The notes beneath the pieces are model-generated. The model ran no database searches, had not been told where the DNA came from, and saw only the letters and a list, made by a program, of their open reading frames with translations. A DNA stretch of 62,459 nucleotides from a virus: IMG/VR virus record IMGVR_UViG_3300030099_001770, positions 1 to 62,459 of that record. One strand, written 5' to 3'. Numbering within the stretch: position 1 is the first letter of the stretch; each line of letters starts with the position of its first letter. Below, piece by piece: positions 1 through 62,459 of this stretch. Made by a program: the position numbers and the translations under genes.

Positions 1-521
1 ACAAACAGAACACCAACTCCACCAGCACCTCTAAGTGTTTTAAGAATAATTGGAAACTTACTATCAAGTTCCTCTAATGCAGAATCTATATCATCTACTG
101 TAGGAACAAGAACACTTTTTGGTTGGTCTAATCTGAAATCTTTTAGTCTAACATAACTACGATACTTATCAGCACAAATTTGAATAGTAGTTCTACTATT
201 AACACAAGTTATACCAATTCTTTCTAATTCAGAAATCAAGTCTAGGTGACTATCTCTAGTCGGTGTTCCTCTTATAAAAACAACAGTATCTTTAGAATTA
301 ATTTCCATATTATCTTCTTTATTAGAGATAATGTATTTACCATCATCAAAGGTTAAGGATGTTTTCTTAAATTCACATAGAATAACTTCCATACCCATTT
401 TCTTGGCTTGTTCTTCAAACTTGGTTGCAGTCTTAGACTTGTCGCCTACTTCAACTGTAAGAATAACTACTTTGTAGTCTTCAGTTGTTTCCTCTGACAA
501 GAATTGACTAAAAGTTTCCAT
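1..521 (-). CDS. RimK-like ATP-grasp ligase, partial (C-terminus outside window)
   Basis: The minus strand is open from an ATG at 521 to the left edge, giving about 173 residues. Translation shows an N-terminal alpha/beta region, then a segment reading VNSRTTIQICADKYRS followed by FPIILKTLRGAGGVGV. The last part resembles the ATP-grasp nucleotide-binding loop (K-x-x-x-G-x-G-G-x-G-V) of RimK-type carboxylate-amine ligases, and the order pre-ATP-grasp then ATP-grasp fits. RimK enzymes add amino acids, often glutamate, to protein C-termini or small acceptors; the substrate here is unknown. It starts 2 nt after the regA stop codon, so it is probably co-transcribed with the clamp/clamp-loader/regA operon. 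The catalytic C-terminal half is not visible. Confidence 0.7.
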   Translation of the reverse strand, partial: METFSQFLSEETTEDYKVVILTVEVGDKSKTATKFEEQAKKMGMEVILCEFKKTSLTFDDGKYIISNKEDNMEINSKDTVVFIRGTPTRDSHLDLISELERIGITCVNSRTTIQICADKYRSYVRLKDFRLDQPKSVLVPTVDDIDSALEELDSKFPIILKTLRGAGGVGVLF

Positions 522-523
522 CT

Positions 524-928
524 TTATTCTTTCTTTTTACCAATATTATATTTGGTTTCAAGTAACCATTCATTTTTTTCTTTAAAACTAATTACTTTTA
601 TTTGTGATAATGGTGCAGCCTCAACTACACTTTTACCTACAACATTTATTAATCCCCAATCTGATAAAAGATTAGCGATTGTATTTCTTCTTGCAATATC
701 GTTTTCTGAAATGTTTGTGTCCTTACCATCTAGAGCAAATAACTCTTTGAAATGAACAATGTAATATTTACCTTGTTTATGTAAAATATGGCAGGACTGA
801 AATAGAGTTTTGTTTTTTCTTGACGCAACACCAATACGAGAAAGTGTCTCACGAACTTTTAGAAAGTCATCTGGTTCTTTCAAACCCACCTCAAGCATTT
901 GGTCTGGTTTCCATAAACTATCATTCAT
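524..928 (-). CDS. regA: RegA translational repressor
   Basis: About 134 aa, matching T4 RegA in size and sequence: EPDDFLKVRETLSRIG, QSCHILHKQGKYYIVHFKE, LLSDWGLI and VISFKEKNEW are family landmarks. RegA binds the initiation region of many early phage mRNAs and blocks ribosome loading, including its own. I prefer the ATG at 928, because an AAGGTGG ribosome site sits a few bases upstream inside the end of gene 62. A GTG at 937 is an in-frame alternative. The order 45-44-62-regA is the same as in T4, and the start overlaps the gene 62 stop, implying coupled translation. Confidence 0.95.
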   Translation of the reverse strand: MNDSLWKPDQMLEVGLKEPDDFLKVRETLSRIGVASRKNKTLFQSCHILHKQGKYYIVHFKELFALDGKDTNISENDIARRNTIANLLSDWGLINVVGKSVVEAAPLSQIKVISFKEKNEWLLETKYNIGKKKE

Positions 929-1313
929 TTTTTCCACCTTTTTTCAATTTTGTTTTTATATAGGCGATTTGTTCATCATTTAGTATGTTCAATACAGACC
1001 TTGCTTTTTCATTATTATAACCAAAGTATTCTTTGACATACTCTAAGTTTTTAGTTTTACTCGCCTTCATCCAAGGAGCATATCTATTCTGCTTCCTTAG
1101 ACTATTTAGTAAAAAATCATACTGTAGTTTGTTATCAAGATGATGGTGGAAGTTCATCTCATTTACCAACATGATTGTATCATTGAATGGTGCTAGACAC
1201 TTGTTCATGATAAATGGTGAATACTTCTTTTCATAAAGAGGGTCATCACCATCCATCAAGTTTTCCTTAGATGTATTGATTGATTTTAAGTATTCCTTGA
1301 GTTCGTAAGCCAT
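921..1313 (-). CDS. 62: Clamp loader small subunit gp62
   Basis: 130 aa, shorter than T4 gp62 (187 aa). The N-terminal part (LKEYLKSINTSKENLM) and the central FIMNKCLAPFNDTIMLVNEMN fit the family, which joins four gp44 ATPase subunits to form the loader that places the gp45 clamp on DNA. It follows the gp44 stop codon directly with no gap, and its 3' end overlaps regA. Identification rests on both position and sequence. The C-terminal region is reduced relative to T4, as I would expect in marine T4-like phages. Confidence 0.9.
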   Translation of the reverse strand: MAYELKEYLKSINTSKENLMDGDDPLYEKKYSPFIMNKCLAPFNDTIMLVNEMNFHHHLDNKLQYDFLLNSLRKQNRYAPWMKASKTKNLEYVKEYFGYNNEKARSVLNILNDEQIAYIKTKLKKGGKNE

Positions 1314-2249
1314 CTACTTAAACTTTACTTGAGACATCAACTCTGTCATACACGCAAGAAGATTTATTTCTTGGTCTGCAACAAAGGCGGACTTGTAAGA
1401 ATAGTCAGCAAGTATAACAACAGCATGGGGGATAGTAGAAGGCACCAAACTATCATAAAGGGAATCGTAAATCCTACGATAAATACGGCTTGGGTCATTA
1501 TCAAGATTGTTGACAATCCATCTACGAACATTGGTAAACTCTTTACCTTTAAGAAAGACCAAAAGTTCTTTGATTGAGTCTTCAGATAAGTTAACCAGTA
1601 TACCAGCATCAATTACTCCACTTGCACTATATCGTTGCAGTTCATTTAGTACTCTTCTCCAATCTGGGAAGAACTTCTGAATGAGTGATGCAACTACTTT
1701 TTTGTCGTATTGTATATTCTCTATATTTAGAATGTTCTGACAACTTTCCATAAAATCCATTGCAAGTTGTGGTTTCTCTTCATTAGGAATACGAAACTCA
1801 ATACTTGAACAACGACTATGAAGTGGTTCAATGATACGATTCTTGAAGTTACAAGTCAGAATAAATCCACAGTTTTTACTAAACTCTTCAATAAATCCAC
1901 GCAACGCAGGCTGTGTAGATTGTGGATTAAGATAATCTGCTTCATCTAGAATAACGTATTTACGTTTACCATCCATAGAGACAGTACTCGCAAAGTTCTT
2001 GATTTTGTTTCTAAGAACATCAATACCAGATTCCTCAGAACCGTTAATCATCATGTAGGTACAACCAAGTTCCTCTAACATTGCCTTTGCAACAGTTGTT
2101 TTACCACAACCAGCTGAACCAGACAATAATAAATTAGGACAATTTTGATTATCTACAAATTGTTGAAATGTTTGTTTCAACTCAAATGGAAGTATCGCAT
2201 CTGATATGGTAGATGGACGATACTTCTCTACCCATAATATTTCATTCAT
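1314..2249 (-). CDS. 44: Clamp loader large subunit gp44 (AAA+ ATPase)
   Basis: 311 aa AAA+ ATPase. Visible motifs are Walker A GSAGCGKTT (residues about 44-52), Walker B YVILDEADYL (about 97-106) and the sensor/arginine-finger SRC motif (HSRCSSIEF, about 144). The N-terminal WVEKYRP signature is typical of clamp loaders. With gp62 it uses ATP to open and load the sliding clamp for DNA replication and for late transcription. It lies 10 nt downstream of gene 45 and abuts gene 62, the same operon order as T4. Confidence 0.97.
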   Translation of the reverse strand: MNEILWVEKYRPSTISDAILPFELKQTFQQFVDNQNCPNLLLSGSAGCGKTTVAKAMLEELGCTYMMINGSEESGIDVLRNKIKNFASTVSMDGKRKYVILDEADYLNPQSTQPALRGFIEEFSKNCGFILTCNFKNRIIEPLHSRCSSIEFRIPNEEKPQLAMDFMESCQNILNIENIQYDKKVVASLIQKFFPDWRRVLNELQRYSASGVIDAGILVNLSEDSIKELLVFLKGKEFTNVRRWIVNNLDNDPSRIYRRIYDSLYDSLVPSTIPHAVVILADYSYKSAFVADQEINLLACMTELMSQVKFK

Positions 2250-2259
2250 AAACTAATCC

Positions 2260-2940
2260 TCAAGCAGTTTCTAGTGCAATAAAGTATTCAATATCTTTAT
2301 TAATATTCTTGAAATTAGAAATACCTTTTGATGATACCTTAACCTCATAGTCACCAGAAAGTAACTTTAGGTTTTCTACTTTAAAATAGAATTTTTGATT
2401 AGGTGTGCCAGGCAAATCATCTCCAACTTCAACACTAAAACTGTTTGATGTATCATTCTTTCTATCTGAAACTCTAAGATTCATCTTACCACCTTCATCT
2501 ACATCCAGAACCATATCTGGAACACCAAGAACAGATGAAGCCTTCAACACTTGATTAAATACACTTTGTTTAAGTGTAAATGTTGCATCTGGGTCAGGCA
2601 TTGTGATATCAGATTTTGGTGTAGTCACAACAGTTGGGTCACTATAAAAGTAATTTAGTGATTGACCACCTTGTGATATTTTTACACTACTATCACCAAA
2701 GTCTAACTCTGGGTCATCAAACAATGACATTGCAGATAGGAACTCGTTCAAATCATAGATTGCGAATTCACTTTCAAATGTATCTGGTAAAGATGCTTTT
2801 GATACAATGTTTTTCATTTGAGACATTGTTGCAATCTGATTACCAGAAGTCACCAATAGATTAGCGTTGATTGTAGAATAGTTCTTCAACACTTCTCTAG
2901 TATCATTACTAAGTTTCATATCAATTTTTCTCCTTGTCAT
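2260..2940 (-). CDS. 45: Sliding clamp gp45
   Basis: 226 aa, the size of T4 gp45 (228 aa). The N-terminus (MKLSNDTREVLKNYSTINANLL) and the pattern of alternating strands with an FYFKVENLKLLSGDYEV segment near the C-terminus match the phage clamp. The trimeric ring tethers polymerase to DNA and, in T4, also activates late transcription with gp55. The annotated start gives an N-terminal extension (MTRRKID); an ATG at 2919 (MKLSNDT) is the better match to the T4 start. A sigma70-like promoter lies just upstream inside the DUF3310 gene. Confidence 0.95.
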   Translation of the reverse strand: MTRRKIDMKLSNDTREVLKNYSTINANLLVTSGNQIATMSQMKNIVSKASLPDTFESEFAIYDLNEFLSAMSLFDDPELDFGDSSVKISQGGQSLNYFYSDPTVVTTPKSDITMPDPDATFTLKQSVFNQVLKASSVLGVPDMVLDVDEGGKMNLRVSDRKNDTSNSFSVEVGDDLPGTPNQKFYFKVENLKLLSGDYEVKVSSKGISNFKNINKDIEYFIALETA

Positions 2941-3238
2941 GATTATGTAATGCGATTATACCATAGTGGATTACTTTAAGCAAGTCTTTTCTTGCATCTT
3001 CTCTAGTACCTTTTTTCCCATAGCGTTGGGCGTACTTTAGAATATTACCAATACAGAATCCAGTACCATGTCCACTATCTAGAATGAACTCAGTTGCTTG
3101 AAATTTGTTTTGGGAATAATGTTGGTCGTAGGTATTATCTACATATTCTTTTAGTTCATGAAATATTCTATCTTCAGAATATTTGTAATGTATAGATTGT
3201 TCTACGACAGGCTCTTCTTTTTTACCAAAGATTTTCAA
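2921..3238 (-). CDS. DUF3310 protein
   Basis: 105 aa with the DUF3310 pattern: an HYKYSEDR segment near the start of the domain, an FCIGNILKYAQRYGKK core and a final DLLKVIHYG. This small domain occurs in many phages, including next to T7-type nucleotide metabolism genes, but its biochemical role is not established. The 3' end overlaps the start of gene 45 by 20 nt. It is probably expressed with the replication genes. Family assignment is firm; function is not known. Confidence 0.85.
   Translation of the reverse strand: MKIFGKKEEPVVEQSIHYKYSEDRIFHELKEYVDNTYDQHYSQNKFQATEFILDSGHGTGFCIGNILKYAQRYGKKGTREDARKDLLKVIHYGIIALHNHDKEKN
2955..2983 (-). promoter_or_regulatory. Sigma70-like promoter for the 45-44-62-regA operon
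   Basis: On the minus strand TTGCTT (2983-2978), a 17 bp spacer and a perfect TATAAT (2960-2955). It lies inside the 3' part of the DUF3310 gene and about 15 bp upstream of gene 45. The -35 box is weak, so it may be an early or middle promoter of moderate strength. Confidence 0.55.
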
Positions 3239-3267
3239 ATATAAACTCCATAATATAATATTGGGAA

Positions 3268-3285
3268 GAGGGGGAAACCCCCCTC
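3268..3285 (-). terminator. GC hairpin between winged-helix gene and DUF3310
   Basis: Seven G/C-rich pairs (gaggggg with ccccctc) close a 4-nt loop immediately after the 3298-3555 gene on the minus strand. It lacks a U tract, so it may attenuate transcription or protect a 3' end instead of being a full intrinsic terminator. Confidence 0.45.
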
Positions 3286-3297
3286 TCCGATTTCAGT

Positions 3298-3555
3298 TTA
3301 GTATGCGTACTTTGTACCAAGTACAGATGCAATACCAGCAGAGATGATTTCCCTAGAGGGAGCTCCTAATCTATATGCAACACCTTTTGCAGTGTCGTTT
3401 GTATAGATACAATGACCTTCACTTTTTAGAGTATCAATCATTTTAGTTGGTGATACAAGGTCAAATCTTTTTCTCAAAGTTTTCCATGTTACATTTTCAC
3501 CTTTAGACAGAAGGTTTAGTACCTTCTGTTTTTTAGACATTTTAGGTCTACTCAT
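3298..3555 (-). CDS. Small winged-helix-like protein
   Basis: 85 aa, basic N-terminus (MSRPKMSKKQKVLNLLSKG) followed by a helix-turn-helix-like stretch (VTWKTLRKRFDLVSPTKMIDTL) and an apparent wing (IYTNDTAKGVAYRLG). This resembles small winged helix domains that bind DNA. It has its own strong sigma70-like promoter fused to the hsp20 terminator, and is followed by a GC hairpin, so it looks like a short independent unit. A regulatory role is plausible but inferred. Confidence 0.6.
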   Translation of the reverse strand: MSRPKMSKKQKVLNLLSKGENVTWKTLRKRFDLVSPTKMIDTLKSEGHCIYTNDTAKGVAYRLGAPSREIISAGIASVLGTKYAY

Positions 3556-3588
3556 AATATATTCTCCTTATCATGATTTACTGTTCAG

Positions 3589-3617
3589 ACTATAACATAA
3601 AAAAGGGGTGATGTCAA
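3589..3617 (-). promoter_or_regulatory. Sigma70-like promoter overlapping a terminator hairpin
   Basis: On the minus strand a perfect TTGACA (3617-3612), exactly 17 bp, then TATAGT (3594-3589). The -35 box lies in the loop of the hsp20 terminator and the T tract forms part of the spacer. It drives the winged-helix gene. Confidence 0.8.
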
Positions 3618-3627
3618 GTCACCCCTT
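3597..3627 (-). terminator. Rho-independent terminator of hsp20
   Basis: A perfect 9-bp stem (aaggggtga, 3603-3611, with tcacccctt, 3619-3627), a 7-nt loop and a run of T on the minus strand just after it. It is about 15 nt downstream of the hsp20 stop codon. Confidence 0.9.
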
Positions 3628-3641
3628 AGTATTTCTATCAA

Positions 3642-4097
3642 TTACTTGATAGTAATTAGTTGAGGTTTTTTCGCCTCTGGTACAATTCTCTCCAATGAGA
3701 TTGTTAACATCCCATCTTTAAGTTCTGCACCGTTTACTACGATATCATCTGCGAGTGTAAACTTTCTTGTAAAGTTTCTTGCAGAAATACCTTTGTAAAG
3801 AGTATACTCATCAGTTGTATCAGTATCTTTATCTTTGATTGATTTAACTGTGAGAACACCTTCTGCAACTTCCACTTCAATATCTTTTTTACCGAAGCCT
3901 GCGACAGCCATTTCAATTACAAATTTGTAATCTTCTGTCTTTTGGATGTTGTAAGGTGGAAAACCAGTTGACTCTGCTTGATGAGTTACATAGTCGAACA
4001 ATCTATCGAATGTTCTATCAAACCCCACAGCATAGGGAGTCATATGGTTGTAATCAAACGCCTGAAGGGCGTTTCTAAGTGTGCTTAAATTTGTCAT
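3642..4097 (-). CDS. hsp20: Small heat shock protein, Hsp20/IbpA type
   Basis: 151 aa alpha-crystallin domain protein. After a variable N-terminus (FDRTFDRLFDYV) come the beta-sandwich strands, with KFVIEMAVAGFGKKDIEVE, the GVLTVKS strand and the family signature ELKDGMLTISL. The protein ends with an I-x-I motif (ITIK), which docks neighbouring subunits in oligomers. Such ATP-independent holdases keep unfolding proteins soluble. Hsp20 genes are a recurrent feature of marine T4-like phages, where a role in scaffolding or capsid assembly has been suggested. It forms a monocistronic unit with a late-type 8-mer upstream and a strong terminator downstream. Confidence 0.93.
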   Translation of the reverse strand: MTNLSTLRNALQAFDYNHMTPYAVGFDRTFDRLFDYVTHQAESTGFPPYNIQKTEDYKFVIEMAVAGFGKKDIEVEVAEGVLTVKSIKDKDTDTTDEYTLYKGISARNFTRKFTLADDIVVNGAELKDGMLTISLERIVPEAKKPQLITIK

Positions 4098-4306
4098 TTT
4101 ATATCTCCTTATTAAGCAAGATTAATATTTGCATACCCACAATGGCATATGCATAATGATAATGTCGGTGGGCCGCACCGATAAATCCTAAGATGTCTTA
4201 CCATCTCTGTACCAATAAAGGTCTACGAAGGCCTTGTACTGGACATTATCACTACTATTTATATGGGGATTAATTTTCAAAAATCAACCCCCACACAAAA
4301 CTTTTT
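4098..4306 (-). promoter_or_regulatory. Structured leader region of hsp20
   Basis: No gene is visible. On the minus strand a TATAAATA box (4263-4256) could start a leader of about 150 nt before hsp20. The leader has a perfect 6-bp hairpin (4165-4170 with 4176-4181), a 5-bp hairpin (4191-4195 with 4202-4206) and, next to the start, a GGAG ribosome site. Confidence 0.45.
4256..4263 (-). promoter_or_regulatory. Late-type promoter box, hsp20
   Basis: Exact TATAAATA on the minus strand, the T4 late consensus recognised by gp55. It is about 160 bp upstream of the hsp20 start. Confidence 0.6.
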
Positions 4307-5248
4307 TTAGGCAGCCTCTGCATATTCTAGAGCCTTGTCAAGTGCAGTTAACTTGACCCTACGATTTCGTCCATACCATGACGATTCTATTCTACTTGAA
4401 GTTTCACGACCTTGAACATGGTCTGCCATGTAAGTAACAGTGTTAAATGCGTTCCAGAATGAACCTTGAGCAAAGTTTGCGCCAGGTTGAGTATCTAAGT
4501 TTTCCATAGCGATTTTCGCATTGTTGGAAGTAAATGGAAAAACACCGTCTACTTTTTCCTTTGCAGGCGAACCATAAACTTCATTGAAGTATTGAACAAT
4601 ATTTTCTGAAGTATATCGTTTTGAACCAAGGAACTCAGCCATTGACTTATATTGTTCCATTTTTTCTTTTGCAATACCCATTTGTTCTTTCACTTCAGAA
4701 GAATCAAACTCCTTACGGTGATTGACTTTTAACATTGCATTACTATCTTGTGATAGTGAAAGTGTCAATGTGTTATTGCAAACAACACGAATTGGTGTCA
4801 TACGAATATCAATCGCCTTACCAAACTCATGTGGATTAGAGAACAAGAAATAATTCTCTGTTACATCACCATTGAAAAGTTCAAATGATTCGTTGGTCTT
4901 TGCGAGAGCCCAAACCATCTTACCACCATTCAACGAACCAGCAGTATGCATCTGCATATCACCAGCACGAACATACTCTTCAAAGAAGTTAAACGCTTCT
5001 GCGTTCTGAACTGGATTCCAACCTTTACCTACAATGTCAAGAACTTCACCGTCAGATAAACGGACAAGTGCCTGTTTAGATTTAACAGTTGACCCACCAG
5101 CAGTTACCAAATCTTGTTTTTCAACAGACCAATCAACTCCTGCTTTTTGCATCATCTGTTCTGGTGTTAAATCATCAATGACCTTCACTCCAAGACCATG
5201 CCATGGCAACTCACCAGCGTAAGCCATTGTTTCTACCATATGTGCCAT
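4307..5248 (-). CDS. DUF932 phage/plasmid-like protein
   Basis: 313 aa. The N-terminal AYAGELPWHGLG and the later GWNPVQNAEAFNFFEEYV, IRMTPIRVVCNNTL and FWNAFNTVTYMADHV segments are characteristic of the DUF932 family found in many phages and plasmids. Its biochemical function is not established. It has a sigma70-like promoter upstream, suggesting early expression. The reading frame is complete, and it ends about 40 nt before the hsp20 late box. Confidence 0.87.
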   Translation of the reverse strand: MAHMVETMAYAGELPWHGLGVKVIDDLTPEQMMQKAGVDWSVEKQDLVTAGGSTVKSKQALVRLSDGEVLDIVGKGWNPVQNAEAFNFFEEYVRAGDMQMHTAGSLNGGKMVWALAKTNESFELFNGDVTENYFLFSNPHEFGKAIDIRMTPIRVVCNNTLTLSLSQDSNAMLKVNHRKEFDSSEVKEQMGIAKEKMEQYKSMAEFLGSKRYTSENIVQYFNEVYGSPAKEKVDGVFPFTSNNAKIAMENLDTQPGANFAQGSFWNAFNTVTYMADHVQGRETSSRIESSWYGRNRRVKLTALDKALEYAEAA

Positions 5249-5286
5249 ATTTTCTCTCCTTTATGACTGATTCTTAATTCTCTTAT

Positions 5287-5315
5287 AATGTACCATGTTA
5301 TCATAACAAAGTCAA
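5287..5315 (-). promoter_or_regulatory. Sigma70-like promoter of the DUF932 gene
   Basis: TTGACT (5315-5310), 17 bp, TACATT (5292-5287) on the minus strand. It shares a long stretch with the promoter at 5519-5547 and is followed by a ribosome site and the DUF932 start. Confidence 0.65.
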
Positions 5316-5329
5316 GTCTTTTTTAAAAA

Positions 5330-5518
5330 ATGCCTGGCTTTTAGTCTGGTCGCATCAGTGACAGTCACACTAGTCAGGACTTTTAGCTAGTGTGCCCCCA
5401 TATCACCTTGTGTGGACATAGCTTTCAATTCATATGGGGAGAACCTACTCGCACTGTTTCCGTCCTTAGAATATCGTCACAACATTTCCGAATCACTTTC
5501 TCTCTTGATTATGTATAT
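5330..5518 (-). ncRNA. Putative structured small RNA or leader
   Basis: Part of the only gene-free stretch above 300 bp (5249-5560). It starts just downstream of a strong minus-strand promoter and ends in a T-rich run (about 5329) before the next promoter. It contains inverted repeats: cacactag (5366-5373) with ctagtgtg (5387-5394), ccccatat (5396-5403) with atatgggg (5432-5439), and a gtgac/gtcac palindrome (5358-5368). No protein reading frame looks real. I could not match it to a known RNA family. Confidence 0.45.
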
Positions 5519-5547
5519 ACTATACCATGTTATGAGAACAAAGTCAA
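5519..5547 (-). promoter_or_regulatory. Sigma70-like promoter before the non-coding region
   Basis: TTGACT (5547-5542), 17 bp, TATAGT (5524-5519) on the minus strand, right after the methyltransferase-like gene stop. It points into the structured non-coding region. Confidence 0.75.
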
Positions 5548-5560
5548 GTCTTTTTTTGAA

Positions 5561-6088
5561 TTAATTTCTACCCCAAAATTCAATAGGTTTGACCATTTGG
5601 GTATTATGAAAGAGATACCAACAACAGTTGTCTTTACCAACACTCTTAGTTCCTTCAATCCATTTAACTCGTCCAATACTAACAACCTTTTTCAACATTG
5701 TCAAGTAGGGAATTGATTGTTTTGTGTGTATCCAATCTGCATCAAAAAGAAGCCATGTTGGTTTAAAATCTGCAAAGTGTTCTATCATGGGATGTAGAAT
5801 TTTACGATTCCAAGGTGGGTTTGTGATAATATATTCACACTGTGTGTAACCTTGAGTAAGTGCATCAGCCTCTTTGACCCATTCACTTTTAGGTTCTAAA
5901 TCATATGCATATCTAACATCACCACCATGTTTTGCAAGATGACTAATTAGTCTACCATCACCAGCACATGGTTCTGCATATGAGAACGGTTTCTGTGGTA
6001 AGTGTGGTATTAGTGGTAGAACTGCTTCATACGGTGTTGGATAATAGTCTCTGGGTATTCTTTCAAAGTCACTTCTCTTTCCCATCAT
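5561..6088 (-). CDS. SAM-dependent DNA N6-adenine methyltransferase-like protein
   Basis: 175 aa with an N-terminal DYYPTPYEAV, then the SAM-binding motif EPCAGDGR (residues about 39-46) and the catalytic motif NPPW (about 90-93). This motif pair is that of amino-methyltransferases acting on adenine N6 (D/N-P-P-Y/W). No target-recognition domain is visible, and no restriction enzyme gene is nearby, so it may be an orphan methylase for self-protection or regulation. It overlaps the end of gene 46 by 4 nt. Two adjacent Met codons could start it. Confidence 0.8.
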   Translation of the reverse strand: MMGKRSDFERIPRDYYPTPYEAVLPLIPHLPQKPFSYAEPCAGDGRLISHLAKHGGDVRYAYDLEPKSEWVKEADALTQGYTQCEYIITNPPWNRKILHPMIEHFADFKPTWLLFDADWIHTKQSIPYLTMLKKVVSIGRVKWIEGTKSVGKDNCCWYLFHNTQMVKPIEFWGRN

Positions 6089-7791
6089 GCAACCTTACTA
6101 AAGTTTCTAGTTTTCTCAAATTTAATTGTGTGTCTAAACTTATCAAATAACATATCTTGTTTATGTGAAATAACAAATACATTTTCTTTATCAAATGTAC
6201 CTAAAATTTTAAGAAATGCATCTGTACCATCTGTATCTAGTGAACTATCAAATATTTCATCTAATATTAACAGATTAGTATTCGTAGAGTTTTTCATCTT
6301 TGCGATAGCTCTCCAAGTAAAAAGAAGTGCAAGGTCAATACGCATCTTTTCACCCTCTGAAAAATTTGCATAGGTAAAATCATCACGAAATCTTGATTTA
6401 ATTGTTTCATTAAAGTTTTCATCAATATTAAAGTTAACAAAGAAATCCATAGATGATAGATAAGTGTTTATCAACTTATTCATAATAGGCAGATATTGTT
6501 TAACAATCTTTGTTTTGATACCAGTATCTTGCAATAGATTTCTTGCAACATCATAATAAAACAATTCTTCTTTCAACTTTTTTGAGGTTGATTCTAAACT
6601 ATACAACTTTTCTTGTAGTTTGTCAAGCTTTTTTAAATCTTCTTCAACAATATTTTGGTCTTTTATTTGTTTGACCTCAGCCTCTAGAGTTGAATTAAAC
6701 TTTTCAAGTTGAGTAATTGTACTACGATATTTACCAATTTCTATTTGATTTTTTTGGATTGCGATTGATAAATTTCTAAACTCTTTTACCTTTTTGTTTA
6801 CCTTATCCATTTCCTCTGATAATTTATTTAATCCAGTTTCAAGTTCTCTAACTTCTAGAAGTTTTTCATCTATAGTTTTACATTTGAATTCTTCATCAAT
6901 ATGTTGATAACAAGTTGGACAATCATCATTGTCTTCAAAAAATGATATAAGAGTGGAGTGTCTATTGTGTTTATCTTTCAAAGAAAACTGCACATCTTTC
7001 AATTTATCTCTTTTTGTAACAATAACATCTTCACCTTTCATCGCTTCCAAAAAGGTATTGGTGGATTGTTGTAACTCATCTTCTTTCTTTTGGTTTGTAT
7101 GGATTTCTTCTTCATTAGCTGATATAAGATTTGTCTTTTCAGTAAGAATAGTATCCCTATTGTTTTTAGAATCTTCAATATATTTCTCTTGTATTTCTAT
7201 CTTACTTTTTGTAAGGTCAGTAGCATAATTACTATCTGTAATATTTGTATTTACTTCTCTTACTTTTGTTTTAAGAACAAGGTTCATTAAAGAGAATATC
7301 TTTATATCTAGGATATCTTCTACAACCTCTCTACGATTCTTAGAGTTTAACTGCATAAATGGTACGAATGTAGAACTACCAAGAATAACAACTTGTGTAA
7401 ATGAACGATAGTTGAATTTAAGTATTTGTTGTTCTAGATGTTTCTGATAATCCTTTGCATTTGCGTTCTGGTTAATCATCACACCATCAACATAGATTTC
7501 AAACTTATTAGGTTTAATACCACGAACAATTTTGATATGTTTATTTTGTGTAGTAAATTCTACCTCAACAATAGCTTCTCTTTGATTAATAGAGTTGAGT
7601 AATTGAGATTTACTAATTTGTCTAAATGGTTTATTGAACAGAACAAAACATAGTGCATCTAGAATAGTTGATTTACCAGCACCATTTTCACCCACAACTA
7701 ATGTTGATGGATTCTGGTCAAGTTGAATTTCGGTGAAAGTATTTCCAGTTGATAGGAAGTTTTTCCACCTTACAGTATTAAATATAACCAA
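6085..7791 (-). CDS. 46: Recombination endonuclease subunit gp46 (Rad50/SbcC-like)
   Basis: 568 aa ABC ATPase. Walker A GENGAGKSTI (about 35-44) and, at the C-terminus, the ABC signature FSEGEKMRIDLALLF, Walker B NLLILDEIFDSS and the H-loop VISHK. Two long coiled-coil arms flank a zinc hook C-P-T-C at about residue 294. It pairs with gp47 to resect DNA ends for recombination-dependent replication and host DNA degradation. It begins 3 nt after the gene 47 stop. Confidence 0.97.
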   Translation of the reverse strand: MVIFNTVRWKNFLSTGNTFTEIQLDQNPSTLVVGENGAGKSTILDALCFVLFNKPFRQISKSQLLNSINQREAIVEVEFTTQNKHIKIVRGIKPNKFEIYVDGVMINQNANAKDYQKHLEQQILKFNYRSFTQVVILGSSTFVPFMQLNSKNRREVVEDILDIKIFSLMNLVLKTKVREVNTNITDSNYATDLTKSKIEIQEKYIEDSKNNRDTILTEKTNLISANEEEIHTNQKKEDELQQSTNTFLEAMKGEDVIVTKRDKLKDVQFSLKDKHNRHSTLISFFEDNDDCPTCYQHIDEEFKCKTIDEKLLEVRELETGLNKLSEEMDKVNKKVKEFRNLSIAIQKNQIEIGKYRSTITQLEKFNSTLEAEVKQIKDQNIVEEDLKKLDKLQEKLYSLESTSKKLKEELFYYDVARNLLQDTGIKTKIVKQYLPIMNKLINTYLSSMDFFVNFNIDENFNETIKSRFRDDFTYANFSEGEKMRIDLALLFTWRAIAKMKNSTNTNLLILDEIFDSSLDTDGTDAFLKILGTFDKENVFVISHKQDMLFDKFRHTIKFEKTRNFSKVA

Positions 7792-7793
7792 AA

Positions 7794-8855
7794 TTATAAC
7801 TCCAAGTCACAGGCCTCTAGATAAAGAGCCTTCATAGTATTTTTCAATCGTTTCTTATCTAAGTCTACATCAAGTTCATCAATATACTTTTCTAAAAGTG
7901 TGGTTGTATCTTGAGTATTCTCTGCGATATCATCCGATACATTTTCTGCATCTAGGTCAGAAAAATCTTCTACAATCTTTACTTCATGCGTTTGTTCTTG
8001 TAACAATCTATCAGTAAATCTATCAAACTGATACAAGTCTTTTTTATTGACAACTACAAGTTTTATGAACTTATCTTTATATTGTGATACGTCTACTTTA
8101 TTATAATCCGTAGTTGTGTCATCATAATAAATTTTTTCAAATATCGTGAAGGGATTTATAATCCTTTCTAGACTTTTATCTACCGTATCAAATATATGAA
8201 ATCCTTTTGGACAACCATCATCACTCCATGTCATTTGATATGTAGAACCAAGATAATAAATTTGTCCATCATCTGATTTCTTATGGAAGTGACCAGAGAA
8301 TACAGTATCAAATTTTCTAAATATTTCTTTAGGATGACCAGCTTCAGAGAAGTGTCCTTTATGCATTTCAAAACCATTTATTTCTAAATGACCCATACAA
8401 ATCTCTGCATTTGTATTTTGAATACCTTTTATAGTTGAACCATAATTTTCTGCATTTATCCAAGGACAAAAGAAGATTGGAACATTACCAAAGTTTACTG
8501 TGCAGTTCTCTTCATAAAACTTAATGTTGTCATATTGATTTCCTACAAGCTCTGCAAGAGAGTTTACTTCATTTGTATTCTTGTAATAGGTATCGTGATT
8601 ACCAATAAGAATATGTGTATCAATATTTCTATCTACAAGTGGTTGAATGAATCGTGTGCGAAAATCATTTGCAATTTTATATGAAACAAACTTACGTCTG
8701 TCCATAGTATCACCTAAATGAATGATAGTATCAATACCTTTTTTATCAATTAATGGAAAAAATATCTCTTCCCAAAACTTGTAAAAGTATTCGTTAAACG
8801 GTAGACTATCATTTCTCGCACCAAAGTGAGTATCAGTTATCAGTGCTATCTTCAT
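7794..8855 (-). CDS. 47: Recombination endonuclease subunit gp47 (Mre11/SbcD-like)
   Basis: 353 aa metallophosphoesterase. All metal-binding motifs are present in order: DTHFG (residues 8-12), GDTMDRR, GNHDTYY, the GHLE motif and SGHFHKK. It is the nuclease partner of gp46. The start overlaps the end of gene 55 by 23 nt. Order 55-47-46 is conserved relative to marine T4-like phages, though T4 itself has small genes between 47 and 55. Confidence 0.97.
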   Translation of the reverse strand: MKIALITDTHFGARNDSLPFNEYFYKFWEEIFFPLIDKKGIDTIIHLGDTMDRRKFVSYKIANDFRTRFIQPLVDRNIDTHILIGNHDTYYKNTNEVNSLAELVGNQYDNIKFYEENCTVNFGNVPIFFCPWINAENYGSTIKGIQNTNAEICMGHLEINGFEMHKGHFSEAGHPKEIFRKFDTVFSGHFHKKSDDGQIYYLGSTYQMTWSDDGCPKGFHIFDTVDKSLERIINPFTIFEKIYYDDTTTDYNKVDVSQYKDKFIKLVVVNKKDLYQFDRFTDRLLQEQTHEVKIVEDFSDLDAENVSDDIAENTQDTTTLLEKYIDELDVDLDKKRLKNTMKALYLEACDLEL

Positions 8856-9384
8856 TATAAAATAATTCTAATCCTTTTGGTTTATCTTTCTTTTTCTTAG
8901 GTTTATAAACATCTTCCTCTGGAAGATAGTTTTTCTGTAAATAATCTGTGTAAGGGTTTTGTTGGACTTCTCCATTTTCCTCTTGCATTAAGAACATATC
9001 TACATTCATGTTTTCGATAATTTTGTTTTTTACATGGGCTTGTTTCTTTTCTTTTTGAATACGTCTAAGAAATGCATAGTAGATAATCTGTGTAAAATAT
9101 GCAAAAGGATTATCTGATTTATCTGGATTAAAGTTATGTACATATTGTAGACAATTCTCAATACCATCACTAATCATCTCTTCACGATAAGTATAATTAA
9201 TAAAATTTGGACGATAGGATAGATGATTTGCAATCTTTAGAAAACACTCACCAATATAATTAGTAATCGGAGGCTGAGGTTTACCCTCTTTTTTAGCCTG
9301 TTTACAACGGTCATTCCATTCTACCATCGCTTGTAAAAACTCTTTGTTATTTACATAATGTGGTTTTTTCTTTTTTTCAGTCAC
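8833..9384 (-). CDS. 55: Late-transcription sigma factor gp55
   Basis: 183 aa, the same length as T4 gp55 (185 aa). Landmarks shared with T4 are YVNNKEFLQA near the start, EEMISDGIENCLQYVHNF and NPFAYFTQIIYYAFLRRIQKEKK. The C-terminus carries a hydrophobic-acidic tail (LELFYNED) equivalent to the T4 clamp-binding tail, so it should link host RNA polymerase to gp45 at late promoters. The start codon is GTG, preceded by a strong AAGGAAAAGGTG ribosome site. Confidence 0.95.
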   Translation of the reverse strand: MTEKKKKPHYVNNKEFLQAMVEWNDRCKQAKKEGKPQPPITNYIGECFLKIANHLSYRPNFINYTYREEMISDGIENCLQYVHNFNPDKSDNPFAYFTQIIYYAFLRRIQKEKKQAHVKNKIIENMNVDMFLMQEENGEVQQNPYTDYLQKNYLPEEDVYKPKKKKDKPKGLELFYNEDSTDN

Positions 9385-9413
9385 TTCACCTTTTCCTTGT
9401 TAAAGTTATACAT

Positions 9414-9442
9414 ACAATACCAGAATCCTAAGTTAAAGTCAA
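9414..9442 (-). promoter_or_regulatory. Sigma70-like promoter of gene 55
   Basis: TTGACT (9442-9437), 17 bp, TATTGT (9419-9414) on the minus strand, about 30 bp before the GTG start. A second TTGACT copy overlaps (9447-9442). It fits early or middle expression of the late sigma factor. Confidence 0.75.
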
Positions 9443-9520
9443 GTCAATATTCTTTGATTTTTGACTTGACTCTGACTTGACAAACTGTTATATTCTCTAT
9501 GCTGGGTTTGAAGAAATACT

Positions 9521-9931
9521 TTAATGTATGGTTTTTTTAGTATTGTAATCATCAAAATATTCATCCATCATCTCTTCATCCATTTCTTCTTCTAGTCTTT
9601 TTAACTGTTCTGGAGTTGGTTCTTGTTCTGCAAGGAGAGCATCTTTTCCTTTTTTCATTCGTAAAACACAGAATTCATAAAATTTAGAAATACCTACTGA
9701 AGCTGAAGTAACTGCAACAATATTGTTTTTTATAATTTCACAACTATCATTTTCACCATAACTTACCCAACGAGATAAAGCCATAGATTCCTCTATTCCA
9801 GTTTTTGATACTCTGGGATAACTATTAATTTTTAATGGATTATGTGCAGTAACAACAGTGGTGTCATTTTTTGCACTCAATGTGGTAATAATTTCATCTC
9901 CATTTGTAAGTTTTAAAATTTTAGTATTCAT
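9521..9931 (-). CDS. Conserved small protein, possibly Sm-like barrel
   Basis: 136 aa. The N-terminal half (ILKLTNGDEIITTL ... NPLKIN ... ESMALSRWVSYGE) resembles a short-strand beta barrel of the Sm/SH3 type, and the C-terminal third is very acidic (EEEMDEEMMDEYFDD). I recall similar proteins in marine T4-like phages, with unknown function. It starts directly after the uvsW stop codon. The Sm comparison is an inference from pattern only. A 136-bp gap with the gene 55 promoter follows. Confidence 0.6.
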   Translation of the reverse strand: MNTKILKLTNGDEIITTLSAKNDTTVVTAHNPLKINSYPRVSKTGIEESMALSRWVSYGENDSCEIIKNNIVAVTSASVGISKFYEFCVLRMKKGKDALLAEQEPTPEQLKRLEEEMDEEMMDEYFDDYNTKKTIH

Positions 9932-9933
9932 GT

Positions 9934-11412
9934 TTAACTTTCTATCGGTAAGTTTTTGATTTCATAATCAAACTCTTCTTCATTATAGATATTTATTCGT
10001 TCCATGAAGTGACGAAGTGTAAAGTTTTGTCTTGATTTCCAAGATAAATCATCTGCAATATCTAAAAGGGTAGCTCCAGACTTATTTTGATTTGTTCGCA
10101 ATCCCCTTCCAATAGATTGCAAGACTCTAATTCTACTCTTGGATGGTGATGAGAACACGACATTGTGTAAGTTACGAATATTAATACCAGTAGAGAACGT
10201 ACCATATGACGCAACGATAATCGCATCTTTCTCTTTTTCTGTAATTTCACGAACATCTTCTCTTGTCTTTGTGTCTGTTCCACCCCACACATAAAATACT
10301 TTTCTATCTAGGTCTTTCATCATATCATATAAAACAGAGCCATGTTTTTCTACAAATTGAAATAAAACTAATGTATTACCTTTTAGATGAGTTGTCAAGT
10401 CTACAATAAATTTATTTCTTCTTTCGTCACGAACCAATAAATCTACTTCATCTTGATAGTTTTGGTCTTTCATAAATTTTCTATCTGCATCTGGATATTG
10501 TAATACTATACATTTAATTTTTAACTTTGCAAGCGTTTTTTTATCCATTAAGTCTTTTGTTGATGTTACCTTATTGACAGAGCCAAACAAACCCTCTAAT
10601 ACTAATCTATGTGTTTGCATACCATCAAGTGTTCCAGTAAACCCATGACGATACTGGGTCTGGTGCATTTTGTTCATAATATTTGTAAGTGATTTTGCTT
10701 TGAATAAATGTACTTCATCTCCCAGAATACATCCAAACTGTTCAAAGTATTTTCTAGGCATCTTATACAAAGACTGCCATGTGGAGATAGTTACTTCTTT
10801 TGTAATCTCTCTTGAATGGCCTTGATATATCTTTTGCATCTTTGATTCAACATAACCATAATCAAGAAAGTCGGAGTACATCTGTTCCACAAGAGATGTT
10901 GTAGGAACAAGTATAAGGACTCTGTTAGACTCATACCATCTACTCAGTAAGTATATTATTAACGACTTACCAGAAGCAGTAGGACTAAGAGAAAGGCTCC
11001 GATTGTTTCTGATTGCATGAGTAAATGCGGCCATCTGGTAATCACGAATCTGTAAACTTTTTCCCTTGGACTTAGGTGACACTCTTCTAACAAATCCACC
11101 CAAGACGCTAGTTCTATGTTCTCCTTCATCTTTCACTCCTTCTTTATATTCAATACTTATATCATTACGTTTTGCAAACTCTTCTACATATGGTACAAGA
11201 CCAAAATAAATTTCGCCTGTCATTTGATTGTACAAACGAATTTTTCCATCCCATACACGATTTTTGTAGGTTGGCATAAACCTTGCGCCTGGCACTTCAA
11301 AGGTAAAAAAGTCTACCAGTTCTCTTGCAATATTTGGTTCTGTATCAACCTTTACATATACATCATTTTTCTTTGAAATTATCAAAGTGAACCTTCCATA
11401 AACCTTTTCCAA
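9934..11412 (-). CDS. uvsW: UvsW helicase
   Basis: 492 aa superfamily 2 helicase. The N-terminal segment ends with NRVWDGKIRLYN, typical of UvsW. Motifs follow: Walker A SPTASGKS (about 143-150), a GDEVH Walker B at about 231, the SAT-like GFTGTLDG and motif VI QSIGRGLRTN. UvsW unwinds branched DNA and R-loops, dismantling origins and helping recombination-dependent replication. Its start lies 31 nt inside the end of uvsY, so translation is probably coupled. Confidence 0.95.
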   Translation of the reverse strand: MEKVYGRFTLIISKKNDVYVKVDTEPNIARELVDFFTFEVPGARFMPTYKNRVWDGKIRLYNQMTGEIYFGLVPYVEEFAKRNDISIEYKEGVKDEGEHRTSVLGGFVRRVSPKSKGKSLQIRDYQMAAFTHAIRNNRSLSLSPTASGKSLIIYLLSRWYESNRVLILVPTTSLVEQMYSDFLDYGYVESKMQKIYQGHSREITKEVTISTWQSLYKMPRKYFEQFGCILGDEVHLFKAKSLTNIMNKMHQTQYRHGFTGTLDGMQTHRLVLEGLFGSVNKVTSTKDLMDKKTLAKLKIKCIVLQYPDADRKFMKDQNYQDEVDLLVRDERRNKFIVDLTTHLKGNTLVLFQFVEKHGSVLYDMMKDLDRKVFYVWGGTDTKTREDVREITEKEKDAIIVASYGTFSTGINIRNLHNVVFSSPSKSRIRVLQSIGRGLRTNQNKSGATLLDIADDLSWKSRQNFTLRHFMERINIYNEEEFDYEIKNLPIES

Positions 11413-11810
11413 TCAATCGCATTTTTAATTTGAAATCCACGATTGTTCATCATCTTGCAAACACTTTCTGCATAGTCACACATTGCGTTGTGATAATCTA
11501 CTTTGTGTTTAGCTTGTATTAAGTCCTCATCACTTTCAAGGTAGGTAGGAATATCTTGTTTGAGAACTTTTAGGTCAAATGGTTTTTCTTGATAAACCTT
11601 TGGGTCTGATTTACCAGAGTAGTATTCCCATTTATGTCTTAGAAGTTTTTTATATTCTGCTTCTGCTTGTTTTGATAACAAGTTCCAACGAGTAAAGATT
11701 TTTAGATATTTACCATAAAGTTCTGGAGTTTTAAGTGATTCAATATCCAGTTGTTCTTTATCTATCTTGAGGTCTTTTTCTGCCTCTTTTTGTAATTGTT
11801 CCAAATCCAT
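11382..11810 (-). CDS. uvsY: UvsY recombination mediator
   Basis: 142 aa, close to T4 UvsY (137 aa). Shared features are MDLEQLQKEAEKDLKID at the start, the central KKLLRHKWEYYSGKSDP and the C-terminal MMNNRGFQIKNAIDWKRF. UvsY loads UvsX recombinase on gp32-coated single strands. It stands upstream of uvsW. The leader before it can fold into a long closed stem (see 11835-11918). Confidence 0.92.
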   Translation of the reverse strand: MDLEQLQKEAEKDLKIDKEQLDIESLKTPELYGKYLKIFTRWNLLSKQAEAEYKKLLRHKWEYYSGKSDPKVYQEKPFDLKVLKQDIPTYLESDEDLIQAKHKVDYHNAMCDYAESVCKMMNNRGFQIKNAIDWKRFMEGSL

Positions 11811-11834
11811 ATTATATTATCCTCAATTCAAAAC

Positions 11835-11918
11835 GGTGGTGGATTGTCTAGCTTTTTCTATATTTAATGAAAACTCGTTTCAATATAAAAAACTGTTGTT
11901 CAAGATATATCCACCACC
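11835..11918 (-). promoter_or_regulatory. Closed stem-loop in the uvsY leader
   Basis: ggtggtgga (11835-11843) and tccaccacc (11910-11918) are perfect inverted repeats 66 nt apart. On the minus strand a TATAAT (11928-11923) would start RNA close to the first arm. The second arm ends about 25 nt before the uvsY ATG. The stem may stabilise or regulate uvsY-uvsW mRNA. Confidence 0.5.
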
Positions 11919-11923
11919 TTGTA

Positions 11924-12514
11924 TTATATAGTAAACATTTCATACAACTTATATGTAAAAGTTGCAGTTGCAGTTAAATAAGTTACGTCACCCTCTTGTT
12001 GATTAAATGCAAGTCCACTTAATGCAACTGGATATAAATCAGAAAATCTTACCTCAACCACTGGATTATTTTTACTAGTCATAATCGTAAGTGTTGCATC
12101 ACCAAACATAGCTTGATTACCAGTTGCAGTGCCTGGGTTTGTAGCTTCACCCTTTACTGAACTATCGGTTGGAAATGAAGTTGCCTCATCTTTTCTAAAT
12201 GATTCAAACTGTGTTCTTGCTTTTGGAAAACCTATACCTACTAACCATTGATGAAGTTCTCTATAGTTTTCTAACCTTTCATCTACAAGAAAAGTAATTT
12301 CTAAATTGTCAAATGTAAGGTCATCACCCATGACTGGAATTTGTTTGAAGGGAGTTGGAAGAATAGATTCACCAAGGTTGATGCCAGGCAGATTTGCAGC
12401 TGTAGTAAAATACTCAACTTTGGGTAGTTTATTAATACTGAACTTAAACTTGGTTGGGTCTGCATAATCCAGTTCAGTAGGTTGTCTTGCAAGTGCGTTG
12501 ATAGTAGTAGCCAT
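11924..12514 (-). CDS. Tail tube-like protein (gp19/gp54 type)
   Basis: 196 aa. The segment FKFSINKLPKVEYFTTAANLPG followed by PFKQIPVMGDDLTFDNLEITFLVDE resembles the T4 gp19-type tube fold, like gp19 elsewhere in this window (FRVTFNTPG ... AAALPGQTIGEIAIPFRG). In T4, gp54 is a second gp19-like protein that initiates the tube on the baseplate, but it is larger. So tube-initiator or tail-terminator-like roles are both possible. It is a short late unit: ACTAAATA box upstream, after the gene 23 terminator. Confidence 0.7.
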   Translation of the reverse strand: MATTINALARQPTELDYADPTKFKFSINKLPKVEYFTTAANLPGINLGESILPTPFKQIPVMGDDLTFDNLEITFLVDERLENYRELHQWLVGIGFPKARTQFESFRKDEATSFPTDSSVKGEATNPGTATGNQAMFGDATLTIMTSKNNPVVEVRFSDLYPVALSGLAFNQQEGDVTYLTATATFTYKLYEMFTI

Positions 12515-12530
12515 GTTTATCTCCTACTAT

Positions 12531-12538
12531 TATTTAGT
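12531..12538 (-). promoter_or_regulatory. Late-type promoter box (ACTAAATA), tube-like gene
   Basis: ACTAAATA on the minus strand, 17 bp before the start of the tube-like gene and just after the gene 23 terminator. Same 8-mer as before genes 18, 20 and 22. Confidence 0.55.
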
Positions 12539-12546
12539 ATGCACAT

Positions 12547-12574
12547 AAAAAAAGGGGGAGTAAAAACCCCCCCT
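12547..12574 (-). terminator. Rho-independent terminator of gene 23
   Basis: On the minus strand a run of G, an 8-nt loop, CCCCC and seven T. It lies about 30 nt after the gene 23 stop codon and closes the head gene operon. Confidence 0.9.
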
Positions 12575-12602
12575 AAGTTCCGATTTAAGTCGTTTCTTAT
12601 TA

Positions 12603-13934
12603 TTACATAAGGTTTGCGACTTGTACTCGTCTGTAGTATGTGTTGTCATTTGCATTAGCAGTAATGTCTGTTGCATCCCCAGTTGCGAATGGGTTTTGAG
12701 CAACACCGTAACGAGTTTTGAAACCGATTTTCGGTTGGAAAGTATTCTCACCAACTGCACGAACCATCTGTAGTGGTACATATGGGCAGTAGAAGATACC
12801 AGCGTCATATGGTGAAGTTCCCTTATAACCAACAACATAGTACTGTTTAGCAGCGTTGTTAGCAGCATATGGGTCAATATACACTTTGTATCTACCGTTA
12901 AGAACACCAGCGAAAGTGTTTCCAGTATCGTCAACTTGTAAGTTGTTGTTAAGAGCAGGAGCGTAATCTAATACACCAGCCATTTGCAATGCAGAAGCAA
13001 CGTCTGAAGAAGTGATAATCATGTTACCTTTTCCTCTTCTTGTCTCTTGTGCAATTACGTTAGCATCTCTTTCGATTTGGAACATAAGTCCTTTGAACTT
13101 CTCAACTGACCATCTACCGTTTGAGTCTGTATCTAAGTCAAAGATACCAGCAGTAGTTGTATTTACAGAAGCACCTTTCTTAGCAGAGATATAGATTGTT
13201 CTAATCACTTCTCTGTTAATTTCAGCAAGGATTTCTGAAGACAGAATGTTTGACAATTCTGTTTCTGCATCAAGACCGTGAATTGCTTTTAAGTCTTGTG
13301 CGAGTTCCATAGTGTATTCTGCTTTAAGTGCTCTTGACTTTGCAGTCACAGTTGACTTCTCGATTGAGAACGCCATTTCTGCGAATGAGTTTGCAGCTGC
13401 ATCACCTAATGCCTCACCTTCAGCAGTAGTCATACCACCACCAGTAGTTGAACCGTAGTCTGCACCACCAGTTAAGTATGTGCCTGGAGATGCGTCATTT
13501 AAGACAGCAGGGTTAGAACCAGTCATTGCAGTTGAGTTCAAGTCTCCAGCAGCATCATCATTTGAGAAACCAGCATCTGGTTCGTTGAACAATGCCTCTG
13601 TTCCACCTTGAGTTGAGAATCTTGACTTCATTGCGAAGATAAGACCAGTTGGGCCAGTCATTGGTTGCACTGAACATACGTCATACGCAATCAAATTAGG
13701 CATAGCACGTCTTACTAGCGAAATCAAAATTGGGTCGTAGTTATTGATACCACTTCCAGTAGAGTTAGTAGGTGCGGCTTCCGATAGGAAAGCTGCATCT
13801 TCTTTCATAGCTTTTTCTTGGTTTTCCAAGATGATTGAAGTAACGGCTTTTCTGTAGTTATCCTTAATCTCAGGCAAATCTGGATGATTGAGGACTGGCT
13901 GCCACTTCTCTTGTAAGTTTTCTGAATTATACAT
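12603..13934 (-). CDS. 23: Major capsid protein gp23
   Basis: 443 aa. The N-terminal region to residue 52 is the propeptide; FLSE-AAPTN fits the prohead protease site (I/L-x-E before the cut). After it comes the very conserved NNYDPILISLVRRAMPNLIAYD and PMTGPTGLIFAM of T4-like capsid proteins. The C-terminus has the YYRRVQVANLM-type ending. It has a GATAAATA late box, an AAAGGGG ribosome site and a strong terminator. Confidence 0.98.
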   Translation of the reverse strand: MYNSENLQEKWQPVLNHPDLPEIKDNYRKAVTSIILENQEKAMKEDAAFLSEAAPTNSTGSGINNYDPILISLVRRAMPNLIAYDVCSVQPMTGPTGLIFAMKSRFSTQGGTEALFNEPDAGFSNDDAAGDLNSTAMTGSNPAVLNDASPGTYLTGGADYGSTTGGGMTTAEGEALGDAAANSFAEMAFSIEKSTVTAKSRALKAEYTMELAQDLKAIHGLDAETELSNILSSEILAEINREVIRTIYISAKKGASVNTTTAGIFDLDTDSNGRWSVEKFKGLMFQIERDANVIAQETRRGKGNMIITSSDVASALQMAGVLDYAPALNNNLQVDDTGNTFAGVLNGRYKVYIDPYAANNAAKQYYVVGYKGTSPYDAGIFYCPYVPLQMVRAVGENTFQPKIGFKTRYGVAQNPFATGDATDITANANDNTYYRRVQVANLM

Positions 13935-13963
13935 TTGTTAATCCCCTTTAACTATATTAGTAT

Positions 13964-13971
13964 TATTTATC
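13964..13971 (-). promoter_or_regulatory. Late-type promoter box (GATAAATA), gene 23
   Basis: GATAAATA on the minus strand, 30 bp upstream of the gene 23 start in the gap after gene 22. It differs from the T4 consensus at one base. Confidence 0.65.
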
Positions 13972-13976
13972 ATAAT

Positions 13977-15287
13977 TTAATTCTTGACATCTTTAAAAGG
14001 TTGTGCATTTACATCATTCATGTAAGGTGCAGTCCTTTTAATTGCACTAGTATACGCAGCCATAGCGTCACTTATGTCAATCTCTTGAGTCTCCACTCCA
14101 CTCTCTTCAGTGAGTTGGGATGGAGTTGACTTAGGGAAGTAATTTTCCTTAAGCGTGTTAAGTTTTTCCTCAAAGGATTCCTTATCGGTGAACTCAACAT
14201 CTTCAACCAAACTAGCAAATTTCTCTGTTTGAGTCTCTGCAAGGTCAGATGAAACTTCTTTGATAACAGCTTCACGCACAAGTGAATCTTCAGACTGTTT
14301 CTTTTCAGTAAGTTTACCCATAGTTTCGTTTAACTTACCTTCAAGTTCTTCAATCTTTTGTGCTTGTGATTCTAGAATATCATATTTTTCGTCTGGAACA
14401 TCAATGTAATGTTCTTCAAACAATGCTTTTAGACCAGTAATAAAGTCTTCTGCAATCTCACCTTTGAGTCCTCTTTCAATTGCAAGTTCATTTTCTTTCA
14501 TCCACTCTTGAACAACATAGTCAAGGTAACCGTCTACCTTTTCTGCGAGTTCAGTTTTGAATGCTTCATGTTCTTCTGCAATCTCTTGAGTTTTCTCAAG
14601 TTCGATTCTTTCGACTTCTGGACGAATTTTTGATTTAACGGCAGCTTCAAAGATAGTAGATGCTTTTTGTTTGAACTCTTCAGAAAGGTCTTCACCTTCT
14701 ACGAGTGCATCAACATCTTCTTTGACTGAAATAGATGCAAGTCTCTTTTCAATCGCCTCTTTGGCTTTTGCAAGACCTTCTAATTCTACTTCCTCGTCTG
14801 TCATTGCCTCTTTATTCATGTAAGAAGCAGCAAGTTGTTTTGCATCTTCAGCTGACATTTTCATCATCTCTTTCTGCATCATTTCCATTGCTTCTTTTTT
14901 AGATTTGGGCATATGAGCCATTTCGTCTTTATGACCCATCTCTTTTAATTTTTTACCTTCAGTGACAACTTCATCTTCTTCAGATTCAATTTCCACCTCT
15001 TCTTTGTGAGCCATAGCCTTTAACGGTTTCTGGTCACCTTTTTCAGCACTTGGAGTAGAAGCATCTTTTTTGACTTTTTTAGCAGCATCGGCTTTCTTTT
15101 CGTCACCCTTAACTACTGGAGCACCTAAATCCTCAGCATCCTCATCCTCTGAATCCATTTTTTTCATTGGTTCAGCGGCCACTGCACCTTTACCAGCAGC
15201 GGAAGAATCCTTTTTCATTTCGGCCTCATTCAAGTCAGCAAGAACTTCTTGTTCAAGTTCTTCTATTGTCTTATCAATTTCTGACAT
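13977..15287 (-). CDS. 22: Prohead core scaffold protein gp22
   Basis: 436 aa, strongly charged and rich in Glu, Lys and Ala with predicted coiled-coil. It holds acidic blocks (SEDEDAEDLG, EEVEIESEEDE) and Met/Lys-rich helices (KKEAMEMMQKEMMKM). Position between genes 21 and 23 matches T4. T4 gp22 is the main core protein that shapes the prohead and is then cut up by gp21. It is longer than T4 gp22 (269 aa), mainly from the charged N-terminal part. An ACTAAATA box precedes it. Confidence 0.88.
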   Translation of the reverse strand: MSEIDKTIEELEQEVLADLNEAEMKKDSSAAGKGAVAAEPMKKMDSEDEDAEDLGAPVVKGDEKKADAAKKVKKDASTPSAEKGDQKPLKAMAHKEEVEIESEEDEVVTEGKKLKEMGHKDEMAHMPKSKKEAMEMMQKEMMKMSAEDAKQLAASYMNKEAMTDEEVELEGLAKAKEAIEKRLASISVKEDVDALVEGEDLSEEFKQKASTIFEAAVKSKIRPEVERIELEKTQEIAEEHEAFKTELAEKVDGYLDYVVQEWMKENELAIERGLKGEIAEDFITGLKALFEEHYIDVPDEKYDILESQAQKIEELEGKLNETMGKLTEKKQSEDSLVREAVIKEVSSDLAETQTEKFASLVEDVEFTDKESFEEKLNTLKENYFPKSTPSQLTEESGVETQEIDISDAMAAYTSAIKRTAPYMNDVNAQPFKDVKN

Positions 15288-15328
15288 TTGAGTCTCCTTA
15301 TTAATATATTAATAATCCTCTTACACTA

Positions 15329-15336
15329 TATTTAGT
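15329..15336 (-). promoter_or_regulatory. Late-type promoter box (ACTAAATA), gene 22
   Basis: ACTAAATA on the minus strand, in the 51-bp gap after the gene 21 stop, 42 bp before gene 22. Confidence 0.5.
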
Positions 15337-15338
15337 AA

Positions 15339-15989
15339 TTATAAATTCTTGAGGAATTTTGCGAAAGCGAGTGCTTGGTAATTCGCTTTTCTAGAACGCA
15401 CATTACGTTCCATTTCATCCTTGATTTTTGCAACTTCTTGTTCTTGTAACAATCCATTGTTCCAAACCCACTCTTTTCCTTCCATAATACCTTCTACGAA
15501 AGCATTTGGAGCGGAAGGGTCTGCAACAATATCAGCTGCAGTCGCAAGGTAGAAATCATCATTGACATAGTTTGCACCATTCTTTTTGGTCAAACTACCC
15601 ATGCCCCTTGAGGACACTGCGAGTTTACCACCATCATCCATAATATTTTTTACAATTTCTCCCATTGGTGTTCCCATAACTTTAGCTTCACCAATGAAGT
15701 TCTTCCCATCTGGTTTTAAACTTGTTACCATATGGGATACTTTATCTAAGTTTACTGTCGGGCCGTCTGGGTGTCCTAATTCACCATATGCACGATTTTG
15801 TTCAATAAACTCTTTGTTATATCTTTCTACTTCTTTTTCTAATACTTCCATAGGATAGACACGACCATTACGGTTTTTGATTTCGGCTTGCATGAATACA
15901 CCTTTTAATTTAAAGGCTTTCTTACCGTCCTCTTTTTCCTCCGTAATATATTCTACATCATCACTAAAATGTTCTGATATTAATTTCAT
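15339..15989 (-). CDS. 21: Prohead protease gp21
   Basis: 216 aa, like T4 gp21 (212 aa). The T4-type serine protease motifs are visible: GELGHP with His73, and VSSRGMGSL with the Ser126/127 pair. An NGRVYP segment precedes them. The enzyme cuts scaffold and capsid proteins during head maturation. Genes 21, 22 and 23 are adjacent, as in T4. Confidence 0.96.
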   Translation of the reverse strand: MKLISEHFSDDVEYITEEKEDGKKAFKLKGVFMQAEIKNRNGRVYPMEVLEKEVERYNKEFIEQNRAYGELGHPDGPTVNLDKVSHMVTSLKPDGKNFIGEAKVMGTPMGEIVKNIMDDGGKLAVSSRGMGSLTKKNGANYVNDDFYLATAADIVADPSAPNAFVEGIMEGKEWVWNNGLLQEQEVAKIKDEMERNVRSRKANYQALAFAKFLKNL

Positions 15990-16000
15990 ATTCTCACTCC

Positions 16001-16384
16001 CTATGCAAGATTATTATATCCAGAAACTTTTCTAAGTTTTAACCAGATAGTTCCTACGGATGCACTTCCGTTTGTTAATAATATATCACCAGTTACACCA
16101 GAACTTGCTGGATTTGGAATAGAAGGCATAGACTGAGCGCCAGTGTTATACGCACCATTTCCGTTTAGTGATAATGCAACATCATTAGAACTTGCATCAA
16201 ATAAAATATTTGTTTGTGAACCAGTAGTCCATTGACAAGCAACAATACTTAATCTTGGATTTGAAGCCGCACCCTCAAGGTTAGATGCGTCAACAATACT
16301 GGCATTAGTATTTGTTCCAGTTGTTGTTACCTTAACAACTGTTTCAAAATCTTTATCCGAAAGGATAACTGCATCTACTGCCAT
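16001..16384 (-). CDS. Small beta-rich protein between genes 68-like and 21
   Basis: 127 aa, rich in Ser, Thr, Asn and Gly with short strands (VVKVTTTGTNTNASI ... SVGTIWLKLRKVSGY). It has no signal peptide or membrane segment. Its place among head genes suggests a virion role such as a head decoration or joining protein, but this is inferred. I do not recognise the family. The start overlaps the end of the upstream gene by 10 nt. Confidence 0.6.
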   Translation of the reverse strand: MAVDAVILSDKDFETVVKVTTTGTNTNASIVDASNLEGAASNPRLSIVACQWTTGSQTNILFDASSNDVALSLNGNGAYNTGAQSMPSIPNPASSGVTGDILLTNGSASVGTIWLKLRKVSGYNNLA

Positions 16385-16629
16385 TGATATTCTCCTAACA
16401 TTTCTCGTTCAAAATACTTCATAAGTTCGTTTTCACGCACTTTGAACTTACGAGCGGCATCTTTTATAGTTTTCTCAAAACTATTTAGGAAATCTGAAGG
16501 TTTCGCATCCATAATACCAAATATATAGTCTACCGCTTTACGCATAGCAGGCGATAGTTTTTTATACTCTTTGGTTTTCTTATGCTCATCCTTTTCAGGC
16601 AGAGCTATCTGGTTGAACCTCTTCTTCAT
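16375..16629 (-). CDS. Small basic protein in gene 68 position
   Basis: 84 aa, helical and charged (ALPEKDEHKKTKEYKKLSPAMRKAVDYIF). Gene order 20-67-this-21 equals T4 20-67-68-21, so it is a candidate prohead core protein gp68, shorter than T4 gp68 (141 aa). Sequence similarity to T4 gp68 is not evident to me. The start overlaps the end of gene 67 by 35 nt and has a GAGGTGG ribosome site. Confidence 0.6.
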   Translation of the reverse strand: MKKRFNQIALPEKDEHKKTKEYKKLSPAMRKAVDYIFGIMDAKPSDFLNSFEKTIKDAARKFKVRENELMKYFEREMLGEYQWQ

Positions 16630-16789
16630 CTTCCACCTCTGGAATATGTTGCGTTACCATTGTATTTGCAACTTCTTCCCTTCTTTTCTCTAATGCAGCT
16701 CCAACTTTTGATGAAATTGCATTTTTAAAATGTGTTTCTGCACCAAGGTTATCACCAGATGCGATTGCGTCAACTACTTCTTTTGTCAT
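16595..16789 (-). CDS. 67: Prohead core protein gp67-like
   Basis: 64 aa. The N-terminus (VVDAIASGDNLGAETHFKNAISSKV) and the acidic tail (EVEDEEEVQ) match the layout of T4 gp67, a small core protein (80 aa) with a helical start and an acidic end. It lies directly after gene 20, with start and stop overlapping (ATGA), exactly as in T4. Confidence 0.75.
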   Translation of the reverse strand: MTKEVVDAIASGDNLGAETHFKNAISSKVGAALEKRREEVANTMVTQHIPEVEDEEEVQPDSSA

Positions 16790-18321
16790 TTTTTAACCAC
16801 CTTTATTTCATTGATTTGTGTATCACCTTTTGGTTTTTGTGACATCATCATGTCATCATCTTCTCCACCACCCTCATCTTCAATCTCGTTTGTCATGAGT
16901 GTGATTTCTTCATCTGACATATGAAGAACATTTTTTTGAACCCATCTCTTTGAATAAAAATTACCAATATAAGGTTCTAATGTTCCTAACATATCTATAC
17001 GTTCTCTTAGAATCTCTGCATCACGCAGTTCTGCAAAATGTCCATCCATTAACCAATCGTATGTAATATGTTCTTTCATCATATCCCACTCTTCTTCTGC
17101 AATCACACCAGTAAGAACTAGTTGTGTACGCAACAAGTCGTGGAATAGAATTGTAAACTTCTTTCTTAGTCTTTGTACAAACTTAGTAAATTTAAGTTCA
17201 TCTCTTGTAATTTCTGTAGACCTACCTAATGAGAAGTTCTGTTCAGCTTCCATTCTTGAGATTGGAACATTGAGTGACCTATACAGTTTTCTTTGGAAAT
17301 AGATAATGTCATCAATCTCACCAAGATTAGAACCGCCAGGCAGTGTAGTAATCTCTGTACCTCTACCACCTTCTCTTCTAGGTAACCAGAAGTCTTCCAA
17401 CATTGACATATGATTTCTGTCATCTTTAATCTCACCAGTAGATGCATCATATACCAGTTTGTTACGATAACGATTCATAACATCTTTTAGGTATTGTTCT
17501 GCTTTTATCTTTGGTAGATTACCAACATCAATATAGAATATTCGTCTTTCTGGAGCTCTTGATATTCTGTAAATAACCAGACTATCTTCAATCATTCTTA
17601 GTTGATTGACTGGTTTGATTGCTTTGTGTAGATAAGATAATACTGAACCTCTATTCTGGTCAATTAAACCAGAAGGACAATATGCAATAGAATCTTTTGA
17701 AATTTTTAATCCACTATTAACAGAACCACCAGTAGTAATTCCATGTTCATTGTAGATATAAAAATCAATCGCTTTTTGTTTTTCTTCTACTTGTGTAATT
17801 GGATTAGGTTTACCAGATATTTTTTCTCTAACCTTCTTAATTTTTTGAGGGTCAATATATCTTAATTCAGTAATACCTTTTCTTGGGTCTTTTACATCAA
17901 TAACTTTGTGATAGAATAAACGACCATCAACATACCATCTTCTGAATATGTCATGACCTTTTTCTTGAAAAGATAATAGTTGAAGAACTCTATCAAACTC
18001 TTCTCGTATTCTTCTTTTAACTTTATCAGATTGTTTTAGACCATCAAGGCCTAACGAAATTGGTGCATCATATTCATTTGACGCAACCGCTTCACTAATA
18101 ATATCTTCAATCGCACTATCACACTCTGGTTGTTGTGCAATATTACGATATCTCTTAATCAAATCGTATTGGGTTCTATCCTTTCCCTCTATGTCATAAG
18201 AAGAAGAATAAAAACCACCTTGTGCAATATCTACTGCACCATCATCAGAAGTAGGGAGCGTGAATGACGCTCCCCCTTCATCTTTTTTACGAGTGATTGT
18301 GAAACCAAATAATTCAGCCAT
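16786..18321 (-). CDS. 20: Portal vertex protein gp20
   Basis: 511 aa, similar to T4 gp20 (524 aa). Conserved stretches are YRNIAQQPECDSAIEDIISEA, RRWYVDGRLFYHKVID, ELRYIDPQKIKKVR, RISRAPERRIFYIDVGN and WLPRREGGRGTEITTLPGG. It forms the dodecameric ring at the unique head vertex through which DNA enters. The C-terminus has an acidic stretch (NEIEDEGGGEDDDMMM). An ACTAAATA box lies 22 bp before its start. Confidence 0.98.
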   Translation of the reverse strand: MAELFGFTITRKKDEGGASFTLPTSDDGAVDIAQGGFYSSSYDIEGKDRTQYDLIKRYRNIAQQPECDSAIEDIISEAVASNEYDAPISLGLDGLKQSDKVKRRIREEFDRVLQLLSFQEKGHDIFRRWYVDGRLFYHKVIDVKDPRKGITELRYIDPQKIKKVREKISGKPNPITQVEEKQKAIDFYIYNEHGITTGGSVNSGLKISKDSIAYCPSGLIDQNRGSVLSYLHKAIKPVNQLRMIEDSLVIYRISRAPERRIFYIDVGNLPKIKAEQYLKDVMNRYRNKLVYDASTGEIKDDRNHMSMLEDFWLPRREGGRGTEITTLPGGSNLGEIDDIIYFQRKLYRSLNVPISRMEAEQNFSLGRSTEITRDELKFTKFVQRLRKKFTILFHDLLRTQLVLTGVIAEEEWDMMKEHITYDWLMDGHFAELRDAEILRERIDMLGTLEPYIGNFYSKRWVQKNVLHMSDEEITLMTNEIEDEGGGEDDDMMMSQKPKGDTQINEIKVVKK

Positions 18322-18342
18322 AATAACTCCTTTTCGTTGTAC

Positions 18343-18350
18343 TATTTAGT
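18343..18350 (-). promoter_or_regulatory. Late-type promoter box (ACTAAATA), gene 20
   Basis: ACTAAATA on the minus strand in the 36-bp gap between genes 19 and 20, 22 bp before the start. Confidence 0.55.
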
Positions 18351-18357
18351 ACGACTA

Positions 18358-18888
18358 TTAGAAGTTAACTGAAGAGGCTTCAAAGTGAGTATATCTCCAA
18401 GTTACACTGAACTCTTCAATAGCATTTGCAGTCTCATAACTTAACTCAATCGCACCAGTAGCAGTAGGTTGACAGTTTCTTAGAATGTAAGATTTAAGAA
18501 CTGTGTCATCCCTATCTAACTGTTCTACAGTCAAATCAGCAGTATAATCTGCAACATTTGATAGACCAGTATTAGTTACTGTATCATTGATTGCGTTCAA
18601 CCATCTTTCAATTGCATTTCTAATGTTGAAGTCAGTGTCATTGATAACTGTGGTTTCCCATGCCTCAAATTCTCTGTCTCCAGCAACATAGAGGTTTCTA
18701 CCTCTAAATGGAATTGCAATCTCTCCGATTGTCTGTCCAGGCAGTGCAGCTGCCTTGATTAGAAAAGATGCTTTTCGTACATCAAGTCCAGTTGCAATTG
18801 CGCCGGGCGTGTTAAAAGTTACTCTGAACTGGTTAGCTCTCGCACCACCACCAATAAGGTTTGCTTTAAATTCATCTAAAGTTGCCAT
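18358..18888 (-). CDS. 19: Tail tube protein gp19
   Basis: 176 aa, close to T4 gp19 (163 aa). Family landmarks: NQFRVTFNTPG, FLIKAAALPGQTIGEIAIPFRGR, and the C-terminal EFSVTWRYTHFE. It forms the inner tube of the contractile tail. It lies 4 nt after gene 18, so the sheath and tube are made together. Confidence 0.95.
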   Translation of the reverse strand: MATLDEFKANLIGGGARANQFRVTFNTPGAIATGLDVRKASFLIKAAALPGQTIGEIAIPFRGRNLYVAGDREFEAWETTVINDTDFNIRNAIERWLNAINDTVTNTGLSNVADYTADLTVEQLDRDDTVLKSYILRNCQPTATGAIELSYETANAIEEFSVTWRYTHFEASSVNF

Positions 18889-18892
18889 TTAA

Positions 18893-20905
18893 TTACCCCC
18901 CTATCTCTGAAAATGATACGCCAGTTCTCACTGCAATGAAGTTCAACTGAATGAAGTTGATAGACCTTGCTGGTTTGATAAAGATATCTGCAACAAACTC
19001 GTTTCGGTCAATTACTTCTCCAGTATTATTAGTTCCATCTGCAACAACACTAAAGTCTGTGATACCCCTTCTACCTTGAATATCTCTCAAGAAAGGTTCA
19101 ACCAAGTTTCTAAATTGTGCCCTTGTAAATTCATCATTGAACTCAAAGAGTTGGAACTTAGCAGCGGTTGCAATCGCTTTCTCAAGTAAGATGAATAGTC
19201 TTCTTACATTGATTCGGTCAAATGCACTTGGTTTTGCAAGAGCAGTTTTATCACCGAATAAGATTGTACCATTGCCTGGGAAGGAAACAACTGGATTAAT
19301 TCGTGCTGGATAGAGAATATCTCTCTGTGCTTTGGTTGGGTTAAACGCAAGTTTAACTGCACCACGAATTTGTCCTCTGTTAAAACCGCCAGGCGAGAAG
19401 AATGGGTCTGCAACTGTGTCTGTGTTTGCACAAAGACCAGCGATATCACCATTTAGTGGTACAAATCTGAATACGTCATTAAACTTATCAAATTGAAACT
19501 TGTATCCACTGTCAAAGACTGCGTATGAAGAACTTGCAAGATTATCAAAGAAACTCTTGACATTTGATGCTTGTGTGGTAGAGTTTGCAACATTAACCAC
19601 ATCATCTCTTCTTGGTGAGATGAAGACAACAACGTCTTTTCTTTTTTCTGCAAGGTCAATCAGATTAGTTGCGTGTGTAATACCATCAGTAGATGCTGGT
19701 GATGTACCAGCCATGATGAGGTTGACATCAACTGTTTCTGCATCTTCAAATTCAGTGTATGCACTGTCTAGTTCACCAACTGTTAATGCATAATCATCTG
19801 TTCCACCAGAAAGGTTGAAAGGAATTTCACCAGTAGTACCAGTTCCAACTGGGAAAGCATCTCCAGATGTACCAGCAGTTCCAGCGGCAATCTTACCACC
19901 ACCAGCACCAAGTACTGAATGATGGTCTAACCAGTATACAAATGATGATTGTTTAAAAATCACATCTGGGTAGTAGTTAGTTCCACCTTGTGCAGTTTTA
20001 GCACCAAACGCTTTTGATACAAAAGCAAATGTTTCAAGAACAGAATTTGTTCTTTCACCAGCAGTATCTTTTCTGAAACCAGAAATAAGACCAGTTCTGT
20101 CAAATACAACAATGTGCATCTCGTCATCAGAAATATTCTTACCAGTTGCATATGGTGATGTGCCAGGCGCACTATCGAATAAATCATAGAAAGCCCAACG
20201 TCTGCGAACATTAGTTGCAGCTGAAAGTGCAGTTTTTAGACCACCACCATTTGGGTCATCTAAACGTCTAATTGTTAAAGTGTCTGTGGAAATACCAGTG
20301 ACTTCATACTGTTGTCCATCTGCTTCTTGGAAGAACACAATGTCACCGACATTGTATGCAGCTCCACCAGCACCAGCAGAACCACCACCAGTGTCAACAT
20401 TAACAGTAGTTGCACCAGCAGCAGGCGTACCAGTTGTTACACCAAGTGTACCAGCGTTTCCAGCAAAAGTTTGTTCAAAAGCAAGTGGCCCCAAACACAT
20501 GGACACACCTAAACTATTTCCGTGAATACCAGCAGTTCTGGCACCCCACTCACCACTGGACGCTTGACCAGCAGCGAAATTATCTTGATAATGAGTATCG
20601 GACTTAATCAAAAGACCAGAACCGCCACTCATTGCGTTTGTGACACCACTTTCTGCTCTTACAACTCTCAGTGCGTTACCGTACTGAAGAAAGTTAGATG
20701 CAGTAAAGAATGTCTCAAAGTTACTTCCATTAGGTTTACCAAACAGTCTGACTAATTCTTCCTCTGAAGAAACCGCTGTAATCTCTGAAACTGGGCCTTT
20801 CTCAAAGGCACCAGCAATCGCACCGATAGACGTTGATACGGCAGGAACTACATTAGTTAAGTCAACCTCTCTGACAAGAACCCCAGGCGATACTTGAAAA
20901 GGCAT
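18893..20905 (-). CDS. 18: Tail sheath protein gp18
   Basis: 670 aa, close to T4 gp18 (659 aa). The N-terminus (SPGVLVREVDLTNVVPAVSTS) and the C-terminal domain (NPVVSFPGNGTILFGDKTAL, INVRRLFILLEKAIATAAK, FEFNDEFTRAQFRN) are typical of contractile sheath proteins. The middle region is rich in Gly and Ala and is variable between phages. An ACTAAATA box lies upstream. Confidence 0.98.
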   Translation of the reverse strand: MPFQVSPGVLVREVDLTNVVPAVSTSIGAIAGAFEKGPVSEITAVSSEEELVRLFGKPNGSNFETFFTASNFLQYGNALRVVRAESGVTNAMSGGSGLLIKSDTHYQDNFAAGQASSGEWGARTAGIHGNSLGVSMCLGPLAFEQTFAGNAGTLGVTTGTPAAGATTVNVDTGGGSAGAGGAAYNVGDIVFFQEADGQQYEVTGISTDTLTIRRLDDPNGGGLKTALSAATNVRRRWAFYDLFDSAPGTSPYATGKNISDDEMHIVVFDRTGLISGFRKDTAGERTNSVLETFAFVSKAFGAKTAQGGTNYYPDVIFKQSSFVYWLDHHSVLGAGGGKIAAGTAGTSGDAFPVGTGTTGEIPFNLSGGTDDYALTVGELDSAYTEFEDAETVDVNLIMAGTSPASTDGITHATNLIDLAEKRKDVVVFISPRRDDVVNVANSTTQASNVKSFFDNLASSSYAVFDSGYKFQFDKFNDVFRFVPLNGDIAGLCANTDTVADPFFSPGGFNRGQIRGAVKLAFNPTKAQRDILYPARINPVVSFPGNGTILFGDKTALAKPSAFDRINVRRLFILLEKAIATAAKFQLFEFNDEFTRAQFRNLVEPFLRDIQGRRGITDFSVVADGTNNTGEVIDRNEFVADIFIKPARSINFIQLNFIAVRTGVSFSEIGG

Positions 20906-20948
20906 ATTTTTTCTCCTTATTCTATGTCAAATAAATCATTCTTGTGTA

Positions 20949-20956
20949 TATTTAGT
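20949..20956 (-). promoter_or_regulatory. Late-type promoter box (ACTAAATA), gene 18
   Basis: ACTAAATA on the minus strand, 44 bp before the gene 18 start, inside the gap that also holds the divergent plus-strand promoter box. Confidence 0.55.
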
Positions 20957-20999
20957 AAAATTAAGTTTCCAAAAACTCATTTTTATATGCACTAGAATC

Positions 21000-21007
21000 T
21001 ATAAATA
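21000..21007 (+). promoter_or_regulatory. Late-type promoter box (TATAAATA), plus-strand gene
   Basis: Exact T4 late consensus on the plus strand, ending 5 bp before the ATG at 21013. With T4 spacing, transcription would begin at or next to that ATG. Confidence 0.6.
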
Positions 21008-21012
21008 ATATC

Positions 21013-21309
21013 ATGTCATACTATGAAAGATACCAAAAAACAATTAAAGAAGTTTCCAAGAGACATTATAACAAGAGAATAATCTGGTTAAATGAATACC
21101 TTGCATCACACTCTTGTGTTCACTGTGGTGAGCCTGAAACCATGTGTCTTAAATTTTACCCCCATGATAAAGAGATTCGTTTTAAGTCCAAACGATTAGG
21201 TCTAAATGAAGAGTCTAGAAAAGAAGTAGTTAATCTCATAGATAAATCTAAAATTGTTTGTTCTAATTGTTATATCAAATATGAAAATGATATAATTGAT
21301 ATTATGTAG
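21013..21309 (+). CDS. Degenerate HNH-type zinc protein
   Basis: 98 aa, the only convincing gene on the plus strand. After a basic helical N-terminus (YYERYQKTIKEVSKRHYNKR) come two Cys pairs, CVHCGE and VCSNC, spaced as in small phage HNH endonucleases. The catalytic histidines are replaced: the usual L-x-F-H-H position reads LKFYPHD, and the usual N-C-H-R reads NCYIK. Zinc binding is likely but nuclease activity may be lost. It sits between genes 17 and 18, a typical spot for free-standing phage homing genes. It has no obvious ribosome site, consistent with leaderless translation. Confidence 0.75.
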   Translation: MSYYERYQKTIKEVSKRHYNKRIIWLNEYLASHSCVHCGEPETMCLKFYPHDKEIRFKSKRLGLNEESRKEVVNLIDKSKIVCSNCYIKYENDIIDIM

Positions 21310-21315
21310 TATTTT

Positions 21316-21471
21316 TTACTTCTTTGAAACTCTTTCCATAATTATTTTTCTTTCTTGGTCTGTAAGTATAGTCCAATCTCTAATTTCATCTTGAGTTCTT
21401 CCACAACCAACACATTCCATATGTGTGATTTTATTTACTAAGCGACATATTTTAACACATGGACTTTCCAT
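21316..21471 (-). CDS. DUF1289 small cysteine-rich protein
   Basis: 51 aa. It begins SPCVKICRLV and continues CVGCGRTQDEIRDW, then LTDQERKIIMERV. This is the DUF1289 pattern, with four Cys (residues 5, 9, 20, 23), the C-x-G-C-x-R-T core and the D-E-R-x-x-I end. Families like this are common in Proteobacteria and may bind metal or an Fe-S cluster; the function is unknown. The ATG overlaps the gene 17 stop (TAATG), so translation is coupled to the terminase. It converges with the plus-strand HNH gene 6 nt away. Confidence 0.82.
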   Translation of the reverse strand: MESPCVKICRLVNKITHMECVGCGRTQDEIRDWTILTDQERKIIMERVSKK

Positions 21472-23117
21472 TACCAACTTGTATCATAATCTCTCACAAC
21501 TGGTGACCATCTCTGACCATATTCATCTATTACCGTTTCACCAAGTGGGTCATCAATACCATTGTCCATAAATCCAAATGGAGCCATGTCTTGTTCTAGT
21601 TGGTCTTGTTGTTCTAAGAACATTCTTTCTCTGATATCTACGTTAGTAAGTTCTTTGAAATATGTTTGATTTGTCATCCATCCAAATAATACACAACACA
21701 TTGCAAGGTCATCTGTGTGTCCTTCTTCTGCTTGGAATGACTGTCCATGCTTGACAAATGTAGAAAACTCTGTTATAAGGTCATAATCATTAATAATTAA
21801 TTTATCTGTTTCTATGAGTTGTTTTAAATTAGAACACCCTAACATCTTTACTGCTTTGGTTGTTCTTACACCTAGCTGCACCTTACCCCCAGAAAACCCA
21901 GAACCAAGTATCTGACCAGCACGCCCACGCATGGACGCCATGATGAGATTATCATACTCTAAGTCATACTGCAATGCAGTTGCAACTTGTTCTCCGATAT
22001 CATTTACCTCAATCATTACATATGCGTTGTTAAATGCTTTTGCAACATCATGGATTACGTTTGGAAATAGTAGAGGTTTGATTTCATTGTTACGATATTT
22101 TGCAACAATACGATAAGGAACTTCTGATACATCAAATACTAAAAATGCAGAGTAGTCTTGTTCCGTTCCTCTTGCAACATCAGCTACAAGTGCATACGTT
22201 CTACCTTTTTCTGGTTTTTTGTAAAGTTCTAATCCAGCGTTTCTTTGTATAGGGTCATCAAATACCATTGATTTAATTTTTGTTGGGTGTATCAGTGTAT
22301 TAATAGACCCTAAGAACTCACATTCAAATTCACGATTGAATTGTTCTTGTGATGTATTTGCAATAGTTTCTTGTTTCCATTTTTCATCTCTGCCTGGGAT
22401 TTCACTCCAGTGAACTTCAATAGGATTATAAGAGTTTTTACCACTCTCTGCATCAGACCAGAGCTTGTAAAATAAATTCATACCGTTTGGTGTTGATACT
22501 ATTACAACTTTTGTACTTTGTCCAGAAGAAATTGTAGGATACACAGAACTAAAAAAGTCCTCTGCAACATTGTGAGGTACGAAAGCAAACTCATCCAAGA
22601 ATATCATATTGTATGAACCACCACGAACTGCACTAGATGATGTAGATGATGCAACGATACGAGAACCATTTTCTAAATCCAGAGAACCTTTGTTCCAAGA
22701 CATAACTCCTTGTTGCATCCACTTTGGTAGATTTTCATATGCAAGTTGCAGTCGTGAAAGAATATCTCTTGCAGTCGCAGCTTTGTTTGCAAGTATCGCT
22801 ACTCTCATCTGTTCATTAAATAGAACATAATGCAAGATGTAAGATATGATTGTAGTTGTCTTACCAGATTGTCTAGGAAGTTTGCAAATAGTAAAACGAT
22901 TATTATGAATCGTTCCTAACATTTCTTTTTGAAAAGGGTATACATCAAAAGGCACAAGACCCTCATCAAGACTAACAATCTTAATATAATTTTTGCAGAA
23001 ATGAAGAGGGTCTTGCATACACTTTTGGTATTCAAGAATTTGGTCTTTAGTCCATTCTACTTGGACGTTTGCCTTTTTTAAAAGTGGATTACCAAGGTAA
23101 TGATTTATATCTGTCAT
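21471..23117 (-). CDS. 17: Terminase large subunit gp17
   Basis: 548 aa. ATPase motifs: Walker A PRQSGKTT (residues 81-88), Walker B MIFLDEFAFV (171-180) and the coupling motif VSTPNGMN. The C-terminal nuclease domain begins with ALVADVARGTEQDYSAF, containing the first metal-binding Asp, and continues to TDDLAMCCVLFGW. The motor packs DNA into proheads through gp20. Unlike T4, gene 16 is not adjacent but separated by fibre genes. Confidence 0.98.
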   Translation of the reverse strand: MTDINHYLGNPLLKKANVQVEWTKDQILEYQKCMQDPLHFCKNYIKIVSLDEGLVPFDVYPFQKEMLGTIHNNRFTICKLPRQSGKTTTIISYILHYVLFNEQMRVAILANKAATARDILSRLQLAYENLPKWMQQGVMSWNKGSLDLENGSRIVASSTSSSAVRGGSYNMIFLDEFAFVPHNVAEDFFSSVYPTISSGQSTKVVIVSTPNGMNLFYKLWSDAESGKNSYNPIEVHWSEIPGRDEKWKQETIANTSQEQFNREFECEFLGSINTLIHPTKIKSMVFDDPIQRNAGLELYKKPEKGRTYALVADVARGTEQDYSAFLVFDVSEVPYRIVAKYRNNEIKPLLFPNVIHDVAKAFNNAYVMIEVNDIGEQVATALQYDLEYDNLIMASMRGRAGQILGSGFSGGKVQLGVRTTKAVKMLGCSNLKQLIETDKLIINDYDLITEFSTFVKHGQSFQAEEGHTDDLAMCCVLFGWMTNQTYFKELTNVDIRERMFLEQQDQLEQDMAPFGFMDNGIDDPLGETVIDEYGQRWSPVVRDYDTSW

Positions 23118-23125
23118 AACAGATA

Positions 23126-23133
23126 TATTTATT
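23126..23133 (-). promoter_or_regulatory. Late-type promoter box (AATAAATA), gene 17
   Basis: AATAAATA on the minus strand, 9 bp before the gene 17 ATG. This spacing leaves little room for a leader, so it may be a chance match. Confidence 0.35.
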
Positions 23134-23386
23134 ATTCCTTAATAGAGTCTTCTATATGTTTTTTGTATGCAGCTTTGACTGAATCAGTATGAAACTGTGC
23201 AACCATCGCTTTTACATCTGCACTTTCCCCAGATGAATCTGAATCTGGTGCAATCACATGACGGTGAAAACTTCTAGAAAGTTCTACACCATCTTCCTCA
23301 ATAATAGTAGCAGTTCTCACTTGAATGTGTTTGAACTCGCCTACTACCTCAATTTTATCTTGTTCTGTACGTTTTGTAATCGCCAT
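23132..23386 (-). CDS. Small conserved phage protein
   Basis: 84 aa, charged (ITKRTEQDKIEVVGEFKHIQVRTATIIEEDG ends before a second half with HRHVIAPDSDSSG). No membrane segment or known motif. I recall similar small proteins next to fibre genes in marine phages, so a tail accessory role is possible. It lies between fibre genes and the terminase, with an AATAAATA box upstream. Confidence 0.6.
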   Translation of the reverse strand: MAITKRTEQDKIEVVGEFKHIQVRTATIIEEDGVELSRSFHRHVIAPDSDSSGESADVKAMVAQFHTDSVKAAYKKHIEDSIKE

Positions 23387-23434
23387 TGTTTTTCTCCTTT
23401 TGTCCGCCCCTAGAATCCACTAGAGGTATAAAGT

Positions 23435-23442
23435 TATTTATT
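23435..23442 (-). promoter_or_regulatory. Late-type promoter box with embedded stop codon
   Basis: AATAAATA on the minus strand before the 23132-23386 gene. The TAA in the box is the stop codon of the upstream fibre gene. Confidence 0.45.
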
Positions 23443-24058
23443 GGTCAGTAAAGTAAGTAAAATTGCAAAGAAGTTGACTACCAGCTTGGACTTGATTTCC
23501 AGTAACTGGATTCCACCCATTACCAGAAAGATTTCTTACCTCTATTCTATTAGTATTAACCATACATCTTCCTATTGTATAATCTCTAGTTCCAGTATTA
23601 AAACTTGTCAATGGGGCAGTTTGTGTGTATGAATTTGAAGTCTGGTAAAAAGTATATGGTAGTCCAGTTATATTAACTGCATCATCAGAAGCTGTCAAAG
23701 TTCCAGCACTATTGATAGATAATGTTATCGCAACAGAAACCATATTACCAATTTTTGTATACTTTCCAGCTCTATAATAATAAGTTGATACTGCACCACT
23801 ACCATCTGGGTCTTCTATTGTTGGTGTAAAGGTGCCTTCTTCATAATCGTCAATTACGTTTGAACTTCCACCAGAACCTATTGATACACCACCACTTGCA
23901 GTAATTAATCCAGTAACACCAAGAGTACCACCAACTGTAGAATTTCCAGTTAAGTTACCAGTTACGTTACCAGTTAAATTACCAGCAATAGTATTACTTG
24001 CAGTAATATTACCAGAACCAGTTCTTGTTGCGATTGTATCTACTTTAATTGTTGACAT
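23438..24058 (-). CDS. Fibre protein, TIKVDTI N-terminus and DYEEGTFTP C-terminus
   Basis: 206 aa. N-terminal module STIKVDTIATRTGSGN, a repetitive Gly/Thr stalk (NLTGNVTGNLTGNSTVGGT) and a C-terminal head beginning DDYEEGTFTPTIED ... YTKIGNMVSVAITLSI. That head occurs in many phage fibres. It shares the head type with 25193-26005. Likely a small tail fibre or adhesin subunit. The short proteins of this class may trimerise. Confidence 0.75.
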   Translation of the reverse strand: MSTIKVDTIATRTGSGNITASNTIAGNLTGNVTGNLTGNSTVGGTLGVTGLITASGGVSIGSGGSSNVIDDYEEGTFTPTIEDPDGSGAVSTYYYRAGKYTKIGNMVSVAITLSINSAGTLTASDDAVNITGLPYTFYQTSNSYTQTAPLTSFNTGTRDYTIGRCMVNTNRIEVRNLSGNGWNPVTGNQVQAGSQLLCNFTYFTDQ

Positions 24059-24062
24059 ACTT

Positions 24063-24893
24063 TTATCCTAACATATGACCCCAGAATCTATTTCTGGTTG
24101 ATAGACCATCTGCTGTTCCTTCTAAGTTTTTATTTCCACTACTTATTTGTCTAATATCAAAGTAATCATTTGCAGAAGCATTTACAACAACACTTCCGTG
24201 TTTTTCATAATGACCACTAATACCAGACGGAGCACCACCTTCTAGAAAATCATAGTATCTAGAACCATTTTTACAAAGTGCAAATATACCAGCGATACCA
24301 GAATTATTACCATCACCCATTGCAATTCCAAATAAATATCTTCCAGCAACTGGACAAGTAAATCTTCCTACATTAGAACTAGTATCAAAATGATTTCCAA
24401 TATTGTGGTCTGTTGTTTGATATGTTACAACAGCATTTTGAGCAACTGTTTGGTTAGCAGTCATTCCTGCTCTGAATGATGGTTGTTTTCCCATACTAAT
24501 CTGACCAGCAGCCTGAACAACTAATGCATCATTTTGAACAGCAGCACTTGATGGTTGGTTAATGATAAATGCATTATTATCACCAGTTGATGTGTGTGTT
24601 GTTCTCAATGCAATTCTATTACTTACACCAGATTGCATTGCAAGTTGGGCAAGGTCTGTTCCAGAACCAAAGTTTAATCCAACAGTAGTTGATGCTGGAA
24701 TAGTAACGCCACCAGTTGCAGTTGTAGCACCAGTAACACCAAGTGTTCCACCGACTGTTGCGTTTGATGTAATTGCAGCTGTACCTTGTCCAGTAATATT
24801 TCCAGGCACCACAAGATTATGTCCAGAACCTAAACTTACGTTTCCAGAACCAGCTACGTTTTCAATAGTATCTACTTTAATCTTGGATGACAT
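24063..24893 (-). CDS. Fibre protein with C1q-like head
   Basis: 276 aa. N-terminal module KIKVDTIENVAGSGNVSLGSG, a stalk with GGTLGVTGATTATGGVT, then a head with RFTCPVAGRYLFGIAM ... FALCKNGSRY ... FDIRQISSGN. The F-x-x-P-x-x-G-x-Y pattern is typical of C1q/TNF-like jelly-roll heads. Such heads form trimers and can bind surface polymers. It lies in the fibre cassette between genes 16 and 17. Confidence 0.75.
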   Translation of the reverse strand: MSSKIKVDTIENVAGSGNVSLGSGHNLVVPGNITGQGTAAITSNATVGGTLGVTGATTATGGVTIPASTTVGLNFGSGTDLAQLAMQSGVSNRIALRTTHTSTGDNNAFIINQPSSAAVQNDALVVQAAGQISMGKQPSFRAGMTANQTVAQNAVVTYQTTDHNIGNHFDTSSNVGRFTCPVAGRYLFGIAMGDGNNSGIAGIFALCKNGSRYYDFLEGGAPSGISGHYEKHGSVVVNASANDYFDIRQISSGNKNLEGTADGLSTRNRFWGHMLG

Positions 24894-24903
24894 TTAATTT
24901 TTC

Positions 24904-25170
24904 CTATTCACCAGTTTTTATTGAATCAGATACATTCTTTGCAGTATCAACTACTTTAAGTTCAAATGCTTGAGCGACTTGTGCATCAGTTCCCACTGCA
25001 AGTGCAACAGAATTTGCATTACAATGTTCAACTAACTTTGCAATAATTTCATCTTGTGCAATACGAGCACGATTATGAATAGCGTTATCACACCAATCTT
25101 GAACTGAATAAGCAGCATACTCAAGACACTTTACTTGTGTGTCTGATACTGTCACTTTAATCTCTGCCAT
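24904..25170 (-). CDS. Small helical protein within fibre cassette
   Basis: 88 aa, mostly helical (VKCLEYAAYSVQDWCDNAIHNR ... DEIIAKLVEHCNAN). Single copy in the window, between two fibre genes with gaps of about 10-20 nt. I recall relatives in marine phages without assigned function. It could be a fibre assembly factor or accessory structural protein. An AATAAATA box overlaps the stop of the upstream gene. Confidence 0.6.
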   Translation of the reverse strand: MAEIKVTVSDTQVKCLEYAAYSVQDWCDNAIHNRARIAQDEIIAKLVEHCNANSVALAVGTDAQVAQAFELKVVDTAKNVSDSIKTGE

Positions 25171-25189
25171 TATATTCTCCTATTAATTT

Positions 25190-25197
25190 TATTTATT
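25190..25197 (-). promoter_or_regulatory. Late-type promoter box with embedded stop codon
   Basis: AATAAATA on the minus strand, 20 bp before the 24904-25170 gene; its TAA is the stop of the upstream fibre gene. Confidence 0.45.
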
Positions 25198-26005
25198 GTG
25201 CAATGTAACTGAATGAACCAGTAACAAATGTTATTTGTGCTGATTGATTTACCCCACCTTTGTAAAGTTGGAATTGTCCAGCTGCATTAAGAGAAAATAA
25301 ATTTCCTACTTGTGAACTTGGGTTTGCACCCCATATACCAACTGATTGTGTACTATTATGTGCAAAAGTAGAACCAGAAGTTGCTTCAACTTGAATACTA
25401 AAAGGCATACCTTCAAGAATAAGATTTCCAGTACCACTTCCACTATTTGAATTACCGTGGTCACAAACAAACCAACAATGCACTACTTTACCTATTTTAA
25501 TATAATCACCTTTTTTTGTTGTCCAGTTTGAAGTTCTAGCGTTGTTGTAAACATTCGGAGTCCACTGGCCTTCTTCATAATCGTCAAGGGCGTTTGCAGA
25601 AGTATAACCAGTTGCAAAACTAAGTGAACCACCAGTTCCTACGTTTACATGAATACCAGCGTTGTTTGCGTTTTGAATAGTTGCTCTTTGTGTACCAGCA
25701 CCAGACCCAGAACGAAAGTCAATAAACCCACCCAAGTTTCCAGAGTTTGTATCATTTAATTTTAATCCAGTTGTTGATGCAGTAGAATAATTTACTGCGA
25801 CTTGACCACCAGTACCACCATTTACACCTACGGTACTACCAAGAGTTGTTGAACCAGTTAATGTAGATGCACCAGTAACAGCAAGTGTTCCACCTACTGT
25901 TGCATTTGTTTGAACTGCAAGAGTATCACCAGACTCAATCTTGACTGTGTTTGCATCTCCACCAGATGTTTGTCCTGCTATTGTTGTGACTGTAATCTTA
26001 CTCAT
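25193..26005 (-). CDS. Fibre protein with DYEEGQWTP head
   Basis: 270 aa. N-terminal module KITVTTIAGQTSGGDANTVK, a GGTLAVTG stalk shared with 24063-24893, a middle region, then a head starting ALDDYEEGQWTPNVY ... YIKIGKVVHCWFVC. The head type matches 23438-24058. Probably a receptor-binding fibre or a short spike. Confidence 0.75.
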   Translation of the reverse strand: MSKITVTTIAGQTSGGDANTVKIESGDTLAVQTNATVGGTLAVTGASTLTGSTTLGSTVGVNGGTGGQVAVNYSTASTTGLKLNDTNSGNLGGFIDFRSGSGAGTQRATIQNANNAGIHVNVGTGGSLSFATGYTSANALDDYEEGQWTPNVYNNARTSNWTTKKGDYIKIGKVVHCWFVCDHGNSNSGSGTGNLILEGMPFSIQVEATSGSTFAHNSTQSVGIWGANPSSQVGNLFSLNAAGQFQLYKGGVNQSAQITFVTGSFSYIAQ

Positions 26006-26007
26006 GT

Positions 26008-26340
26008 CTATACCACCGAAAGTTCACCATTGATTGTAAGTGTAACTCCACTCGCAATTGTCAACGGCCCAGCTGCTAATCCATTATTATTTGCATCAAT
26101 AGCAACACTGGTGTTTAGTTCGTTTTCATGGACACGAATAATATCTCCAGCACCACCAGATGTTTCTCCAAGAAACTTACCACCACCTAAACCAGATGCA
26201 CTTACTCTTTTAAATGCAGTTGCAGAGGCGTCAAAAACAATCAGTGTATCACCAGATGCAGACTTATCCACATCAGCGTTTGCAAGTGTTGTTCCAGAAC
26301 CTTGGATTGCACCATTTTTAATTTGAGTTAGTAATGCCAT
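26008..26340 (-). CDS. Small fibre-like protein with FRV-x-NTSVAI ending
   Basis: 110 aa. N-terminus ALLTQIKNGAIQGSGTT, then GGAGDIIRVHENELNTSVAIDANNN and a final AGPLTIASGVTLTINGEL. The C-terminal half is clearly related to 28831-29139 and 37293-37697, making a three-member family. The family likely forms a short beta-structured piece of the fibre network. It follows the 25193-26005 fibre gene by 2 nt. Confidence 0.7.
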   Translation of the reverse strand: MALLTQIKNGAIQGSGTTLANADVDKSASGDTLIVFDASATAFKRVSASGLGGGKFLGETSGGAGDIIRVHENELNTSVAIDANNNGLAAGPLTIASGVTLTINGELSVV

Positions 26341-26341
26341 T

Positions 26342-26743
26342 TTATTTCCCTTTTAACATCTTTTGTAGTTCAGACGTAGAACCAACAAATAATGCGTTAG
26401 TAACATTCTTAGGTGCGTTATTTGGTACTTCTTTTAACTTTTGCATTTTAAGTTGTAACTCACCCAACTTTTCTGTTACGTCTGCAACATTCTTAATCAA
26501 TTGACCAGCAACCTCATAAGACCTTGGGTGTTCACTTTCTTTTGCAAGTTCAAGAATACCATCTATTGCATCTTGTCCTCTTTCAACCAACTGATAGAAA
26601 TTTCTACGTTGGTACTCATAATCATTGTCTACCTCTTTTGGAACTTTGACCTCTGGTAAAGTTACATTTGAGGTTGATGTTTCCACAACATCAGTAATAC
26701 CTAAAACATTATCAAGTACGTTTACACTGGTTTCTGAGGCCAT
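26342..26743 (-). CDS. 16: Terminase small subunit gp16
   Basis: 133 aa. The central helix hairpin YEYQRRNFYQLVERGQDAID ... AKESEHPRSYEVAGQLIKNVADVTEKL matches gp16 of T4-like phages, which forms a ring that starts packaging and stimulates gp17. It is smaller than T4 gp16 (164 aa). It overlaps the start of the tail-chaperone-like gene by 22 nt. In T4, genes 15-16-17 are adjacent; here fibre genes lie on both sides of gene 16. Confidence 0.88.
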   Translation of the reverse strand: MASETSVNVLDNVLGITDVVETSTSNVTLPEVKVPKEVDNDYEYQRRNFYQLVERGQDAIDGILELAKESEHPRSYEVAGQLIKNVADVTEKLGELQLKMQKLKEVPNNAPKNVTNALFVGSTSELQKMLKGK

Positions 26744-27135
26744 TTGACATTTTCCAAAACCCCATCCTTCAATGTTGCGTTCTTACCATCATTAGATGCT
26801 GGTAAATCACGAAGTGCTTGACGATAGGTTTTCATATTATCTGCCATGGTTACATCAGAAAGTGCATGAAAATCAGTTTCAACGAGTTTTGCATTTCTCT
26901 GTAAACGAAGTTCTACCATAGGTGCGGCTGCATCAATAGCAGTCATTTTGTCTGATACTTGTTTCCAAGTTACACCCCACTTTGAAGTATCAGCAGATTC
27001 TATTGCAGAACCACTTTCATCTGCACCAGTAACTTTTCTGAACATTTCATGGAACTCTGATTCCTTTGTAGGTTCTCCACGAAGTACCCACTCAGTAATA
27101 CCAAGTTCACTTAATGCGTCTGCGACTGTTGCCAT
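26722..27135 (-). CDS. Tail assembly chaperone-like protein (Phage_tail_APC type), copy 1
   Basis: 137 aa. N-terminal VADALSELGITEWVLRGEPTKESEF and a C-terminal part with a YRQALRDLP core and a WPQKP end, typical of the family called phage tail assembly chaperone. It is related to 38995-39387 (N-terminal half, LIELGISNFELEGTPTSKTEF) and to 41516-41827 and 55609-56028 (C-terminal half). Such proteins often sit next to tail fibre genes and help fibre folding or attachment. The link here is inference from position. Confidence 0.75.
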   Translation of the reverse strand: MATVADALSELGITEWVLRGEPTKESEFHEMFRKVTGADESGSAIESADTSKWGVTWKQVSDKMTAIDAAAPMVELRLQRNAKLVETDFHALSDVTMADNMKTYRQALRDLPASNDGKNATLKDGVLENVKWPQKPV

Positions 27136-27165
27136 TTTGTTTTCTCCTTAGTTAATTCTTTTCTA

Positions 27166-27173
27166 TATTTATA
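27166..27173 (-). promoter_or_regulatory. Late-type promoter box (TATAAATA)
   Basis: Exact TATAAATA on the minus strand in the gap after the 27185-27706 gene, 31 bp before the chaperone-like gene that leads to gene 16. Confidence 0.7.
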
Positions 27174-27184
27174 AGTGTATTTTA

Positions 27185-27706
27185 TCATAGTAAGTAAACT
27201 GCACAAAAAGCGTGTTCTGTTGAGTTAAGTAAATTACTGGCAGATGCATTATTGGAATGAATGTGAATAGTATCATTTGCACTACATTGAACTATAATAG
27301 TTGAACTTGCACCAACGTATGCAGATGGATTACTCGTACCAGCACCAAAACTATTGAGATTAGAGTGAGCACCACCATACCCAATGCCATTGTTATTTTT
27401 ATAAACTCTTGTATTTGGTGCATACTGATTTGCACCAGCTGTTCCAGAGCCGAGAATAGTGTGCGTCACTAGATAAACTCCAGCTACAGGCACAGTAAAT
27501 TTTCCAGTGCTTAAGTTGTACATATTAGTTGTATCAATTTTAATACTATTGTAAATAATAGTTCCACTTGTAGTCAGATTAGAAGCCATACCAGCAACTT
27601 GTGCAGCTGGTCTATTAGGGGTTAATACACGACCAGCACTATCAATTGTTAATCCAGTTGTACCACCAGTATGTTGAATTGTATTTACTTTTAATGTTGA
27701 TGCCAT
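27185..27706 (-). CDS. Short fibre with C1q-like head
   Basis: 173 aa. N-terminal module STLKVNTIQHTGGTTGLTID and an RVLTPNRPA linker, then a head with TGKFTVPVAGVYLVTHTIL ... RVYKNNNGIGY ... IIVQCSANDTIHI, fitting the C1q-like pattern. Related heads are at 24063, 35740 and 36245. Probably a trimeric adhesin subunit. Confidence 0.75.
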   Translation of the reverse strand: MASTLKVNTIQHTGGTTGLTIDSAGRVLTPNRPAAQVAGMASNLTTSGTIIYNSIKIDTTNMYNLSTGKFTVPVAGVYLVTHTILGSGTAGANQYAPNTRVYKNNNGIGYGGAHSNLNSFGAGTSNPSAYVGASSTIIVQCSANDTIHIHSNNASASNLLNSTEHAFCAVYLL

Positions 27707-27717
27707 ATCCTATTTCC

Positions 27718-28305
27718 TTACTGTGCAACTTCTTGTGCTGTTAAAATACAAGAACCCTTTTCATTACCATGTCCTCTAGAATTAAAAACAATCGTTGTTT
27801 CACTTGGGTTATCAGTTTTACAATGAAGAGTGTAGGTAATTGCACTGGTTGTTGATGGACTATCTAAAACTTCAAACGAACACTGTTGACATTGCTCACC
27901 ATATCCAGCTGTACCACCAGAAATATTATTGGCTCCATAACTATTTTGGAAACTAAAAAATTTACTATTATGGGGTGCGATATTTGTGCTATCTCTCAAA
28001 AGAGTAAAGTCTTTCAAATTGTCTTGATTAGCAGATGAACTTTTTGTCTGACTAAACATAAAAGAAACCGTTAATAATATTTTTGATGTTGAAGATTTAG
28101 GAGTGATACTGACTGAAAGTCCAGTAGCTACAAATGAACTACTTGCAAAGGTAGCTTTGTTTCCAAAAGTTCCTTGAACAACTTGAAGGATTGTTCCAGG
28201 CACTCTAAAAGCACCTTCATCAGTTCCGACTAAGGTTTTACCAGTAGGAACTGTGATTGTTGAACCACTTGCAGTGTTTAGATTATTTACGAATAGAGTA
28301 CTCAT
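27718..28305 (-). CDS. Short fibre with SSTSKILLTV head
   Basis: 195 aa. N-terminal module STLFVNNLNTASGSTITVPTGK, then a PGTILQVVQG linker and a head with SVSITPKSSTSKILLTVSFM, DSPSTTSAITYTLHCK and a SCILTAQEVAQ end. This head recurs at 28302, 36763 and 39392 with the same landmarks. It overlaps the next gene by 4 nt. Confidence 0.75.
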   Translation of the reverse strand: MSTLFVNNLNTASGSTITVPTGKTLVGTDEGAFRVPGTILQVVQGTFGNKATFASSSFVATGLSVSITPKSSTSKILLTVSFMFSQTKSSSANQDNLKDFTLLRDSTNIAPHNSKFFSFQNSYGANNISGGTAGYGEQCQQCSFEVLDSPSTTSAITYTLHCKTDNPSETTIVFNSRGHGNEKGSCILTAQEVAQ

Positions 28306-28820
28306 CCTGCTATCTCCATTAAAACAATTCTGCCAGGCGCATTTTCATCAAAAGTAGCTCTGTTACCACCATTACTACCTTGACAACCTTGAGTCTTGTA
28401 TATACAAGCACTTGTTGTACTTGGAGTGTCTATCATTGTATATGAAACTGGAGTATAACAGTTAATACCAGAACCACCATAATCATAATAAAAAATGTTT
28501 CCATTTGTTGAACTTGAATCTTGATAAATTGCTGTAAATGCACCACCACCAATATTTCTCATAATTCTCCAACGAGCAGTTGCATAAGCACCAGTATTCC
28601 ATGCTTGGATATTTTGAGTACAAGTCACAAGAATTTTACTTGTTGCAAATTTAGGTGTAATGGATAATGTCAAGCCTGTATCCGTAAAGGTTGTATTTTG
28701 TACAGTTGTAGTACCAGTATGACTCGCATCTACTGATTGAATTACAACACCAGCAGGAAATTGAACATTTGCGGCTGTAGTTGCACCTTGAATCTCATCT
28801 ACTATTAATGTTGAACCCAT
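28302..28820 (-). CDS. Short fibre with FATSKILVTC head
   Basis: 172 aa. N-terminal STLIVDEIQGATTAANVQFPAG, an IQSVDASH linker, then a head with LSITPKFATSKILVTCTQN ... RIMRNIGGGAF ... DTPSTTSACIY and the LMEIAG end. Closest relatives are 27718-28305 and 36763-37296. The N-terminal module is almost the same as in 36763-37296 (TIQGQTTAASVKLPAG), suggesting duplication. Confidence 0.75.
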   Translation of the reverse strand: MGSTLIVDEIQGATTAANVQFPAGVVIQSVDASHTGTTTVQNTTFTDTGLTLSITPKFATSKILVTCTQNIQAWNTGAYATARWRIMRNIGGGAFTAIYQDSSSTNGNIFYYDYGGSGINCYTPVSYTMIDTPSTTSACIYKTQGCQGSNGGNRATFDENAPGRIVLMEIAG

Positions 28821-28830
28821 TCTTTATCCC

Positions 28831-29139
28831 CTATACAATCGTAAGATTTCCGTTGACTGTAAGATTTACAGTTCCAGAAGTTGATACTGTCAAAGGCCCA
28901 GCGCATGATGCGTTATCACCAGATGCAATAGTTACACTAGTGTTTAGAGTCGCTTCATTTACACGAAAGATGTCACCCTTTTTAGATGTTTCTGAAGTTG
29001 AACCATTCTCACCTTGATAAAATCCCTCACCAGCAGAAAGACCAGTGGTCTTTGCTTGAGTAACAGCTCCACTTGCTATATCGGCAGTTGCGATTGTGCC
29101 GTCTGTAATAGAACGAGAAATTACTTTTCTGATTGCCAT
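28831..29139 (-). CDS. Small fibre-like protein with DGTIATADIA stalk
   Basis: 102 aa. N-terminal SRSITDGTIATADIASGAVTQAK stalk and C-terminal GDIFRVNEATLNTSVTIASGD, ending VNLTVNGNLTIV. It belongs to the family of 26008-26340 and 37293-37697. A CATAAATA box overlaps the stop of gene 15 upstream. Confidence 0.7.
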   Translation of the reverse strand: MAIRKVISRSITDGTIATADIASGAVTQAKTTGLSAGEGFYQGENGSTSETSKKGDIFRVNEATLNTSVTIASGDNASCAGPLTVSTSGTVNLTVNGNLTIV

Positions 29140-29157
29140 GTCTTAATCCTTTTCTAT

Positions 29158-29165
29158 TATTTATG
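29158..29165 (-). promoter_or_regulatory. Late-type promoter box (CATAAATA) with embedded stop
   Basis: CATAAATA on the minus strand, 19 bp before the 28831-29139 gene; its TAA is the stop codon of gene 15. Confidence 0.5.
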
Positions 29166-29973
29166 CGTCTTCTTTATCCGTACCACTCACTGGGTCAAAA
29201 TTCTTTGCATCTTCAAAGAAAGATGTAGTCTCATTAAATCCAAAGTTATCATCTGCATCAGCAGTGATTGGAGTTGGTGCGACTGTATATCTTTGTTCTC
29301 TCTTTGGTGCATTGACAGGCATATCTGTATATTGGTCAACTTGTACTTGTTTAATAACTTTCTGGTCTGTAACTGGCCCATACAGATAAAATTTTGCAGT
29401 AAATGACATTGTATATGTAAGAACTCTTCTATCCTCAAAAGAACCTTCATACTCATCTGAATACGTTACTCCAGTGAGAATAATTGGAACATCTCTTGTT
29501 GTTCCCATTGAGGTATTATCATTTAATGTAATTGTATAATCTGGTTGAAAGAATGGTAAAATCTGTTCTACAATCTGAAGCGCATCATCAGACTGTTTTG
29601 CCATGACCACTAATTCAAAATCCATATTATATGGAACAGGCATAAACTGTGATGACATAGTTTTACCACTGTCAGAATTATTTGTTTTCTTAAATTTTTG
29701 AATAGAGTTTAGTTTACGAGAGGGGTCATATGCAATACCAGAAATCTCAAAACCAATTCTGGGTAAAGTTAATGCAACCTTTTTATTAAGGTTGGGGTCT
29801 TCTCTAAGTCTTGTTAAGAACTTTTGTTTTGGGCCATACGCAAGTGGTACTTTCATACTTTGTGTTACTGCACCAGAACTATTTGTTCTGACAATGTTAA
29901 TATTATTAAAAATAGTACCAAAGGCCACTACAACCTTTCGCATAGTTTCATGGTAAAATTGTTGTCCTAACAT
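29161..29973 (-). CDS. 15: Tail sheath stabiliser gp15
   Basis: 270 aa, like T4 gp15 (272 aa). Landmarks: MLGQQFYHETMRKVVVAFGTIFNNI, VPLAYGPKQKFLTRL, LPRIGFEISGIAYD and DNTSMGTTRDVPIILTGV. The hexamer caps the tail end and docks with the neck. The C-terminal end is acidic. It follows gene 14 by 1 nt, and the order 13-14-15 is as in T4. Confidence 0.96.
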   Translation of the reverse strand: MLGQQFYHETMRKVVVAFGTIFNNINIVRTNSSGAVTQSMKVPLAYGPKQKFLTRLREDPNLNKKVALTLPRIGFEISGIAYDPSRKLNSIQKFKKTNNSDSGKTMSSQFMPVPYNMDFELVVMAKQSDDALQIVEQILPFFQPDYTITLNDNTSMGTTRDVPIILTGVTYSDEYEGSFEDRRVLTYTMSFTAKFYLYGPVTDQKVIKQVQVDQYTDMPVNAPKREQRYTVAPTPITADADDNFGFNETTSFFEDAKNFDPVSGTDKEDA

Positions 29974-29974
29974 A

Positions 29975-30811
29975 TTATCTTCCTATATCACCAAATGGAT
30001 TTGACTCTGTGAAATCAATGATATTATCATCTTGAGTTTCAAAGAAATCATTCATTGCGTTTTCATCTATTGTGTCAACTACATAACCTTCTTGTATTAT
30101 ATAGTCACCAGTTTCAAGAACAATCTGGTCACCACCAGTTTCATTCTCACCAATAAGATTATCAGTGCTATCCTCTTGTTCTATATTACCAGTACCGTCT
30201 TCTAGTTCAAGACCCTCATTGTATGTAGTACTACTTGACTGTTCCATAGTAATCTGGTATACTAACTGGTCTAGAGAATTATCTGTTTCAATTGCATCAA
30301 TCTCTGTAATACCAGTATCAAGGTCTTCACTAGAGTATTCAAAAGTTTTACACTTTAATTTAAAAGCTGGAACATTATGTACTTGATAGAATGGGTCATC
30401 ATGGTCTACAAAAGTAATCTCAAATATTTTCTTTACTTTTGGAAAGTAAACTAAGTCACCTTCATTCGGTCTAGTCTTTACAATTAAATTAGAATCATGT
30501 GAAACTAATTGTTCAAATCTTCTTCTTGAAACTACAAAGGTTACGTCCTCATTCATCTGTAAACCAAACTTGGACATGATTTCTTTTTCACCCTCATATC
30601 CCTCTACATTTTCAAAGTACATTTCGATAAGGTAAGCATCACCAAACTTAGAAAGAGTATCCTCTCCAAAAAGATTATCCTCTTTTACTAATGTTCTTGG
30701 AATATAGAAAACATCTTGACCATAAATCTTTAACTGCTCTATCATTAAATCTTCATAGAGAGTTTGCTCTGGTCGTGTTCCAGTATCAAAATATACGTTT
30801 GTCGGCATCAA
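29975..30811 (-). CDS. 14: Neck protein gp14
   Basis: 278 aa. GQDVFYIPRTLV, EDTLSKFGDAYLIEMYFENVEGY and VSRRRFEQLV are typical of T4 gp14 (256 aa), a head-completion protein that with gp13 closes the head and joins it to the tail. The C-terminal region is acidic (GTGNIEQEDSTDNLIGENE) and ends FTESNPFGD. It is tightly coupled between genes 13 and 15. Confidence 0.94.
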   Translation of the reverse strand: MMPTNVYFDTGTRPEQTLYEDLMIEQLKIYGQDVFYIPRTLVKEDNLFGEDTLSKFGDAYLIEMYFENVEGYEGEKEIMSKFGLQMNEDVTFVVSRRRFEQLVSHDSNLIVKTRPNEGDLVYFPKVKKIFEITFVDHDDPFYQVHNVPAFKLKCKTFEYSSEDLDTGITEIDAIETDNSLDQLVYQITMEQSSSTTYNEGLELEDGTGNIEQEDSTDNLIGENETGGDQIVLETGDYIIQEGYVVDTIDENAMNDFFETQDDNIIDFTESNPFGDIGR

Positions 30812-30812
30812 A

Positions 30813-31628
30813 TTATCCTATCATGTAGTTGGGTGGTAGTTCATACGCAAGTTGAATTTGTTCTTCTAACTTTTCTATGTCTGCCTGAGCCTCCTCAAAT
30901 AGTTTTGCACCATTTAGAGTTACACCACCTAACATTTGTACACCTTCAAATTTAGAGAGATTTGAACCCCACTGTCTTTTAATTAGTGCAGTTGCATATC
31001 TCTTTAAATAAATATCGTTAAATATATCTGTGTAAGTTGTTGGGTCTAATTTACGGTAACATTCAATAATTATAAAGTCATCAGCTTTTACATCTTGATT
31101 CCAATCCATGTCTATATATAATCTATTTTGATGTTGATTAAAACGAATAGGTTTTTCACCAACAAGGATATGGTCTAGAAAATCTAAATGTTTCATTGTC
31201 ATTTCATAATGAATAATAGATTCACTACTAAAATCATACAAATCATTTAGACGTAATTGGTATCGTACATCAAACATATTTACAGTATGTTTATCTGTAA
31301 AATCAAAAACTTTTACAACTGATAATACACTTTCTGGAATAGGAATAAAACCATTTCCTTCTAACCAAGTTGCAGTAATACTATTATCTGCTGTATCAGT
31401 CGCAGTTGCAGAAGTGTTTGTTATAGCTCTATCTATTTCTGATTGTGTTATTTTATGTTTTAAATACATTCTCTCAACACCATCATAATGGTATTGTGCA
31501 AAATATTGTAATGCATCATCAATTCTATCATCTACTTGGTCATCATCAACATTAATGTCAATTACAGGCTTACCAAGAGTTCTAAGACAATGTTCTTTGA
31601 GAGCAGCTTTTGTATTTGGACTTGCCAT
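30813..31628 (-). CDS. 13: Neck protein gp13
   Basis: 271 aa. LKEHCLRTLGKPVIDINVDDDQ followed by DRIDDALQYFAQYHYDGVERMYLKH is the T4 gp13 signature, and ERAKLFEEAQADIEKLEEQIQ-like C-terminal helices follow (here GAKLFEEAQADIEKL). It works with gp14 in head completion. An exact TATAAATA lies 19 bp before the start, and the gene follows a large fibre gene. Confidence 0.93.
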   Translation of the reverse strand: MASPNTKAALKEHCLRTLGKPVIDINVDDDQVDDRIDDALQYFAQYHYDGVERMYLKHKITQSEIDRAITNTSATATDTADNSITATWLEGNGFIPIPESVLSVVKVFDFTDKHTVNMFDVRYQLRLNDLYDFSSESIIHYEMTMKHLDFLDHILVGEKPIRFNQHQNRLYIDMDWNQDVKADDFIIIECYRKLDPTTYTDIFNDIYLKRYATALIKRQWGSNLSKFEGVQMLGGVTLNGAKLFEEAQADIEKLEEQIQLAYELPPNYMIG

Positions 31629-31646
31629 ATTATCTTTCCTTTACTC

Positions 31647-31654
31647 TATTTATA
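31647..31654 (-). promoter_or_regulatory. Late-type promoter box (TATAAATA), gene 13
   Basis: Exact TATAAATA on the minus strand in the 27-bp gap before gene 13. Best placed of the late boxes; it would drive 13-14-15. Confidence 0.75.
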
Positions 31655-31655
31655 A

Positions 31656-33326
31656 TTATCCAAGTGCAGTAGCCATTGCAATTGAAAAACCAGTTGTTGC
31701 ACCAGCAGAAGTTTGTGTTGTTCCATCTCCAAATTCTATACCATTTGTTCCCACAACAACCTTACCAGAACCATTTGGTGTAAGATTAATATCTCTATTA
31801 GAAGTAGATATTATACTATGAGTAACTACATCTAGGTTGCCTCCAAGTTGTGGAGAACTATCATCTGAAATATTTTGAATACCAGCACCAGCTAATGAAC
31901 CTACAGATGCAAACGCAAGATTACCAGAACCGTCTGTTTTTAGAACTTGTCCAGCGTTACCATCTGCTTGTGGATGTGATAATCCATCAATAATAACTTT
32001 ACCAGAACCATTTGGTGTAATTGCAATATTACCATTTGATGCAGAAACGATTGCGTTGCCATTTACATCTAAGTCACCTCCAAGTTGTGGCGAAGTATCG
32101 TCTACAACATCAGATGATGTTATATCACTTGTAAGTGCAACAGTACCAGATGAGTTGGGTAATGTGATTGTTCTATCTGCTGTTGGGTCTGCAACTGTCA
32201 AAGTTGTTTCGTGTGCATCAGCAGTTGCACCTTCAAAACGAAGTGTGTTTCCAGTATTAAGAAATAAACCATTGTTTTTTATTCTTGCAACAATCTCATT
32301 TGACCCACCAGATACAACTGCAAATTCTAGTAAACCATCTTCACTACCAGCAGATGCATCATCTATCTTACCACTAATCTTTGCGTATGTATGTGAACTA
32401 CCACCATCATCATCACCTTTAAATGCAAGTTGTCCAAGATAGTCTGCATCAGCAGGACTTGAACTATCACGAACTAAATCAATTGTAGGAGCTGCGCTAG
32501 AACCAGCATCAGTAGAGGTAAGTGTAAGATTACCAGTGGTAGAGATGTTACCAGTACCAGTAATATTGTTTGAGTTTAAATCAAGGTTGCCTCCCAGTTG
32601 AGGCGAAGTATCTTCAACAACATTGTTAATAGATACTGCTTGAACTCTTGCAGTTGTGTGATAAAGATTACTAGAACCTTCAGATAAATCATCAGTAGTT
32701 GCAGCTGCTATTCTTGCATCTGCTCTTGCATTTGTAAAATAAAGATTGGAAGAACCCTCTGATAAATCGTCAGTATCGAAACCAAATAAACTTCTTGTAC
32801 CAGTGGTTGCAGCCCAACCCATATTTCCATGTGCAGAACATTGGTAGAATAAAACTGGTGGAGTAGTATCACCAATAACTAATTGTGTATATGCACCAGA
32901 ACTGCCAGGCGTTCCGTTAGTTGTTACGCCTGAAGTATATGAAGTTGATTTATTTACATCAAGATAGAATCTAAAAGGATGGCCTGAGTTACTTGAATCG
33001 CTCTGGTCAAACCGATATGTATTTTTTGGAATAAGTTTTAGATAAGGTGAAAATATACCATTAAGTTTATAACCATTACTAGACCCAACACCGTGATAAG
33101 GGTGTGAACTATCTTTTGTTGCAACAGTAACTTTAAATGTTACAACATTTACATCAAAGTCTGTCGCATAGTGATTTGCAAGTGTAATAACAGTACTACT
33201 ATCATTACGAACATACAGTTTTTTATCAACTGTATTAAGTGCAACTTCACCCTCAATTAAATCAGAGGTATCTGGTATGACTGATATTGTGTTACTGCGT
33301 TTAAGTTTTATTGGTGTTGTAGCCAT
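31656..33326 (-). CDS. Large tail fibre with cupredoxin-like domain
   Basis: 556 aa. N-terminal ATTPIKLKRSNTISVIP ... EGEVALNTVDKKLYVRND is the adaptor seen on phage fibres (Mtd-type start). Residues about 63-172 look like a cupredoxin: GHPFRFYL (His116) and YQCSAHGNMGW (Cys163, His166, Met169). Then come repeats: DDLSEGSSNLY-x-T twice and D-T/S-SPQLGG-N/D-LD three times. It ends GFSIAMATALG, an ending shared with 46582-47040. Probably a long receptor-binding fibre. Confidence 0.8.
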   Translation of the reverse strand: MATTPIKLKRSNTISVIPDTSDLIEGEVALNTVDKKLYVRNDSSTVITLANHYATDFDVNVVTFKVTVATKDSSHPYHGVGSSNGYKLNGIFSPYLKLIPKNTYRFDQSDSSNSGHPFRFYLDVNKSTSYTSGVTTNGTPGSSGAYTQLVIGDTTPPVLFYQCSAHGNMGWAATTGTRSLFGFDTDDLSEGSSNLYFTNARADARIAAATTDDLSEGSSNLYHTTARVQAVSINNVVEDTSPQLGGNLDLNSNNITGTGNISTTGNLTLTSTDAGSSAAPTIDLVRDSSSPADADYLGQLAFKGDDDGGSSHTYAKISGKIDDASAGSEDGLLEFAVVSGGSNEIVARIKNNGLFLNTGNTLRFEGATADAHETTLTVADPTADRTITLPNSSGTVALTSDITSSDVVDDTSPQLGGDLDVNGNAIVSASNGNIAITPNGSGKVIIDGLSHPQADGNAGQVLKTDGSGNLAFASVGSLAGAGIQNISDDSSPQLGGNLDVVTHSIISTSNRDINLTPNGSGKVVVGTNGIEFGDGTTQTSAGATTGFSIAMATALG

Positions 33327-33346
33327 GAGGCAATCTCCCTAGACTA

Positions 33347-35032
33347 CTAACTAAATGTTCCACCGTCCACCGCTGTTGCAAACGCAATAGTATCAGAACT
33401 TGCAGTATATGTCAAGATACCATCATTAGAACCACCACCGTCTAATGCAGATAATGTATTAGCGGAGTTTGCAACTAGGACTGAACCTTTTGCGATTGAA
33501 GATAAACCAGTACCACCGTTTCCTACTGGTAATGCACCAGTTACTTTTGCAGTAAGGTCAATTGACCCTGCTAACATTGCATTTGTAATACCAGATGCTT
33601 TTACTCTTAATGCATCTGAGTTAACTTCTATAGAAGAATCATCAACTCCAACATTCAATGTATTACCAGATTTAGTAAGGGCTGCACCAGCAATAACTTG
33701 ACCAGCACCAGAAAATTGTGTGAATACAAGTGCAGTAGTTCCAACTGTTACTGACCCATCATTGGTCATAACAAAACCGTTGTCTGCGTTAACAGTACCT
33801 TCCTCTACAAAGAAGAATGTTCCACCAGTTACTTCTGAATCTGCGTCAAAATCTGTTGCACGAGTCGGAGCACCACTTGCATTAACTGTATAGATACCAT
33901 TTTCTGAACCAGTTGATTGGTCTTTGATAAGTATTCTATCGTTAGTTGCAAGAGTAACACCATCAACTGTTTGACCATTTGCAAAGGCAGAAGATAAAGT
34001 TCCGTTTGCAGTTGTAGCAACTCTTACTGAATTCTTAACATCAAGACCTTGTAGTTGTGCGTCAACATAGTTCTTGTTAGCTGCGTCTGTTCCACCAGTT
34101 GGTGTCGCAACACTTGTTATTCTTGCACTTGAAACATCAACTGTTCCAGTTCCATTTGGGTCTAAATTTAAATTACCATTTGTGTTTGTTGTGGAAATAG
34201 TATTACCATCAATAGTAATATTATCAACGTCAAGAGATGTAATACCATTCAAATCTGTTTGTGTTGCACCAAGAGCAACTGCATCTGAACCAATCGTAAT
34301 AGAACTATTAGCAAGTTTTGCATTTGCAATTGAACCAGCTAACATTGCATTTTCTACTGAACCGTTTGCAATAGTTAATGCACCATTATTTGCTACAGTT
34401 ACATCTCCAGATATTGCAGAGTAAATATATTTTTTAACTCTTGTTAATGTAGTTTTTCTATTTGTTCCACCAGCACCATTATCTACAATAAGTAAATCTG
34501 CATCTACAAGGTCTTCACCAATATCAGTTCCACCATCTATTTCCAGAGCTGATAATGCAAGAGTTCCAGTTAAATCTCCTAATCCAAGAGTACCAAATGA
34601 TAATGTTCCAGAACCATTTGTTTTGAGAACTTCTCCACTATTACCATCAGACCCAGGCAGTGTTAATGCAAGATTACCACCTAAAGAGTTTGGTGCTTTT
34701 AATTGTACATGATGAGTACCATTATTAGTACCTTCTTTTAATTCTATTGAACCACCAGTTGTTGCGTTGTTACCTACGATTAAATCATCAACTGCTTTGT
34801 TTCCGTCAACTGTAATTGCACTACCAGCAGTTAGAGTACCTTGAACATGGTCTAACATATCGGAGAAAAACTTACCACCGATTACATCTACAGTTGAACC
34901 ATCACCAATAAAAAGTCTATCACCTAAATTCGACTGAGTACCAGTTCCAAAAGTTACTGCAAGTTCACCAGCAGATAATGATGATGGAGCTGAAGTACCA
35001 GTAGACCTCTTAATTTGAATTGTTGTTGCCAT
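33347..35032 (-). CDS. Large tail fibre, Mtd-type N-terminus
   Basis: 561 aa. N-terminal adaptor ATTIQIKRSTGTSAPSSLSAGELAV ends with DRLFIGDGSTVDVIGGKFF, the form of the Mtd N-terminal domain. A long repetitive stalk follows (NGALTIANGSVENAMLAGSIANAK and similar), with a TDAANKNYVDAQLQGLD coiled region typical of fibre stalks. The C-terminus has LVANSANTLSALDGG. It is paired with 31656-33326, which has the same start, and both are upstream of the neck genes. Confidence 0.8.
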   Translation of the reverse strand: MATTIQIKRSTGTSAPSSLSAGELAVTFGTGTQSNLGDRLFIGDGSTVDVIGGKFFSDMLDHVQGTLTAGSAITVDGNKAVDDLIVGNNATTGGSIELKEGTNNGTHHVQLKAPNSLGGNLALTLPGSDGNSGEVLKTNGSGTLSFGTLGLGDLTGTLALSALEIDGGTDIGEDLVDADLLIVDNGAGGTNRKTTLTRVKKYIYSAISGDVTVANNGALTIANGSVENAMLAGSIANAKLANSSITIGSDAVALGATQTDLNGITSLDVDNITIDGNTISTTNTNGNLNLDPNGTGTVDVSSARITSVATPTGGTDAANKNYVDAQLQGLDVKNSVRVATTANGTLSSAFANGQTVDGVTLATNDRILIKDQSTGSENGIYTVNASGAPTRATDFDADSEVTGGTFFFVEEGTVNADNGFVMTNDGSVTVGTTALVFTQFSGAGQVIAGAALTKSGNTLNVGVDDSSIEVNSDALRVKASGITNAMLAGSIDLTAKVTGALPVGNGGTGLSSIAKGSVLVANSANTLSALDGGGSNDGILTYTASSDTIAFATAVDGGTFS

Positions 35033-35043
35033 TTATCTATTCC

Positions 35044-35355
35044 TTAAAAACTACCACCATTAAAAACAAGTGTACCAGTAGATGTATCTAGGTTGTTTCT
35101 TGCAACAAATTTTTGGTCACTTGAACGAAACTGTAATAGAGCTCCATCTGCAATACTAGTTGCATCTACATCTGCAGCTATTAAGATTCTGTTTTCTGAA
35201 GAACCAGCCACACCTTGTGGGCCTTGTGGCCCAGGCACTGCAACTCTTGTTACAACTAATTCATTACCTTGTGATACTGAACCAGAAACTTGAGAGACAC
35301 TTCCTATTCTTGCGTTTAGTCCAGCATTATCATTTATTGTACCAGATACAGACAT
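35044..35355 (-). CDS. Small virion protein with collagen-like segment
   Basis: 103 aa. Centre has a short collagen-type segment (GPQGPQGVAG), flanked by a Ser/Gly/Val-rich start (SVSGTINDNAGLNARIG) and a compact C-terminus (LLQFRSSDQKFVARNNLD). Gly-x-y segments in phage fibres trimerise. It is followed by the two large fibre genes. Probably a connector or short fibre. Confidence 0.7.
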   Translation of the reverse strand: MSVSGTINDNAGLNARIGSVSQVSGSVSQGNELVVTRVAVPGPQGPQGVAGSSENRILIAADVDATSIADGALLQFRSSDQKFVARNNLDTSTGTLVFNGGSF

Positions 35356-35361
35356 ATTTGT

Positions 35362-35694
35362 TTACCTTGTTACACTTGGATTGACTGTGACTTGACCTTC
35401 AACTACTCTGGTCTTTGTTCCACCAGATGCTGTTATGAGAACATCATAAACGAACCGTCCTGCTTCTAGAGCAGTCGTTTGAGTTGGTGATAAAGATATT
35501 GTGATTTCACCAGATGATGCGTTTGAAATTGTTGCTGTAAAAGCAGTTGCAGTAGATGATAAAAAGGTTTTTCTTATTTGTGCAGCTACTGAATAACCAG
35601 ATAAATTTACTGCATCACCATTTGCATCCGTTACTGTTACTGTGGTTGTAAAAGTCGCACCTTGGTCTATAAATATATTTGAAATACTTGCCAT
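35362..35694 (-). CDS. Ig-like virion protein
   Basis: 110 aa. IFIDQGATFTTTVTVTDANGDAVNLSGYSVAAQIRK and a YDVLITASGGTKTRVVEGQV end give the layout of small beta-sandwich proteins common in phage baseplates and fibres. It precedes the collagen-like protein by 6 nt. It is the first gene after an exact TATAAATA box, so these two and the following fibres form one late unit. The exact role is unknown. Confidence 0.7.
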   Translation of the reverse strand: MASISNIFIDQGATFTTTVTVTDANGDAVNLSGYSVAAQIRKTFLSSTATAFTATISNASSGEITISLSPTQTTALEAGRFVYDVLITASGGTKTRVVEGQVTVNPSVTR

Positions 35695-35714
35695 TCACAC
35701 AGTCTCCTTTTTAG

Positions 35715-35722
35715 TATTTATA
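35715..35722 (-). promoter_or_regulatory. Late-type promoter box (TATAAATA)
   Basis: Exact TATAAATA on the minus strand, 21 bp before the 35362-35694 gene. It would drive the Ig-like, collagen-like and the two large fibre genes. Confidence 0.7.
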
Positions 35723-35739
35723 AGGAAAATGTGTTAGAG

Positions 35740-36240
35740 TTATCCGATTAAATATGCAACCCAGTTACTACCACCATATGAAACACTACCATCAACATAA
35801 TTATGTTTAACCTCCACATAATCATTTTGTGCAAGTCTTATAAGAGCTACGTTAGTTGCTGTAGTGTGGTCATTTCCAAACACCGTATTTGCAAGTTGAT
35901 TACTTATCCCAGCACCATAAACAGAACCATTTTTATAAAATGCGTGTTGCACATCTCTTGCAGTAGTGTTTGCACCAGCGAAAATACCAATTGAACAAGT
36001 AAGATGGTATAAACCAGCTACTGGTGCTTCAAGGCGTTGATTTGATACTGACCATAAATTTTGTTCATTGAGAGGTACAGTACCCCATGTTGGTTTATTG
36101 TTTGTTGCAATTGTTCCACTTGGTGCAGTAAGATGAAAACAAGGAATTACTGGTTGTGTTACAATACCACTACTATTAATACTGATTGCAGTGTTTGAAT
36201 TTGCGTGGTCTTGAATTGTTCCGACTTTTAATGTACTCAT
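35740..36240 (-). CDS. Short fibre with C1q-like head
   Basis: 166 aa. N-terminal module STLKVGTIQDHANSNTAISI, linker SSGIVTQPVIPCFHL, then a head with RLEAPVAGLYHLTCSIG ... AFYKNGSVYG ... LAQNDYVEVKHN. It shares the head family with 27185-27706. First of three successive short fibres (35740, 36245, 36763) with the same N-terminal module. Confidence 0.75.
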   Translation of the reverse strand: MSTLKVGTIQDHANSNTAISINSSGIVTQPVIPCFHLTAPSGTIATNNKPTWGTVPLNEQNLWSVSNQRLEAPVAGLYHLTCSIGIFAGANTTARDVQHAFYKNGSVYGAGISNQLANTVFGNDHTTATNVALIRLAQNDYVEVKHNYVDGSVSYGGSNWVAYLIG

Positions 36241-36244
36241 AACT

Positions 36245-36766
36245 TTATCCTAAGAAACTCATTTGCCACCAACTATGATAAGCATTTGGTTGTGGTGTAA
36301 ATGTACTACTTTGACAAAAACCATGCATTGTAATTACATCACCTACGGAAAGTCTTTTTATAATTGAACCTTGACAAAATGCGCTTGCACCACCTTGGTT
36401 ACCAAGTGCGTCTTTTCTGACCCCCCCTATAAAAACAGCAAGTTGATTAACATTACTTGTAGTAGAATATAAAGAGCCACTAATATGCCAAAGACCACCA
36501 CAATCTGCTGGAATAGTATAGTTGTTATTTGAAGTATTAAAGGCACTCATATTATCTTCACCATCAAATACATGACTTGAACTAAAAGTATTGAATAATA
36601 TTCTATCACCAGTATTAATAGTTGTAGCAGTGCTTATTCCAACTTTTAACATAGGAATTTTTCCACGAACCATAACACCGTCACTATTGATAGTAGCAGC
36701 TGTTACAGATGAAGACCTTTTAATAGTACTTACATCTTGAATAGTATTTGTGATTAAAGTACTCAT
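36245..36766 (-). CDS. Short fibre with C1q-like head
   Basis: 173 aa. N-terminal STLITNTIQDVSTIKRSSS, linker MVRGKIPMLKVGIST, then a head with YTIPADCGGLWHISGSLY ... AVFIGGVRKDALG ... LSVGDVITMHGFCQ. The C1q-type pattern is weaker here than in its neighbours. It overlaps the start region of the next upstream gene by 4 nt. Confidence 0.7.
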   Translation of the reverse strand: MSTLITNTIQDVSTIKRSSSVTAATINSDGVMVRGKIPMLKVGISTATTINTGDRILFNTFSSSHVFDGEDNMSAFNTSNNNYTIPADCGGLWHISGSLYSTTSNVNQLAVFIGGVRKDALGNQGGASAFCQGSIIKRLSVGDVITMHGFCQSSTFTPQPNAYHSWWQMSFLG

Positions 36767-37296
36767 TGTGAAATCTCCATAGCAGTAATGCTAAAACTAT
36801 CATCTGCGTTTGCCAGTATTCTTCCATATCCACTACCAGCTAACCTTGCAAGATATATTTTATAAATTAATGCACTTGTAGTTGCAGGCGAATCTAAATG
36901 TTGAAAAGAAGCCTGATGCAGTGTTGTAGCATTTGCATGATTCATATATCCAATATGTCTACTGACTTGACCAGAATTTAATCCAGAAACACCAGAGAAA
37001 GAACCACCAGCGACACTTTTATATAACGCAAGTTTAACTGCGTTAGCAAAAACTCCTTGTTGATAAAAACCTTGTGCATGAAAAGTAACAAGAATTTTAC
37101 TAGATGAAAATTTAGGCGTTATTGATACAGCAGCTGCTGTTGCACCATAAGTTGTTGAGGATATTGAAAAGTTAGTGTGAGTGCCATCTCCATTGTAACC
37201 TTGAAAGGTTTGTGTTTGTAAAACTGAACCAGCAGGCAATTTAACACTTGCAGCTGTGGTTTGTCCTTGAATTGTATCTACTGATAAAGTACTCAT
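36763..37296 (-). CDS. Short fibre with FSSSKILVTF head
   Basis: 177 aa. N-terminal STLSVDTIQGQTTAASVKLPAG, QTQTFQGYNG linker and a head with VSITPKFSSSKILVTFHAQ, LDSPATTSALIYKIYL and the TAMEISQ end. Same two-part build as 28302-28820, 9 kb away. Overlaps its neighbours by 4 nt. Confidence 0.75.
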   Translation of the reverse strand: MSTLSVDTIQGQTTAASVKLPAGSVLQTQTFQGYNGDGTHTNFSISSTTYGATAAAVSITPKFSSSKILVTFHAQGFYQQGVFANAVKLALYKSVAGGSFSGVSGLNSGQVSRHIGYMNHANATTLHQASFQHLDSPATTSALIYKIYLARLAGSGYGRILANADDSFSITAMEISQ

Positions 37297-37697
37297 ATGA
37301 TTGCTAACCTTCCAGTGGATGTGATAGTAAGAGTTGTTCCGTTTGCAATTGTCAATGGGCCTGTAGTAGACGCATTGTTATTAGCTGCAATTGTTACATT
37401 ACCAGTAGTTGCATTTAGATTTACACGAAAAAGATTATCTCTACCAGATGCGTTTCCATTTACAGAACCATCTTTTGCAATATAGTATCCAGCACCCAAC
37501 GCAACTGCATCAGCAATCTTATCTGCTGTTACAGCGTCATCAGCGATTTGTGCAGTTGTAATAGCGTTATTTGCAACATCATCTGCAACAATTACATCAG
37601 CACCAATCTTTGCAGAATTAACTGCATTATCAGCAAGGTCTGCTGTTGCAATCGTTCCGTCTAGGATACCTTTTGTTGTAATCTTTGAAAGTGCCAT
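37293..37697 (-). CDS. Small fibre-like protein with repetitive stalk
   Basis: 134 aa. Stalk repeats LDGTIATADLADNAVNSAK and NNAITTAQIADDAVTADK, then GRDNLFRVNLNATTGNVTIAAN and TGPLTIANGTTLTI. It belongs to the family of 26008-26340 and 28831-29139. An ACTAAATA box overlaps the upstream stop codon. Confidence 0.7.
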   Translation of the reverse strand: MALSKITTKGILDGTIATADLADNAVNSAKIGADVIVADDVANNAITTAQIADDAVTADKIADAVALGAGYYIAKDGSVNGNASGRDNLFRVNLNATTGNVTIAANNNASTTGPLTIANGTTLTITSTGRLAII

Positions 37698-37714
37698 CTA
37701 TTGTTCTCCAAAAC

Positions 37715-37722
37715 TATTTAGT
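37715..37722 (-). promoter_or_regulatory. Late-type box (ACTAAATA) with embedded stop
   Basis: ACTAAATA on the minus strand, 18 bp before the 37293-37697 gene; TAA is the stop codon of the 57-aa gene. Confidence 0.45.
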
Positions 37723-37891
37723 CTGCATCTTTGATTGTTAAAGTACCTTTTTCAACTTGTTCCACCATCTCTACATAATGTCTATTTGTTGAGTCAATTG
37801 GAACACTTGTTTGTTTCCCATCAATGGTTGCACTTATACTTGTTCTAACACCATCTTCATTTTTAAAATATTTTGCATTTTCAATTAACAT
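37718..37891 (-). CDS. Small partner protein of fibre module, copy 3
   Basis: 57 aa. It reads MLIENAKYFKNEDGVRTSI, later VPIDSTNRHYVEMVEQ and ends KGTLTIKDAD. The ending and layout match 40281-40463 (GTLTIKDAE) and 43765-43965 (GDLTIADAD). Each of the three copies directly follows a gene with the GRRN-x-IINGA fibre module, so they form a conserved pair. Function is unknown; a fibre chaperone or clip is possible. Confidence 0.8.
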   Translation of the reverse strand: MLIENAKYFKNEDGVRTSISATIDGKQTSVPIDSTNRHYVEMVEQVEKGTLTIKDAD

Positions 37892-37894
37892 ATT

Positions 37895-38998
37895 TTATAA
37901 CTCCCCATCTGCTTCTATACCAGCATTTGTATTATTATTTCTATCAAGTCTACAACCATCACCAGTAGACCCACCTATACTATTATGGTCTAATCTAAAG
38001 TAACCACAAACTGTACCCATTTCTCTATTTCCAAAAGCAAGTGATGAGGTTGCACTAGCGTCAGAAACCATATTAGCAACTCTCATACCAGTTGTACCAG
38101 AAAGTGTTAATGTTGGTGGAGTTCTCATTTCAACTGATAATTGTTTGAAGAAAAATGTTCTTGTGCCACTTGACCTATGTCCTACTGCGATACCAGTATA
38201 AGCAGAACCAACGCCAGTTTCTCCAGCAAATTGTTGGAAATAGCGTTGACAAAGCGAAAGCTCTTCTGCAAAGGAGCGGTGTTCAAAATCTGAAGCAGTA
38301 TCGCCGACTTCAAGTTGGACGCCTGTAAGATAAAAATTGTTGGCTGTGTCATCAAACACATTCACTTGTCCAACTGCACGTTTGGTTGCATCATTATGCC
38401 AAGTGTTATCTGAATGTGTACCACTATTATAAGTAGCACTAGCAGCTAACCACCATGCAAGTTGTATACCTATACCATTATCATTGTTTAAAGCAGTTGT
38501 TTGATAACCATCAAAAGTCAATGTAACCTTTTGCCAAGTATTAGCAGATGCGATTGTATACTGTCGAGAATTAAAGTAATTAACATCACCATGATATAAT
38601 TCAACAATATGGGTGCCCGTTTTGGGTGACTTTACCCAAAACTGAAGTGTAAGTTTTTTTGCACTAGATGTTCCATAAAGAAGATGTTGTAAATTTTGTC
38701 CTTCTATTTTCTGTCTAATCATAGCATAATGACCAGAACCAGACATATTGCCTGCTGTTGTGACATCAACTTTTTGAGATGATGAAAATCCATTACCAGT
38801 TGGAACATCAGTATCTTGTGAGAGAGTAGAATTTGCTCCCCCTGCGGCTGCAAACTGATACCTATCTGCACCACCATATTTACCAGCGGCGCTCGTCACT
38901 GTGCCTCTCTGAGCCACTTGCATAGCACCATTAATAATAAGATTCCTACGACCACTTACGTTTTCCGTACCTCTTGATTTTACTTTAATTAACGTCAT
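37895..38998 (-). CDS. Carbohydrate-binding-like fibre protein, copy 3
   Basis: 367 aa from the ATG at 38998, which overlaps the stop of the upstream gene (ATGA); an upstream in-frame start at 39016 is possible. It begins TLIKVKSRG ... GRRNLIINGAMQVAQRGT, then a beta-sandwich with LTLQFWVKSPKTGTHIVELY and the conserved LTGVQLEVGDTASDFEHRSFAEELSL motif before CQRYFQ. The family (also 40465 and 43974) resembles carbohydrate-binding modules in phage fibres and appendages. The 57-aa partner gene follows. Confidence 0.8.
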   Translation of the reverse strand: MTLIKVKSRGTENVSGRRNLIINGAMQVAQRGTVTSAAGKYGGADRYQFAAAGGANSTLSQDTDVPTGNGFSSSQKVDVTTAGNMSGSGHYAMIRQKIEGQNLQHLLYGTSSAKKLTLQFWVKSPKTGTHIVELYHGDVNYFNSRQYTIASANTWQKVTLTFDGYQTTALNNDNGIGIQLAWWLAASATYNSGTHSDNTWHNDATKRAVGQVNVFDDTANNFYLTGVQLEVGDTASDFEHRSFAEELSLCQRYFQQFAGETGVGSAYTGIAVGHRSSGTRTFFFKQLSVEMRTPPTLTLSGTTGMRVANMVSDASATSSLAFGNREMGTVCGYFRLDHNSIGGSTGDGCRLDRNNNTNAGIEADGEL

Positions 38999-39387
38999 TC
39001 TGGTTTCTCCGGCCACTTAACATCTTCAAGTGACTTATAGTCTTTTGTAATATCACGAAGTGCTTGTCTGTATGTTTTCCAATCTACATCATTTGATAGA
39101 GTTACATCTCTATTCTGTGTCCAATCTGATTCTGCAAGAATACTATTACGAACTTCTCTTAATTGTTTTAGAGGTTCAGCAGCAACTAACTCATCATACT
39201 TTGCTTTTACTTTTGTCCAAGTAACACCAAAATCATCTGGATTTGTTGACCTAATAATACTTCCACTTTTATCATGACCAGTAATTTTTACAAAACTTTT
39301 TTCAAATTCTGTTTTTGATGTTGGTGTACCTTCTAATTCAAAATTAGAAATTCCTAACTCTATTAATGCTTGACTCATTGTTGCCAT
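38995..39387 (-). CDS. Tail assembly chaperone-like protein, copy 2
   Basis: 130 aa from the ATG at 39387, chosen for its match to the other copies (MATMSQALIELGI versus MATVADALSELGI at 27135) and the GGGG-rich ribosome site. An upstream start would only extend into the fibre gene before it. Ends with TYRQALRDITKDYKSLEDVKWPEKP. The last residues are nearly identical to copy 4 (ITKTYKTLDDVKWPTKP). Lies between two fibre genes. Confidence 0.78.
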   Translation of the reverse strand: MATMSQALIELGISNFELEGTPTSKTEFEKSFVKITGHDKSGSIIRSTNPDDFGVTWTKVKAKYDELVAAEPLKQLREVRNSILAESDWTQNRDVTLSNDVDWKTYRQALRDITKDYKSLEDVKWPEKPE

Positions 39388-39391
39388 GTCT

Positions 39392-40258
39392 TTACCCCAC
39401 AATTTCCATTGCAATTGCTGTTGATGTAGCAGAAGTATCATTATACATAACACCACTAGAACCAGTTGCAGTTCTATATTCAGCTCTATAAGTTATTTCA
39501 CTAGTTGTTGATGGCTCATCTAAGATTGTCATAACAATATTTCTGTGGTCACCTTGACTATTATTTCTACCTATTTCAGTATCAATATTGGTATTTGTAC
39601 CAGTACAAGCAGATGCACTACCACCTATGACTCTTGCAATTCTAGTATGAATATAACCAGCAACATTACCAAGTTTTCCATAGTAACCATTTATTGATAA
39701 AGTAACTAATATTTTACTTGAAGTTGATGTTGGTGTAATTACTACTCCTAAACCCATATCTGTATAATTACTGTTAGCAGCAACATTAAAAGTTGCTGTT
39801 CTTGTATTTTCTTGCACTTGTATAATTGAACCAGTAGGAAATCTTGCATTTGAAACTGTTCCAGTAAGTTTTGTTGCAGCCATACCAGCAATCTTTGCAT
39901 CTGTTACTGCACTTGAAGCAATTTTTGCAGAAGAAACAGCGTTTGTTGCAAGTTGTGTTGTGTTAACTGCACCATCACTTGGTGTTCCAACTAAAAGAGG
40001 TTCACCCATTGCAAGAATAAAATCAATACTATCTGAAGAAGTTAATGCACTTGAAAAAGTTAAAGTACTACCAGATACAGTAAATGAACTGCCCGGCTTC
40101 TGAATAACACCATTTAGTGAAACAAGAAGTTGGTTTGCAGAACTTGGTGTAAAGTTTGCACTATCTTTCTGTAATGTGTAACTTGCAGTCGCAGATGCTG
40201 TCAGAGCATCTAGAACTGAATATCCACCTACCTCTGGTTGTGTTCCTATAAACGGCAT
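39392..40258 (-). CDS. Fibre protein, PFIGTQP start and SKILVT head
   Basis: 288 aa. N-terminal module PFIGTQPEVGGYSVL, a beta domain with LLVSLNGVIQKPGSSF, a stalk (TTQLATNAVSSAKIASSAVTD) and a head with TSTSSKILVTLSING, DEPSTTSEITYRAEY and the AMEIVG end. It combines the N-terminal type of 41843, 43137 and 45182 with the head of 28302 and 36763, direct evidence of module exchange. Confidence 0.78.
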   Translation of the reverse strand: MPFIGTQPEVGGYSVLDALTASATASYTLQKDSANFTPSSANQLLVSLNGVIQKPGSSFTVSGSTLTFSSALTSSDSIDFILAMGEPLLVGTPSDGAVNTTQLATNAVSSAKIASSAVTDAKIAGMAATKLTGTVSNARFPTGSIIQVQENTRTATFNVAANSNYTDMGLGVVITPTSTSSKILVTLSINGYYGKLGNVAGYIHTRIARVIGGSASACTGTNTNIDTEIGRNNSQGDHRNIVMTILDEPSTTSEITYRAEYRTATGSSGVMYNDTSATSTAIAMEIVG

Positions 40259-40277
40259 TATCTAATTTCCTTTATCA

Positions 40278-40285
40278 TATTTATT
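40278..40285 (-). promoter_or_regulatory. Late-type box (AATAAATA) with embedded stop
   Basis: AATAAATA on the minus strand, 20 bp before the 39392-40258 gene; TAA is the stop of the 60-aa gene. Confidence 0.45.
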
Positions 40286-40463
40286 CTGCATCTTTGATGG
40301 TTAATGTGCCTTCATCTTTTCTTTTCATAATTTCTGCATAGTCTGTGTTATCAAGAACTAATGGAACACAACAATTTGAATCATCATTGAATGTTACTAA
40401 TAAACTTACATTTTCTCCATTTTCTGCCTGATATTGTACTGTTTTAATATTTGAAATATTCAT
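40281..40463 (-). CDS. Small partner protein of fibre module, copy 2
   Basis: 60 aa. MNISNIKTVQYQAENGENVS, then VPLVLDNTDYAEIMKRK and a GTLTIKDAE end. Same family as 37718-37891 and 43765-43965, and again directly downstream of a GRRN-type fibre gene (40465-41511). Confidence 0.8.
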   Translation of the reverse strand: MNISNIKTVQYQAENGENVSLLVTFNDDSNCCVPLVLDNTDYAEIMKRKDEGTLTIKDAE

Positions 40464-40464
40464 C

Positions 40465-41511
40465 TTATAACTCCGCTATGAACTCAAGTGTACCAGTACC
40501 ACTAGCCCCATAAACTTGATATTGGTTGTTGGTTGCTATACTTCCACCATGATTAAAAACAAATGACATCGCTTGTGTTCCACCAACATTTGCAACAGAT
40601 GTAACGGCTTGTCCATTTAGTGTAAGACTACTTTGTGCCATAGTCGGTGTCGTTCTCAGTTCTACTGGTAATTGCATAGTGACATAAAATCTGCTTGTCG
40701 TATCTGAATAAGTAGAAACAACAAGTCTTGAATAGGCAGTATCAGAACCAATATTATATCTTTTATAATACCTCTGACAAGCTGCAAGCTCTTCTTCAAA
40801 AGAGCGGTGCTCAAATTCTGTAGATGCACTGCCTACTTCTAGTTGAACACCAGTAACATACCACTCGTTACTTGTATTATCAAAAAGGTTGACTTGATTA
40901 TCTGTAGCAAAAGCTGTGTTTGCTTCCCATGTGTCTGCTGTCTTACCATCATGATTAGTACCAGCAAGTAAAACAAAATTTAAATTAATTCCTTCAGAGT
41001 TGTTTGTGCTATATGTGCCAGTTGTGTCTCCAGAAAAAGTTATTACTTTATGCTCCCAAGTGTCTGCACTACTAATGCTGTACTCTGATGTAATGCTACG
41101 ACCACCTGACGCATTTCTGATAGCTACACAATAAGTTCCAGTTTTATTTGAACGAACCCAAAATGATACAGTAAATGATTTTGCAGAAGATGTTCCAAGA
41201 CCTAACTGATACATTGCATTTCCTTCTATACGTTGTGTGAATGACTGCAAATCAGTTGCTCCAAGACTTGTATCAGCAGTTGTTACATCAACTTTCATTG
41301 AATACAAAAAATTATTGTTAGGAACTGTTGTGCTTTGTGTAATTGTAGACCTTCCATCACCAGCAGCTTGTAGTTGCCATCTGTCTGAAGTGTAGGTGTT
41401 TGATGATATTGAAGTAAAAGACGTACCTCTTTGTGCTACATTCATAGCACCGTTGATTACAAGATTCCTACGACCAGTTGATGAAGACAATTGTATTTTA
41501 CTTAATGGCAT
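40465..41511 (-). CDS. Carbohydrate-binding-like fibre protein, copy 2
   Basis: 348 aa. Starts PLSKIQLSSSTGRRNLVINGAMNVAQRGT, then a beta-sandwich with FTVSFWVRSNKTGTYCVAI and VTGVQLEVGSASTEFEHRSFEEELAACQRY. Very close to copy 3 in the central domain, different at the C-terminal end (TLEFIAEL). Likely an adhesin or appendage for host surface glycans. Confidence 0.8.
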   Translation of the reverse strand: MPLSKIQLSSSTGRRNLVINGAMNVAQRGTSFTSISSNTYTSDRWQLQAAGDGRSTITQSTTVPNNNFLYSMKVDVTTADTSLGATDLQSFTQRIEGNAMYQLGLGTSSAKSFTVSFWVRSNKTGTYCVAIRNASGGRSITSEYSISSADTWEHKVITFSGDTTGTYSTNNSEGINLNFVLLAGTNHDGKTADTWEANTAFATDNQVNLFDNTSNEWYVTGVQLEVGSASTEFEHRSFEEELAACQRYYKRYNIGSDTAYSRLVVSTYSDTTSRFYVTMQLPVELRTTPTMAQSSLTLNGQAVTSVANVGGTQAMSFVFNHGGSIATNNQYQVYGASGTGTLEFIAEL

Positions 41512-41515
41512 CTGT

Positions 41516-41827
41516 TTACTCCGAAGGTGCAGTAGGCCACTTTACATCTTTTAGTGACTTATATGTGTTAGTTATATCACGAAGTTCTTGACGATACTTC
41601 TTCCAATCTGCAAAGTTAGAAACCGAACCACCTTCTTCTCTTTCTTTAATTACAACCCAATCTGAATGTGCAAGTCTTCTATCACGAGCTTCACGAAGAG
41701 ACTGTAAATCTAATGCTGGTTTAGTATTTTTTTCATAATCATTCCACTCAGCCGCAATCTTTTCTTTTTCTGATTGTGATAGAACTTTATCTGGTCTATC
41801 CCCTACATCTTTCCATGTATATGTCAT
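41516..41827 (-). CDS. Tail assembly chaperone-like protein, copy 3
   Basis: 103 aa. MTYTWKDVGDRPDKVLS, then LDLQSLREARDRRLAHSDW and WKKYRQELRDITNTYKSLKDVKWPTAP. The second half is the conserved family core. It differs from copies 1 and 2 in the N-terminal part. It is flanked by fibre genes at 40465 and 41843. Confidence 0.8.
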   Translation of the reverse strand: MTYTWKDVGDRPDKVLSQSEKEKIAAEWNDYEKNTKPALDLQSLREARDRRLAHSDWVVIKEREEGGSVSNFADWKKYRQELRDITNTYKSLKDVKWPTAPSE

Positions 41828-41842
41828 ATTCTTATCCTATCC

Positions 41843-42784
41843 TTAAGCGGTCTTTATTCCATAAAGACTAACTTTTGCATAAGTGTTACCACTTTCTGCT
41901 CTAAATCGTGCTCCATAGGTTCTTCCAGCAGATGTTGGATTACCAGATGCAATTTCTCTATAATAATTAGATGGGTCACGACCACCAGCGTCAGTCATAA
42001 AAATTGTTCTTTTGTCAGAGTCATATGGATGTGCAACTTGAATCCTTGCAGTGATTGGGTCATCTGCCGCTGTACCAAGATTTAAAAGACTTCTCCAAAC
42101 ACCTAAGTTAGTTTCTTTTAAAGCAGTAGTTCCATTACTACCAGATTCATAGATACATCTAAAACGCATGACCTCTGTATTTGATGCAGAAAATGTAGAA
42201 CCATTTTGTGAAGGGTCAACATGGAAAGAAGTTCCACCACCAGCATTATAGGCATAATGAACAATAAACTCATACATATCAAATGTATTGTCAAATGTTA
42301 CACCATTACTTCCATGTAGAAAATCAAGAGAAGAAGCATTTGAACCCTCTAGAGTTTTGATATGTTGATATGCAGAAGTTGCCGCTGGAAGTGTGGTTGT
42401 TCCAGAAAATGTATTTGCACCAGAAAATGTGTGGTTAGTTGAAATTGTTGAAGCAAGTTTTGCACCAGTAACAGCGTTAGCAATAATCTTATCCGTTGAA
42501 ACAGAGTTTGCACCTATACTTGTAGTAACTTGTGCGAAACTTTTATTAATGACATAGAAGTTTAAACCAGCGTCAGGCGCTTCAGACATAGTAAGAGTTG
42601 TACCAGCAGCTGTATACGCTGTGGTAGGTTCTTGTCTTACGTTACCTACAAAGACCTCAAGGTCATTTGCAGTCGCAACTGGATTTGTTAATGTGAAAAC
42701 AGTCGTTGAACCATTTGGGGTAAAAGACTGTTTTGGGAACGAACTTACAAATCCTTGCGTTGGTGTAGTTCCTATGAACGGCAT
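41843..42784 (-). CDS. Fibre protein, PFIGTTP start
   Basis: 313 aa. N-terminal PFIGTTPTQGFVSSFPKQSF, then a fibre domain (NGSTTVFTLTNPVATANDLEVFVG), a stalk (IGANSVSTDKIIANAVTGAK), and a head ending YAKVSLYGIKTA. N-terminal type is shared with 39392 and, less exactly, with 43137 and 45182. Likely a short tail fibre. Confidence 0.75.
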   Translation of the reverse strand: MPFIGTTPTQGFVSSFPKQSFTPNGSTTVFTLTNPVATANDLEVFVGNVRQEPTTAYTAAGTTLTMSEAPDAGLNFYVINKSFAQVTTSIGANSVSTDKIIANAVTGAKLASTISTNHTFSGANTFSGTTTLPAATSAYQHIKTLEGSNASSLDFLHGSNGVTFDNTFDMYEFIVHYAYNAGGGTSFHVDPSQNGSTFSASNTEVMRFRCIYESGSNGTTALKETNLGVWRSLLNLGTAADDPITARIQVAHPYDSDKRTIFMTDAGGRDPSNYYREIASGNPTSAGRTYGARFRAESGNTYAKVSLYGIKTA

Positions 42785-42793
42785 CCTTTACTC

Positions 42794-43129
42794 CTATGTA
42801 ATCTGCATTAAACCAAGAACTGCGTCAAGTGATGAAGCTGCACTTGCTTGAACTTTTAATATATCACTTGCCTCTAAGACATATTTCTGACCAGCGAGAA
42901 CTTCAAGTGTTGTGTTCGCTGGGATTGTTACTTCATTTAGTAACAGTCTTGTTGCGTTACTGTCAGATGCATCAGTGAACTGAACACTTGCAGTTACAGA
43001 GTTATCTGTCTTATTTGTAATTGCAAGTCCTAAAATAATTGCAGTTGTAGATGCTGGACAAGTATACAAAGTTGCAAATGCAGAATGGTTGACTGAAGCG
43101 AGTGATGCGTTTTTAAATGTATTAGCCAT
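42794..43129 (-). CDS. Small virion beta protein
   Basis: 111 aa. ANTFKNASLASVNHSAFATLYTCPA start, AIILGLAITNKT strand, and a conserved end LNEVTIPANTTLEVLAGQKYVLE. The last half is related to the end of 45963-46571 (VKDVTIPASSTLKIVSGQK). Between fibre genes; likely a fibre or baseplate accessory. Confidence 0.7.
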   Translation of the reverse strand: MANTFKNASLASVNHSAFATLYTCPASTTAIILGLAITNKTDNSVTASVQFTDASDSNATRLLLNEVTIPANTTLEVLAGQKYVLEASDILKVQASAASSLDAVLGLMQIT

Positions 43130-43136
43130 ATTCCTT

Positions 43137-43742
43137 TTATCCTAAAGCGATTGCGAGTGCAGTAGCATCATCAGCAGGGTCAAATGTTAATTTTGCTTTT
43201 GTTATTGTACTATCTGCAACAGTATTTATAGTGTTTGCTTGTGATAACTGTATCACTTGTATATTATTAGTACCACTTGGTGGTGCAGAAGTAAATGTCA
43301 AAGTTGCACCATCAACTGTGTATGCAAAACTAGAACCAAACCTCTGGTATACATTATCTACAAATACAATAAAATTGTTTGCACTACTTCCAGAAGGTAC
43401 TTGTGTTAATGTAAATGCAGTCGTTGAACCATCACCATTAAACTCATCAATATGTGGTGATGCAAGTGCAGACACCATTGATACAGTAGAACGACCAAGG
43501 AACACAATAAAAATTCTAGAACCATTACTTGGTGCAGACGCAAAAGTAATCTTTGGTGAACCAGTTGACAAAGAAATATTGTATGAAAACGAGGGTTCTT
43601 GAATAATACCATCCAATGACACAAGAAGTTGTCCTGCTTGTGCAACTGGAAATTCAAGAGTAAATGTCGCAGTTGAACCGTCACCAGTTATTAACTGTTT
43701 GTCAAAACTACCGTGTGATGGCTCTAATCCAATGTAACTCAT
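43137..43742 (-). CDS. Short fibre with two repeat domains
   Basis: 201 aa. Start SYIGLEPSHGSFDKQLI, then two copies of a beta repeat, TGDGSTATFTLEFPVA ... LLVSLDGIIQEPSFSY and NGDGSTTAFTLTQVP ... FIVFVDNVYQRFGSSF. It ends ALAIALG. The same repeat occurs three times in 45182-45961. The small partner gene 43765 lies just upstream. Confidence 0.75.
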   Translation of the reverse strand: MSYIGLEPSHGSFDKQLITGDGSTATFTLEFPVAQAGQLLVSLDGIIQEPSFSYNISLSTGSPKITFASAPSNGSRIFIVFLGRSTVSMVSALASPHIDEFNGDGSTTAFTLTQVPSGSSANNFIVFVDNVYQRFGSSFAYTVDGATLTFTSAPPSGTNNIQVIQLSQANTINTVADSTITKAKLTFDPADDATALAIALG

Positions 43743-43761
43743 TATTGTTTTCCTTTAAACA

Positions 43762-43769
43762 TATTTAGT
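43762..43769 (-). promoter_or_regulatory. Late-type box (ACTAAATA) with embedded stop
   Basis: ACTAAATA on the minus strand, 20 bp before the 43137-43742 gene; TAA is the stop of the 66-aa gene. Confidence 0.45.
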
Positions 43770-43965
43770 CTGCATCTGCGATTGTTAAGTCACCATCAGC
43801 AACCATTTGCATTAGAGTAACGTAATTCATATTTGCTTCATCTGTTGGAACAAATAAATCGTCACCCTCTTTCATAACAACTCTTACATACTCTTTTAAT
43901 TTTTTTGTACCATCCATTTGAACAGTATCACTATATTTTGCTGATTTAATATTACTAGTATCCAT
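43765..43965 (-). CDS. Small partner protein of fibre module, copy 1
   Basis: 66 aa. MDTSNIKSAKYSDTVQMDG, then FVPTDEANMNYVTLMQMV and GDLTIADAD. Same family as 40281 and 37718; downstream of the GRRN fibre gene 43974-45182. Confidence 0.8.
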   Translation of the reverse strand: MDTSNIKSAKYSDTVQMDGTKKLKEYVRVVMKEGDDLFVPTDEANMNYVTLMQMVADGDLTIADAD

Positions 43966-43973
43966 AATAACTC

Positions 43974-45182
43974 CTATAATTCTGCATCAGCGACATAGAA
44001 AGGTGCTGTTGCATCAAAGTGTCCAGCGTTTCCAGCAACTCCACTTACAACTAAATTATACTGAAACCCAACTCTATCTCCATTTTGAGGAACACGATTA
44101 GATATTGACCTAGAAGCACCAGCGACATATAATGCCTGACCAGTACTAGTTAAAGAAACACTTGGTGAAGCTCTCATTTGTACTGGATATCTAACCCAAG
44201 AATACGCATTAGAATTAGTATTACAACTAAAAACTGCACCATATGTATAACTATCACCGCCTTTATTGTAATATCTTTGACAAAGCAATAATGTCTCAGA
44301 TTGACTTAAATTTTCAAATGGAGTAGCAGTAGGGCCATTTTCCAATTGTACATGAGATATTTCAAATGTTCCTGCTTGATTTCCAATACTACCAGTTCTT
44401 GCATTAAAGTCAGAACCAGCACTTAACCAAAATCCAATTTCAAAACTAGAAGAATCTGCTGCTGTACCAATTGTTTTTCCAGAAACACTTCCGAATGTAA
44501 ATGTGTGAGTATATCTTGCCCATGAGGTTGTTAAGGTTTTTGTTGATAATTGAGAACCAGTACCTAAAACTCTACTACTTGGACTACCACCAGTTCCAAA
44601 ATTTTGAATTGGTTCAATAGCAATTTTTAAACCAGCAGATGATGCTTTAGCATAAAATGAAAGTGTCATTTGTTGTGAATTTGAAAGAAGAACATTTTCA
44701 ATATGATGATTAATAGTGGAATATGCACCAGAGGCACTATTTGCAGAGACTACTGCTCTTGCATAAAAAGATGCTTGTGGAACATCAGTCTGACCTACAG
44801 TATGGTCTTGTTTTGAAAACACTGTAGCTGCACTTCCAGCCCATGTTTTCCATCTATCAAGTGACACATATTGACCAGCAACACTAGATGCAGAAGTGGC
44901 CCTTTGTGCTATAGAAAAATCACCATTAATAATATAATTTCTTCTACCATTAAACGCACCACCACCCTTTGCAGTTGTGACAGCACCGTCAACAATATTT
45001 GCAGTTACAACAGAATCGTCAGCAAGTTTTGCAGATGTAACTGCGTCAGCAGCAAGTTTTGCAGTTGTAACTGCGTCAGCAGCAAGTTTTGCAGTTGTAA
45101 TAGAACCATCAGCGACATCTGCGACTGCAATAGTAGATTCGTTATTTAAAAGTTCTGCTAAATTTTTTGCGTTACTAGCCAT
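43974..45182 (-). CDS. Carbohydrate-binding-like fibre protein with repeat stalk, copy 1
   Basis: 402 aa. N-terminal stalk of near-identical 10-residue repeats (LAADAVTTAK, LAADAVTTAK, LAADAVTSAK), then NGRRNYIINGDFSIAQRAT and a carbohydrate-binding-like sandwich (MTLSFYAKASSAGLKIAIE) with the ISHVQLENGPTATPFEN ... LLCQRYYN motif. It is the most divergent of the three. DNA repeats in the stalk are at 45031-45090. Confidence 0.8.
   Translation of the reverse strand: MASNAKNLAELLNNESTIAVADVADGSITTAKLAADAVTTAKLAADAVTSAKLADDSVVTANIVDGAVTTAKGGGAFNGRRNYIINGDFSIAQRATSASSVAGQYVSLDRWKTWAGSAATVFSKQDHTVGQTDVPQASFYARAVVSANSASGAYSTINHHIENVLLSNSQQMTLSFYAKASSAGLKIAIEPIQNFGTGGSPSSRVLGTGSQLSTKTLTTSWARYTHTFTFGSVSGKTIGTAADSSSFEIGFWLSAGSDFNARTGSIGNQAGTFEISHVQLENGPTATPFENLSQSETLLLCQRYYNKGGDSYTYGAVFSCNTNSNAYSWVRYPVQMRASPSVSLTSTGQALYVAGASRSISNRVPQNGDRVGFQYNLVVSGVAGNAGHFDATAPFYVADAEL
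45031..45090. repeat. Tandem 30-bp direct repeat in fibre stalk
   Basis: Two adjacent 30-bp units (45031-45060 and 45061-45090) differ at one position and encode LAADAVTTAK-type stalk repeats. A further diverged copy precedes them. Confidence 0.85.
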
Positions 45183-45961
45183 TATACGAAATACCTCGCC
45201 ATTATTTGCGAATTATTTACTGGTGTAAATGTGAACGTAAGAGTTGCACCAGAAATACCATAATCCGTTGTTGGTTTCATTGCAACACCATTGTAAAAAA
45301 CAAACACATCATTGACAGATGCATTATTACTTAAAGTAAATGCAGTAGTAGAACCGTTACCAGTAAAGTTATCTAGGAACATTGATAATGCTCTTCTTGC
45401 AGTTGTTCTAATACCAAGATGTTTCACTTCAATCTCTGCACCATTGTCTGGTGCAGCTGTAAATGTAATCACTCCAGTTGTCGTATTGAGTGAATAGTTT
45501 GTTGATGACTTCTGTAAAATACCGTCAACAAACACCATAATTTGTGATGCGTTTGCTGGAATTTCTGATAAGGTCACTGTAGTTGCAGAACCATTACCAG
45601 TAAATGCATCCGTGGTAAATGTTTTTAATGCGTCAGATAATTCATTCGCACCAACAGAACCAGCTGGTGGTGAATGAAGAATAGTTGTTAGACCGTGATG
45701 AATAACATAGATACTATCACCATTTGCAGGCGTTCCAGTAAATGTAAGAATTTTTGGTTTATCATTTGAGTCATCACCAATTGTATAGGCAACGTCTGGT
45801 TCTTGAACAACATTGTTTACCACAACCATAATGTTCTGAGAAGAACCCCCAGGCACTTCATTTGTTAGAGTAAAAGTTGTAGCACTTCCATCTCCAGTAA
45901 AGTCCTCTTTCAAGAACTTTGGACTAACTCTGTTTTCAATTGACGCACCTATGTATGCCAT
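45182..45961 (-). CDS. Fibre protein with three repeat domains
   Basis: 259 aa. Start AYIGASIENRVSPKFLKE, then three copies of a beta repeat, each with a (T/N)G(D/N)GS-x-T-T-F/V-TL start and a VNNVVQEP, VDGILQKS or YNGVAMKP core. The repeats are also found in 43137-43742, 41843 and 39392. Stop and start overlap with 43974-45182. It may be a stalk or connector that carries other fibres. Confidence 0.75.
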   Translation of the reverse strand: MAYIGASIENRVSPKFLKEDFTGDGSATTFTLTNEVPGGSSQNIMVVVNNVVQEPDVAYTIGDDSNDKPKILTFTGTPANGDSIYVIHHGLTTILHSPPAGSVGANELSDALKTFTTDAFTGNGSATTVTLSEIPANASQIMVFVDGILQKSSTNYSLNTTTGVITFTAAPDNGAEIEVKHLGIRTTARRALSMFLDNFTGNGSTTAFTLSNNASVNDVFVFYNGVAMKPTTDYGISGATLTFTFTPVNNSQIMARYFV

Positions 45962-45962
45962 A

Positions 45963-46571
45963 TTACGATACCTCTTGTAGAATACCAGCGATTAAATCAA
46001 CATTAGCCGCACTTGCGTATGCATATACCTTATCGTTTGAATTTAAAACAATCTTTTGTCCAGATACAATCTTTAGTGTTGATGATGCTGGGATTGTAAC
46101 ATCTTTTACAATGTGATATGCTTTGAAGATTACTTTTGTTCCAGCTGCAGTTCCATTTGATGCACCAGAATTTTGTGCATATGTAAATGTTGTTGCACTT
46201 GGAACAGATGCAACTTTGTATATTCCGTTTACAAATGCAGTTGTTGACCCAGTTACATGAACATAGTGTCCTACACTTAATCCGTGTGCAGAACCAGTTG
46301 TTACAGTTGCAACGTCACTTGAAGATACAATACTTGTAATTGACCCTAGAGTTGCAGAGGTGTCTTGAATAAAACAAGTAAGTGCGACACCAGCAGTTCC
46401 AGTATTGGAAGCATCAAGTTCCACCAGAATTGAGTTAACACCACTTGAACCATTGTTTGCATTGTAAACTAACTGTGGGCCTGTAGCATTATCAGTCGCA
46501 CTTCCAGTGGATTGATAAAACTCACCAGCAGTCGGAATACTTGCAAAACTGTTTACAAAGTTATTAGCCAT
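45963..46571 (-). CDS. Virion protein with inserted FCCH-like domain
   Basis: 202 aa. The outer part is related to 42794-43129, especially the end VKDVTIPASSTLKIVSGQKIVL. In the middle there is an inserted segment (SDVATVTTGSAHGLSVGHYVHVTG ... NGIYKVASVPSATTFTYA), a small beta domain common in phage tail proteins (HGL-x-x-G-x-x-V-x-V ... NG-x-Y). Likely a baseplate or fibre accessory. Confidence 0.7.
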   Translation of the reverse strand: MANNFVNSFASIPTAGEFYQSTGSATDNATGPQLVYNANNGSSGVNSILVELDASNTGTAGVALTCFIQDTSATLGSITSIVSSSDVATVTTGSAHGLSVGHYVHVTGSTTAFVNGIYKVASVPSATTFTYAQNSGASNGTAAGTKVIFKAYHIVKDVTIPASSTLKIVSGQKIVLNSNDKVYAYASAANVDLIAGILQEVS

Positions 46572-46581
46572 ATTTCTTTCC

Positions 46582-47040
46582 TTATCCTAACGCAGTTGCT
46601 AGTGCGATTGAGAATCCTTCAGTAGAGATTGTACCTCCAACTGTAGGAAATGTCAAGTTCACAGAACCATTAGTTATGTTTCCACCAGTTTGTAAATTAC
46701 CAGCAGTTAATGTTCCAGAGATTGTAACTGCATTTGGTAAACCAATTGTAAGTGTTTGTCCACTTGCAACAGTCTCAATCTCATTTGTAGTACCAGCGAT
46801 GGTTAGCGATTGCGTATCTAAGTCTACTGCAAAAGTTCCACTATCACCAGCACCATCTAAGTCAGATATATTGACAGCAGTGTTCAGTAATGTAACTGCT
46901 TCTACAACATCAGTTGCAGACGCAATAATACCAGTTGCACCAGTAATACCAGCGATATCTCCAACATCAGTTGCGAGTTCATTAAACTCTACACGAAACT
47001 GTTCAAAGGTATTACTTCCTGCTACGTTTCTATCTGCCAT
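46582..47040 (-). CDS. Structural protein with GFSIALATALG ending
   Basis: 152 aa. ADRNVAGSNTFEQFRVEFNELATDV start is a helical segment typical of marine phage structural proteins, followed by a beta-rich part with VDLDTQSLTIAGTTNEIETV. The final GFSIALATALG matches the end of the long fibre 31656-33326. Overlaps the 47030-47263 gene by 11 nt. Confidence 0.7.
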   Translation of the reverse strand: MADRNVAGSNTFEQFRVEFNELATDVGDIAGITGATGIIASATDVVEAVTLLNTAVNISDLDGAGDSGTFAVDLDTQSLTIAGTTNEIETVASGQTLTIGLPNAVTISGTLTAGNLQTGGNITNGSVNLTFPTVGGTISTEGFSIALATALG

Positions 47041-47263
47041 CTTTTTCTACCAATTTTATTAAGAGAGATTTAATTTCATGCATCTCACACTTTAATATAT
47101 TTATTTCTCTTGTTGCATCTCTTAGTTCATCTTTCTGTTGTTGCAAAGTTCTTTTTCTTTGAACAGCAGCAAGATACGCACTTCTATTAGTATTTATCAC
47201 TGCCTTTGAGTGCATATCCTTTATTAAATCTGAATGACCTTCTACTGGTTTATAATCCGACAT
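47030..47263 (-). CDS. Small coiled-coil protein
   Basis: 77 aa. A strongly charged helix (KRTLQQQKDELRDATREINILKCEMHEIK) predicted to form a coiled coil. It joins the giant gene by a stop/start overlap (TAATG). I recall small proteins of this type beside large structural genes in marine T4-like phages. Function unknown; an assembly helper is possible. Confidence 0.65.
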   Translation of the reverse strand: MSDYKPVEGHSDLIKDMHSKAVINTNRSAYLAAVQRKRTLQQQKDELRDATREINILKCEMHEIKSLLIKLVEKDGR

Positions 47264-50200
47264 TATGTTGCCAATGCGATTGCTCGCAAGTCCTTAATTC
47301 TTGGTGGTTCTGAACTGTTAGTTCCTTGCATTACAATTTTAATTGATAATGCAATAAATTCATCTAGATTATTTGCAGTATATTCATACTCTTTAAAATC
47401 TGAGTCAGATAGTGATGCGTTGACAACATTATCTGGGCCACCATTTGTATTGAAGAAGTTATATCCAATCTCATCAAAGTCAGATGCGTCATCAGAACGA
47501 AGTATTTTAAACATAAGTTTAATGTCTGCACTTGCAAATCTATTTGCATCTAGAATAACTTTAATACCAGTAGCAGGAGTATCAAGTGCAACTTTTCTTG
47601 TCATATAAATTGCTTCATTACTATCACCACTTGGAAGAGTTGATGCAACAAAATCACCTTGTAGTGCAGATACACCCATATCAGCTGGAGTATTAATATT
47701 ATCAAGTCTGTTACTAAACGCAACAACTGACTTTCTATCTAAATCTACCATAGGAGATAGATTTTCCAATGACGTTTGTAAATCAATATCTAGATAAAAA
47801 GATTTCTGTCCAGCAAGTTCATTAGTTTCATTAATCTGACTTGCAATCATCCTTGGTGTATCAAAATAACAGTTTTCTCCAAGAACAATTGATTTTGCAA
47901 AAGTAGTTCCTTGAAGATTAAATGATGTTTCTGTACCAGATGGTGATGTAGCACTTGTAGTTCTTATAGCAGCAGTTATATCTGTATCTGGGAACGATAT
48001 AGTCGGAACTAAAGTTTGTGTTCCATCAATCATTGCGTTCTCAGTTGCAACTACAGAATTACCACCTTGATTTGAACTTGAAGTAGCAGCTGTTGATGTT
48101 GCAACAGTATAACTATCAATTCTAATATTTGCAAGAGCAGTATGAGTTTTATTTACTTGTGTTAGTGGTATACCATTCAATTGATATAATTCTACAGTCG
48201 CACCATTAGAGTGAGTTGCGGCTGTTCCCTCAAGTCCTCTTGTAGATGCAGTAATTGTTGTTCCAGAGATAGTACCTACAATTACCTCACTACCTATTTT
48301 AATATAGATATTTGAACCATCATTACTTGCAACAAAGTCAGAGTTTGCATTTATTGAAATACTTGTTTGTGATGTAGAACTAATTGCACCAGCAAGTGTT
48401 GTGGTAATACCAGATGATACTCCACTAATAATCACATTATTAGATGTAGAATACATATGGTGATTTGGATGATTTACTTGTACAAATGTTTGACCAGTAA
48501 TAGTTCTAATTGGGTCAACTGGAAGTGTTTGACTTGGAACAACATCATTATTTAATGTAAGTTTACCACTAGAACCAGCAACAAAACTTGCTCTATGAAT
48601 TGTAAACTTCATATCTTCATATTGATATGAATTCCAAGTTGTATTGTTTTGTGATTTAAACAACACACCCAAGTGTGGTTGTTTTGAAATCATTCTTGTA
48701 CCACCAATATCAAGTTCACCCATTCTTGAAATCCATGCAAAATAACTTTCACAAGGAGTGAAAAGAACGATACAATATTCAACTTCATCTTTGACATAAA
48801 CTGGTGCATCAAATCTAAATGTTGTAGTTGCAGTTGCATCAGCAGATAAGTTAACATTACTAATCTTTTTACTAGATACAGCTCTTGCAGCTGCCGTATC
48901 AATTGTCATTGACGTATCCGAATTGATACCAGTAACCTTACCTACAAGTGCCTGTGTATCATAGTTTTTTGTATCAGTGGATACACCAGAAGTTGTATTT
49001 CCAGCACCAGTAATAGTAATTGTGTCACCAATTTTAAGATTGTGTGTGCCAGTTAAGAAGTCAGTATTTGTACCAGTAATAGTTGTACCACCAGCACTCA
49101 TTGATACTGTACCCTTCATGTAAGGACTTAGGTACTTTCCAGCAAAAGGTAACTGTTTAATTGTTGGAAAACCATTTACAACTTCACGAATTTGACAAAG
49201 AACTGGAATATTTGCATCTTTTCTCTGGAAGAAAACATCAATCTTAGTAATCATTTCTCCACCAGATTCAGTAGCCTTAAATGTTTGTGCAAGTGGGTCA
49301 GACCCTTCTTCACCATCTTCTTCTTCTCTTTGATTTGCAAAAGTTTGTGAACGAATTAAATCTCTTCTACTTTCATTTCTAGAAGTTGCACTTGAAATAG
49401 TTCTTGTATCAGAAACATTTTGAGTTTCAATTCTACCATTTCTAGTTGCAATAATTTCTTCTTGAATATTTCTAAGAATACCAGTAGATGAGAAAATAGC
49501 TTGAGCGAATGTCTCTGGTTCTGGATTTGTAAGATTAGTTTCAGAAGAAGTTAATCTGAAAACTCTTTGTCCAGTTTTAAACTTTGGATTACCAGCAACA
49601 TTTGGGTCTGGAATAGTGAATACACCACTGACCTCTCCGTTACCGTCTGCAATAATAGAACCACCCAAAGATGCAGTAGAATAACCATTTGCATTAGGTG
49701 TTACAAAAGAACTAACATTAACTTTATCGAAGAAAGGATACATTCTGGTGACTGGTTTTAAACCTTGTGCAGTAAATGTAATATTAACACTTCTCATGAA
49801 AGGAATTAGTGCAGTAGAACGTAATCTGTCACCATCACTTTCATAATCAATTTGTGCAACCACTTGAGTATTTAAACCAGTTCTTCTTTGTCTTTGAGTA
49901 GTGGTTGTTGTAACTCTAGTAGTTGTATCTCTAAATGTATTGACTTGTGTACTCCACCAATTAAAATTTGTAGTATTAAATGTACTAGAAGAAATTTGTT
50001 GTCTTGTAGTTGAAGTACCAGACCATTGTGTCTGCCATGAGTTCCATACAGTACCCATTGCATTTCCAACTTGTGCAACCAACTGGTCAAAGTTACCCTC
50101 TTTGTTTATAATAAGAGCTGGAAGTCTGTTAACTTCAAACCACTCATCACCAGATGGATTTAGTTGACATACACCAGTCCATGTAAATGTGAGAACTGGG

Positions 50201-53200
50201 TTTAAGTTTTCAACTCTTGATGCGTAAGGTTGTTGCACTGAAACAACTTCTGTATATGGTAGAGTAATCATATCACCAGTTTTTTGATAACCATCTCCAG
50301 TTCTTTGTGCATCAGTAGTATTTTCTTCAATAAGTTTAATACCTTTCATAAAGAATTTTGGACGAAGTTCATTTCCTTGATAGTCAATTGAGTTTCTATA
50401 ATCATCATTCTGAACATCACCCACAGAGTGACCAGAGAAATTATCTACAATAAATCCAGATTTAAATCTATCAAGTCCATTCTCATCTTGAACTTGGAAT
50501 GACTGTGCATCTTTTTCTAAAAGATTTAGTGCAGTATAATATTGAAGTTGATTAATTCTTTTTTCAAGGTCACCTATATCTGCCATTGTATATCGTTTAT
50601 TTTGAGTTTTACTAAAAGTAATATCATCAATATCTAACACATATGGCGGCAGAGAAATTTCTGCAAGTAACATAGCCTTTTCTAATTTTTTAGGAAATTC
50701 TGGAGTCTCTGAAGGAACACCATTAAGAACTTTAAATAAACCAGCTTCAGTTAAAAATAATAAATCTCTTCTTCCAAGGAAAAAGTCAAAATCATATTGA
50801 AATTGTGAATTGTCTTTTGGTATTTTAATATCAGATGCACCAGTTCCAGCAAAAGACCTTGATGCAAAATCAAAAGAGGTAGATGTAACTTTATGTGTAG
50901 TCTGACTTTGAATACTAGTTGTAGTATCAATAGTTGCATCACCAACCCTTGGTCTAAAATCAACTGTGTCTCTTAGGTCAAACTCACCAGAAGGAGCTTT
51001 AACCTCTGGGTCAACTCTTGTTGAGGTATAAGTTGGAATTTCAGTATAATCTACACCAGAGTATGAGTCAACTGTAAAGAAATCACCAGTACCATGTGCA
51101 AAGTAATTACATACAATTAATAATTTTCCAACTGGAGTTGGTTTACCACCTTTTCTTACAAGTCTTGAAATATCATAAAAGTTATCTCTTTGTCCAGTGT
51201 CAAGAGTAAATCTATCTGTGATATTTTTAGACCCAGCAGTAAACGTACCTAGTGTTGCAGTTGCAGTAGAAGTTTGACCAGTGATTGTTTCATTTGAAGT
51301 AAATGATTTACCATTTGTTACAATAAATGTAATTGGATTAGTTGTATTAATGATTACTGCATTACATCCACTAATTGCACCATTAATAGTTTCACCTTTT
51401 GTAAATGTGCCTGATACACCAGTAACCGTAAACTGTGGAAGAGTTGGATTTGCACTTGCATCTTCTGAGTCAAGAACTGCAAATAGTTTATAAACATCTG
51501 CACGACCAAGTGATATTTCTTTATGTTGAGATGCAGTACCATAGGCAGGCCCTGAACCAAAGTCTGCATCAACAAGAACTAGATGACCAGATTGATTAGT
51601 TTTAGTTTTTTCAGATGCAATTGTTCTTGTTATTGTTGCAACAACTTTTACCTTTGCACCGTTTCCTAAAATTTCTGGATTAGTAATAGTAAGTGTATTT
51701 GCATTTACCACATAAGTTTGTGCAGGCGTTGTACTTGCCTCAAGGTTAATTACATCACCAGCAGCTGCTGTATTTGAACTACCACCAATTGCAGAACCAG
51801 CAGTAATAATTGTGATTACACAGTCTGTATTTGACTTTGCAGAGAAGGTTTCATTAGAACCAGCAGTTAAGTTAATTTCACCAGATGATGTTGTTGTCAC
51901 AACAAACTGTTGTCTAAATGTAACTGTAGTTTGTGGAGTTCCAGTATTTGCATCAGTTTTTAAAGTTTTAATAGTATTTTTTCTTAGTTTTCTAAGAAGA
52001 AGATTCTTTTGTTGGTCACGAAGAGTATTTCTTAATCTGATAATTTGCACAGAAGTAACAGCAGTTGCAGAGTTACTTGCAAGTGTAAGTGAAGTATTAG
52101 ATGCAATTGCATTTACTCTTGCAGTTAAATCATTACCAGAACCAGCTGCGCCAGGCACAGTGACAAAATCTCCTACTTTTAAATCAGAGGTAAATGTAGT
52201 ATTAAAACCAGTAACAGTTGCATTAGAACCATTCATAGAAACATTACCACCAAGTGTTAGAGATGTATCTAATACTAAGTCAGCGGTAAAGTCTGCACCA
52301 GTATTAGGTGAATTCATAAACAATGATTTGACATCATCAAAGTTTCTTGTTGTAATAGATGAAACTGTAACAGCTGCACCACCAGAGTTTTCTATAAACT
52401 GACTTGCATTATTAGAAACTGTTTGTGAAGATGAAATAAGGTTTTCACCAACATTAAAGTTACCAGAGACAGTAATTAATTGAATTAAATTATTAACAGC
52501 ACTATGAACAAATCCAGTTGCACCAGAAGATGCACCAGTAATTTTTGAACCTTGTGCTACTCCATTTGGACTTCCAGCAAAGTTTGCACTAATTTGGATT
52601 TGTGTAAACATACGAATATCAAAAAGATATGCGTTGAATATTGCATCAGAGTCGGATGCATTAGATAACGTATCATTCGTTGTATTACCAGATGCGTGTT
52701 CAAATGCACGAGCTCTTGCGACTCCCACTGGTGAGTTTGGAGTGCTTCCTCTAGAACTATTTTTTATACTATGAAGTTCTACTGCACGATATGGTTCTGC
52801 GACTTCACCAGAAATAAATGGTGAGAGGTCTGGAGTACCAAACACATTAGTTACTTTTGTAAAATTACCAACCTCTACATTTGTAATAGCAGAGTCAAAA
52901 TTCTGTGTAGTTCTAGGTTTAATTAAATCTAGGTAAGTTGGAACAATTGTTTCAATTTCATAACCACGAACATAGGCCTTGCCTGGGTCAACTTGAACAG
53001 TTGCAAGGTCACTAGATGGGGTATTACCACCATCAGTGGTTTGACCAGTTGCATATACACCTTCATTAGTTCCGTCATCTAAAGCTTCTTTAATGTCAAT
53101 ACCAAAAGAACGAACTGTATAGTTTCCAGATTCATCAAAAGTTCTTCTTGCAATATTTTCATTAAAAATATTATAATCAGTTTTGTCAACTAATCTTTCA

Positions 53201-54063
53201 ACAACACCATTTTTCAATCTCATCAGTTCAATGAAATTTTCATCATCTGTAGAACCTAACTCTAATTTATCTAAAGTTAGTGTAATTTGTAATCTGTGAG
53301 CACCCTTTGCATTAACATTTGAAGAACCAGCTGCATTATCTAAAAGAGTTGTATCTGCTTCTGGTGTTACTAATGTTTCTGCAACAGTAAGACCAACACG
53401 ATAAGATGGAATATTACTATATTTGTCAAGAATAATTCTTTGTGCTGGTACACGAACAAATTGTCCACGAACAAAATACACACCCTCTTCAATACTTGCA
53501 GAAGACCCTACATCTGTGCCACCAGTGGTTAAAAGAGTTGAAGAGTTGTTCCCAGAACTAAATGAACTAATTGCAACATCAGCTGAAATACTTTCTCCAT
53601 TAACAAATTCTACAGTTTGGTTTGCAACCGAAGCACCAGTTGTACCAGTTGCATTTGCAGTAGTTGTTGCAGTTGTTAAATATTTTACATAAAGAGTTGG
53701 TGCATCAGTTGTGGTTGCAGCTGATACTTGAATAACTCTTGCAGTAATACCAGAGATATTACCAGTAATTATCGAACCAACGTATGAGTCAAGATATCCA
53801 GAAATAGATGCAGAATTAAATGTAGATTGTAATTTTACAGCATAATAATTATTTGTAAAACCAATCTGGCCTGGGATGACCATAGACCCTTCTTTAAAAA
53901 AGTGTCTACCATGTCTTTCAATTTGATTCTGCATAATTGATTGCAGAGTCGTAAGTTCTCTTGCCTGAACTGCAAAGCCCGGCCTAAAAAGAACTCTATG
54001 AAACTGGTCTGCTGGGTCAAAATCATCATAATATGGTGATACGTTTAAATCGGTTTTTTGCAT
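47263..54063 (-). CDS. Giant baseplate/tail structural protein (VrlC/DUF4815-like)
   Basis: 2266 aa. The N-terminus (DLNVSPYYDDFDPADQFHRVLFRPGFAVQARELTTLQ is split by strands) fits the DUF4815-type start seen on large phage structural proteins, called VrlC in some marine T4-like annotations. Many repeated FSGTFTKGETINGA or GTVSGTTITASTRG-type segments follow. A late region has DPLAQTFKATESGGEMITKIDVFFQRKD. It stands where T4 has genes 9-12 and wac, after gene 8, so it may do part of their baseplate or fibre-attachment work. Function inferred. Confidence 0.75.
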   Translation of the reverse strand: MQKTDLNVSPYYDDFDPADQFHRVLFRPGFAVQARELTTLQSIMQNQIERHGRHFFKEGSMVIPGQIGFTNNYYAVKLQSTFNSASISGYLDSYVGSIITGNISGITARVIQVSAATTTDAPTLYVKYLTTATTTANATGTTGASVANQTVEFVNGESISADVAISSFSSGNNSSTLLTTGGTDVGSSASIEEGVYFVRGQFVRVPAQRIILDKYSNIPSYRVGLTVAETLVTPEADTTLLDNAAGSSNVNAKGAHRLQITLTLDKLELGSTDDENFIELMRLKNGVVERLVDKTDYNIFNENIARRTFDESGNYTVRSFGIDIKEALDDGTNEGVYATGQTTDGGNTPSSDLATVQVDPGKAYVRGYEIETIVPTYLDLIKPRTTQNFDSAITNVEVGNFTKVTNVFGTPDLSPFISGEVAEPYRAVELHSIKNSSRGSTPNSPVGVARARAFEHASGNTTNDTLSNASDSDAIFNAYLFDIRMFTQIQISANFAGSPNGVAQGSKITGASSGATGFVHSAVNNLIQLITVSGNFNVGENLISSSQTVSNNASQFIENSGGAAVTVSSITTRNFDDVKSLFMNSPNTGADFTADLVLDTSLTLGGNVSMNGSNATVTGFNTTFTSDLKVGDFVTVPGAAGSGNDLTARVNAIASNTSLTLASNSATAVTSVQIIRLRNTLRDQQKNLLLRKLRKNTIKTLKTDANTGTPQTTVTFRQQFVVTTTSSGEINLTAGSNETFSAKSNTDCVITIITAGSAIGGSSNTAAAGDVINLEASTTPAQTYVVNANTLTITNPEILGNGAKVKVVATITRTIASEKTKTNQSGHLVLVDADFGSGPAYGTASQHKEISLGRADVYKLFAVLDSEDASANPTLPQFTVTGVSGTFTKGETINGAISGCNAVIINTTNPITFIVTNGKSFTSNETITGQTSTATATLGTFTAGSKNITDRFTLDTGQRDNFYDISRLVRKGGKPTPVGKLLIVCNYFAHGTGDFFTVDSYSGVDYTEIPTYTSTRVDPEVKAPSGEFDLRDTVDFRPRVGDATIDTTTSIQSQTTHKVTSTSFDFASRSFAGTGASDIKIPKDNSQFQYDFDFFLGRRDLLFLTEAGLFKVLNGVPSETPEFPKKLEKAMLLAEISLPPYVLDIDDITFSKTQNKRYTMADIGDLEKRINQLQYYTALNLLEKDAQSFQVQDENGLDRFKSGFIVDNFSGHSVGDVQNDDYRNSIDYQGNELRPKFFMKGIKLIEENTTDAQRTGDGYQKTGDMITLPYTEVVSVQQPYASRVENLNPVLTFTWTGVCQLNPSGDEWFEVNRLPALIINKEGNFDQLVAQVGNAMGTVWNSWQTQWSGTSTTRQQISSSTFNTTNFNWWSTQVNTFRDTTTRVTTTTTQRQRRTGLNTQVVAQIDYESDGDRLRSTALIPFMRSVNITFTAQGLKPVTRMYPFFDKVNVSSFVTPNANGYSTASLGGSIIADGNGEVSGVFTIPDPNVAGNPKFKTGQRVFRLTSSETNLTNPEPETFAQAIFSSTGILRNIQEEIIATRNGRIETQNVSDTRTISSATSRNESRRDLIRSQTFANQREEEDGEEGSDPLAQTFKATESGGEMITKIDVFFQRKDANIPVLCQIREVVNGFPTIKQLPFAGKYLSPYMKGTVSMSAGGTTITGTNTDFLTGTHNLKIGDTITITGAGNTTSGVSTDTKNYDTQALVGKVTGINSDTSMTIDTAAARAVSSKKISNVNLSADATATTTFRFDAPVYVKDEVEYCIVLFTPCESYFAWISRMGELDIGGTRMISKQPHLGVLFKSQNNTTWNSYQYEDMKFTIHRASFVAGSSGKLTLNNDVVPSQTLPVDPIRTITGQTFVQVNHPNHHMYSTSNNVIISGVSSGITTTLAGAISSTSQTSISINANSDFVASNDGSNIYIKIGSEVIVGTISGTTITASTRGLEGTAATHSNGATVELYQLNGIPLTQVNKTHTALANIRIDSYTVATSTAATSSSNQGGNSVVATENAMIDGTQTLVPTISFPDTDITAAIRTTSATSPSGTETSFNLQGTTFAKSIVLGENCYFDTPRMIASQINETNELAGQKSFYLDIDLQTSLENLSPMVDLDRKSVVAFSNRLDNINTPADMGVSALQGDFVASTLPSGDSNEAIYMTRKVALDTPATGIKVILDANRFASADIKLMFKILRSDDASDFDEIGYNFFNTNGGPDNVVNASLSDSDFKEYEYTANNLDEFIALSIKIVMQGTNSSEPPRIKDLRAIALAT

Positions 54064-54066
54064 TGT

Positions 54067-55575
54067 TTAGAATTCCACTACGACTTTAATATCCTCTGTT
54101 TGGTCTGAGGCTCTTGAGATTGCTCTTCTGTTTTCCACATAGATTATCTCACCAGTATCCCTTGAAAGTTCTGGCACTGCATACCCACTTGCAAACACAA
54201 CACCGTTTGTAGTTCCAGATGTTGCAACTGAAGGAGTAAACACTGCACTAGAAGAACCACCAGTTACAGCATTCGCACCAGAAAATGCAGTCAGATTACC
54301 AGATGAATCTAATCCATATGAAGAATATTTTTCTTGAACATAATATAATATTCTGTTTGTACTATCCCACTCAATTACACGACCTTGAGCACCAGTTGAT
54401 GCCTGTGTAATTAATTCATCTACTTGATATGTTCCACTTCCACCAGATGCCATAATAATTGCATTGGTAGTTCTTGCAGTTGCTAAATTAGCAACATTAC
54501 CAGTTGCAGAGTCTTTTGGGTCTTTTACAATACCAACTCTTCTAAAATCATTTACTTGCACCACATCAGCATCTGCTGGTTCAAACTTAGATTGTAACAT
54601 CACAAAATGACCACCAAGTTCTTCAATATCATCAGTTCCATGTCCAGAAGGTGGGTCAATAATTGCTTTGATAGAACCAGCTGTCGCATTATTCCATGCA
54701 GTTAAAGTTGCACCAGAGATTAAAGTTGTACAGTTTGCATCAGTATAAATGTTAGTTCCAGCAATATCAAAGGTTGCAAAGGAATATCCAGTTCCATTTG
54801 CTTGCATATATGAAGTTGTTGATAATGCATTATTACCAAACTCTTGAATAGCACCACCAGATACTACTAGTTTTGCTTTTGCATTACCGTCACCATCTCC
54901 TCTAAGTTTTGTATAAAAAGTTCCGTTTGGATATGATGAACCACCAGATGTTACCATGAATACATACACACCTCTATTTGCATCTGCATTTGCGTTTACC
55001 TTAACAGGCATAAAGTCAGTTGTCAAGTAGTTTTGCACTTCAGTAGTATTCATTGTATACAAGTATTTTATATAATAATTGTTGTCTTGCCAGAATGGTG
55101 CGTTATTTGTTGAAGTTGGTTCTGAACCAGAAATGTTACCAGCTCCAGTTTGTAACTGGTCACCATTATAAAGAACTTTGTAAACCTTGTGGTCACTAGT
55201 CTTAAAATAGAATGTTGAGTCAAATAGATTTGTCGCACCACTTGAACTTGTAGTTTTTGTAGTTCCATAATTACCAGTAGACACTCCCCCAATATCATGT
55301 CTATACATATCAAATGCTGTTGTAGTTGCAAAGTCTCTACGAGGGATTACAAAAGATTTTGAAGAAATTAGTTTTGCAGCCAACATATCATCCCAATAAT
55401 ATGATTCTGGTGCAACACTATCTACTGGTGTTGGTGGGTTATTATCTGTAGTCGCACCCTCAGAAGTCCAAGGTTGTGATTTTCCCACAAACATATAATA
55501 TTTACTAGAAGTCACATCAGCAGAAAATGCATCTGCGTTGGACTGTCTAAATTTTTCTGTAATAATTGCCGCCAT
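54067..55575 (-). CDS. 8: Baseplate wedge protein gp8
   Basis: 502 aa, longer than T4 gp8 (334 aa). The N-terminal AAIITEKFRQSNADAFS, MFVGKSQPWTSEGATTDNN and FVIPRRDF match gp8 (T4 has FGRSEPW and VIPRRDW). The C-terminal domain with FASGYAVPELSRDTGEIIYVENRRAISR also fits. A middle insertion makes up the extra length. An AATAAATA box lies 19 bp upstream. Confidence 0.85.
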   Translation of the reverse strand: MAAIITEKFRQSNADAFSADVTSSKYYMFVGKSQPWTSEGATTDNNPPTPVDSVAPESYYWDDMLAAKLISSKSFVIPRRDFATTTAFDMYRHDIGGVSTGNYGTTKTTSSSGATNLFDSTFYFKTSDHKVYKVLYNGDQLQTGAGNISGSEPTSTNNAPFWQDNNYYIKYLYTMNTTEVQNYLTTDFMPVKVNANADANRGVYVFMVTSGGSSYPNGTFYTKLRGDGDGNAKAKLVVSGGAIQEFGNNALSTTSYMQANGTGYSFATFDIAGTNIYTDANCTTLISGATLTAWNNATAGSIKAIIDPPSGHGTDDIEELGGHFVMLQSKFEPADADVVQVNDFRRVGIVKDPKDSATGNVANLATARTTNAIIMASGGSGTYQVDELITQASTGAQGRVIEWDSTNRILYYVQEKYSSYGLDSSGNLTAFSGANAVTGGSSSAVFTPSVATSGTTNGVVFASGYAVPELSRDTGEIIYVENRRAISRASDQTEDIKVVVEF

Positions 55576-55593
55576 TGTTTTTCCCTATAAAGT

Positions 55594-55601
55594 TATTTAT
55601 T
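55594..55601 (-). promoter_or_regulatory. Late-type promoter box (AATAAATA), gene 8
   Basis: AATAAATA on the minus strand in the gap after the chaperone-like gene, 19 bp before gene 8. Confidence 0.5.
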
Positions 55602-55608
55602 CATACTG

Positions 55609-56028
55609 TTAAGATGGTTTAGTTGGCCATTTAACATCATCAAGAGTTTTATATGTCTTTGTAATATCACGAAGCTCTTGACGATATTTTTTCATCTCAT
55701 CAGACATCACTACGTCTGAATTTGAAGTCCAATCTGTTTCTGCGAGTTTTCTAGTTCTTTCTTTTCGTAAATCATGTAATTTATTTCTTGCAGATGCTTC
55801 TGCAACAACATCTTGAACTTGTTTCCATGTTAATTTTTGGTCTGCATGATATAACTGATTACCGTCTTTATCTTCACCATTTAACCAACGAATATTTTTA
55901 TTGTACTCTTCTTCATTAGTAGGAAGACCATTAATAAAAGAAAAATCTTCTTCTATTTTATGCTTCTCTTTTGCAACTGCAATTGCGTGTAAGATATTGT
56001 TTTCCATTTCATCAACATTAAAATTCAT
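55609..56028 (-). CDS. Tail assembly chaperone-like protein, copy 4
   Basis: 139 aa. The N-terminal part (VDEMENNILHAIAVAKEKHK ... FINGLPTNEEEYNKNI) is specific to this copy. The C-terminal core LRKERTRKLAETDW ... YRQELRDITKTYKTLDDV ... KWPTKP is the family signature. It lies between a fibre gene and gene 8, unlike the other copies which lie within the fibre cassettes. Confidence 0.8.
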   Translation of the reverse strand: MNFNVDEMENNILHAIAVAKEKHKIEEDFSFINGLPTNEEEYNKNIRWLNGEDKDGNQLYHADQKLTWKQVQDVVAEASARNKLHDLRKERTRKLAETDWTSNSDVVMSDEMKKYRQELRDITKTYKTLDDVKWPTKPS

Positions 56029-56038
56029 AATTCATCTC

Positions 56039-56824
56039 CTAGAAAAACATAAACGACATAAATGCTGGGTAATATGTTACGTTAGAAGTAACATCACCAA
56101 AAATAAATAAATTTGAACCATTTGCATATGCATCTCTAACTTGTACAGTTACTGCATATGTGTTTCCAGCTACAAGGCTTGCTTGGTTATTATCGGAATC
56201 ATAATCAAATAAGTTTGCATAAAGAGTCCAATGAGAATGATTTTGCTGAGGAGCATCATTTCCCACTTGCATATGTATTCCAAATCCCCAACTGCCGCCA
56301 CCAATATATGTAGTTGAGCCAGACCTAACAAATTTTAACCTAACGGAACTGTGATTTCTACCTAATCCATTTTGTCTATATCCACCACGCATAAACCACA
56401 TTATTTTAGTACAACCAGCAGGGATAGTAATATTACCAGTAAGGTTTGTATCTGCAAAAGAAGTGGTAATTCCTTGTGCCTTAGTTGAACCAGCATCAAT
56501 ATGAGTAATCAATGATGCGTTCATTTTTGCAGTTGTAATAGCGTCATCTACAATTTTTGCAGTAGTAACATTTCCATCTACGATATTTGCAGTCACAACA
56601 GCATCATCAGCGAGTTTTGCAGCCGTTACAGCATCAGCACCTAATTTTGCAGTGGTAACTTGAGAAGAAGCAATCTTTGCAGTTGTTACTGCATCAGTTC
56701 CCAATGCAGTTGTGTCAACAGCACCAGCTCCAAGTTTTGCAGCCGTTACAGCATCATCTGCAATGTCGGCCGTGGCAATTGCACCGTCAAGTACTGCCGT
56801 AGATTTGATTGTATCAATAGCCAT
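56039..56824 (-). CDS. Fibre protein with long DAVTTAK stalk
   Basis: 261 aa. Starts DTIKSTAVLDGAIATADIADD and has at least eight 10-residue stalk repeats (LGADAVTAAK, LADDAVVTAN, IVDDAITTAK and similar). The C-terminal head (STTYIGGGSWGFGIHMQVGND) has no clear relative in the window. The stalk type recurs in 43974, 37293 and 28831. A short late fibre upstream of gene 8. Confidence 0.75.
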   Translation of the reverse strand: MAIDTIKSTAVLDGAIATADIADDAVTAAKLGAGAVDTTALGTDAVTTAKIASSQVTTAKLGADAVTAAKLADDAVVTANIVDGNVTTAKIVDDAITTAKMNASLITHIDAGSTKAQGITTSFADTNLTGNITIPAGCTKIMWFMRGGYRQNGLGRNHSSVRLKFVRSGSTTYIGGGSWGFGIHMQVGNDAPQQNHSHWTLYANLFDYDSDNNQASLVAGNTYAVTVQVRDAYANGSNLFIFGDVTSNVTYYPAFMSFMFF

Positions 56825-56834
56825 TGACTACTCC

Positions 56835-57812
56835 TTATGCAATAGTTACTCCAGTTGAACCTACAACAGCCCAACCACCAGTTGTATTGTACACTAAGAT
56901 TGCACTATCACCAACATCATTGAATGTAATTGTTGAACCGTTTGCAAAAGTAGTTGGAGTAAGAGTTCCATCACCACCATCTGCAACCATAGTAATAATT
57001 TTTAATTGACCGTTTGCACCATTAGCAAGTGTCAATGCGTCTGCACCAGTTGTGGTAACTTGTGTAATTAGTGAAGTGACATCTACTGCACCAGCACCAG
57101 AAAGTGCTTGCACTGTACCAAACATTGCACCCATAGTTTTGTTAGTCATTGTAACTGCGTGGTCTTTGAAGACAAACTCATCATTACCAGTAAGTAATGG
57201 AAGAGTTACAGTTCTATCAGCTGCAAGTTCTGAAGCTGCAAACACATATTGATGGTCAGAAGACGTATCGTTAATCTGTGGTGTTGTCAGAACAGGCGAA
57301 GTTAAAGTCTTGTTAGTAAGAGTATCAGCAGATACTAAACTTACTAATGTAGAGTTTGCACCTTTTGGTAGTAACATTTCATTTGTAACACCCTCACTAT
57401 GTGGTTGTGCTTTGATTTTTTGACCATGAGAGTTGTTACTACAATTTAATTGTATCTGACCAACAGCTCCGTTAGTTGAACCATCACCTCTAAATTCTAC
57501 AATATAGTTATCAGCTGTAATTTCTAATGCACCACCAGTTCCAGTGATTCCAGCAGTTGTAAGTGTAGTGATTGTTTGTGAAGTTGTAGTTCCACCAACG
57601 ACACCGTTAATTGTGGGTGCAGTTAATGTTTTATTTGTTAACGTCTGAGTTCCAGTATTAAGTGTTACTGTATCAGATGTAAGAGTAGAACCATTACCTA
57701 GTTTGGTGTAGATTTCTACAAAGTTATCGTTAATCTTGTCTCCACCAGTTCTGAGGTCATCACCAGTACCGTCATTAGCTGAAGAACCAAGACCAAGTGC
57801 TTGATATGCCAT
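56835..57812 (-). CDS. Fibre-like structural protein
   Basis: 325 aa. AYQALGLGSSANDGTGDDLRTGGDKINDNFVEIYTKLG start, a T-rich stalk (LTNKTLTAPTINGVV ... LTNKTLTSPVLTTPQI) and a C-terminal LKIITMVADGGDGTLTPTTF. This N-terminal type is widespread on marine phage structural proteins. It lies between the gene 7-like and gene 8 sections. A CATAAATA box lies upstream. Confidence 0.75.
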   Translation of the reverse strand: MAYQALGLGSSANDGTGDDLRTGGDKINDNFVEIYTKLGNGSTLTSDTVTLNTGTQTLTNKTLTAPTINGVVGGTTTSQTITTLTTAGITGTGGALEITADNYIVEFRGDGSTNGAVGQIQLNCSNNSHGQKIKAQPHSEGVTNEMLLPKGANSTLVSLVSADTLTNKTLTSPVLTTPQINDTSSDHQYVFAASELAADRTVTLPLLTGNDEFVFKDHAVTMTNKTMGAMFGTVQALSGAGAVDVTSLITQVTTTGADALTLANGANGQLKIITMVADGGDGTLTPTTFANGSTITFNDVGDSAILVYNTTGGWAVVGSTGVTIA

Positions 57813-57843
57813 GTTAGTTTTCTCCTAATTAGATTCTTTCATT

Positions 57844-57851
57844 TATTTATG
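57844..57851 (-). promoter_or_regulatory. Late-type promoter box (CATAAATA)
   Basis: CATAAATA on the minus strand in the 43-bp gap, 32 bp before the 56835-57812 gene. Confidence 0.55.
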
Positions 57852-57855
57852 TAGG

Positions 57856-60657
57856 TTACAAACCTATATCAAATTTTTTGTTTGTATTATCAAATCTGAA
57901 ACTGGTAGAGTCAAATCTTTCAAATACTGGCAAGTTGAATGAATTATCAAACTTATTTATACCACTGTCAAATGTCACATTGTTATCACTAAAGTCTACA
58001 TTATATTGTCCACCAGTATCCCTTGGTACTGCATCACCGCCAGTACCATCAAACTTAACAGATGTACTATCAAATGTAAATCCAGTATCACTCATTAATG
58101 TCGTTAATGTAGTTTCATCAAATGTTTCTGTACTACTATCAAATGTGATAAAGTTATTATCAAATGCGTTTGTTCTTGCACCACCAGATATTTGTATCTC
58201 GCCTGGGGGTGGAACATTAATTCTTGTATTAAAAGCATCTAGTGGTATGTTACCATTACTATCTGAAACTTGGTCAATCTGAATATTTCTAAACTGGTCT
58301 ATAGTAAATGATTGGTCATTGATACCATCTAAGTTTGTAATTCTTTTGATGCCTGGATAGTGTGGAATATTTTCTGTAGTGTTTGCACCAATACTAAATG
58401 CATACCTTGGAAGTAAGTCTAATGTTGGGCCCATCGCTCTTGGACTTCTTGCAACACCGACCACAACATTATTAATTCTTGTAAGTGTTAAATCTCTATT
58501 CGTATTTGGAAAACTTGTTAAATCGTCAGAACCAACTTTTGGTGTAGCCTTCAATGCAGTTCCATCATCAACAGTTCCAAGTCTACGACCAAACACTGTA
58601 ATAAAGATATTTCGTAATGTGGATGCAAGTTCTGGTGTAAAGGAGTCTACAGTCTGTGGAGTTATCTTTGCGTTTGCACGACCAACAACTTCAACCTCAC
58701 CAAATACATTCCAACCAGCAGGATGAACAGTTGATTTAATTGCATCTCTCCACTCATTGATAGATTGACCTACTTTAATAACATATGAATAATCTTGATA
58801 ATAGAAACTATCTTGTATTCTAATAATAACTTCTGAAATTTGTCCTTCTGAATTCAAGAAGTTTCCAGCTGTAGATGCAATCTGACCAACTTGTGCAGTA
58901 CCACTTGCAATACTAATATTTGCAATTGTTCCAGACGCACCAGCAGTTGCAACAGTATTACCTACCACAAGATTTGCAGTTGTATTTAAAGATATTAATT
59001 GTCTCGCACTATCAAATGCAGTAACAGTTCCAGAGTGTGATGTTAGATTATCACCAGAGGTAAATGTTCCAGATATATCTTTTAGAATTGCATGACGAAA
59101 TGGATTTAGTGCTGGTGCAGTAGAATAAGTTAATCCTTGGTTTATGATTTCAAAAGATGCAACAGCACCAATACCAGAGTTAGATGCAGCTACAAGTTTT
59201 GCACCACTACCATTTGCAGTTGTAATGCTTGTGATAACTGGTAGTTTAGAATAACCAGCACCACGACCAACCATCCTTACATCTGTAATCTCACCAGCTT
59301 CAGATGCAACACTAAGGTCTGCAAAAGTGCCTGTTTCCAGAACAATCTTTGTTCCTTCATATGAGTCATTATAAAAAGATTGACTTGTTGATTCTAATGT
59401 GATATGGTCATTTGCACCCATTCCATATTCAGATAAACTTCCACTCTCTGGTGCGATACCACCACCAACAACAGACACTTGTGCAGCTGCACCTACACCA
59501 TCAGTTCCAGCATTATTTAAAACTAAGTTATCACCTACAGCATATCCTTGTCCAGCATCATCAACAATAATCTCATCAACAACACCCCTTGTAACATTTT
59601 GCACTTTTGCAGTTGCAGTATTACTACCACCAGCTGCAATATTAATTGTTTGGTCTGCTGTGTAATATGCACCACCATTTGAGACAGTAGTATCAATTAT
59701 AATACTATAAGGTCTAAAAGATACAATAGAGTCTGTTACAATAGATGTTCCAAAAACAAGTTCATTTTCTTCAAATGTTCCTACGATAGTTTCTGGGTCT
59801 AATTCTAACTCAATTACGTTATTACCAGCTTCTCTAAAAGAAACAGATGCAGTTACAATTGCAGTTGCAAAAGATGTTTGTCCAGTAATTGTTTGACCTA
59901 TAAGTTCAGTTGCACTACCATTAACTGGATTTACCCTCATAATATTTCTTACACTCCAGACACCATCAGAGACACGCAACATTTGTTCATTAGGAAATTG
60001 GACTTGTGGAGTTTCATTTAATAGAAGTCTAAAAAATAATTCATGTCCTTTCTTTGTGCCTTTTGCAAGGTAAAGGTCACGAATATTTTTTACAAGTTTT
60101 CTTTTATCAACTCCAGAGTTAACATTATCAACGATACCCTCAAGAAATGAATCTCTAAAGTTATCTAAGAATGTATAAAGAGTTGAATCTACATTTGAAT
60201 AATTAAGAAGTTGTTGAATACTAGAAACTGGATTAGGACGATATGTTTCGATAGTACCAGATGCATTTGAAGTTGCACCACTTACTATCTCTCCAATTAT
60301 AAAACGAGTTTGAGATGATATGAATAATCTTTTATTATCGTCTACATCATCAACCAGAACTTTTGCAGTAGCTCCAGATGTTTGACCAGTAACCGTTTCT
60401 CCTACTTCAAATTTTATTTCAGAGTCTTCCAGAACAATTTGGTCACCATTTTCATCTAGAATAAAATTTACTGACTCTGTTTCTTCTCTAACATAATTAT
60501 TAATCTCACTAAAAGTAACCTCTGCACTTTCTAAGAACTGATAATATAATTTGACAAACTGTGAAAATACTGGATGGTCTGCTTGAATAAATTCAGGCAG
60601 TTGATGTTGTATATGATTTGATACTTTATTTTTTACAGTATTGTCATTATTAGCCAT
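57856..60657 (-). CDS. Baseplate structural protein in gene 7 position
   Basis: 933 aa, near T4 gp7 (1032 aa). N-terminus QLPEFIQADHPVFSQFVKLYYQFLE is a conserved start in marine T4-like structural proteins. Next come FLDNFRDSFLEGI and KNIRDLYLAKGTKKGHELFFRLLLNETP, then repeated GQTSGATA and FTSGDNLTS-type segments. The last about 100 residues repeat FDS/FDN units. Gene order 6-this-8 supports a wedge role, but sequence similarity to T4 gp7 is not clear to me. Confidence 0.75.
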   Translation of the reverse strand: MANNDNTVKNKVSNHIQHQLPEFIQADHPVFSQFVKLYYQFLESAEVTFSEINNYVREETESVNFILDENGDQIVLEDSEIKFEVGETVTGQTSGATAKVLVDDVDDNKRLFISSQTRFIIGEIVSGATSNASGTIETYRPNPVSSIQQLLNYSNVDSTLYTFLDNFRDSFLEGIVDNVNSGVDKRKLVKNIRDLYLAKGTKKGHELFFRLLLNETPQVQFPNEQMLRVSDGVWSVRNIMRVNPVNGSATELIGQTITGQTSFATAIVTASVSFREAGNNVIELELDPETIVGTFEENELVFGTSIVTDSIVSFRPYSIIIDTTVSNGGAYYTADQTINIAAGGSNTATAKVQNVTRGVVDEIIVDDAGQGYAVGDNLVLNNAGTDGVGAAAQVSVVGGGIAPESGSLSEYGMGANDHITLESTSQSFYNDSYEGTKIVLETGTFADLSVASEAGEITDVRMVGRGAGYSKLPVITSITTANGSGAKLVAASNSGIGAVASFEIINQGLTYSTAPALNPFRHAILKDISGTFTSGDNLTSHSGTVTAFDSARQLISLNTTANLVVGNTVATAGASGTIANISIASGTAQVGQIASTAGNFLNSEGQISEVIIRIQDSFYYQDYSYVIKVGQSINEWRDAIKSTVHPAGWNVFGEVEVVGRANAKITPQTVDSFTPELASTLRNIFITVFGRRLGTVDDGTALKATPKVGSDDLTSFPNTNRDLTLTRINNVVVGVARSPRAMGPTLDLLPRYAFSIGANTTENIPHYPGIKRITNLDGINDQSFTIDQFRNIQIDQVSDSNGNIPLDAFNTRINVPPPGEIQISGGARTNAFDNNFITFDSSTETFDETTLTTLMSDTGFTFDSTSVKFDGTGGDAVPRDTGGQYNVDFSDNNVTFDSGINKFDNSFNLPVFERFDSTSFRFDNTNKKFDIGL

Positions 60658-60659
60658 AA

Positions 60660-62459
60660 CTAGTATCCACTAGAACTACTTGATGAACTTGAACTTGAAC
60701 TTGAAGAAGAACTACTTGTAGAGCTGGTTGATGCAGAGGCATTTGCTGAACTTGCACCAGTGTAAGAACTTGAAGTTAATACACCAACACCAGCACTCGC
60801 AGAACCAGTTGCAATAGTATCTACATTTGCAACAACAATTAAATTTGCAATGTCAATTTCTAACACTTGATTTCTAACTGCAATAACATCATTTGATTCT
60901 GGGGTAACAATCATTCTAATTTTAGTGGATGATACACCGTCAACATTTGATATCTCTGTAATGTTAAGTGAAGTTAATACTATCTCACCAGTTTTATAAT
61001 TAATAGTACCAGCATTATTATCTTGATAAGTTTTTGTAGTACCATCTACAACATAATACATTCTTGCATTTCCATCCCCATCATCATCTAAAAACATTTC
61101 ATTTATATTACCTTGAATTTTAAATCCACTGGATTGTAAAATACCACCAAGTTCTTTATTATGACCAGCGTGTGGATTATGTAACGCATTGTTAAAAGGT
61201 ATTGTGTACTTAGTTGCAGTATTAAGTGTTGGTATAAAATCTTTACTTAATTTTACAGTTGTAATATTAGATGTTATTGATGGGTCAGTATTATCAATTA
61301 AACTAGAAAATGGAGAAAATCTAAAAGCTGTATCAAACTTACTTAAATTATTTGTATTAAAATCAGTAATTGTTTTTTTAACATTAGATATTAATGTCTC
61401 TTGTGCTTTAACAGTATTTTTAGAGTTGTATGAAAAGTTAACATTCAATCTTATTTTTGTATATTCTGGGTCAACAATCTCTGGTGTTACAGATGCAACT
61501 GTATAATTGTTTTTTAAATTTTTAATAATGTCTAATTTTGCTGATGCAGTAATAGAACCAGTTGTTGGAACAATAGAAATATAAACTTTACCATAGGTAG
61601 GAACATCATTATCCTCTCCACCATAAACTTGAACAGACTTTGCATTTGCATAAACTTTTGGTACAACTGCTTTGAAGTCGTTTACTGTAACTGCACGACC
61701 TTGAGCTGCATAATCAAGTGGTGCATTAAATTTAATAGATTGAATACTTTCTTTCTCTGCACCACCAGATGCATTTGAAACTGTCGCAGTTGTAATATTA
61801 GTAATACCAGAGATAGTTGCAGAAGTTGAAAAAGAACTTGCACCATTTGCTCTTGTTTTATTTGTAACAACATATCTCATACGAACAACATTACCATCAG
61901 ATAAAGCTTTACCAATAATACCATCACCAAAATATATTTCAAATTTACCATCCACACTTTCTTGTAAAAAATAAACATTTGAGTCAGATGCAGTTTGCGT
62001 AGTATCAGTCGCAAGAGTAAATGTTGTAGAAGAGGTAGAACTTGAATTATCAAATACATCAACAATCAAGGTAGTTGTATCACCATTTTCATCATTAACA
62101 TAAAACTTTTGGTCTACATTATCGACATCAACCGTATAACGATTTGTTACATATGTTCCCTCATAAATGGGAAGATTAGTAAATGAGATAACACCATTTT
62201 CAATTTGTGTTGAATGTTCTGCAACCGTAACAAATTGATAATTAACATCATCAATCACCGTTGTAAATACTGTTCCTACTGGAATAGTTGCAGATGTTAA
62301 ATTACCAATATTATTTAAAGTTACATTTACAAATGCAATTGGAGCTCTAACAGAGTTAGGTATATAACCTAATGTCTTTGCGTGAGATACAACCGAAGAA
62401 CGAACTGACGCAGTATCAAGAAATGCTTCATTTGCAACCATATTCATATTCATTGCAAG
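60660..62459 (-). CDS. 6: Baseplate wedge protein gp6, partial (N-terminus outside window)
   Basis: 600 visible residues to the right edge. The first Met in the window is internal: MVANEAFLDTASVRSSVVSHAKTLGY aligns with about residue 75 of T4 gp6 (ESFMRTANLRSSVV), so the true start is upstream. Later IYFGDGIIGKALSDGN, GGAEKESIQSIKFNAPLDY and QGRAVTVNDFKAVV are gp6/gpJ-type wedge landmarks. The C-terminus ends in a run of about 20 Ser residues and GY. It joins the gene 7-like ORF with a 2-nt gap. Confidence 0.9.
   Translation of the reverse strand, partial: LAMNMNMVANEAFLDTASVRSSVVSHAKTLGYIPNSVRAPIAFVNVTLNNIGNLTSATIPVGTVFTTVIDDVNYQFVTVAEHSTQIENGVISFTNLPIYEGTYVTNRYTVDVDNVDQKFYVNDENGDTTTLIVDVFDNSSSTSSTTFTLATDTTQTASDSNVYFLQESVDGKFEIYFGDGIIGKALSDGNVVRMRYVVTNKTRANGASSFSTSATISGITNITTATVSNASGGAEKESIQSIKFNAPLDYAAQGRAVTVNDFKAVVPKVYANAKSVQVYGGEDNDVPTYGKVYISIVPTTGSITASAKLDIIKNLKNNYTVASVTPEIVDPEYTKIRLNVNFSYNSKNTVKAQETLISNVKKTITDFNTNNLSKFDTAFRFSPFSSLIDNTDPSITSNITTVKLSKDFIPTLNTATKYTIPFNNALHNPHAGHNKELGGILQSSGFKIQGNINEMFLDDDGDGNARMYYVVDGTTKTYQDNNAGTINYKTGEIVLTSLNITEISNVDGVSSTKIRMIVTPESNDVIAVRNQVLEIDIANLIVVANVDTIATGSASAGVGVLTSSSYTGASSANASASTSSTSSSSSSSSSSSSSSSSGY

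Follow-up and report, generated by a model that had tools for sequence, protein, structure and literature searches.

The stretch of viral DNA analysed here, referred to as the window, comprises 62,459 nucleotides (positions 1 to 62,459 of the IMG/VR record IMGVR_UViG_3300030099_001770), derives from a marine phage and encodes a tail-fibre protein of 556 amino acids, which is matched by the PHROGs tail fibre/baseplate families phrog_30742 (E 3e-37), phrog_677 and phrog_693 and whose closest named relatives are those of Methylophilales phage Melnitz and Pelagibacter phage Mosig. The chain can be divided into three parts (Table 1). Residues 1-55 probably represent an attachment segment, and residues 3-84 match the baseplate wedge family phrog_32294. 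This segment is followed by a cupredoxin-like domain and by the remainder of the fibre stalk, which contains the repeats SSNLYFTNARADARI / SSNLYHTTARVQAV and DTSPQLGGNLD and ends with the C-terminus GFSIAMATALG. Elsewhere in the window (37895-45182), three neighbouring proteins related to the tail-fibre family phrog_4492 are encoded on the minus strand at 37895-39016, 40465-41511 and 43974-45182, which suggests an array of fibre paralogues.

Table 1. Positions of the fibre gene, its segments, the codons of the putative metal ligands and the connector gene within the window.
Feature	Position	Strand	Basis or remark
Tail-fibre gene, 556 aa	31656..33326	(-)	ORF call; carries the cupredoxin-like domain
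N-terminal segment, residues 1-55, GEVALNTVDKKLYV	33162..33326	(-)	Sequence
Cupredoxin-like domain, residues 56-177	32796..33161	(-)	AlphaFold2 model, PDB fold matches, conservation in marine phages
Rest of fibre stalk, residues 178-556	31659..32795	(-)	Sequence, PHROGs matches
His116, first putative metal ligand	32979..32981	(-)	Codon CAT; followed by the invariant Pro117
Cys163, putative thiolate ligand	32838..32840	(-)	Codon TGT
His166, putative ligand	32829..32831	(-)	Codon CAT
Met169, putative axial ligand	32820..32822	(-)	Codon ATG; amicyanin spacing
phrog_677-type connector, domain absent	56835..57812	(-)	Matches only positions 1-298 of 412 of phrog_677

A preliminary description of the locus had assigned a blue-copper domain to residues 63-172 of the fibre, which the mapping of the open reading frame places exactly at 32811-33140 of the minus strand, and reading of the codons finds all four proposed ligands, His116, Cys163, His166 and Met169, where they had been claimed. 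Cys163 is the sole cysteine of the fibre chain, so that an intrachain disulfide is ruled out, and Met169 is one of only two internal methionines. The composite pattern H-x(34-70)-C-x2-H-x2-M is present in a single copy within the whole window; shuffling the fibre protein 200,000 times produced it in 9 cases, so that it is no chance occurrence. The C-x2-H-x2-M spacing had been likened to that of both amicyanin and pseudoazurin; the former comparison holds and the latter does not, since in pseudoazurin, as in plastocyanin, the ligand methionine lies two residues beyond the amicyanin position. The plastocyanins recovered in the searches show C-x2-H-x4-M.

The structure of the fibre domain was predicted with AlphaFold2 from an alignment of 22 viral sequences and without templates (pLDDT 88.8, pTM 0.83). 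Comparison of the model with known cupredoxins, which the preliminary description had proposed as a check, gave the following result: nearly all of the 50 best fold matches in the PDB are cupredoxins or proteins made of cupredoxin domains, including rusticyanin, plastocyanin, amicyanin, multicopper oxidases and CuNiR as well as pseudoazurin, in one case engineered with an amicyanin loop. The best E-value among these matches is 9.7e-4 and their probabilities reach 1.00, but the TM-scores are moderate (0.38-0.58), and the model contains 7 strands of at least three residues; the assignment is therefore made at the level of the fold class, and the name cupredoxin-like is used throughout. In domain numbering, His61 (fibre His116) is located directly ahead of strand 63-66, Cys108 (Cys163) closes the penultimate strand 103-108, and His111 and Met114 (His166 and Met169) lie in the loop ahead of the last strand 116-119, an arrangement which in the predicted structure is the ligand order of cupredoxins. 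A second model, calculated for the connector domain described below from a separate alignment (A3), was poor (pLDDT 60) and was left out of the fold search. Close fold matches in the BFVD include A0A481Z6J5, A0A481YWX9 and others, predicted 'beta-sandwich proteins' of deep-sea relatives of Pithovirus and Marseillevirus (E about 1e-8, identity 18-29%).

Three seeds with masked ligand positions were used to search IMG/VR, so that the presence of the ligands could not decide which domains were recovered; a hand-written consensus query served solely to spot matches. The masked search returned 152 distinct domains, and the two histidines, the cysteine and the methionine are retained in every one of them. 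Together with the window domain, pairwise identities range from 20 to 99% with a median of 50%, and merely eight columns are invariant across the 153 sequences, namely F106, H116, P117, L159, Y161, C163, H166 and M169, so that the ligands make up four of the eight. The spacing of the C-x2-H-x2-M segment (3 and 3) is fixed in 153/153, whereas the distance from the first histidine to the cysteine amounts to 43, 46, 47 or 50 residues; the site has thus been retained while the loops around it changed.

At the sequence level the relationship to cupredoxins is less direct. When a diverse phage set is aligned by hhalign with bacterial proteins of the plastocyanin and amicyanin types, the result is 81% (E 1e-5) and the four ligands are in register, as compared to about 3% or less for reversed and shuffled controls, the C..H..M motif being present on both sides by selection. 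If everything from the cysteine onward is cut, about 1% remains, no more than the reversed control gives, with the register unchanged. As the score collapses without the Cys-His-Met end, common descent is not proved by sequence alone, and the fold provides independent support. No Pfam model reaches its curated cut-off, nor does NCBIfam yield a copper domain above that level: PF00127 (Copper-bind) finds neither the window fibre nor the record of the window phage itself, the best-scoring relative, P-SCSP2, reaches E 0.034 and 15.0 bits against a cut-off of 21.2, so that the domain is not counted as a PF00127 member, and TIGR02657 (amicyanin) matches the syn9-type connector domain with E 0.056. 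With the window domain as query, no PDB sequence was matched. Profile searches of the PDB gave only weak matches, which besides unrelated chains were multicopper oxidase, pseudoazurin and CuNiR. These PF00127, TIGR02657 and PDB profile similarities may be read as weak pointers toward cupredoxins.

Two differences are consistently observed in the second shell of the putative metal site. The residue after the first histidine is proline in 153/153 phage domains, as opposed to asparagine, threonine or serine in 19/19 comparison cupredoxins, Asn/Ser/Thr at this position being the usual, though not strictly defining, second shell of a type-1 site. Conversely, the second residue after the cysteine is proline in most comparison cupredoxins, whereas the eight commonest residues of the phage domains, which account for 152 of the 153, do not include proline. 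At both positions the backbone NH can donate a hydrogen bond to the cysteine sulphur, and the phage site may have swapped the side from which this bond is donated. Of the original claim, the cupredoxin-like fold (by the model) and the intact ligand set are supported; the second shell departs from that of classical type-1 sites.

A ligand-free sister family provides a further comparison. The tail protein phrog_693, present in S-IOM18, ACG-2014b, S-RIM2 and P-RSM1, is recognisable by sequence as the same domain (YRFDVSDSSMSG...AYVEYDF), and the S-IOM18 fibre was also recovered by fold match (rank 50). In all 28 distinct sequences read from this family cysteine is missing, no methionine is found within the last 25 residues, and the His-Pro pair is replaced. 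The fold is kept in both the window domain and phrog_693, the latter being without all four ligands, presumably by loss rather than gain, and phrog_693 constitutes a natural negative control. The species of S-RIM2 and ACG-2014b carry both phrog_693 and a ligand-bearing connector. That the four residues are present or absent together points to a single metal site, most likely one of type-1-like copper. Alternatively, the domain might be an adhesion-type beta-sandwich that binds no metal and keeps the histidines, cysteine and methionine for packing or assembly alone, as could be argued from the putative nature of metal binding, from the silence of Pfam and NCBIfam above their cut-offs, from the weak homology outside the loop and from the evident survival of the fold without these residues in phrog_693. 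We regard this as improbable, since neither their retention in 152/152 domains at fixed spacing nor their joint absence from a family that keeps the fold is expected for independent packing residues; furthermore, the top PDB matches are nearly all copper proteins, and with a single cysteine an intrachain disulfide is excluded.

Taken together, residues 56-177 are best described as a cupredoxin-like beta-sandwich with one putative mononuclear His-Cys-His-Met metal site, most likely a type-1-like one for copper with amicyanin spacing, in which the metal would be mainly structural, a reading which as a whole we consider reasonably probable. Its parts differ in strength: that the domain binds a metal is likely, and from the ligand set the putative metal is most likely copper and not zinc or iron, while a mainly structural role of the bound metal is put forward tentatively, with a chance somewhat short of even. 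The moderate TM-scores, the loop-dependent profile similarity, the proline after the first histidine and a copper-poor cytosol count against this explanation.

The preliminary description had treated the domain as an oddity of one fibre. Instead the module is widespread, marine phages having it in fibres as well as in baseplate connectors. A search of other phages, which at the outset had been proposed for the loop, found the domain in hundreds of marine phage records: the window seed matched 310 GenBank phage records, some of them ligand-free phrog_693 copies, and the connector seed 325, the two sets overlapping, and there were hundreds of IMG/VR contigs as well. In cyanomyoviruses such as syn9 and ACG-2014d the domain forms the C-terminus of the baseplate wedge/tail fibre connector phrog_677 (about positions 305-409 of 412), and in podoviruses it is part of the fibres of P-GSP1, P-SCSP2, HTVC028P and Baldr; other fibre proteins contain it as well. 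Fibre and connector domains are homologous by hhalign with 97.6% probability (E 4.4e-12) and all ligands matched, and by hmmscan fibre residues 55-170 correspond to phrog_677 positions 299-403. Whereas the domain terminates the connector in cyanomyoviruses, the window phage has it in the fibre and possesses a connector without it, so that different tail proteins bear the module in different phages. The connector gene of the window phage stops where the cupredoxin-like domain of its relatives begins, and the fibre carries the domain instead.

Profile searches also recovered cellular copies with the ligand set, in cyanobacterial DUF4214 proteins, some of which have HQ in place of HP, and, in flavobacteria, in a secreted protein whose stalk is collagen-like; one flavobacterial copy (CTIHPGTM) has an extra residue between histidine and methionine. 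With these cellular copies the module looks like a general, extracellular one. Sub-threshold similarity to PF25489 (At5g54830-like, a plant protein) was seen for 22 of 24 connector domains, and by this sequence resemblance PF25489 is a possible distant eukaryotic relative; a search for it in 119 bacterial genomes gave no matches, the controls being equally silent.

The occurrence of the domain in fibres and connectors invites a receptor-side role, in which the copper-loaded domain would aid docking to copper-handling proteins of the host surface in the manner of a copper Ferrojan Horse; for marine phages, iron-loaded fibre tips have been proposed as a docking device (PMC11705849). Such a role appears unlikely. 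In the window fibre the domain lies towards the N-terminus and not at the distal tip, it is far more conserved than host-specific tips, it is common to phages infecting Synechococcus, Prochlorococcus, Pelagibacter and Methylophilales, and bacterial surface proteins contain close homologues. Its N-terminal position here, its variable positions elsewhere and the fact that connectors have it speak more for a stabilised module complete in itself than for a receptor tip; that it is found in secreted stalk proteins of bacteria, besides connectors and fibres, is in keeping with a stabilised module that stands alone.

In terms of the structural reading, the domain would be a self-contained unit, used by marine phages in their fibres and in their baseplate connectors. 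Phage proteins fold in the cytosol, which is poor in free copper, so that the metal would probably be acquired in the envelope or once the cell has lysed. Once the virion has left the cytoplasm, the bound metal would lock the domain beside the N-terminal segment of the fibre and protect the lone cysteine. The trimers of T4 gp9 and gp10 occupy six positions; if trimers of the connector fill six positions in the same way, the connector alone would contribute about 18 sites to a cyanomyovirus virion. A redox role has also been considered, with a Cu(I)/Cu(II) switch acting as redox-sensing latch or as electron acceptor at the host surface. In its favour, electron-transfer copper proteins have this ligand set and the axial methionine never varies; on the other hand, neither a partner nor an electron pathway is evident, the fibre has no obvious donor or acceptor, and the second-shell residues are unlike those of classical type-1 sites, which makes a redox function quite improbable.

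The first reading of the locus was thus largely right but too narrow, the type-1 copper site itself being putative. As hundreds of ocean phages have the domain in their tails, many virions may carry copper, and a loaded site would mean that some of the ocean's most abundant phages have a redox-type copper centre in their tail machinery. By extension, copper might be a regular cofactor of the tails of marine T4-like phages and podophages, with tens of type-1-like sites per virion serving as stability lock or as redox or copper sensor for attachment, the phage pool acting as a ligand of seawater copper and the copper supply affecting infection; this wider proposal is rather doubtful. A literature search that had subscription journals outside its scope, with priority accordingly uncertain, found no paper linking cupredoxins, blue copper or plastocyanin to phage tails or cyanophages, and the report on the cryo-EM structure of P-SCSP1u makes no mention of a cupredoxin or plastocyanin fold (PMC10575957). 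The phage-tail metals discussed so far are iron in HxH motifs (PMC11705849), and the idea of copper is now directly testable.

Compared with amicyanin, pseudoazurin and plastocyanin (PF00127, TIGR02657), the phage domain shares the fold class, according to the model, and the four ligands in register, as well as a GxTYxF strand ahead of the first histidine and a C-terminal strand after the methionine; the C-x2-H-x2-M spacing is shared with amicyanin. In contrast to these soluble electron carriers, it is inserted in a multidomain virion protein, has proline after the first histidine and none two residues after the cysteine, and reaches a significant profile similarity only when the ligand loop is included. 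A metal-bearing fibre for comparison is the long tail fibre gp37 of T4 with its HxH iron sites, together with the Ferrojan Horse hypothesis, the metal ions of tail fibres, proposed or shown, having been discussed as trace-metal ligands in the ocean (PMC11705849). In gp37, iron is bound octahedrally by HxH motifs along a trimeric needle, whereas the fibre of the window phage presents a putative thiolate site within a beta-sandwich.
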